From positions 1 to 26,415 of the IMG/VR virus record IMGVR_UViG_3300012207_000011: a stretch of 26,415 nucleotides of DNA, one strand, 5' to 3'. Shown piece after piece: positions 1-26,415 of the stretch (positions are counted from its first letter, which is position 1; each line of letters opens with the position of its first letter). Origin of the DNA: a virus. Both the position numbers and the translations under genes were made by a program. The notes below the pieces were generated by a model, which saw only the letters and a program-made list of their open reading frames with translations, did no database searches and was not told where the DNA came from.

Positions 1-240
1 CGGCTCGGCCACCGTCCGGGCGTCCGGCTCGGCCACCGTCGAGGCGTACGGCTCGGCCACCGTCCGGGCGTGCGGCTCGGCCACCGTCGAGGCGTACGGC
101 TCGGCCACCGTCAGGGCGTACGGCTCGGCCACCGTCGAGGCGTACGGCTCGGCCACCGTCGAGGCGTCCGGCTCGGCCACCGTCCGGGCGTCCGGCTCGG
201 CCACCGTCGAGGCGTACGGCTCGGCCACCGTCCGGGCTGG
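1..240 (+). repeat. Ten tandem copies of a 24-bp unit
   Basis: The first 240 bases are ten head-to-tail 24-bp units beginning CGGCTCGGCCACCGTC. They vary mainly at two places: CG or GA (once AG) after the CCACCGT core, and the last base. Because 24 is a multiple of 3 the reading frame is kept, and frame 2 reads as an 8-residue repeat GSATV(R/E)A(Y/S/C). The near identity of copies points to recent expansion by slippage or unequal recombination. The array touches the window edge, so the copy number is a minimum. Confidence 0.95.
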
Positions 241-694
241 AAGCCACGTCGCAGTCCACCTACACAGCGCGCAGGCCACGATCAGCGGCGGCGTCATTAT
301 CGACATCACCGAGCTTGACCTAACGGACCCGGCGACGTGGATCGGATACACCGGCGCCAACATCGACGACGGTCGCGTCACCCTGTACAAAGCGACCGGT
401 GACGACCTGACCATGGGTGAGGAATACGGCCACCCCACCACCTACACCGTCGGCGCGGACCTGGTGTGCGTCGACTGGCGCGACGACAACGAATGCGGCG
501 GCGGCCTTCACCTTTCGCCAACCCCGGGCCAGGCATCCGACTATCACTTGTCGGCGACGCGTTGGCTCCGTTGCACGGCGGATGTTGCGGATGTTCGGCC
601 GATCCCCGGCGGGACGGCGAAGTGCAAGGTGCGTGCGCTGCGCGTCGAGGCTGAGGTTGACCGGTTCGCGCGGGACCTGGCGGTGCAGTCATGA
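2..694 (+). CDS. Repeat-rich early protein, 5' end outside the window
   Basis: Frame 2 is open from the window edge to the TGA at 692-694, giving 230 residues with no start in view. The first ~80 residues are ten GSATV(R/E)A(Y/S/C) octapeptides, a regularity that would suit a beta-solenoid. The remaining ~150 residues form a separate domain containing CGGGLHLSPTPGQA and a C-terminal segment KCKVRALRVEAEVDR. This resembles a domain found in many actinophage and actinobacterial hypothetical proteins that also follows Ser/Ala/Thr/Val repeats (DUF7666-like, from memory). Function is unknown. The other two frames of the repeat are also open but lose coding character downstream. The gene is coupled to the next by an ATGA overlap. 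Confidence 0.8.
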   Translation, partial: GSATVRASGSATVEAYGSATVRACGSATVEAYGSATVRAYGSATVEAYGSATVEASGSATVRASGSATVEAYGSATVRAGSHVAVHLHSAQATISGGVIIDITELDLTDPATWIGYTGANIDDGRVTLYKATGDDLTMGEEYGHPTTYTVGADLVCVDWRDDNECGGGLHLSPTPGQASDYHLSATRWLRCTADVADVRPIPGGTAKCKVRALRVEAEVDRFARDLAVQS

Positions 695-933
695 CCGCCC
701 CACTGCCGGACGTGTACCTGGTGGCCGCCCGCGCCGCCGTCGCCCTCCTCAACAACGGGATGACTCCCGAGTTCGTCGCGTCCCGGACCTGGTTCCATGC
801 GGCGCTCGACGCCAGTGAGGCGTTCCGCCACCCACTGCCGCCGGCACCGATCGACCACACGCAGGTGCGGGTGTTGTCGCCGAGCCGTGGGTGTCCGTTG
901 TGTTCGGACGACCTGGTGAGCGTGACCAAATGA
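691..933 (+). CDS. Small phage protein of unknown function with a CPLC knuckle
   Basis: This 80-residue protein starts at the ATG of an ATGA overlap with the preceding stop. The body is helical-looking and Ala-rich. A C-terminal GCPLC motif could be half of a zinc site, but no second Cys pair is present, so metal binding is only a suggestion. GC-rich third positions and the overlaps at both ends support it as a real gene. No family is recognised. Confidence 0.7.
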   Translation: MTAPLPDVYLVAARAAVALLNNGMTPEFVASRTWFHAALDASEAFRHPLPPAPIDHTQVRVLSPSRGCPLCSDDLVSVTK

Positions 934-1109
934 GCCGGGAACGCGACCGTGCGCCGGTGGCCGTCTACCTCACCCGGGCCGAGGCCGAGCTGGTCGAGCG
1001 CGCCCTGTTCGACGTCAAGAAGTACAGCTTCATCAACGGCCGCGAGCGGGGCATCTTGACCCGCGCCCACGCCAAGGTCCGCGACGCGTTCCGTGAGGCC
1101 CGGTCATGA
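930..1109 (+). CDS. Small charged protein, 59 residues
   Basis: The start at 930 is preferred because it forms an ATGA overlap with the previous stop. The alternative GTG at 891 would overlap by 43 bases. The product is 59 residues, begins MSRERDRAPVAVYL, and is rich in Arg and Glu in a pattern suggesting two amphipathic helices (TRAEAELVERAL, RAHAKVRDAFREA). It could be a small helical binding protein. Function is unknown. Confidence 0.65.
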   Translation: MSRERDRAPVAVYLTRAEAELVERALFDVKKYSFINGRERGILTRAHAKVRDAFREARS

Positions 1110-1303
1110 GCCGGGAACGAATCGTGTCGGCCGCGCTCATCGTCCTGGTCGCCGCCGGCTGCATCTGCATCGCCGCAGCCCTCTACGTGCCCGCATATGC
1201 CGACGAGCTGGAGGGGTCACTGCTGCTGGCGATCCTGCTCCCCGCCTACCTGGCCGTCAGCTACTGCACCCCGATGCCCGCAGCCAAGGAGACCCAACGA
1301 TGA
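1106..1303 (+). CDS. Small two-helix membrane protein
   Basis: This 65-residue protein has two hydrophobic stretches, residues ~6-29 (IVSAALIVLVAAGCICIAAA) and ~38-54 (SLLLAILLPAYLAVSY), separated by an acidic turn (YADELEG). The short MSRER head is positive, predicting a cytoplasmic N terminus and a hairpin topology. It overlaps its neighbours by ATGA at both ends. Early-phage membrane proteins of this size can act in superinfection exclusion or host takeover, but nothing here assigns a role. It lies far from any lysis genes, which argues weakly against a holin. Confidence 0.7.
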   Translation: MSRERIVSAALIVLVAAGCICIAAALYVPAYADELEGSLLLAILLPAYLAVSYCTPMPAAKETQR

Positions 1304-1566
1304 GCATTCAAGAGCACGCGTGTTTCAGCATCGCCTGCGACATCTGCCGCGAAACCCTCGACGACGACGGCGGTACCGAACACTTCGACAGCGCCGCCGA
1401 TGCACGCGAGGACGCCAAGGAATACGACTGGTACGTCACCGACGCGGTCGCCATCTGCTGGGAATGCCTAGCGGAAGACCACGCACCCATCGGTGACGGG
1501 GAGCGCTGCGAGCGCTGCAACGCGCTGGCCGGCGACGAGCTCGTCCACCCGGCGGTGTCGTCGTGA
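1300..1566 (+). CDS. Cys-rich zinc-ribbon-like protein
   Basis: The start at 1300 gives an ATGA overlap with the membrane protein gene. An upstream in-frame start at 1093 would overlap that gene almost completely. The 88-residue product has three Cys pairs: CDIC (residues ~15-18), CWEC (~53-56) and CERC (~69-72). This is the layout of a small treble-clef or zinc-ribbon protein. The rest is acidic. Function is unknown; metal binding is inferred from the Cys spacing. Confidence 0.75.
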   Translation: MSIQEHACFSIACDICRETLDDDGGTEHFDSAADAREDAKEYDWYVTDAVAICWECLAEDHAPIGDGERCERCNALAGDELVHPAVSS

Positions 1567-1856
1567 CTCTCGCGTTCACCCACGAAATCCGTGACCTCGA
1601 CAAGTTCACGCAGCAGCTCCACACCGAACTCGCCTGGTCCGGGTTCATGGCCGAGCCGAAGGTTCGCAGCCTACCCATCGACACCCCCGTCATCGACGCC
1701 ACCAGCGAGACGGAGGCGTTGGACTGGCACACCGACGGGATCGCCGTGTTCACCGAGCGGCAGGCCGACCAATGGTCCGACGGCCTGCTCGTCTACCGGT
1801 ATGCGACCCGCACCGACGGCGACCGCTGCATCGTCACCTGGCCGGCGACGTCGTGA
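1563..1856 (+). CDS. Phage hypothetical protein, 97 residues
   Basis: A GTG start forms a GTGA overlap with the previous gene. The product is 97 residues, begins MTLAFTHEIRDLDKF, is mildly acidic, and contains an aromatic stretch (WHTDGIAVFTERQADQW) and a C-terminal beta-like segment (GLLVYRYATRTDGDRCIVTW). No family is recognised. Its position inside an unbroken chain of coupled genes supports expression with them. Confidence 0.7.
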   Translation: MTLAFTHEIRDLDKFTQQLHTELAWSGFMAEPKVRSLPIDTPVIDATSETEALDWHTDGIAVFTERQADQWSDGLLVYRYATRTDGDRCIVTWPATS

Positions 1857-2224
1857 ACCTCTACCACTACACCTGCCGCGACGCTGCGCCGCTCATCGAA
1901 CGAGACGGCCTGCTCAAGCCTCACCCGCAACCGATTCTCGACGGGATGCCGCTCGTCTGGCTGACCGACATGGAGTGGCCCGACCGCGCCGCACTTGGCC
2001 TCACCTCGCACACGCTCAACTGCGACCGGACCGACTACCGCGTGCAGGTCAGCGAGACCGAGTACTGGAACTGCGTCCGCTGGACCCGCTACGCGCGGCT
2101 CTTACCGCCATGGACTCGCCGCCAGCTCGAATTCGCTGACGGCGCCCTGCCCGCGCACTGGTGGATCGCATCGCAACCGATCGCAATCTCGGCAGTCAAG
2201 CGACTCTCCGGGGTGACCCCGTGA
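1853..2224 (+). CDS. Phage protein with ADP-ribosyltransferase-like N terminus (tentative)
   Basis: A GTG start at 1853 (GTGA overlap) is preferred to the GTG at 1772, which would overlap by 85 bases. The 123-residue product begins NLYHYTCRDAAPLIERDGLL and continues with a PLVWLTD segment. The pattern L-Y-H-(Y/F)-T, then a helix, I, then G-x-L resembles the start of several ADP-ribosyltransferase-fold families, such as DarT-like and RNA 2'-phosphotransferase-like proteins. No catalytic Glu can be assigned with confidence, so this is an inference from a short pattern. It could equally be an uncharacterised actinophage family. Confidence 0.7.
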   Translation: MNLYHYTCRDAAPLIERDGLLKPHPQPILDGMPLVWLTDMEWPDRAALGLTSHTLNCDRTDYRVQVSETEYWNCVRWTRYARLLPPWTRRQLEFADGALPAHWWIASQPIAISAVKRLSGVTP

Positions 2225-2454
2225 ACGCCGTCGCGACGATCGCCTGGGGCCTAGCCGGTATCTGCCTCCTCGTCGCAGCCGCCCTATGGCTCAGCAGCGG
2301 CCAGCGTGACTACGCCCGCGCGACCCGCGGCGACGGCGACGAGTACGCCGACTGCGCCATCCACATCGCCGACCAAGCCCACGACCAGGACTTCCACCTT
2401 TGGACCGACGAGTTCTGGAACGACATGAATCAGAAAGAGGAGACCGACCGATGA
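2221..2454 (+). CDS. Small single-pass membrane protein with acidic tail
   Basis: This 77-residue protein starts at a GTG in a GTGA overlap. Residues ~3-25 (AVATIAWGLAGICLLVAAAL) form one clear membrane helix. The tail is hydrophilic and strongly acidic and contains an aromatic patch, HLWTDEFWNDM. It could be a membrane-anchored inhibitor or adaptor, but the sequence does not say which. It is coupled to the following gene by ATGA. Confidence 0.7.
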   Translation: MNAVATIAWGLAGICLLVAAALWLSSGQRDYARATRGDGDEYADCAIHIADQAHDQDFHLWTDEFWNDMNQKEETDR

Positions 2455-2747
2455 CCGACAACGAGACCTACACCGCGCTAGAAATGCGCACCGTCTACAG
2501 CGACGGCATCGCCACCGGACTCGGGATGCAGCTTCAGCCGAACGCGCAGGCGATCGAACGGGTGGCGGCCGCAGCCGAACGCGCAATTCAGGTTGAGGAT
2601 TCCGCGAAGGTGCCGCCCCGCGAATTGGTCCGGCAACACGCGCTCGCATGGGCGATCAATGCCCGCGGCGGTTGGTTCCGTCGCCGCAGCGCATCAAAGG
2701 TCATTGCTGACGCAGCCCGGTATGAGCGGTGGGTGCGCGGGCTATGA
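2451..2747 (+). CDS. Phage hypothetical protein with basic C terminus
   Basis: The start at 2451 gives an ATGA overlap. The product is 98 residues. Its N-terminal half is helical and Ala-rich (QAIERVAAAAERAIQ). The C-terminal half is basic, with two Trp-containing segments (HALAWAINARGGWFRRRSAS and RYERWVRGL). The basic, aromatic tail might contact nucleic acid. The function is not recognised. Confidence 0.65.
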   Translation: MTDNETYTALEMRTVYSDGIATGLGMQLQPNAQAIERVAAAAERAIQVEDSAKVPPRELVRQHALAWAINARGGWFRRRSASKVIADAARYERWVRGL

Positions 2748-3265
2748 ACGCCACATATGTCTGGTACACCCTCGGCGCCATCGCCACCATCGGCAGCGTC
2801 GGCGGTGCACTCACCCTCGGCCTGCACGCGTTCCTCGACCGACGGGAAGGACGCAACCAGAAACCCGCCGAACAGGACACCACCACTGACCTGGGTGGCT
2901 TCTTCGAGCCCGAGCAGCCGCCGGCCGACCCGTGGGCCGACGCCGACCCGTGGACGGTCGACGAGATCACCGCTGCGAAAGACACACTCGACGTGATCCG
3001 CGCGTTCGCCAGGGTCGGCTTCGACGAAATCCCGAAACCCGAGTCGCACCTGGCCGACGACGCGCTGCCGCCGCTGCTGTTCGACGGGCTCACCGCCGAA
3101 TACCGGCAGGTCAACCCCACCGTCGCCGGACACACCCAAACCTGGATGCTGCCCTCCTACGACGACGACGCAATCCGCAACCCCTACCGGGCATGGAACG
3201 GATTCACCGTCCCCGAGCTTGAGCCCGTGCGGGTGCCGGCGCAAAGAACCGGCGACGAGTCATGA
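2744..3265 (+). CDS. Membrane-anchored acidic protein
   Basis: The start at 2744 forms an ATGA overlap. The 173-residue product has one hydrophobic helix at residues ~5-28 (YVWYTLGAIATIGSVGGALT). Then come a basic stretch (DRREGRNQK), a long acidic Pro/Trp-rich linker (PPADPWADADPWTVDE) and a soluble C-terminal part. Positive charges right after the helix predict a cytoplasmic C terminus. Function is unknown. It is the largest of the small membrane proteins in this early operon. Confidence 0.7.
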   Translation: MNATYVWYTLGAIATIGSVGGALTLGLHAFLDRREGRNQKPAEQDTTTDLGGFFEPEQPPADPWADADPWTVDEITAAKDTLDVIRAFARVGFDEIPKPESHLADDALPPLLFDGLTAEYRQVNPTVAGHTQTWMLPSYDDDAIRNPYRAWNGFTVPELEPVRVPAQRTGDES

Positions 3266-3606
3266 GCGGCGACCTGCACCCGTCAGTCCGGGCAACCTAC
3301 GACTCCCGCGAGACCGGGCCACGGTTCCACGTAACCACCATAGTCGGACATCGGCTCATCGGATTCCAGCAGCCAATCGACGACCCGTTCGTGCGGCAAA
3401 CGGTGCATCTAGGCAGGTTGGACCTGCTCCGTGGCTTGTTCCGTCGGCGGCTGACCGTGGAAGTCATCGTCGGAGGTGATCCCCAGGTCATGGACGACGT
3501 GCTCGAACTCGACGAGAACACCCTGATCCGTAGTCGCACACGCCAGGCCGCTTTCCAGCAGTCGATCCACGCGAAGCTCGCCAACTTCGCGGACGGTGCG
3601 CTGTGA
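3262..3606 (+). CDS. Conserved actinophage-type hypothetical protein
   Basis: The 114-residue product starts at an ATGA overlap. It reads like a beta-rich domain: VTTIVGHRLIGFQ, then DPFVRQTVHLGRLDLL, then RRRLTVEVIVGGD followed by VLELDENTL. This order is familiar from short proteins in actinophage early regions, but I know no function for them. The C terminus (SIHAKLANFADGAL) is helical. It is translationally coupled on both sides. Confidence 0.7.
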   Translation: MSGDLHPSVRATYDSRETGPRFHVTTIVGHRLIGFQQPIDDPFVRQTVHLGRLDLLRGLFRRRLTVEVIVGGDPQVMDDVLELDENTLIRSRTRQAAFQQSIHAKLANFADGAL

Positions 3607-3779
3607 CTCGTAACCAACTTCCCGCGCACGTCACCGGCTACGGCATCAACCGCGGCCGCTGGCTCGACCAACCCGACGCGGAACACGAAATCGAAGAAGT
3701 CGACGGACTGCCACTACCGGCATGGGCCGACTGTGAAGCCAGCTTCAGCGTCGAGCGGGAGAAGGAGAAGGCGAAATGA
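3603..3779 (+). CDS. Short protein between accessory gene and nuclease gene
   Basis: This is a 58-residue reading frame that fills the gap between two larger genes exactly. Its GTG start overlaps the previous stop (GTGA) and its TGA overlaps the nuclease start (ATGA). It begins VTRNQLPAHVTGYG, has an acidic centre and a charged helical end (SVEREKEKAK). GC-rich third positions and the double coupling argue that it is translated. It may only serve to carry ribosomes to the nuclease gene. Function is unknown. Confidence 0.6.
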   Translation: MTRNQLPAHVTGYGINRGRWLDQPDAEHEIEEVDGLPLPAWADCEASFSVEREKEKAK

Positions 3780-4522
3780 CGATCAGCCGCCGCAACTACG
3801 GCAAGGGCCACTCGTACAAGATCGACGGCGAGACCGTGCCCGGTGTCACCACCCTCATCAATCAAGGCCTGCCCAAGCCTGCGCTGCCGTACTGGTCAGC
3901 GCGAACCGTAGCCGAATACGTCGCCGACGCCGACAACGAAACCCTCGAAGCGCTCCGGTCACTCGGACGTTCCGGGATGGTCGCCGCGCTCAAGGAAACC
4001 CCGTGGGGCAAACGGGACACAGCCGCGAAGCGCGGCACCGAGGTACACACCCTCGCCGAGAAACTCGTCCACGGCGAAGAGATCGACGTACCGGAAGAAC
4101 TCGCCGGACACGTCGACTCGTACGTCAAGTTCTTGGACGAGTGGAAACCCGAACCCGTCCTGGTAGAGGCCGTAGTCGGGAGCCGGAAGTGGCGTTACTG
4201 CGGCACGTTGGACCTGGTCTGCACCCTGCCCGACGGCCGCACGGTGCTGATGGACGTCAAAACGTCGGCGTCGGGGATCTGGCCCGAAACCGCCTACCAA
4301 CTGTCCGCGTACCGGTACGCCGAGGTGTACCTCGACGGCGGCGCCGAGACGCCGATGGTCGACGTCGACGCCGGCTACGCCATCTGGGTTCGTGCTGACG
4401 GATACGACGTGATCCCTGTCCGCTGCGACGAACCCGTCTTCAAAGACTTCCTGCACATCGCGTGGACGGCGAAGGCCGTCGACCGGAACAAGCAACTCAT
4501 CGGAGAGGCAGTACGACCGTGA
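3776..4522 (+). CDS. RecB/Cas4-like PD-(D/E)XK exonuclease
   Basis: A 248-residue nuclease of the PD-(D/E)XK superfamily, the type that resects double-strand ends to feed a RecT annealase. The expected motifs are in order: H91 in RGTEVHTLAEKL, E131 in VLVEAVV, D146 in CGTLDLVC, D160-x-K162 in VLMDVKT, and the helical Q175-xxx-Y179 motif (YQLSAYRYAEVYL). Length suits phage Cas4-like/RecB-like exonucleases; no Cys cluster for an Fe-S centre is evident. It lies directly upstream of recT with a GTGA overlap, the classic RecE/RecT arrangement. It probably acts in recombination, end repair or replication restart. The family call is secure; exact polarity and substrate are inferred. Confidence 0.88.
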   Translation: MTISRRNYGKGHSYKIDGETVPGVTTLINQGLPKPALPYWSARTVAEYVADADNETLEALRSLGRSGMVAALKETPWGKRDTAAKRGTEVHTLAEKLVHGEEIDVPEELAGHVDSYVKFLDEWKPEPVLVEAVVGSRKWRYCGTLDLVCTLPDGRTVLMDVKTSASGIWPETAYQLSAYRYAEVYLDGGAETPMVDVDAGYAIWVRADGYDVIPVRCDEPVFKDFLHIAWTAKAVDRNKQLIGEAVRP

Positions 4523-5460
4523 CCGAACTTGCCATGCGCCAAGACCGCAGCGTCGCCCACCGCGACGACGACTACGCCCCCGCCCTGGCCGAAACCTCAG
4601 AACTCGTCCTCTGGGCATACGAAGCCCGGCAGGCGGCGATGGTCGCCGAATCGCTGGCCAAGACGAGCTTCATTCCGAAGTCGTTGCAGGGTCGGCCGGC
4701 CGACATCACGGCCGCGATCCTCGCCGGTCAGGAACTCGGGCTCAAGCCGATGGCGACGCTCCGCTCCATGGACATCGTCCAGGGCACACCGTGCCTGCGT
4801 GCGCACGCCATGCGCGGCCTCGTCCAGTCACGCGGCCACGAAATCCAGGTTGTCGAGTCCACCGAAACCCGCTGTGTCATCCGCGGCCGCCGCAAGGGCG
4901 AGCAGGAGTGGCAGAAATCCACCTGGACGATCGACCGCGCCACCAAGCTCGGAGCCGTCGCCCGGAACCCCGAGTGGAAGAAGCAGCCGCAGACGATGCT
5001 GCTGAACCGGGCAACCGGCGAAATCTCCCGCATGATCGCCTCCGACGTTATCTACGCCATGCCGTACGCGGCCGAGGAGATGGATGACGACACCTTCGGC
5101 GGTGCTGACCCGACGCCCGAGATCAAGCCTGCACGGCGCACCGCGCAGCGCGCACCGAAGGCCGCTATCGAACCGACCCCGGAACAGGAGCCGTCGTTTG
5201 ACGAGGCGCCTAAGCCGTCCCAGGAGCAGAAGAACCTGATGTTTGCCCTGTTCGGGAAGGTCGGGCCCGCCGACCGCGACGACCGGCTGACGTTCATCTC
5301 GGAACTACTCGACCGGACCGTCACCAGCTCGTCCGACCTGACGCCAGCCGAGGTGTCGATCGTCATCGACGACCTGAAGGCGCAGGAAGTCGCGAAGAAC
5401 CTGCCGGCCGACCCGACTTTCGACACCGACTGGCCCGAGACCGCAGAAGCAGGCGCGTGA
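4519..5460 (+). CDS. recT: RecT-family single-strand annealing protein
   Basis: A 313-residue RecT/Redbeta-type annealase that pairs complementary single strands during phage recombination. The GTG at 4519 is chosen because it makes a GTGA overlap with the nuclease gene. Family hallmarks are the N-terminal segment AESLAKTSFIPKSLQG, the AAILAGQELGLKPMATLRS block and IVQGTPCLRAHAMRGLVQ. These are followed by the WKKQPQTMLLNRATGEISRM block before a variable Pro/Glu-rich linker (from ~residue 200) and a C-terminal helical region. The linker and tail are typical of actinophage RecTs and may contact single-strand-binding protein. Neighbourhood and length agree with the assignment. Confidence 0.92.
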   Translation: MTELAMRQDRSVAHRDDDYAPALAETSELVLWAYEARQAAMVAESLAKTSFIPKSLQGRPADITAAILAGQELGLKPMATLRSMDIVQGTPCLRAHAMRGLVQSRGHEIQVVESTETRCVIRGRRKGEQEWQKSTWTIDRATKLGAVARNPEWKKQPQTMLLNRATGEISRMIASDVIYAMPYAAEEMDDDTFGGADPTPEIKPARRTAQRAPKAAIEPTPEQEPSFDEAPKPSQEQKNLMFALFGKVGPADRDDRLTFISELLDRTVTSSSDLTPAEVSIVIDDLKAQEVAKNLPADPTFDTDWPETAEAGA

Positions 5461-5691
5461 TGGCCTACACCTGCCCGGAGTGCCGGCTCCCGGACCCCGA
5501 CAACGGCGAAGGCGACGGCGCCCAACACCTGCAACTGCGAACGGTGCTCAATCTGCCACGACGCCGGCCCATGGCAATGCGACTGCCGGCCCTGCGACTG
5601 GTGCACCGCCGCTGCTGGCGAGTGCGACTGCGAAGACGACGGCGACACCCGCACCCGCGACAACGACTGGGCGATTGAGGGTGCGTTCTAG
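5457..5691 (+). pseudogene. Cys-rich zinc-binding-type gene with an apparent frameshift
   Basis: A start (GTG 5457 overlapping the recT stop, or ATG 5460) opens a frame reading MAYTCPECRLPDPDNGEGDG. After about 5520 that frame becomes Arg-rich and non-coding in character and ends at 5678. The next frame (+1), from about 5521 to the TAG at 5689-5691, instead reads NTCNCERCSICHDAGPWQCD and continues with more CxC and CxxC pairs and an acidic tail. That second frame has no ATG, GTG, TTG or CTG start of its own after the recT stop. The two parts join naturally if one base is skipped near 5510-5525. A single-base insertion (real or sequencing error) or a programmed +1 shift would explain this. Confidence 0.6.
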
Positions 5692-5886
5692 ATGACCGCC
5701 CCAAGGTGCGAGGCGTGCGGGCAGACGCTGCCACCGCCGAAACGGCCGTGTGCTCGCAACGACTGCGGGCATGACATCGCATACCACGCCCTCAACGACA
5801 CGCCGCCGCGGACACGCCATGGCTGCGTCGTCCAGGAGAGCGGCATCCGGTGCGGCTGCCGGCAGTACGTCGCGGTGGCGTCGTGA
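5692..5886 (+). CDS. Small zinc-finger-like protein
   Basis: A 64-residue protein starting at the ATG immediately after the TAG of the Cys-rich gene. It has CEAC (residues ~6-9), C20 and C25 with H27 and H32 nearby (CARNDCGHDIAYH), and a C-terminal C45...C54-x-C56 group (GCVVQESGIRCGC). This looks like two small zinc sites. Such tiny zinc-knuckle proteins are common in actinophage early regions. Target unknown. A GTGA overlap couples it to the next gene. Confidence 0.7.
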   Translation: MTAPRCEACGQTLPPPKRPCARNDCGHDIAYHALNDTPPRTRHGCVVQESGIRCGCRQYVAVAS

Positions 5887-6062
5887 CACGTGAGGAACTC
5901 CTCGCTGCCGTGCTGGCCGAACAGGCGCCGTTCATCGAAGACGAACGCAACGAGCCACTCGACATCATCATCCTGGCGCCCGGCCTCTACTGGTACGACG
6001 CCCGGCCGTGGACCAGCCGCAACGCCTACGCCGACGAAATGTTCGACCGGAGAGCCGCCTGA
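5883..6062 (+). CDS. Small acidic phage protein, 59 residues
   Basis: The GTG at 5883 gives the usual GTGA overlap; an in-frame GTG at 5850 would overlap more. The product begins MTREELLAAVLAEQAPFIED and has a hydrophobic strand (PLDIIILAPGLYWY) followed by an Arg/Asp-rich tail. It resembles a short helix-strand protein. No family is recognised. Confidence 0.65.
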   Translation: MTREELLAAVLAEQAPFIEDERNEPLDIIILAPGLYWYDARPWTSRNAYADEMFDRRAA

Positions 6063-6169
6063 TGACCCGCCCACGGCAGGAGCCCCACCACACACCACCG
6101 CACAGCGCGGCACTGTGCCGCGTCAAGGCTCCCGCCGTGGGCGCACCAACGAAGGGGCGCCGCTCATGA
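6062..6169 (+). CDS. Possible 35-residue basic peptide
   Basis: An ATG in a TGATG overlap with the previous stop opens a 35-codon frame ending in an ATGA overlap with the next gene. The product is basic and Pro/His-rich (MTRPRQEPHHTPPHS...TKGRRS). The coupling at both ends is the main support. The composition is poor evidence for a folded protein, so this may be a translated linker rather than a functional gene. Confidence 0.4.
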   Translation: MTRPRQEPHHTPPHSAALCRVKAPAVGAPTKGRRS

Positions 6170-6342
6170 AAACCGCACCGGTCGGCCACGCGCCCAGGTT
6201 CGACGACGACGTACGAGACCACAAAGGTCGCCGCTACTGCTGCTGTGGTCGGGTCGAAACACACCAGATCCACCAGCTACCGGCCACACCCGTGGCAGCA
6301 CGAGAACACGACAACGCGGTGCTCGGCGAACGGGATCCATGA
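6166..6342 (+). CDS. Small zinc-finger-like protein, last gene before the arrays
   Basis: A 58-residue protein starting at an ATGA overlap. It contains RRYCCCGRVETHQIHQL, in which C-x-C-G followed by two His residues could form a CCHH-type zinc site. The start at 6166 is preferred to an in-frame ATG at 5890 that would overlap two genes. It is the last member of the coupled chain; the next 500 bases hold no convincing gene. Confidence 0.65.
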   Translation: MKTAPVGHAPRFDDDVRDHKGRRYCCCGRVETHQIHQLPATPVAAREHDNAVLGERDP

Positions 6343-6414
6343 CTTGGCGAGGCGCGGCTTGGCATGGCTCGGCGAGGCGGGTTGTGGAAAGGCGAGGAGC
6401 GGCATGGCTAGGGA

Positions 6415-6454
6415 GGGCGAGTGGCACACATCCGGGTTCGAGTCTCGGACGCCT
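6415..6454 (+). ncRNA. tRNA-T-arm-like minihelix, copy 1
   Basis: A 40-base module. GGGCG (6415-6419) pairs with CGCCT (6450-6454, one G-T wobble). A 12-base linker AGTGGCACACAT follows, then a T-arm: CCGGG, loop TTCGAGT, CTCGG (6432-6448, one wobble). One unpaired A lies between the two helices. The loop matches the tRNA T-loop T54-T55-C56-R57-A58. There is no anticodon arm, so this is not a normal tRNA. ACG follows directly, as in all copies. Transcription is not shown. Confidence 0.6.
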
Positions 6455-6537
6455 ACGCGACGGGGCATGGCAGGGCAGGGTTCCGCGCGGCGCGGCAAGT
6501 CTCGGCTTGGCGCCGCTGGGTTTGGCAGGGGATTGGA

Positions 6538-6578
6538 GGGCGAGTGGAAACGGTTCGAGGTCCGACCCCTCGACGCCC
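6538..6578 (+). ncRNA. tRNA-T-arm-like minihelix, copy 2
   Basis: A 41-base copy with outer helix GGGCG (6538-6542) / CGCCC (6574-6578). The linker is 13 bases and the inner stem is CGAGG / CCTCG closing a 7-base loop TCCGACC (6556-6572). It is the most divergent copy: loop position 55 is C and the linker reads AGTGGAAACGGTT. The 5+5 bp architecture, the single unpaired A and the trailing ACGCA are kept. An overlapping alternative T-loop (GGTTCGAGG) lies just upstream but lacks a good stem. Confidence 0.5.
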
Positions 6579-6692
6579 ACGCACGAGGCACGGCGAGGTT
6601 AGGCCTGGCACGTTCCGGCGGGGACAGGCATGGCGAGGTCCGGCGAGACGTGGACCGGTAAGGCTCGGCGTGGCACGGCGCGGCAGGGATTT

Positions 6693-6732
6693 GGGCGACT
6701 GGCAGTCATCGGGGTTCGAGGCCCCGGCGCCC
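6693..6732 (+). ncRNA. tRNA-T-arm-like minihelix, copy 3
   Basis: A 40-base copy. The outer helix is GGGCG (6693-6697) / CGCCC (6728-6732), extendable by one T-A pair (T6692 with A6733). The linker is ACTGGCAGTCAT. The T-arm is CGGGG, loop TTCGAGG, CCCCG (6710-6726) with perfect pairing. One G separates the helices. ACGCA follows. It has the best pairing of the five. Confidence 0.6.
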
Positions 6733-6744
6733 ACGCACGGCGAG

Positions 6745-6766
6745 GCATGGCAAGTCTTGGCCATGC
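6745..6766 (+). other. Hairpin at the end of array 1
   Basis: GCATGGC (6745-6751) can pair with GCCATGC (6760-6766) across an 8-base loop, a perfect 7-bp stem about 90 bases before the next gene start. No T-run follows, so it is not a standard terminator. It may simply result from the GGC/GCC-rich repeat composition. Confidence 0.4.
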
Positions 6767-6841
6767 ATGGCACGGCAAGGACCTATATGGCATCGCAGGT
6801 CAGTCCACAGGGACAACGACCGCAAGCGTAATGCCCTAACA

Positions 6842-6847
6842 AAGGAG
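6842..6847 (+). promoter_or_regulatory. Strong ribosome binding site deciding a TTG start
   Basis: AAGGAG lies 6 bases before the TTG at 6854 and 18 bases before the ATG at 6866. The spacing favours the rare TTG start. A strong independent site is needed here because, unlike the upstream genes, this gene cannot be reached by start/stop coupling. Confidence 0.75.
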
Positions 6848-6853
6848 AGAACG

Positions 6854-7432
6854 TTGGACATCAAGATGGAGATCACCGGTATCAGCCCCGTGTTGTGCCA
6901 CAACATCGCGCTGGCGGACCCGGATAACCCGTTCACGAAGGAGATCGCGACCTACACGTCGAAGCGGAAGAAGACGGAGGAGGACCGGCGCGCGATCGAG
7001 AAGCTGGAATGGTTCGGCGGCCTCTACACCGACGGTGAGGGCGGGCGACCGGTGATGCCGACCAGCAATATCCGCCGCTGCTTCGTTGAGGCCGGGAAGA
7101 TCAGCAAGCAGGGGCTTCAGGTCACCCGTGCCTTGAGCTTCACCGATCTCAATGTGCCGATCGTCTATGACGGGCCGTCCGACATCAAGAAGCTCTACCT
7201 CGACCCGAGCTATTCGGACCGGTCCGCTGTGGGTGTGTCTGGCAAGCGGGTGATGCGGGTGCGGCCGAAGTTCCCTCGCTGGGCGTTGATCGCGACCGCG
7301 TATCTGCTGGATGACGTGATGGACGTCGACGATTTGCGGCGTATCGCTGACCGGGCTGGTAAGGCAATCGGTTTGGGTGATAACCGGATCAATGGTTTCG
7401 GCCGGTTCACGGTCAACGTGATCGGCGGATAG
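6854..7432 (+). CDS. Phage protein flanked by arrays; weak RAMP/Cas7-like features
   Basis: A 192-residue protein starting at TTG 6854. Three features recall RAMP (Cas7-like, ferredoxin-fold RNA-binding) proteins. The N-terminal strand is MEITGISPVLCHN. A PVMPTSNIRRCFVEAGK segment resembles the RAMP 'IPGSSLKGALR' block. The C terminus IGLGDNRINGFGRFTV resembles the Gly-rich RAMP end. These are short pattern matches, not a proven relationship. The protein also resembles hypothetical proteins seen near recT in other phages. Its 3' third uses more T- and A-ending codons (ttg, ggt, gat) than neighbours, hinting at separate history. It lies between arrays 1 and 2. Confidence 0.8.
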   Translation: MDIKMEITGISPVLCHNIALADPDNPFTKEIATYTSKRKKTEEDRRAIEKLEWFGGLYTDGEGGRPVMPTSNIRRCFVEAGKISKQGLQVTRALSFTDLNVPIVYDGPSDIKKLYLDPSYSDRSAVGVSGKRVMRVRPKFPRWALIATAYLLDDVMDVDDLRRIADRAGKAIGLGDNRINGFGRFTVNVIGG

Positions 7433-7528
7433 CGCGCCGGGGCTGGGCAGGGTTCCGCCAGGCCTGGCCGGGCTGGGAAAGGCCTGTCGGGGCGCGGCAC
7501 GGATAGGCGGGGCGAGGCAAGGGATGGA

Positions 7529-7568
7529 GCGCGGATGGCATACACCCCGGTTCGAGTCCGGGGCGCGC
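7529..7568 (+). ncRNA. tRNA-T-arm-like minihelix, copy 4
   Basis: A 40-base copy in which the outer helix is changed on both strands to GCGCG (7529-7533) / CGCGC (7564-7568), a compensatory change relative to copies 1-3. The linker is GATGGCATACAC. The T-arm is CCCGG, loop TTCGAGT, CCGGG (7546-7562), perfectly paired. A single G separates the helices, and ACG follows. Confidence 0.6.
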
Positions 7569-7671
7569 ACGAAACACGGCTCGGCACCGCATGGCTGGGT
7601 TCGGTACGACTCGGCTAGGTCGGGCTCGGCACGGCATGGCTGGGCCTGGCGAGTCCGGGCGAGGCAGGGAC

Positions 7672-7711
7672 GGGTGGCTGGCAGGCATCGAGGTTCAAGC
7701 CCTCGACACCC
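7672..7711 (+). ncRNA. tRNA-T-arm-like minihelix, copy 5
   Basis: A 40-base copy with outer helix GGGTG (7672-7676) / CACCC (7707-7711), a second compensatory change (C-G to T-A). The linker is GCTGGCAGGCAT. The T-arm is CGAGG, loop TTCAAGC, CCTCG (7689-7705), perfectly paired. A single A separates the helices and ACGCA follows. The A at the loop's fourth position is the other purine normally allowed at tRNA position 57. Confidence 0.6.
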
Positions 7712-7806
7712 ACGCATCGTGGCTAGGCCTGGCGAGGTCTGGCACGGCGCGGCTTTGGCTAGGCGGGGCATGGCTTGGAACCACAGAACACGAGAGGACT
7801 GACGAG

Positions 7807-8343
7807 ATGACGCGACCATTCGAACCATCCCGACCAGACGGCCGATCAGACCGTCAAGTCGTCTACGACCTCACCAGTGAAGCCGAACCCGGCGAACTTT
7901 TCGACTACCACCAACTCACCGACGCCCTCGCCGAAGGCCTCGACGAGAAACCCGACCGCACCCGCGTCTACCGGGCCGTAGCCGCCGCCAACAAGACACT
8001 GCTGCGCGAGCGGAAGCGATACCTCGGCGTCGTCAAAGGACGCGGCTACAAACTCCTCAGCGCCAGCGAACACCTACCCACCGCGCTCGTCCGCAAAGAC
8101 CGGGCACAGACCCACCTCCAGCGCGGCATCGAACTGCTGCGTGACGCACGCCTCGACGAACTCACCGAAGCGCAACGCACGCTCCACGAGGGCCAACTGA
8201 TGATCCTGTCCGGCGTCTACCACGCCGTCCGGGACTCACATAAACGGCACGACAAGACCGACGCCCTGATCGCAGACCTGATGAAAGACAAGCAACGCAT
8301 CGAGGAACGCCTCGAACGGCTCGAACACGACCTCCCCATCTAG
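7807..8343 (+). CDS. Winged-helix-like protein with C-terminal coiled coil
   Basis: A 178-residue protein starting at ATG 7807 with GAGAGGA upstream. Residues ~15-80 look like a winged helix: VVYDLTSEAEPGELFDYHQL, then a recognition-type helix around RTRVYRAVAAANKTLLRERK and a wing VVKGRGYKLL. The remainder is helical and charged, ending in a likely coiled coil (LIADLMKDKQRIEERLERLE) suited to dimerisation. It could be a regulator acting on the nearby arrays, iterons or promoters. Related proteins occur in actinophages but I know no function. It sits between arrays 2 and 3 and the replication initiator, so a role in replication control is plausible inference. Confidence 0.75.
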   Translation: MTRPFEPSRPDGRSDRQVVYDLTSEAEPGELFDYHQLTDALAEGLDEKPDRTRVYRAVAAANKTLLRERKRYLGVVKGRGYKLLSASEHLPTALVRKDRAQTHLQRGIELLRDARLDELTEAQRTLHEGQLMILSGVYHAVRDSHKRHDKTDALIADLMKDKQRIEERLERLEHDLPI

Positions 8344-8352
8344 GCGCCGTAA

Positions 8353-8432
8353 GGCAGGGCAAGGTATGGCGCGGCCAGGTGAGGTATGGCGCGGCCAGGC
8401 CTGGCCTGGCCTGGTCTGGCATGGCTTGGAAG
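8353..8432 (+). repeat. Pentamer array 3: perfect (GGYNN)15
   Basis: From 8353 to 8427 there are fifteen consecutive pentamers GG(C/T)NN with no slip in register (GGCAG, GGCAA, GGTAT, GGCGC, GGCCA, GGTGA...), then GGAAG. A 15-base block repeats at a 20-base offset (8363-8377 and 8383-8397). This array has no T-arm module, although CACCCACA follows at ~8436, reminiscent of the 3' strand of copy 5. It fills the gap between two genes; the AAGGAG before the next gene lies just beyond it. Confidence 0.85.
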
Positions 8433-8462
8433 CAACACCCACAGCGGCAAGGAGATCGACCA

Positions 8463-9281
8463 GTGACCGACGATATCGGCGCGAGTGTGCGCGAATGGGT
8501 TGACGTGGTGCGCCGGGCACGCCTCGGCAAGATCACGAAGACCGTCGCGTTCGCGATTGCGCAGTACGCCGACGCCGACGGCACCCGGGTCTTCCCCGGT
8601 GTGCCCCGGCTGTCGGTGGAATGCGAACTCGCACCGAACACCGTCAAGGTCGCCCTGGCCGCGCTCCGACAGGCCGAACTCATCGAGGTTGTCCGCAAGG
8701 GAACGTCGCGGGGGAACACCGACGAGTACCGACTGATCCTCGGACCGAACGTGATGGACCTAATCGAGGTTCTGTCGCCGAACGAACTGCGGGCGCTGAT
8801 CGACAAGCTTTCGGCGAAACTGCGCGGTCACTACAAGCGGACGCCGCCAGACCTGCGGCCCACCGGACGTGCTGCAGATAAGCCGGACGGGGAAAACCTG
8901 CGGTACGTGGGACGTGCTGCAGTTGCTGCCCACAGCCCTGTGGATAACCCCGACCTGCAGCACGCCGGACGTACCGCAGATGACGACTCGCCCGACGGAC
9001 CTGCAGCACGTTTCACGGGCCGCAGAAACGAACCTGCAGCACGTCCCACGAAAACCTGCAGCACGTCCCACGTGCCCCCACCCTTCAAAGACCTATACAC
9101 AACTACTACCAACCACACGACGGCTGATGTGGAAGTGACCGTCACCGTCCCGCGCGTGAGCAGCCCGGATCAAGAGCCGGATTCCGATTCGGAAGTCAAA
9201 CCCGATCAACGCCGCCACGCCGCACCCGACGAGTCAGAGCACGAACCCACCAACGTCATCCCCATCCGGAGAACCGCATGA
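8463..9281 (+). CDS. Winged-helix replication initiator-like protein carrying iterons
   Basis: A 272-residue protein from GTG 8463, with AAGGAG about 10 bases upstream. Residues ~20-95 are a winged helix-turn-helix: KTVAFAIAQYADADGTRVFP, then LSVECELAPNTVKVALAALR (recognition helix) and LIEVVRKGTSRGNTDEYRL (wing). This is typical of phage replication initiators and DnaD/O-like proteins. The central part (~130-205) has low complexity because it is also a DNA-level repeat cluster, and the C terminus is acidic and disordered. The combination of an initiator with iterons inside its own gene parallels lambda O. No helicase or loader gene follows, so it probably recruits host factors. A transcriptional regulator role is the alternative. 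Confidence 0.72.
   Translation: MTDDIGASVREWVDVVRRARLGKITKTVAFAIAQYADADGTRVFPGVPRLSVECELAPNTVKVALAALRQAELIEVVRKGTSRGNTDEYRLILGPNVMDLIEVLSPNELRALIDKLSAKLRGHYKRTPPDLRPTGRAADKPDGENLRYVGRAAVAAHSPVDNPDLQHAGRTADDDSPDGPAARFTGRRNEPAARPTKTCSTSHVPPPFKDLYTTTTNHTTADVEVTVTVPRVSSPDQEPDSDSEVKPDQRRHAAPDESEHEPTNVIPIRRTA
8852..9075 (+). repeat. Iteron-like dyad cluster (six copies) inside the initiator gene
   Basis: Six copies of a dyad CTGCAGCACGT-NNN-ACGTGCTGCAG start at 8852, 8897, 8954, 9000, 9033 and 9055. The first four are complete 26-base units with left and right arms; the last two keep the left arm perfectly but only part of the right arm. The copies are read in all three codon frames (the first three in one, 9000 and 9033 in a second, 9055 in the third). 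Conservation is therefore of DNA, not of a peptide. These look like binding sites for the encoded initiator, marking a replication origin. Confidence 0.75.
8939..8947 (-). promoter_or_regulatory. Perfect DnaA box within the iteron cluster
   Basis: TGTGGATAA on the + strand is TTATCCACA on the - strand, the exact consensus DnaA box. It lies between iterons 2 and 3. A near match, CTATACACA, occurs at 9093-9101 just past the last iteron, in a locally A/T-richer stretch (about 9078-9122) that could serve for unwinding. Chance occurrence of one 9-mer is possible, but its position in the iteron cluster makes it meaningful. Confidence 0.65.
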
Positions 9282-9493
9282 CCACCGCGACCCTCACCGA
9301 CGTGCACTGGTCGCAACGCGGCCTATGCCGCGACGAGCCCCGACTGTTCGACGCCGCCACGACCAGCGACATGTTCACCGCCCTCGACATCTGCCGCCGC
9401 TGCCCTGTCCTCGCACAGTGCGACGAGTGGCGGCGGCAGCACCCCGACCCATATCGGACCGGCGTTGTGGCCGGCATCTACCACGGAAAGTGA
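9278..9493 (+). CDS. WhiB-family Fe-S transcription factor
   Basis: A 71-residue Wbl protein with the four cluster-binding cysteines at C17, C39, C42 and C48 (GLCRDE...DICRRCPVLAQC) in the canonical C-x2-C-x5-C spacing. A short turn GVVAG takes the place of the usual G(V/I)WGG. Wbl proteins bind a 4Fe-4S cluster and the main sigma factor and occur only in Actinobacteria and their phages. This copy is short and lacks a long basic C-terminal DNA-binding tail, so it may act mainly through sigma. It is ATGA-coupled to the initiator gene. It probably modulates host or phage promoters. Confidence 0.9.
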   Translation: MTTATLTDVHWSQRGLCRDEPRLFDAATTSDMFTALDICRRCPVLAQCDEWRRQHPDPYRTGVVAGIYHGK

Positions 9494-9500
9494 GACGGCT

Positions 9501-9701
9501 ATGACCAGAGAAAACGTGTGGCGTCGTTCGTCGTACTGCGAAACCGGCGGCTGCCTCGAAGTCAAAGTCGGCGGTGACGCGGTGCTGATCCGCGAGTCGG
9601 CGAACCCGACCGAAACTGTGATCACGACCCGCGCGAACCTGGCCACGTTCGTCGCCGGGGTGAAGCGTGGCGAGTTCGATGACGTGGCGGCGACGTCATG
9701 A
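9501..9701 (+). CDS. DUF397-like protein
   Basis: A 66-residue protein from ATG 9501 whose whole length fits the DUF397 pattern: VWRRSSYCETGGCLEVKV at the start, AVLIRESANPT in the middle, and LATFVAGVKRGEFD at the end. In Streptomyces and related genera DUF397 proteins are small partners of XRE-type regulators in many paired loci. No such regulator gene is next to it here; the neighbour is a WhiB gene. Phage copies could titrate or replace the host partner. The family call is strong; the role is inference. Confidence 0.85.
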   Translation: MTRENVWRRSSYCETGGCLEVKVGGDAVLIRESANPTETVITTRANLATFVAGVKRGEFDDVAATS

Positions 9702-10117
9702 TCAAGGCATGCACCGAATGGCTGGTGGCCACCGTCGGCTACTGGATCCGGCCCTACGACATGCTCGCCGACCGCCTCCGCTGGCGCTGGCAGGAGCCGC
9801 AACGCTGCGGACTACCGGACGGCATCCGGCTCGTCGGAATCGACGACGACGGGGAAGCGCACTACGTGTCCGTGGAACTCGCCAACGCCGAGGCGAAGGC
9901 CGACATCCTCACCGGCGGCCGATGGGTCGTCGAGTACGGGACCAGCGACGCGGCCGGGGGTTTCTGGCCGAACAGCCCGCAAACCATCCGGTTGGACTCG
10001 GACACCGCCCAACGCCGCGTGTGGCGCGGACCCGTCGAGCCGATCGAGAAACCCGCCAGGATCGATTCTGAGCGCTCCGGCGTCCGCGAGTCCACAGACG
10101 ACCCGAACGTCGCCTGA
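9698..10117 (+). CDS. Phage hypothetical protein, 139 residues
   Basis: ATGA overlap with the DUF397-like gene. The 139-residue product has an N-terminal Trp-rich helical part (WLVATVGYWIRPYD, DRLRWRW) and then a beta-like central domain (IRLVGIDDDGEAHYVSVELA, GGRWVVEYGTSD). A disordered charged tail follows. No family is recognised. Confidence 0.65.
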   Translation: MIKACTEWLVATVGYWIRPYDMLADRLRWRWQEPQRCGLPDGIRLVGIDDDGEAHYVSVELANAEAKADILTGGRWVVEYGTSDAAGGFWPNSPQTIRLDSDTAQRRVWRGPVEPIEKPARIDSERSGVRESTDDPNVA

Positions 10118-10191
10118 CGGCCACGCTGGACCCCTCAAACGCATGCCCTAGCAGAAACCACACCCACACCGATCGAAGCCGAGGCGGCTAA

Positions 10192-10821
10192 ATGATCGAA
10201 CCGCGAACCCAACTCGCCGACACCATTTCGGCACTCGTCGACCCATACCAGCACGCCGAAAGCTACACACTCACCCTACGATCCGCATACCCCGACGGAC
10301 GGACTGCCACCGAAATCCGGGTACACCGCACCAGCCACAGATCACTCATCAACCAACTCGCTGATGCAGTCCAACCCGCCTACGATGTCGCCGCCAGCGG
10401 CCTACACGGCGGCTACCAATCGAAACCCACCGCACGCCTCGCAGCCATCGACCGGCTACAAGCCATCGACCGCGAATCCCGCGAATGGCTGGCATCAGCC
10501 GGCGAAAACAACCGCCACAGCATTGAAGCGAACCTGCGTGCACTCGTCGGCACAGGCGTCTCGCAGCAGCTCCTCAAAGACGCCGCACGCTGGCTGACCT
10601 GGGCGCAACTCGTCACCGGCTGGGAAACCCCGCCGCAAGGCGTCCGCGCACCCTGCCCCGCCTGCGAAATGCGGGGTTCGATCAAAACCCGACCCGAACT
10701 ACCCAAAGCATGGTGCACCAACTGCAACATCACCTGGTCGGATGATGCCGAGATCGCGATGCTGGCGATGCACGTCCGCTGGTGCAACGGTGAACTCGAA
10801 ACCGAGAGGATCGACGCATGA
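10192..10821 (+). CDS. Actinophage accessory protein with C-terminal zinc ribbon
   Basis: A 209-residue protein preceded by a 74-base gap and a GAGG site. The N-terminal ~130 residues resemble a common actinophage domain (DUF7341-like, from memory: LADTISALVDPYQ...LINQLADAV...ARLAAIDRLQAIDRES). The C terminus carries a zinc ribbon with CPAC (~155-158) and CTNC (~175-178). The ribbon may bind nucleic acid or a host protein. Such genes usually sit in early or middle regions near recombination and replication genes, as here. Function is not established. Confidence 0.7.
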   Translation: MIEPRTQLADTISALVDPYQHAESYTLTLRSAYPDGRTATEIRVHRTSHRSLINQLADAVQPAYDVAASGLHGGYQSKPTARLAAIDRLQAIDRESREWLASAGENNRHSIEANLRALVGTGVSQQLLKDAARWLTWAQLVTGWETPPQGVRAPCPACEMRGSIKTRPELPKAWCTNCNITWSDDAEIAMLAMHVRWCNGELETERIDA

Positions 10822-11165
10822 CCGGCGACCTGGTGACGTTCCTGCGCGCACGGCTCGACGAAGACGAACAGATCGCCAACGCCGCGCCACGGTATGACTG
10901 GACCATCTATCTCGCGGGTGATCCGCAGAGCGGCGAGGAGACCGAACAAAGAGTTCTTGACCACGTCATCCGCCACGACCCTGGACGGGTGCTGCGCGAG
11001 GTCGAAGCCAAACGACGGATCGTGGCACATCTGGCCTCCGTGTCGCTATCGCCATGGCCTATCTCCTTGCCAGACGGCTATCTCGAAGACGCTGCGCGCC
11101 TGCTTAAACTGCTCGCGCTGCCGTACGCCGACCATCCCGATTACCTGCCAGAATGGCGGCCATGA
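10818..11165 (+). CDS. DUF6221-family protein
   Basis: A 115-residue protein, ATGA-coupled to the gene before it. It has the hallmarks of DUF6221: the start DLVTFLRARLDEDEQIA, a central HDPGRVLREVEAKRRIVAH and the end LLKLLALPYADHPDYLPEWRP. This family is common in Streptomyces genomes and actinophages and has no known function. It supports an actinobacterial host. Confidence 0.8.
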   Translation: MTGDLVTFLRARLDEDEQIANAAPRYDWTIYLAGDPQSGEETEQRVLDHVIRHDPGRVLREVEAKRRIVAHLASVSLSPWPISLPDGYLEDAARLLKLLALPYADHPDYLPEWRP

Positions 11166-11296
11166 AACCACGCATCCGTGTCATCGTCCCCGTACGGCCA
11201 GGCGACAGACGAACCGGCAAGATCATATCCCTGTTCTTCTGGCTGGCCATGCTGGCGCTGGCCATCGCCGTACTCATCGCCTGGTCCAACGCATGA
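11162..11296 (+). CDS. Tiny membrane protein, 44 residues
   Basis: A 44-codon frame with ATGA overlaps at both ends. The product has a basic head (MKPRIRVIVPVRPGDRRTGK) followed by one hydrophobic helix (IISLFFWLAMLALAIAVLIA) and a short tail WSNA. The topology predicts a cytoplasmic N terminus. It could be a small membrane effector. Function is unknown. Confidence 0.6.
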   Translation: MKPRIRVIVPVRPGDRRTGKIISLFFWLAMLALAIAVLIAWSNA

Positions 11297-11466
11297 GCGA
11301 CCGAATCATCACCATCGACATCCGTGCATCGGCCCGCAAGTTCCGCGAAACGATCGAAGCCATGTGGCTGCAAGCCGCCCTATACGGGAACATCTACCTG
11401 AAACGGCAAGGCAGACCCGAACGCATACGGCGGATGCATGCCGCATACCGCGCACGACACCGATGA
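11293..11466 (+). CDS. Small basic helical protein, 57 residues
   Basis: The start at 11293 gives an ATGA overlap; the much longer upstream extension of this frame overlaps two genes and is rejected. The 57-residue product begins MSDRIITIDIRASARKFRE and ends in a basic segment (RPERIRRMHAAYRARHR). It is helical and could bind nucleic acid. It is the last gene before the late region. Confidence 0.6.
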   Translation: MSDRIITIDIRASARKFRETIEAMWLQAALYGNIYLKRQGRPERIRRMHAAYRARHR

Positions 11467-11475
11467 CCAGGGCGC

Positions 11476-11504
11476 TTGCATAACGCGCGCAAATAAGCCA
11501 TGAT
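11476..11504 (+). promoter_or_regulatory. Possible late promoter upstream of the HNH/terminase operon
   Basis: TTGCAT (11476-11481) and CATGAT (11499-11504) are separated by 17 bases, a weak match to a -35/-10 pair. It lies in the first intergenic gap of the coupled early chain, upstream of the packaging genes. This is a suggestion based on position and spacing only. Confidence 0.3.
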
Positions 11505-11512
11505 TCGCATGC

Positions 11513-11552
11513 GGCACCAGTGTGCCCGGCCTCGACCTACAAAGTCGGGGCC
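11513..11552 (+). other. Two adjacent hairpins in the HNH leader
   Basis: GGCAC-CAGT-GTGCC (11513-11526) is followed one base later by GGCCTCGAC-CTACAAA-GTCGGGGCC (11528-11552; 9 bp with one G-T wobble). No T-run follows, so it is not a simple terminator. They would lie in the 5' leader of the late transcript, ~22 bases before the HNH start. They could affect translation or mark a packaging or processing site. Confidence 0.45.
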
Positions 11553-11573
11553 ATCTGCATATTCGAGGTGGCC

Positions 11574-11873
11574 ATGCCCTTGAAGCCATGCCTAGATTGT
11601 GGCCAACTATCACCCACCAGCCGGTGCCCACAGCACGGCGGCAACCTGCGCCCTACTGAGCGCACCAAGACGTGGGCAGAGCGACAACGCAGAGCACAGA
11701 CAGTGGCAGACCACCGTGCCATGTACGGCGACGTGTGCCCTGGCTGGAACAGACCCGCCCACCCCTCGCACGACCTCACCGCAGACCACCGACAGTCAGT
11801 CGCATCGACAGGCGGCCAGGCTGGTCCGCTCGGTGTATTGTGCCGATCATGCAATGGTATGAAAGGTGCATAA
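11574..11873 (+). CDS. HNH endonuclease next to terminase
   Basis: A 99-residue HNH nuclease. The N terminus has CLDCG and C32-class residues of a zinc site, and the core reads HDLTADHRQSVASTGG with GPLGVLCRSCNGMKGA. That gives the HNH pattern D-H ... N with the second CxxC (CRSC) of the zinc knuckle. ATG 11574 is chosen for the GAGGTGG upstream and because it begins the conserved domain; GTG 11520 lies inside the hairpin region. Small HNH proteins encoded beside terminase genes work with the terminase in cos-type packaging in several phages, including HK97. The assignment is firm; the packaging role is inferred from position. Confidence 0.88.
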   Translation: MPLKPCLDCGQLSPTSRCPQHGGNLRPTERTKTWAERQRRAQTVADHRAMYGDVCPGWNRPAHPSHDLTADHRQSVASTGGQAGPLGVLCRSCNGMKGA

Positions 11874-11992
11874 GGGGGTGGGGGGCGCATATACCTCGGC
11901 CAAGCGGCCCTCAGCCCCGACTCCGCAAGTTTTCGCGTGGTACCTGGTCGACCCCAAGGGGGGTCTTTGCGAGGGGTCTAGGCGGTGACGAG
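11874..11992 (+). other. 119-base gap before terminase; candidate cos region
   Basis: This gap holds a G-run (GGGGGTGGGGGGCGC, 11874-11888), a hairpin GACCCC-AAGG-GGGGTC (11950-11965) and a direct repeat GGGGTCT (11960-11966 and 11973-11979). Cos sites usually lie next to terS and contain G/C-rich cut sites with flanking repeats, and an HNH gene is adjacent. The exact cut cannot be seen. The hairpin is followed by only three T residues, so it is a poor terminator. Confidence 0.35.
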
Positions 11993-12505
11993 ATGCCTAG
12001 AACAAAGAAACCCGTCGATATGGCAGTCGACAAGCGCAACGGCCGCCGCAATGAGCTCGCGCTGGTAGCCGGCGACTGGTTCGATCCGCCCGCGAACCTC
12101 GGTTCCGATGCCCTGGCCATGTGGGACGCCTACTGGAATGACCGGGTTTCGGCTGTTCAGACGTCTGTTGACCGGGTGATCGTCATCCGCTGGATCTCGG
12201 AGCTTGATCGGTACTTCAAACTCCTGCGCATCGCCGACGCTGAGCCGCTGACAACCGGCGGCAATGGCCAATTGACCGCCAACCCGGCCTACGGCATCGC
12301 CACACGGTCGCTGTCCGCCGTCGAGTACTGCGAAAAGCAGCTGGGCATCGGCCCGTTGCATCGAAGCGTGCTCGGTATCGCCGTGGTGTCCGAGGCGCGT
12401 TCCCTCGCCGACCTGAACTCTGCGTATGGGGGCGGCGATGGTAATAAGCAGCCCGCCGAATCGGAGGTCACGGCGTCCGACCCGCGCATCATCGAAGCCG
12501 GCTGA
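11993..12505 (+). CDS. Terminase small subunit
   Basis: A 170-residue small terminase, probably P27-like. It has a basic head (MPRTKKPVDMAVDKRNGRRN), then DWFDPPANLGSDALAMWDAY, a helical core with SVDRVIVIRWISELDRYFKL, and the C-terminal part AVEYCEKQLGIGPLHRSVLG that resembles the LGLTP-x-R end of P27-type small terminases. It recognises phage DNA and loads the large subunit. ATG 11993 is chosen; the upstream extension runs through the HNH gene. The 3' end overlaps the large terminase start. Confidence 0.82.
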   Translation: MPRTKKPVDMAVDKRNGRRNELALVAGDWFDPPANLGSDALAMWDAYWNDRVSAVQTSVDRVIVIRWISELDRYFKLLRIADAEPLTTGGNGQLTANPAYGIATRSLSAVEYCEKQLGIGPLHRSVLGIAVVSEARSLADLNSAYGGGDGNKQPAESEVTASDPRIIEAG

Positions 12506-14051
12506 CGATCCGGGCTGCCAGGCGTGCGGCTGGGTGCCGGTGCTTGGCGAACTGTGGCCGACACATGGTGCGCTGGCCGTGCAGTGGATCGAGGACAACT
12601 GCATCTGCGCCGAGGGCGACTTCTACGGCCAGAAGATCAAGCTACGGGTCGATCAGCAACGGTTCCTGTACCGCTGGTACGAGTTCTGCCCACGCTGCGA
12701 CCAGTGGCATTACGACGAGGCGCTCCGCGGTGAGGCGACCGGCGGCGGTAAGACCACGTTCATCGGCGCCGTGATCGTGCTCGAGTTCGCTGGCCCGGAC
12801 CCGATCGCTGCATCGTCGCCGAATATCCCGATCGCCGCCGCCTCGTTCGACCAGGCCGATCTTCTGTTCTCGGTTGTGGCGACGATGTGCGGCGGCCGCG
12901 ACCAGTCGGCGAAGGAATCGCCGCTGTGCGGCTTCTTCGAGGTCTACGACACGGAGATCAAGTTCTCGCATGGCAGGCCGGGCCGGATCTTCCGCATTGC
13001 CGCTGTCGCCGGCACCAATGAGGGCGGCCTACCGTCAACGTTCGTCCGTGACGAGTTGCACGAGTGGGGCGACCTCGGCGGCAACAAGGCGCGCGTCGCC
13101 ACAGTGGTTGGTAAGTCGACCCGTAAACGGCGCACCGCACACGGCTGCGGCCGGATCATCTCCCTATCGACGGCCGGCTTCGATGTCGACCATTCGTTCC
13201 TCGGCGCGCTCTACAAACTGGGCAAGCGGGTTGAACGTGACCCGAAGGTGTCGCCCCGGTTCTTGATGGACTGGCATGAGGCACCCGACGGTCTCGATTT
13301 CAAACTGGCGAAGCATCGCGAGATCGCGATCACGGCGGCGACGTCCGCGGCCGGTGTGCTGTGGAACATTGCGGACCGTGCCGCGGACTGGGGTAAGCCG
13401 GCGTTCCCACCGCATGAGTGGATCCGCTATTACGCGAACAAGTGGGTCGATGTCGCCGAAGAGTCATGGCTCAAAGACCACCCGACCGCCTGGGCGGACT
13501 GCCGCGGCGCCTGGGTGTCACGGCTAGCGAACCCGTTCGTCGTCTCGGTGGATATGGCGTTGAAGCGGGACTCGGTCGCGGTGTCCCGGATCGAACAGCT
13601 ACCGGATGGCCGATATGCGATCAAGTCCCGGATCTGGAATCCGGCGCACGGCCAGATCGACCACCTCGAGGTGTTCAATTACGCCAAAAGCCTCGCCGTC
13701 GGCGGCGGGTTCCGGGGTGTTGTCTATGACCCGCGGTTCTTCGAACTGCCGGGCCGGATGCTTGAGGATGAGGGCATTCTTGCGATCCAGTTCGACCAGT
13801 CGCCGCAGCGGATGGCGCCGGCATGCGGTCTGGCGTTCGATCTGATCGTCAAACGGCTCATCGTCCACGACGGCGATCCGGAACTGTCGTCGCACATCAC
13901 ATCCGCAGCAAAGCGTGAGCAGGAACGCGGGTTCACCTTGTCGAAGGGCAAGTCGAAACGGCACATCGACGCCGCGATCACGCTGGTGATGGGCGTCTGG
14001 ATTCTGGCCTCGACCGATGACCATTCGGCACCTTCCGTCTACTGGCTTTAG
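12438..14051 (+). CDS. Terminase large subunit
   Basis: A 537-residue packaging motor (539-541 if an earlier ATG at 12426 is used). ATG 12438 is preferred because GGGGGCGG lies just upstream. The ATPase domain has Walker A GEATGGGKTTF (~98-108) and Walker B FVRDELHEW (DE at ~205-206). The nuclease domain has the acidic motifs SVDMALKRDS (D ~372), a DPRFFELPGRM block and the terminal RHIDAAITLVM (D ~511). This is the HK97-like terminase class with an N-terminal Cys-containing segment (CQACGW, CPRCDQW). It overlaps the small subunit gene by 68 bases. The assignment is secure. Confidence 0.95.
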   Translation: MVISSPPNRRSRRPTRASSKPADDPGCQACGWVPVLGELWPTHGALAVQWIEDNCICAEGDFYGQKIKLRVDQQRFLYRWYEFCPRCDQWHYDEALRGEATGGGKTTFIGAVIVLEFAGPDPIAASSPNIPIAAASFDQADLLFSVVATMCGGRDQSAKESPLCGFFEVYDTEIKFSHGRPGRIFRIAAVAGTNEGGLPSTFVRDELHEWGDLGGNKARVATVVGKSTRKRRTAHGCGRIISLSTAGFDVDHSFLGALYKLGKRVERDPKVSPRFLMDWHEAPDGLDFKLAKHREIAITAATSAAGVLWNIADRAADWGKPAFPPHEWIRYYANKWVDVAEESWLKDHPTAWADCRGAWVSRLANPFVVSVDMALKRDSVAVSRIEQLPDGRYAIKSRIWNPAHGQIDHLEVFNYAKSLAVGGGFRGVVYDPRFFELPGRMLEDEGILAIQFDQSPQRMAPACGLAFDLIVKRLIVHDGDPELSSHITSAAKREQERGFTLSKGKSKRHIDAAITLVMGVWILASTDDHSAPSVYWL

Positions 14052-14059
14052 GGGGCGTC

Positions 14060-15403
14060 GTGGGTTTGCGTGCCTGGGCCAGCAGACGCTTCCGCAAGCC
14101 CGCCGAGACGGGCCGGGCGCTCGCACCGCGCGCCGCGAAGTACATGAACCTCTACGACGTCAACAACGTCGAACGGCCGATCTACAACTACACCGGCTAC
14201 GCCGACCAGGCATACTCCGGCAACGCCGCCGTGTTCGCGGTGGCGCAGAAACGCGCCAACGTATTCTCCGAGGCGACGTTCAAGTTTCGGGCGCTGCGCG
14301 ACAAGCACCTGTTCGGCGGTCAGGATCTGTTCAAGCTGGAAAACCCGTGGCCGGACGGTTCCACCGGTGACCTGCTCGCCCGGATGATCCAGGACGCCGA
14401 CACGGCCGGTAACGCCTACATCGTCGACCACGGAGACCGGCTCGAACGGCTGCGCCCGGACTGGGTGACGATCGTGTCGACCGTCGTCACCGACGAACTC
14501 AGCGGCGACCAGATCCGTGAGGTCATCGGATTCGCCTATGACCCGACCGGCGACCTCAGCCTGCGGGCCACGTTCTACCCGGTGGAGCAGGTTGCGCACT
14601 GGGCGCCGATCCCTGATCCGCTGTCGAACTTCCGCGGCATGTCGTGGATGACCCCGATCATCCGCGAGGTCGACGCTGATGTGCGGATGTCGGCGTTCCG
14701 TGACGCGTTCTTCACCAACGCGGCGACGGCGAACATCATCGTCAAGTATCAGCAGAAGCTGACCCCGGACAAGGTCAGTGACCTGCGGGAACAGATCGCG
14801 GCCAAGCACACCGGGGCTCGTACGGCGTTCGGGACGATGCTTTTCGACGAGGGTGGCGACCCGATGGTCGTCGGTTCGAACATGGAAGGCGCCGCGTTCG
14901 ATGCGTTGGCCGCCGCTGGCGAGACGAGGATCGCGGCCGCCGCCGGCGTGCCGCCGATCGTCGCCGGGCTGGCGCAAGGTATCGAGTCCGCTGTCGTAGG
15001 CCTGTACGAGTCGGCGGTCCGCGCGTTCATCGACTTGACGATGCGGCCACTGTGGCGCTCCGCCTGCTCGGCGCTGGAGAAGCTGGTCGACGTCCCCGGC
15101 GGTGCGCAGCTCTGGTACGACACCACTGACGTGTCCGCTTTGGCGCAGGGCGAGAAGGACATGGCCCTGTCGTTCAAGGAACTCGGCGCCGCCGCGAACC
15201 AGCTGGTGATGGCCGGCTTCGAACCCGACTCGATCATCGCCGCGCTGTCCGCCGGTGATGTGTCGCTGCTCAAGCATTCCGGTTTGACCTCCGTGCAGAT
15301 GATGCCGCCAGGCGAGACGCCGCCACCACCGGCAACCGATTCGAAAATACCGATGGACGCGACGCCACCAACGGAAGGGGCGGACAATGCCGCAAACAAA
15401 TGA
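14060..15403 (+). CDS. Portal protein (HK97-like)
   Basis: A 447-residue portal forming the dodecameric DNA entry ring. Hallmarks include the N-terminal YSGNAAVFAVAQKRANVF, GDLLARMIQDADTAGNAYIV, the HWAPIPDPLSNFRGMSWMTP segment and VPPIVAGLAQGIESAVVGLY. These are typical of the HK97/phage_portal family. The GTG start at 14060 follows AGGGGG and an 8-base gap after the terminase stop. The C terminus is Pro-rich and probably flexible. It overlaps the protease start by 17 bases. Confidence 0.93.
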   Translation: MGLRAWASRRFRKPAETGRALAPRAAKYMNLYDVNNVERPIYNYTGYADQAYSGNAAVFAVAQKRANVFSEATFKFRALRDKHLFGGQDLFKLENPWPDGSTGDLLARMIQDADTAGNAYIVDHGDRLERLRPDWVTIVSTVVTDELSGDQIREVIGFAYDPTGDLSLRATFYPVEQVAHWAPIPDPLSNFRGMSWMTPIIREVDADVRMSAFRDAFFTNAATANIIVKYQQKLTPDKVSDLREQIAAKHTGARTAFGTMLFDEGGDPMVVGSNMEGAAFDALAAAGETRIAAAAGVPPIVAGLAQGIESAVVGLYESAVRAFIDLTMRPLWRSACSALEKLVDVPGGAQLWYDTTDVSALAQGEKDMALSFKELGAAANQLVMAGFEPDSIIAALSAGDVSLLKHSGLTSVQMMPPGETPPPPATDSKIPMDATPPTEGADNAANK

Positions 15404-16184
15404 CTTCGTGGCTGCGCCGCTGCCGTTCGTACGGAGTTTCCCGCTACAGGACATCTCCATCCGTGCGGGAGGTGACGGCCGCACGGTTGATGCCTATGCC
15501 ACGGTGTTCGATACTCCGGTGCCGATCAACGATCAGGATGGCCAATACATCGAGGTCATCGATCATAAGGCATTCGATCGCATCCTTGGCCAAGTGAAGC
15601 CGCAGGCCGATCGGAAGGCGTGGCGCGTCGGAGTTTTCTACAACCACGGTATGACGATCCATGGAACGCCGAGCGATCGGAACTCCATGCCCATCGGCGT
15701 GCCCCTAGAGATCCGTACCGACGGTCATGGATTGTTCACCCGTACCCGATACTCAAAGGGCGCGGAGGTTGATCGCATTCTCGATGCGATCAATGAGGGT
15801 TCGCTGTCCTCGTATTCATTTTCCGGTGCGTTTCGTTCTTCTGATCCAAAACCACCCCGAGGTGGTTTCCGGGCAGATAGCCGCGGGAACCTGCCGACGG
15901 TCCGCCGCACAGAGTCGACTTTGCGCGAATACGGACCTACCCCGTTCCCCGCATATCAGGACGCTGCGATCCTCGGCGTTCGAACCGAACAACTGATCCA
16001 GCAATTGGAACAAATCACAGAGCAACTTCGCTGCGGTGCTCCCCTGGACCTACCGCAGCCTTCCGGCGCTCCCGATCGGGACCTGCCGTCCGAGGACCTG
16101 CCCAATGGGCGCTCCGCTCGGTCAATCAAGCAGGAGATGGCCGCGGCGAGGGCCGCGTTCCTACTGCGATACCCGAAGGGGTAG
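15387..16184 (+). CDS. Prohead protease (HK97 gp4-like, S78 type)
   Basis: A 265-residue capsid maturation protease. The domain begins RSFPLQDISIRAGGDGRTVDAY-type sequence and contains the catalytic His segment VFYNHGMTIHG (~90) and the catalytic Ser segment EGSLSSYSFSGAF (~145). The ADSRG...REYGPTPFPAYQDA end follows. The order and spacing match the U35/S78 family. The ATG at 15387 follows GAAGGGG. The C-terminal helical region (LIQQLEQITEQL) may act as a scaffold. It should cleave the N-terminal delta region of the capsid protein that follows. Confidence 0.92.
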   Translation: MPQTNDFVAAPLPFVRSFPLQDISIRAGGDGRTVDAYATVFDTPVPINDQDGQYIEVIDHKAFDRILGQVKPQADRKAWRVGVFYNHGMTIHGTPSDRNSMPIGVPLEIRTDGHGLFTRTRYSKGAEVDRILDAINEGSLSSYSFSGAFRSSDPKPPRGGFRADSRGNLPTVRRTESTLREYGPTPFPAYQDAAILGVRTEQLIQQLEQITEQLRCGAPLDLPQPSGAPDRDLPSEDLPNGRSARSIKQEMAAARAAFLLRYPKG

Positions 16185-16186
16185 CA

Positions 16187-17662
16187 ATGACCGACACCGC
16201 AACGCGGGTCGTGGTTCCGGCCGAGGACGGCGACGCGAAGCGTTCCCGAATCGCCTCGCTGCGCACCCAGTACCGCACGCTTCCCGAAATGGAAGCCCGC
16301 AAGACTGCGATCCGCACCGCACTCACCGAGATTTCGGCGATCGCCGAGCCCGGTGACGACGACCTCGCCTACCAGTCGACGCTGATCACCGAACACGATG
16401 ACCTCGAGGAGATCGCCGCGCCGGTACGTAAGCGGCTCGAAGCCGTGGACCGGATCATGCGCGCGGCGCAAGACCCGGCCAACCTGGAGCCGACGATCCG
16501 CACACCGGAACTCGTCACGAACAATGTGATCGGGGCCGACCCGTTCCGCGATCTCGACAGGGTCCGCAGCAACATGGTCGAGCCGTTGGAGGTGCGTGGC
16601 CGTGCCCTGGATGCGATCGAACGCAGCGCGAAGCGTGGTTATCTCGGGCAGGATGCCGCCGAGAATGCAACGGTCAAGGCGCAGAACCAGTTCGCCGGCC
16701 AGGCGAAGGTGGCGCAGCACATCCTACTGACCGGGTCGGACGAGTACCGGGAACAGTTCGACCGGTATCTTGCCGATCCGCAGGGTGAATCGATGCGTAC
16801 CGCACTGTCGTTGACTAACGTCAACGGCGGCTACCTCCTGCCATTCGTGCTCGATCCCACGATTATCCTGACGAACACCTCGTCGGCGAACCCATGGCGT
16901 CGGATCTCGAATATCAAGCAGACGACGTCGAATACGTGGAACGGCGTCAACTCTGCGGGTGTGACTGCGGGGATGCTCGGTGAAGGTTCGGTCGCGCCGG
17001 ATGCGTCGCCGGCGGTCAGCAACGTGGTCGTGACGCCGCAGAAGGCGGCGGCCTGGATCTTCGGCTCCTACGAGGTCCTGGAGGACACTGATTTCGGTCA
17101 GCAGTTGCCCGGACTTCTCGCGGACGCCAAGGATCGGCTGGAAGAAAGCCAGTTGGCGACGGGTAACGGCACGCCGCCGAACGTGACGGGCGTCATCACC
17201 GCCGCAACCACCGTTATCACCACGGCGACGACTCTGGTCGTAGCGTTGGCGGACGTGTATGCGGTACAGGCGGCACTGCCGCCGCGGTTCCGCAACGCAC
17301 CCGGTGCGGCGTGGGTCGCGAACGTGGCGCAGATCAACCGGTTCCGGCAGCTCGATACCGCGGGTGGCTCCAGCTTCTGGACGAACCTTGGTAAGGGCCA
17401 GCCAGAGACGTTGATCGGCGCACCGATTTACGAGTCGACGACGATGGATGGCACTGTCGCCATCAATGCGCTGGAAGCGATCTTCGGTGACTTCGGTCAG
17501 TTCATCATCGTCGACCGTGTCGGCGTATCGATGATCTACGACCCGCTGGTGAAGGACACGGCCACGCCGCGCCCGACCGGTCAAGCTGGATGGTTCATGT
17601 TCTGGCGATTCGGGTCGCAGGTCAGCACCGCCAACGCTTTCCGGGTGATGAAGGGCAAGTAA
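16187..17662 (+). CDS. Major capsid protein (HK97 fold)
   Basis: A 491-residue capsid subunit. Residues 1-~200 are charged and helical, forming a delta scaffold domain with a likely coiled coil, to be removed by the protease. The HK97 core follows: NGGYLLPFVLDPTIILTN (N-arm), SVAPDASPAVSNVVVTPQKA (E-loop/P-domain start), then LATGNGTPPNVTGVIT and the A-domain to the end (FGDFGQFIIVDRVGVSMIYD). GSYEVLEDTDF and TLIGAPIYES are recurring blocks of this family. The start has AAGGGG two bases after the protease stop. The assignment is secure. Confidence 0.94.
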   Translation: MTDTATRVVVPAEDGDAKRSRIASLRTQYRTLPEMEARKTAIRTALTEISAIAEPGDDDLAYQSTLITEHDDLEEIAAPVRKRLEAVDRIMRAAQDPANLEPTIRTPELVTNNVIGADPFRDLDRVRSNMVEPLEVRGRALDAIERSAKRGYLGQDAAENATVKAQNQFAGQAKVAQHILLTGSDEYREQFDRYLADPQGESMRTALSLTNVNGGYLLPFVLDPTIILTNTSSANPWRRISNIKQTTSNTWNGVNSAGVTAGMLGEGSVAPDASPAVSNVVVTPQKAAAWIFGSYEVLEDTDFGQQLPGLLADAKDRLEESQLATGNGTPPNVTGVITAATTVITTATTLVVALADVYAVQAALPPRFRNAPGAAWVANVAQINRFRQLDTAGGSSFWTNLGKGQPETLIGAPIYESTTMDGTVAINALEAIFGDFGQFIIVDRVGVSMIYDPLVKDTATPRPTGQAGWFMFWRFGSQVSTANAFRVMKGK

Positions 17663-17680
17663 CGCCAAAACGTGTAATAC

Positions 17681-17709
17681 CCGGGGACGGTCATTGCGGC
17701 CGTCCCCGG
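17681..17709 (+). terminator. Strong hairpin after the capsid gene
   Basis: CCGGGGACGG (17681-17690) pairs perfectly with CCGTCCCCGG (17700-17709) around a 9-base loop, in the 100-base gap after the capsid gene. It lacks a following T-run, which is common for high-GC actinobacterial terminators. It may end most transcripts after the highly expressed capsid gene or protect their 3' ends. Confidence 0.6.
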
Positions 17710-17765
17710 ACCATATCCGCGCCTACCTCGTCGCCTATCCGAACGCCTGACAGGGGATATCCGTG

Positions 17766-17978
17766 ATGCACCAAGCCCAGCACAATTTCGTCGCACAACT
17801 CGCCGATGGTTCAAGTTTGGCCGTGCACAAGGGCCAGTACCTGCCCGACGGACATGAACTCGTGAAACGCGATCAGAACCCAGATCAGGGTTCAGGTGTC
17901 CTGTTCAAGCATGTGGATCTTGGTGAAGATGAGTCGCAGTCGAAGCGTGGGCCGGGCCGGCCGCGCAAGAATGCCTGA
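17766..17978 (+). CDS. Small protein with AT-hook-like C terminus
   Basis: A 70-residue protein (71 if the GTG at 17763 is used; AGGGGAT upstream suits either). It begins MHQAQHNFVAQLADGSS and ends SKRGPGRPRKNA. The GPGRPRK core resembles an AT-hook, a minor-groove binding element. Similar short proteins with Gly-Arg-Pro-Arg-Lys tails are found after capsid genes in phages, and a packaged-DNA contact is possible. Function is not established. Confidence 0.7.
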   Translation: MHQAQHNFVAQLADGSSLAVHKGQYLPDGHELVKRDQNPDQGSGVLFKHVDLGEDESQSKRGPGRPRKNA

Positions 17979-18627
17979 CCACGCCGTCATCGGCTACTGC
18001 CACCCGGGCACTGTCCGCGCCGAGTTCTGCGCCTCGCTCATCGCCACCGCGATGGAATGCAAGACACGCATCGATACCGTGCTGGCGCTGGGCTCGGGCC
18101 CGAACATTTCGACCGCGCGGAACAAGATCGTGGACGAGTTCCTAGAGAACCATCGCGCGCAGTGGTTATTGATGGTCGACACCGACATGGTCTTCGCTGG
18201 TGACGCGATCGACCGGCTGATCGCCGCGGCTGATCCGGTGGCCCGGCCGATTGTCGGCGCCCTATGCTACAGCCAGAACGGCGACGACGAACCGTTCACG
18301 ACCATGTACGAACTGACCGAGTCGACACCGGGTGTGCTCGGCTTCATCCGCTACACGCAGTGGCCCGACGACGCGTGCGTGCGGGTGGCCGCGACCGGTG
18401 CCGCGTTCCTGCTGATGCACCGGGCCGCGCTGCGGACCATCCAGACCGCTACCGCAGACATTTCGGCGCCGTGGTTCAAGGAGACCCCGATTCCGTCGCC
18501 GCTGTCGATGATGGGCGAGGACATGACGTTCTGCCTGCGCGCGGCCGCCGCGAACATCCCGGTGCATGTCTATACGGGCGTGCAGGTGGGCCACATGAAA
18601 CCGACGATGCTCGGAAAGGTGATCTGA
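17971..18627 (+). CDS. Glycosyltransferase (GT-A fold, GT2-like) in the head module
   Basis: A 218-residue protein. It has NISTARNKIVDEFL (~45-58), the metal/sugar-nucleotide motif LLMVDTDMVF with D70-x-D72, and a hydrophobic central part with AATGAAFLLMHRAAL. The C-terminal MGEDMTFCLRAAAANIPVHV...GHMKP segment is typical of phage and bacterial GT-A transferases that end with ED-xx-FC-xR and a GH motif. It overlaps the preceding gene by 8 bases. Its place between capsid and virion-type genes suggests it glycosylates a capsid or decoration protein, or an incoming host glycan. The family is well supported; the acceptor is unknown. Confidence 0.85.
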   Translation: MPDHAVIGYCHPGTVRAEFCASLIATAMECKTRIDTVLALGSGPNISTARNKIVDEFLENHRAQWLLMVDTDMVFAGDAIDRLIAAADPVARPIVGALCYSQNGDDEPFTTMYELTESTPGVLGFIRYTQWPDDACVRVAATGAAFLLMHRAALRTIQTATADISAPWFKETPIPSPLSMMGEDMTFCLRAAAANIPVHVYTGVQVGHMKPTMLGKVI

Positions 18628-18628
18628 C

Positions 18629-18949
18629 ATGGCGATGACTCAACCCGACACGCCGCCGACCGCGCCCGAGCAGATGCCGGTGTCCGGATTCGACATCCAG
18701 GCACCGTACTACCCCGGCAGCCCGGACCCGATCTATGTGGGTGGTGATGCCGACCCCGGCGGCCGCGATGACGTGGCCAGCACAGTGGCCGGCGCCGTCG
18801 CCAATGCGGAAGCCCGCTACGGCGAGATCCAGGGCGACACCTACGGCCAGGGCTCACATATCGGCGATGCAATGATCCTTCCGGGTCAGGACTTCTCCCT
18901 TCCGAACGCCCATCAGGTCGCCTATACAGGCGAAGGGAATCCGAAATGA
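18629..18949 (+). CDS. Virion-type small protein A with DIQAP motif
   Basis: A 106-residue acidic, Gly/Pro/Asp-rich protein from ATG 18629, one base after the glycosyltransferase stop (ATG 18635 is an alternative). It contains MPVSGFDIQAPYYPGS near the start and many Gly-Asp-Ala turns. The next gene encodes a protein with the same PV-xx-xDIQAP motif in the same place, so the two may be diverged duplicates. Probably a structural or decoration protein, judged from position only. Confidence 0.65.
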   Translation: MAMTQPDTPPTAPEQMPVSGFDIQAPYYPGSPDPIYVGGDADPGGRDDVASTVAGAVANAEARYGEIQGDTYGQGSHIGDAMILPGQDFSLPNAHQVAYTGEGNPK

Positions 18950-19236
18950 TCACCCCATCCGACAGCCCATCGGCATCGGCGCAGTATGACGGCGTGCCCG
19001 TGCAATCAATGGACATCCAGGCGCCGCAGGCCGACCTGTCCGGGGTGGTGGCGGCGGCCGGCGCGCTGGCCGGTGCCGGGATCGTCTATCCGCAGGGACC
19101 ACGCCAGGCGGCGACGGAGATGCTAATCGCCTCGCCGCAGGGTTTCGCCTCCGAGGGTTACAACATCGACGCCGGCTACTCCGGCGGTGGCGGCGGCTGG
19201 CCCAACGACATCGAACCGACCATTCAGGGACCGTAA
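18946..19236 (+). CDS. Virion-type small protein B with DIQAP motif
   Basis: A 96-residue protein in an ATGA overlap with protein A. It contains VPVQSMDIQAPQADLSG, an Ala/Gly-rich helix (VVAAAGALAGAGIVYPQG) and a Gly-rich end (YSGGGGGWPNDIEPTIQGP). The low-complexity, surface-like composition is compatible with a capsid accessory protein. Not otherwise recognised. Confidence 0.65.
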   Translation: MITPSDSPSASAQYDGVPVQSMDIQAPQADLSGVVAAAGALAGAGIVYPQGPRQAATEMLIASPQGFASEGYNIDAGYSGGGGGWPNDIEPTIQGP

Positions 19237-19302
19237 CCGGACCGAGGCAAACTGTGGGGCCAGCCGTTCGGGTGGTCCTTCGTCACGAGAAGGAGCTAAG
19301 CC

Positions 19303-19758
19303 GTGAAAGCTGGCTACTACGCCGAAACCGCACTGCCTACGGTGGCGCTGGTAGGCGGCACAGCGAAGACTGTCCTGTCCGTTATCGCACCGGCACAATT
19401 CGGTGTGGACCTCATCGGCTACCGGATCGGGTTCGACGGTGTTACCGCCGCGAACACGCCGGTCATCATCGAGATCGTCTCGTACACCACCGACGGGACC
19501 GGGACCGCCGGCACCGTCGTGCAGTCGTACGGGCGGTCGATCACGGCCGGGTTCACGACGAAGAACAACTACTCGGTCGAACCGACGGTGCCAACACTGA
19601 TCGACGCGTTCCGTATCACCCCAAACGGTGGCGCGATCGTCTACGACTATCCGCGTGACCGGACCCCTGACACGGCGGTGTCGAACCTGATCGGTTTGCG
19701 GCTTACAGCGGCGCAGGCCGTCAACGTCACCGCAACAATGATCTTCGAACGCTGCTAA
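19303..19758 (+). CDS. Putative virion decoration protein (all-beta)
   Basis: A 151-residue protein from GTG 19303 with a strong AAGGAG 7 bases upstream. It reads as beta strands throughout: TAKTVLSVIAPAQFGVDLIG, GFDGVTAANTPVIIEIVSY, IDAFRITPNGGAIVYDY and the end NVTATMIFERC. I recall related proteins in actinobacterial phages and prophages near capsid genes. The strong ribosome site suggests high output, as expected for a virion component. Capsid decoration is inferred from position and composition. Confidence 0.68.
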   Translation: MKAGYYAETALPTVALVGGTAKTVLSVIAPAQFGVDLIGYRIGFDGVTAANTPVIIEIVSYTTDGTGTAGTVVQSYGRSITAGFTTKNNYSVEPTVPTLIDAFRITPNGGAIVYDYPRDRTPDTAVSNLIGLRLTAAQAVNVTATMIFERC

Positions 19759-19796
19759 CCCCGCACCCCCGGCGCCAAGTCGAGGGGGCGTGAACC

Positions 19797-21431
19797 GTGA
19801 CAGCACCAACCGTCAACAGCGTCGGGCCGGTTGTCGGTACGCCCGGCGGCAGCAACATCAACGCGGTGATCACGGCACCGGCCACGATCGGTGTCGATGA
19901 CGTCCTCGTCTTGATCTGCCTCACTAACTCGACACATTTTCTGACTACCCTGCCGTCAGGCTGGGCGCATGTCACCGGGTCGCCGGTATCCAGCACCAAC
20001 GGGACCAACGACGCGACCCTGAACGTGTGCTGGAAGCGCGCCGTTTCGGGCGATGTCGGCGCGAGCAGCTACACGTTCACATTAGATGCGGCCGACTACG
20101 CCGAGGGCGCGATCGTAGCCGTCCGCAGCGCCATCAACTCGGGCAGCCCATGGGACACCGGCGCAGGTGCACCGACGTTCGCCCACACGAGCACCGCCGT
20201 GACGACTGCACCCGCAGTGTCGTTGACGACGCAGGGCGCCGACCGGCTACTCATCAACGGCGCGATCAACCAAACCGGCGGCAGCGGGTGGACCGCGTCG
20301 TCCGGCTTCACCAAGGATTTCGACACAACCGGCGGCGGCTCGTTCTCGACCTGCACCGGCTATCACAAGGCGCAGGCGGTTGCTGGTGCGACCGGAAACG
20401 TTCAGCCGGTGTGCCCCGCATCGGGTGAAATGGTCAACTTCCTGGGTGCGTTGTTGCCGGTTGGTGCCGGCGGCGGTGGCTCCGTCGCTCTGGTTCTAGC
20501 AAGCCCGCCGTTCACGTGGCCGCGGATCGTGCCGCCGTTCATCGGCGCGTCCCAGCCGTTAGGTAATCCGGCTACATCGACCCGCGGCCCGCTGGTCGCA
20601 TCGACACCGTGGCGGCCGCTACTGCCGCCCGGCGCGACGCTGAGCGCATCTCGGCCACTTGGTAATCCAGCGGTGCCGACTCCTGCACCGTTGGTCGTCA
20701 GCGCGCCATGGTCGGCGAAGGTGCCCGGCGCATTGCTGTTCGGTCCGGGCGCCCCGGCGGCAGTCGTCTCCACTGCGGGGACACCATTGCCGTTAGTTGT
20801 CTCGCCACCGTTCACGTGGCCGCACATCCCGCCGGTCGGGATTACGGCCAGCCAGCCGTTGGGTAATCCAGCCAGCCCGACACCCGGCGCCATAGTGGTC
20901 GGCACGCCCTGGTCAGCCAAGGTGCCCGGTGCGTGGATCGGCTCGAATCCGCCGGCCGCCGTCATTGCCGCGATAGCTACACCGTCGCCGCTTGTGGCTG
21001 GCCCGGTCTTCGCATGGCCGTTCATTCCCTTGGCCGTCCTATCCGCCAGCCAGCCGCTGGGCAACCCGGCCGTGGGCACACGCAGCCCCCTGGTCGTCTC
21101 GACGTTCACTCTCGCCCCGGTTCCGGGCGCGAAGATACTCGCCGCGCCACAGGCCTCCCCGTCACTGGTGACGGCTGCCCCGATCGTTGTCTCGCCGCGC
21201 TTCTCATGGATTCCGATGCCCAGTGTCCGACTTCCGGCCGTACGGACATTCGGTGGTGTAGTTGCCATCCGCGCCGGACGGATGACGTCGGGCTCATCCT
21301 CGGGTGGCCCGGCCTCCGGCGCCGGCAACGACATGGCGTCGGGTAGTTCATCGACCGGTGAAGCATCGCGGACCACCGCGGCTGGTTTCGGTTCCACAAC
21401 GTCGAGCGGGGGGCCGGTGAGCGACGCGTGA
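19797..21431 (+). CDS. Large virion-type protein with eight ~33-residue repeats
   Basis: A 544-residue protein. Residues 1-~225 form a beta-rich domain (IGVDDVLVLICLTN, TLPSGWAHVTG, ADRLLINGAINQTGG) like those in phage surface proteins. From ~231 come eight repeats of about 33 residues starting near 231, 265, 298, 332, 365, 398, 431 and 462. Each has PLVVS-x-P, a Trp-Pro or Val-Pro-Gly-Ala part, and often ASQPLGNPA. Residues 495-544 are Gly/Ser/Thr-rich. It could be a head fibre, a decoration protein, or an acceptor for the glycosyltransferase encoded upstream. The repeats are unusual in this genomic position. It is GTGA-coupled to the connector gene. Confidence 0.75.
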   Translation: MTAPTVNSVGPVVGTPGGSNINAVITAPATIGVDDVLVLICLTNSTHFLTTLPSGWAHVTGSPVSSTNGTNDATLNVCWKRAVSGDVGASSYTFTLDAADYAEGAIVAVRSAINSGSPWDTGAGAPTFAHTSTAVTTAPAVSLTTQGADRLLINGAINQTGGSGWTASSGFTKDFDTTGGGSFSTCTGYHKAQAVAGATGNVQPVCPASGEMVNFLGALLPVGAGGGGSVALVLASPPFTWPRIVPPFIGASQPLGNPATSTRGPLVASTPWRPLLPPGATLSASRPLGNPAVPTPAPLVVSAPWSAKVPGALLFGPGAPAAVVSTAGTPLPLVVSPPFTWPHIPPVGITASQPLGNPASPTPGAIVVGTPWSAKVPGAWIGSNPPAAVIAAIATPSPLVAGPVFAWPFIPLAVLSASQPLGNPAVGTRSPLVVSTFTLAPVPGAKILAAPQASPSLVTAAPIVVSPRFSWIPMPSVRLPAVRTFGGVVAIRAGRMTSGSSSGGPASGAGNDMASGSSSTGEASRTTAAGFGSTTSSGGPVSDA

Positions 21432-22306
21432 CCACGTACGACCTCGGCGACGCGGTGCTCATCTCGACCACCGTCTACGACCCGACCACCGGTCTACCCG
21501 AGCCCGCCACCATGGCCTTGTCTGTGACCAAGCCGGACGGCAGCGCCGGATCGATCGGCAGCATCAACAACCCGTCGACCGGCAACTACAACGCCTCCAC
21601 CATCGCGACCGACCAGGTCGGTGTCTGGTTCTACAAATGGACCGCGTCGGGTGCACTGGTCGCCGTCGACTCCGGGCAGTTCACCGTTGCGAACCCGGCG
21701 CCACCCGCATATGCGTCGCTGGCGCAATTGAAGCATCGGCTCCGCATCGTCGACACATCCGACGATGATGAACTGATCCGGAAATTAACCACAGCCTCGA
21801 GGCGGATCGACCGCGACACCGGTCGCCGCTTCTGGTGCGACGCCACGGCCAGTGCGCGGGTCTACGACATCCAGCACGAACGCAAGGTCATCGTCGACGA
21901 CATGTCGACGACGACCGGCGTGACCGTTGAGATCGGCGTCGACCCGTCCTATTCCACCGTCGCCAGCAACTACTATCTGTTCCGGCCGGCCAACGCGCTG
22001 GCCCGGGCTCGGGTGCCCTACATCATCGAGGCCGCAGCCTGGTATTCATGGCAATACGCAGTGTCGACGGGTATCCCCGGCGGCTGGCTATCCGGCACGC
22101 AGTTGCGGGTGACCGCGATATGGGGCTGGCCGGCGGTACCGGATGAGATCACCGAAGCATGCCTCCTGTTGGCGTCGAGGCTGTTCCGGCGCAAAGACTC
22201 GCCCGAAGGTGTCGCCGGATTCTCCGACCTCGGTGTTGTCCGCGTCGGCCGTTACGACCCCGACTACGACTCGCTGATCGGCCCATACGAGCGCAAGGAA
22301 ATCTGA
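21428..22306 (+). CDS. Head-tail connector with N-terminal Ig-like domain
   Basis: A 292-residue protein. Residues ~1-95 resemble an Ig-like beta domain (YDLGDAVLISTTVYDPTTGL, GVWFYKWTASGALVAVDSGQF). From ~97 it looks like an HK97 gp6-like head-tail adaptor: YASLAQLKHRLRIVDTSDDD, LTTASRRIDRDTGRRFW, then EITEACLLLASRLFRRKDSP and VGRYDPDYDSLIGPY. The adaptor binds the portal and helps to join the tail. Fusion of an Ig-like domain to an adaptor is worth noting. The GTG start overlaps the previous stop. Confidence 0.8.
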   Translation: MTTYDLGDAVLISTTVYDPTTGLPEPATMALSVTKPDGSAGSIGSINNPSTGNYNASTIATDQVGVWFYKWTASGALVAVDSGQFTVANPAPPAYASLAQLKHRLRIVDTSDDDELIRKLTTASRRIDRDTGRRFWCDATASARVYDIQHERKVIVDDMSTTTGVTVEIGVDPSYSTVASNYYLFRPANALARARVPYIIEAAAWYSWQYAVSTGIPGGWLSGTQLRVTAIWGWPAVPDEITEACLLLASRLFRRKDSPEGVAGFSDLGVVRVGRYDPDYDSLIGPYERKEI

Positions 22307-22725
22307 TGTCCGACCTGGATGTCATCCAAGGCTTGGCCGTGCGCGCGGCGACGATCCCGGGGATGCGCACCGATCCGCTGTCCGGGTTCATCCCGGGCGC
22401 GATCGAGGTGCCGTTCTTCGGCGTCAACGAGGTCACCGACGAGTCCTACCACCAGGCGTTCGGCGCCGGTGCGCTGATCGAAGCATTGTTCACCTGCGCG
22501 ATCTTCGTGTCCCGCGGCGACGCGTCACGCGGTGCGGCGGCACTGTCGCTGTTCACGTCCCGCGACGGGCCCAACTCGGTGATGGCTGCGCTCGAGGCCG
22601 ACCAGACGTTGGGCGGCGCTGCGAAGGCGCTGGTGGTAGAGAAGGCGCACGGCAAGTTCCGGGTCTACACCATCGGCAACACCGACTATCTGGGTTCGAT
22701 GCTCGACGTCCGAGTCTGGTATTAG
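22306..22725 (+). CDS. Tail terminator-like protein
   Basis: A 139-residue protein starting in a TGATG overlap. It contains YHQAFGAGALIEALFTCAIF, RGAAALSLFTSRDGPNSVMA and ALEADQTLGGAAKALVVEKA with the end YLGSMLDVRVWY. This is the pattern of actinophage tail terminator/completion proteins that cap the tail tube and join it to the head. Position just upstream of the tail tube gene agrees. Confidence 0.8.
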   Translation: MSDLDVIQGLAVRAATIPGMRTDPLSGFIPGAIEVPFFGVNEVTDESYHQAFGAGALIEALFTCAIFVSRGDASRGAAALSLFTSRDGPNSVMAALEADQTLGGAAKALVVEKAHGKFRVYTIGNTDYLGSMLDVRVWY

Positions 22726-22737
22726 GGAGGCTCGACG

Positions 22738-23487
22738 ATGCCGCTGACACCGCTCGTGATGACCGATGTGCGCATCTACTACGACTCGCTGGATGCGACC
22801 GGCTTCTCCAACCATGTCGAACTCTCACCGGTCGCCGACGTGGAGGACATGACAACATTCGGCTCGGGTGGCTGGCAGGAAAACATTGCCACCGAGAAGG
22901 ACACGACCGCGTTGGCGACGGTGTTCTGGCAGGCCGGTGACCTGACGATGCCCGACGACACGGCGTTCGCGCAGTTGGCGGATGCGACCGGCCCGTTAAC
23001 GATCGTGCCGACCTCGGGTGTGGTCGGATCGGCCGCGTATCTGACGAAGGTTGTCGAGAACAGTTACAAGCCCGCCGGTGATGTCGGGAAGCTGCTGAAG
23101 GCCGACCTTGGTTTCCACGGCAACACCGCGCTGGCGCGCGGCCAGATCCTGCACCCGCAGGGCACGGCACGTACGACGACCGGCACCGGCACCGCCGTCC
23201 AACTCGGCGCGGTCCTCGCCTCCCAACGCATGTATGCGAACCTGCACGTCCTGTCGATCGCCGGCACAGCAACACCGACGATCACGGTGACGGTCCAGTC
23301 GAACGTCGACAACACGTTCGGCGCGCCAACCACCCGGATCTCATTCGGCGCCGCGACCACCTTGCAGGGCCAGGCCGGCTCAGCGGTGGGGCCGATCACG
23401 GATACGTGGTATCGCGCAATCTGGACCATCTCCGGCACCACGCCGTCGTTCCTGTTCGCCGTCAGCGCTGGCATCGCCAGCAAGTAG
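22738..23487 (+). CDS. Major tail (tube) protein
   Basis: A 249-residue protein with GGGAGG upstream. It begins MPLTPLVMTDVRIYYDSLDA and has VELSPVADVEDMTTFGSGGW, GDVGKLLKADLGFHG and beta-rich C-terminal parts (TPTITVTVQSN, TDTWYRAIWTISG). These are usual for siphovirus tail-tube subunits of actinophages, with a possible added C-terminal Ig-like domain. The next gene encodes a shorter protein with the same framework. Confidence 0.82.
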   Translation: MPLTPLVMTDVRIYYDSLDATGFSNHVELSPVADVEDMTTFGSGGWQENIATEKDTTALATVFWQAGDLTMPDDTAFAQLADATGPLTIVPTSGVVGSAAYLTKVVENSYKPAGDVGKLLKADLGFHGNTALARGQILHPQGTARTTTGTGTAVQLGAVLASQRMYANLHVLSIAGTATPTITVTVQSNVDNTFGAPTTRISFGAATTLQGQAGSAVGPITDTWYRAIWTISGTTPSFLFAVSAGIASK

Positions 23488-23499
23488 AAGGGCAATGTC

Positions 23500-23910
23500 A
23501 TGGCACTGACACCAACGGTTCTCACCGACGCGCTCATCATCATCAACGCCGTCACCATCTCCGACCATGCGAACAGCGTGTCGGTTCCGTTCGTCGCCAC
23601 CGACGAGGAAATCTCGGCGTTCGGGTCGGGCTGGAAGTCGTTTGTCGCCGGGCTCAAGTCGGCGCAGTTGAATATCAAACTGTTCGACGACTTCGTGGCC
23701 GCGAACCTGGATGCGACGACGTTCGCCCTGTTCGGTACAACGGTCACGTTCGAGGTGCGGCCGACGTCGGCGGCCCGGTCCACGTCGAACCCGGCCTACA
23801 CCGGCAGCGTCGTCGTCGACTCGTGGAACTTCGGTGGTGACGTTGGCAAGGTCGCCCCGGTCGACGTGTCCTGGCCGACCACCGGAGCAGTGCTACGTCA
23901 AACCTCGTAA
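23500..23910 (+). CDS. Second tail-tube-like protein, short paralogue
   Basis: A 136-residue protein sharing the framework of the preceding tail protein. It has a matching start (MALTPTVLTDALIIINAVTI), SVPFVATDEEISAFGSGWKS against the other's AFGSGGW-type block, and GGDVGKVAPVDVSWPTTGAV against GDVGKLLKAD. It lacks the long C-terminal extension. Likely a duplicate specialised as a minor tube or tail component. It follows its neighbour by 12 bases with AAGGGC upstream. Confidence 0.72.
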   Translation: MALTPTVLTDALIIINAVTISDHANSVSVPFVATDEEISAFGSGWKSFVAGLKSAQLNIKLFDDFVAANLDATTFALFGTTVTFEVRPTSAARSTSNPAYTGSVVVDSWNFGGDVGKVAPVDVSWPTTGAVLRQTS

Positions 23911-23913
23911 ATC

Positions 23914-24411
23914 ATGCCGATCGAGCTGACCGTCGACCAGCGCGCGGTGCAGGTCGTTGCGAAGGCGTTGCGCGAGCAGGAGGACGGCAAGGCGCTGCGC
24001 AAGGATCTGATCGCCGAACTGAAGACCGCCGTCGCACCCGGCGTCGCATCCATACAAAGCAAACTGACGGCGATCCCGCACACCACGGCCGCGGTCACAA
24101 CCCCGACGTTGAGTTCGTACCTGTCGGCGCGGGTCAAACCGGTGGTGCGGCTGTCCGGGCAACGCACCGGCATCCAGGTGAAGATCCGTAAGACGCCGCA
24201 GTTGCGCGGGTTCACCAACGCCGCGCGCATGTTGAACCTGGGCACGTGGCGGCACAAGGTGTTCGGCCGCGAGGTGTGGGTGCAGCAGGTGATGCCGACG
24301 ATGAAGGGTTTCTTCGACGACACCCTGGCCAAGGACAAACCGCTATACCGGGCCGCGGTCATCGGCGCCGTCGAGAAGATGGCCAAACGGGTCGCCGACC
24401 GGGCCAAGTAG
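23914..24411 (+). CDS. HK97 gp10-like tail/connector protein (tentative)
   Basis: A 165-residue basic, helical protein starting 3 bases after the previous stop without a clear ribosome site, so it is probably coupled. It contains AVQVVAKALREQEDGKALRK, VRLSGQRTGIQVKIRKTPQL and a C-terminal helix AVIGAVEKMAKRVADRAK. It looks like the HK97-gp10 or minor tail group seen in actinophages; the match is by pattern and position, not certain. Confidence 0.62.
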   Translation: MPIELTVDQRAVQVVAKALREQEDGKALRKDLIAELKTAVAPGVASIQSKLTAIPHTTAAVTTPTLSSYLSARVKPVVRLSGQRTGIQVKIRKTPQLRGFTNAARMLNLGTWRHKVFGREVWVQQVMPTMKGFFDDTLAKDKPLYRAAVIGAVEKMAKRVADRAK

Positions 24412-24413
24412 AC

Positions 24414-24460
24414 CACCGCCGGCACGTCCACACGGAGCGTGCCGGCGGTGCTTTTTCTTT
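24414..24460 (+). terminator. Rho-independent terminator
   Basis: CACCGCCGGCACG (24414-24426) pairs perfectly over 13 bases with CGTGCCGGCGGTG (24438-24450), with an 11-base loop, followed by CTTTTTCTTT. It is a textbook intrinsic terminator, placed between the tube/gp10-like genes and the chaperone genes. It should reduce chaperone and tape-measure expression relative to the abundant tube proteins. Confidence 0.92.
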
Positions 24461-24487
24461 ATCCGTGATCCGTGGAGGCAAAATCTC

Positions 24488-24910
24488 ATGCTGTTGACCT
24501 ACAAACCCGACGACGGCCCCGGCGACGTCCAGCAGTGGACGTTTCGGCCGCGCAAGTTCCCGTCGCATGAGGCTGAGGCGATCGAGAACGTGACCGGCAT
24601 GACCTGGTCCGAGTTCTCCGAACAGGTGCTCAAAGGATCGATCCGGGCCCGCCGTGCACTGCTATGGATTCTGCTGCGCCGCCAGCATCCGGTGCTCAAG
24701 TTCAACGACGTCTCGTTCAGCCTCGACGAGGTCGAACTCGAACTCGAGGCCGACGAATTGCACGCGATGCGCGGCGAGCTGGAGAAGGTCGACGACCCGG
24801 ACGTGCGGTCCCTCGCATTGGCGCAGATCGACGAACAGATCGCCGAAGCGGAGGCGAAGGACGCCCCAAAAGAAGCCGACTCGCCGGGCTCCGCGAACGC
24901 TACTGGTTGA
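24488..24910 (+). CDS. Tail assembly chaperone, unshifted product (gpG-like)
   Basis: A 140-residue acidic helical protein with GTGGAGG upstream. It contains VTGMTWSEFSEQVLKGSIRA and RALLWILLRRQHPVLKFNDV, then an acidic helix (SLDEVELELEADELHAMRGE). This is the usual make-up of actinophage tail assembly chaperones, which hold the tape measure during tail building. The last 12 residues are replaced in the shifted product. It lies between a terminator and the tape measure gene. Confidence 0.85.
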   Translation: MLLTYKPDDGPGDVQQWTFRPRKFPSHEAEAIENVTGMTWSEFSEQVLKGSIRARRALLWILLRRQHPVLKFNDVSFSLDEVELELEADELHAMRGELEKVDDPDVRSLALAQIDEQIAEAEAKDAPKEADSPGSANATG

Positions 24911-25023
24911 TGTTCGCCCGCGAACTGCACATCCCGCCGTGGGACATCGGCCGGCTATCGGTCGGCCAACTCGAGGCCGCTGTCGAACACTTCGACGACC
25001 TGATCAAAAATGCCGGGAAGTGA
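24488..25023 (+). CDS. Tail assembly chaperone, -1 frameshifted product (gpGT-like)
   Basis: A -1 shift at the slippery heptamer C-CCA-AAA fuses the first 128 residues to 50 residues from the overlapping frame. These start RSRLAGLRERYWLMFAREL and run through PPWDIGRLSVGQLEAAV to LIKNAGK. The downstream part has a gene-like sequence but no good start of its own. The two-product arrangement is the known rule for this position in siphoviruses. Confidence 0.85.
24865..24871 (+). promoter_or_regulatory. Programmed -1 frameshift site
   Basis: CCCCAAA's in-frame arrangement C-CCA-AAA at 24865-24871 is a perfect X-XXY-YYZ slippery heptamer: P-site CCA can re-pair on CCC and A-site AAA on AAA. The shifted frame then reads straight into the conserved chaperone C terminus. 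A GC-rich stretch (24872-24895) follows that could form a stimulatory structure, not modelled here. Confidence 0.85.
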
Positions 25024-25032
25024 GGATGCGTC

Positions 25033-26415
25033 ATGTCTGACACTGCCGTCATCTTCTCGATCCTGGCGCAGGACAAGACGAAGGGCGCGTTCAAATCCGT
25101 CGGCAAGGGTTTGGCGGAACTGTTCGCCGGCAAGGAAATCCTCGACTTCGGTAAGGAATCGATCCAGGCCGCGGCGGAGATGCAGAAGACGCAGGCGCGG
25201 GTCAAGGCGGTGTTCGGCGAATCGGCCGAGGCGGTCAACAAGTGGGCTGAGGCCGCCGCTACCGGCTCGGGTCTGTCGGCGGATGCCGCAGATAAGGCAG
25301 CATCCCAGTTCGGTCTGCTGGGCACACAGGCCGGACTGTCCGGTGACAAGTTGTCATCGTTTGCGATCGCGAACGCGAAGCTCGGCGCCGACCTCGCATC
25401 GTTCAACGGCTCCGACCCGGCATCGGCGCAGGAGGCGTTGACGAAAGCGTACGGCGGCTCGGTCAAGGCGTTGAAGCCGTACGGTGTGCTACTCGACCAG
25501 GCGGCGATCAAGCAAGAGGCCGTCAAACTTGGGATCATTAAGACGACGAAGGATGCGTTGACGCCGCAGCAGAAGGTGCTGGCGATCCAGGGTCTGGTGA
25601 TGGCGCAGACCGGCAAACAGCAGGGCAACTTCGCGAAGTCGTCCGGTGACCTGCAAAACCAGCAGAAGGTGCTCACCGCCGAGTTCGAGAATGCGAAGGA
25701 CAAACTCGGAACCGGTCTGCTGCCGGTCGTGACGAAGTTCGCGACGGTGCTGGTCGGTGTCATCGGCTTCGTTGAGGCGCACTCGTCATGGTTGACGCCA
25801 CTGATCGCCGGCATCGCCGCCGTGGTCGCCGGGCTCAAGGTCTGGTCGGTAGTGCAGGAACTGCTCAATATCGAGTTGGATGCGAACCCGATCGGCGCGA
25901 TCATCCTGGCCATCGTCGCGCTGGTCGCGATCATCGTCGTGGCCGTCAAGTGGCACAAGCAGATCGAAGCCGTCGCGAAAGTGGCATGGCACACGATCCA
26001 GGCCGGTGCGATGGCTGTCTGGAACTGGCTAAAATCGAACTGGCCCTATCTGCTCGGCATCCTCACCGGCCCGATCGGACTCGCCGCCGCGTTCATCTAC
26101 AAGCACTGGGATAGTGTCGTCGCGTTCGTGAAGAAACTACCCGGGCGGATCTCATCGGCCGCGGTCGGCATGTGGGATGGCATCAAAAACGCTTTCCGCG
26201 CAGCGATCAACTGGGTCATCCGCGGCTGGGATGCGCTGCACTTCTCGATCCCCGGCTTCTCGTTCCTCGGCGTGCATGTCGGCGGTTTCAACCTTGGCCT
26301 GCCGCAGATCCCGCAACTGGCCGCTGGTGCGATCATCCGGGCGCGGCCGGGCGGAACCTTGGCGGTGCTCGGTGAGGGTCGCAACGACGAAGCTGTTGTG
26401 CCGCTGCCGCGCGGC
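25033..26415 (+). CDS. Tape measure protein, 3' end outside the window
   Basis: A frame open to the window edge gives 461 residues. It begins MSDTAVIFSILAQDKTKGAF, then a helical, Ala/Gln/Lys-rich region (residues ~40-240) typical of tape measure proteins. Two hydrophobic segments follow at ~252-272 (WLTPLIAGIAAVVAGLKVW) and ~289-308 (IGAIILAIVALVAIIVVAV). Trp-rich repeats come next (VWNWLKSNWPYLLGILTGPI, MWDGIKNAFRAAINWVI), then LAAGAIIRARPGGTLAVLGE and EAVVPLPRG, an ending common in tape measure proteins. It sets tail length and helps to deliver DNA. The LPRG block often lies near the end, so this may be a short tape measure. Confidence 0.9.
   Translation, partial: MSDTAVIFSILAQDKTKGAFKSVGKGLAELFAGKEILDFGKESIQAAAEMQKTQARVKAVFGESAEAVNKWAEAAATGSGLSADAADKAASQFGLLGTQAGLSGDKLSSFAIANAKLGADLASFNGSDPASAQEALTKAYGGSVKALKPYGVLLDQAAIKQEAVKLGIIKTTKDALTPQQKVLAIQGLVMAQTGKQQGNFAKSSGDLQNQQKVLTAEFENAKDKLGTGLLPVVTKFATVLVGVIGFVEAHSSWLTPLIAGIAAVVAGLKVWSVVQELLNIELDANPIGAIILAIVALVAIIVVAVKWHKQIEAVAKVAWHTIQAGAMAVWNWLKSNWPYLLGILTGPIGLAAAFIYKHWDSVVAFVKKLPGRISSAAVGMWDGIKNAFRAAINWVIRGWDALHFSIPGFSFLGVHVGGFNLGLPQIPQLAAGAIIRARPGGTLAVLGEGRNDEAVVPLPRG

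Follow-up and report, generated by a model that had tools for sequence, protein, structure and literature searches.

VIPR (Viral Interference Programmable Repeat) is a CRISPR-related system of RNA-guided DNA silencing in phages, which was described in a 2026 preprint (PMC13142463). According to this source, it is phage-borne and consists of the protein Vipr and of vrRNAs with a 3' tail, whose arrays alternate GGY with a variable dinucleotide NN over about 9 to 16 repeats. The vrRNAs of SUSP1 are ~100 nt long and carry a conserved pseudoknot tail at the end of the repeats (PMC13142463). In the SUSP1 and P. fulva systems, the vrRNA is bound by Vipr, its NN dinucleotides recognize double-stranded DNA by pairing in an xNNxNN pattern that skips one target base per unit, and binding represses transcription, the natural targets being chiefly rival phages and satellites (PMC13142463). 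Among the array forms reported there, some are staggered and others are interspersed with hammerhead ribozymes. VIPR is regarded as a CRISPR relative that resembles an ancestor and as a minimal system for programmable DNA binding.

Here, we analyzed a stretch of viral DNA of 26,415 nucleotides (IMG/VR record IMGVR_UViG_3300012207_000011; hereafter the window), in which a first-pass annotation had pointed out intergenic arrays of a degenerate pentamer. These unusual pentamers make up VIPR guide (vrRNA) arrays, and the locus is very probably that of a VIPR system in an actinobacterial-type phage, a reading that draws on its anatomy, on the homology of its genes, on the association of such arrays with vipr and on the structure of the RNA elements between them. 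The terminase is nearest to those of Arthrobacter, Microbacterium, and other actinophages (~25 to 29% identity). The locus puts VIPR in actinobacterial-type phages, some of which are isolates propagated on laboratory hosts: LittleE on M. smegmatis, and Trine and MakoManhole on Gordonia. With SUSP1 VIPR (type II-like with vap1) it shares the gene for the RAMP protein Vipr, a Vap1-like gene, flanking GGY-NN arrays on the same strand and the phage-borne location; in contrast to SUSP1, it has minihelices between the segments, frequent units with one G lost and segments of up to ~20 units. Class 1 CRISPR RAMP backbones (Csm3/Cas7) have in common with it the RAMP fold, a glycine-rich loop and periodic gaps in guide-target pairing, whereas the locus has neither CRISPR repeats nor cas genes and its RNA units measure 5 nt instead of 6 nt.

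Anatomy of the locus and its genes

All arrays of the window are intergenic, are located on the + strand and sit in long intergenic regions flanking vipr (Table 1). Three arrays had been recognized at first, and the period is indeed present in each of them, but they resolve into eight segments of 50 to 110 nt once they are split at the tRNA-like elements (TLEs): arrays 1 (ending at ~6786) and 2 comprise seven sub-arrays with five tRNA-like minihelices between them.

Table 1. Features of the predicted VIPR locus (window coordinates; CM, covariance model)
Feature	Position	Strand	Description	Evidence
vrRNA segment 1 (vr1)	6346..6414	+	14 in-phase units, GGY-NN with one GTTGT	Segmentation, period test
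TLE 1	6415..6458	+	Acceptor stem, linker with GG, T-arm	CM 50.7 bits, E 2e-10; covariation
vrRNA segment 2 (vr2)	6459..6537	+	~15 in-phase units	Segmentation
TLE 2	6538..6582	+	Diverged T-loop TCCGACC	CM 37 bits, E 6e-7
vrRNA segment 3 (vr3)	6583..6692	+	~20 in-phase units	Segmentation
TLE 3	6693..6736	+		CM 56 bits, E 1e-11
vrRNA segment 4 (vr4)	6737..6786	+	Short, 5' of vipr	Segmentation
vipr	6854..7432	+	RAMP-family Vipr protein, TTG start, phrog_4652	PDB 36pp E 2.6e-21; predicted fold; PHROG
vrRNA segment 5 (vr5)	7433..7528	+	~18 in-phase units	Segmentation
TLE 4	7529..7572	+		CM 57 bits, E 6e-12
vrRNA segment 6 (vr6)	7573..7671	+	~18 in-phase units	Segmentation
TLE 5	7672..7715	+		CM 51.8 bits, E 1e-10
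vrRNA segment 7 (vr7)	7716..7781	+	~12 units, one 1-nt phase slip	Segmentation
vap1-like accessory gene	7807..8343	+	phrog_5926	hhalign 98%, E 2e-13 to wV8/LESphi2/Medea1 family; PHROG
vrRNA segment 8 (vr8) = array 3	8344..8433	+	15 GGY-NN + GGA	Period test, segmentation

The gene that separates array 1 from array 2 encodes a Vipr protein, as identified by its sequence match and by the predicted Csm3/Cas7-like RAMP fold. The protein alone matched PDB entry 36pp ("SUSP1 Vipr protein"; Table 1), and a profile of seven relatives did so with an E value of 5e-85. An AlphaFold2 model (43 sequences; pLDDT 92.9, pTM 0.86) had Csm3/Cas7-type RAMP subunits as its top PDB matches in Foldseek (E ~1e-5, TM ~0.5); 36pp was absent from the best matches, the PDB copy searched being limited to releases no later than 8 April 2026. 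Pfam and NCBIfam yielded no match for the protein and PADLOC no strong one, with a single weak match to Cas6. A protein reading 5-base steps had been one of the options raised in the first-pass annotation, and it agrees with a RAMP protein encoded next to the arrays and with the published Vipr ribonucleoprotein, for which NN is the part of each GGY-NN unit that is read (PMC13142463).

The gene ahead of array 3 probably encodes a Vap1 homologue, judging from profile comparison: a profile of the window, LittleE and MakoManhole proteins was matched by hhalign to that of the vipr neighbors from wV8, LESphi2 and Medea1 (Table 1). In wV8 (Felixounavirus), this neighbor corresponds by position to vap1 of the published SUSP1 operon, and the family is named Vap1 here on the basis of synteny and PMC13142463.

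The association between arrays and vipr was quantified in 80 IMG/VR loci chosen on Vipr similarity alone, with a run of at least six GGY-NN units counted as an array and a zone of -1.5 to +2 kb around vipr. Arrays were present near vipr in 51 of these loci. Within the zone, 107 arrays lay on the vipr strand and 3, all from a single locus, on the opposite strand, while the other 353 kb of flanking DNA contained none.

tRNA-like elements between the guide segments

The guide segments of the window are separated by five TLE copies of 44 to 45 nt, which are located directly after vr1, vr2, vr3, vr5, and vr6. The TLE fold comprises an acceptor stem of 5 bp, a linker of 11 nt in which a GG is conserved, a T-stem of 6 bp and a TTCRA loop. 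Its coaxial acceptor/T stack of 11 to 12 bp with a tRNA-type T-loop agrees with the ~12 bp expected of an RNase P/RNase Z substrate, and the GG of the linker may contact the T-loop in the manner of G18/G19 in tRNA. The window copies could be aligned nearly gap-free with those of the Streptomyces phages Camvirus/Likavirus and of LittleE, Trine, and MakoManhole. In this alignment, 96.6% of cells were paired and both sides had changed in 10 of 11 pairs, a level that was reached by none of 500 shuffles and by no slide, and a covariance model built from it recovered all five window copies. Single-sequence folding z-scores were weak, and the evidence for the structure is covariation and not energy.

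As a full-cloverleaf tRNA gene, the TLE was rejected. Rfam returned no family at gathering score, and ARAGORN did not call the TLEs of the window and gave only one odd tRNA-??? over a TLE in locus L273; the Camvirus/Likavirus minihelix likewise matched no Rfam family and received no ARAGORN call. The discriminator/CCA end is imperfect compared with tRNA. With mascRNA and related tRNA-like structures, the TLE shares the acceptor stem, the T-arm and the TTCRA T-loop, and a weak mascRNA match was obtained at two TLEs, but this match (18 versus 42.5 bits) is far under the Rfam gathering score and the TLE has neither D nor anticodon arm.

The covariance model placed TLEs next to arrays in loci L261, L266, L271, L273, L287, L306, L016, and L046, and TLE-punctuated arrays were found in LittleE, MakoManhole, Trine/L273, L261, L266, L271, L287, and L306. 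Across loci, the inter-TLE segments measure ~65 to 135 nt, near the ~100 nt of SUSP1 vrRNAs. TLE-pattern loci in IMG/VR were sampled by one sequence pattern, so that the counts are not frequencies: Vipr was encoded in 7 of 77, all seven with arrays beside the TLEs (one of them, L456, shares a contig with L261), and neither Vipr nor arrays were present in the stretch examined of the other 70. Since TLEs stand between ordinary genes at these 70 loci, they are not VIPR-specific, and a role in RNA stability instead of cutting is possible. In the Streptomyces phages Camvirus and Likavirus, the TLE occupies most early intergenic gaps, and this structured RNA element is directly testable for a role in phage mRNA. 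It is possibly a general mRNA punctuation element of Arquatrovirinae. Vanseggelen, Izzy, and Endor1 (L008, L009, and L011, all Streptomyces phages) carry it in most early-gene gaps, with acceptor stems that vary in sequence and keep their self-complementarity, and have no VIPR arrays in the stretch read. In Gordonia phage Trine, the annotated start of gene 40 (L253, 4591-5394) appears too early; the N-terminal third of its product consists of translated TLEs and GGY-NN arrays.

By analogy with SUSP1, the arrays of the window would in all probability be transcribed together with the early operon and the vrRNAs loaded with Vipr into a ribonucleoprotein, in which each segment would silence a single gene in a rival phage, prophage, or satellite. 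Host tRNA-maturation enzymes would recognize the minihelices and release single guides, with RNase P acting on the 5' flank of the TLE and RNase Z or exonucleases on its 3' flank. We consider this cutting fairly likely, and the locus suggests that single guides are made in a host-dependent way. tRNA-gRNA arrays are in use in CRISPR engineering. The proposed processing would resemble these engineered arrays and have a counterpart in other VIPR types, namely their hammerhead-separated arrays. The latter also have structured RNA elements interspersed among vrRNAs (PMC13142463), but the spacer in the window is a lookalike of the tRNA acceptor/T-arm and not a self-cleaving ribozyme. We give an even chance to natural tRNA-like/guide-RNA arrays in phages, with host-enzyme-cut 44-nt minihelices between VIPR guides and the minihelix as a general punctuation of Streptomyces phage early genes that VIPR adopted, or the reverse. 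TLE minihelices separating VIPR guides are new here: a literature search for such tRNA-like elements in phages found none, and the main text of PMC13142463 does not mention them or contain the term "tRNA", although tRNA-like spacers may appear in its supplement.

Alternatively, each vrRNA could end in the TLE as a 3' tail or handle to which Vipr binds, equivalent to the pseudoknot tail in SUSP1. The TLE lies directly after the last repeats, where the conserved tail is found in SUSP1 vrRNAs (PMC13142463), and one fold is common to all five copies; a small hairpin ahead of the TLE is not evident in the window, where the tail role could therefore fall to the TLE as well. However, LittleE and L271 have a separate short hairpin between array and TLE, which fits an order of array, tail, and cleavable spacer, and many phages carry TLEs yet have no Vipr or arrays. 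On balance, a tail function appears rather unlikely. Hairpins of other kinds were seen as well: in L048 (2145-2429), hairpins that resemble one another (GGCAAACACACTGCATC...GTTTGC) come after each of three arrays and represent another type of tail or spacer for vrRNAs, and in L251 (3500-3990; Pseudomonas phage LESphi2, LESB58 prophage 2) vipr has several upstream arrays and hairpins.

Period and composition of the repeat units

The period was compared with 1000 dinucleotide-preserving shuffles per array. GG pairs 5 nt apart numbered 41 in array 1 (shuffles, 14.9 ± 3.5; maximum, 27), 40 in array 2 (14.6 ± 3.4; maximum, 25), and 16 in array 3 (2.7 ± 1.5; maximum, 9). All three arrays thus have a genuine GG-N3 period, far above that of the shuffles, and the selection on this rhythm that had been suggested from the first inspection is borne out. 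Of the unit counts given at that stage, the 14 units in array 1 are correct, with one non-GG unit among them, whereas the fifteen unbroken units of array 3 are its GGY units, the complete GGNNN run comprising 16 without a break (shuffle maximum, 5). On the minus strand, GGNNN runs of at least five units were not found. The units have the form GG-Y-NN, with GGC in most and NN free; certain units have lost one G and kept phase and pyrimidine.

Such losses are not peculiar to the window. In VIPR arrays overall, ~16 to 26% of internal units are short of a G, and most of these retain one G, the pyrimidine and the phase. The GGY consensus is thus looser than is apparent, and a loss of one G as a TLE-specific trait was rejected, as it occurs in other VIPR arrays too (26% versus 16%). 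Non-GG units or a phase slip in certain segments are counter-evidence to the VIPR reading, and these segments may be decaying. Together with the short vr4, they could also mean that the entire VIPR locus is decaying and inactive in this phage, but this is improbable with vipr and vap1 intact and with one-G-lost units that mostly keep phase and pyrimidine and are common in other loci.

To characterize the NN dinucleotides, 386 non-redundant arrays were used, with NN modeled as a coding target whose wobble base is skipped. The likelihood was best for codon positions 1-2 (-14010 versus -14176 and -15046). None of 1000 permutations attained the observed within-locus strand coherence of NN, either at positions 1-2 (z 4.1) or at positions 2-3 (z 4.5). 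As this holds for both, coherence supports a 3-base target step, and it is the likelihood that decides the phase. In this respect, NN behaves like a protein-coding target from which the wobble base is left out, in line with a DNA target code that skips one nucleotide.

The first-pass annotation had also considered two-tier G-quadruplexes in RNA or single-stranded DNA, which might regulate translation or replication. GG-N3 runs can form them in principle and the sense strand is nearly always the G-rich one, but neither the pyrimidine at position 3 and the strict 5-nt phase nor the same-strand link to the RAMP gene vipr and the strand-coherent, codon-like NN are predicted by such structures, which makes them a very improbable explanation.

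Well over 80 loci in IMG/VR matched the pattern (GGYNN)8, the majority degenerate as in the window, with GC contents of ~0.4 to 0.7, and the same two genes adjoined the arrays in several that were inspected. Absence from relatives, raised earlier as a sign of local slippage, is contradicted by these loci. Viral contigs carry the pattern chiefly in the degenerate form, whereas in cellular genomes it mostly consists of uniform microsatellites, with few degenerate exceptions that are phage-derived in appearance. The units of the window are degenerate, GGY being kept while NN varies, and the initial impression that they are unlike a simple microsatellite was right. Neutral slippage of a GGCNN microsatellite that expanded and then decayed has in its favor the tandem pentamers and the uniform GGYNN microsatellites of cellular genomes, but it is contradicted by arrays confined to the vipr surroundings, by the retained GGY and by the NN statistics (adjacent NN identical in 7.5% versus 7.2% expected), and its probability is close to nil.

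Target searches and further repeats

IMG/VR was searched for xNN targets with vr8, taken as two halves, and with cores of 9 units from vr3, vr6, and vr1; vr8 was also searched in 8 actinobacterial genomes, and one LittleE guide in 401 genomes from the same family as a Nocardia genome. No convincing target emerged from these searches or from tblastn with decoded peptides, which counts against the VIPR reading. The best candidate, a 21/26 match in a contig of 32% GC, was judged to be due to chance. Decoding of vr3 yields T[DE]YLTPG[HQ][IM][DE]P[DE]VP[KN]SVTA[RS]; the peptide-like look of the window guides is an impression.

Two further repeat regions were observed in the window. At the contig start (1-232), a 24-bp tandem repeat of 9.7 copies is probably coding. 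Several 22- to 27-bp repeats, direct and inverted (CTGCAG...CACGT type), are located at 8851-9072 within a replication-initiator-like gene and could be origin iterons.
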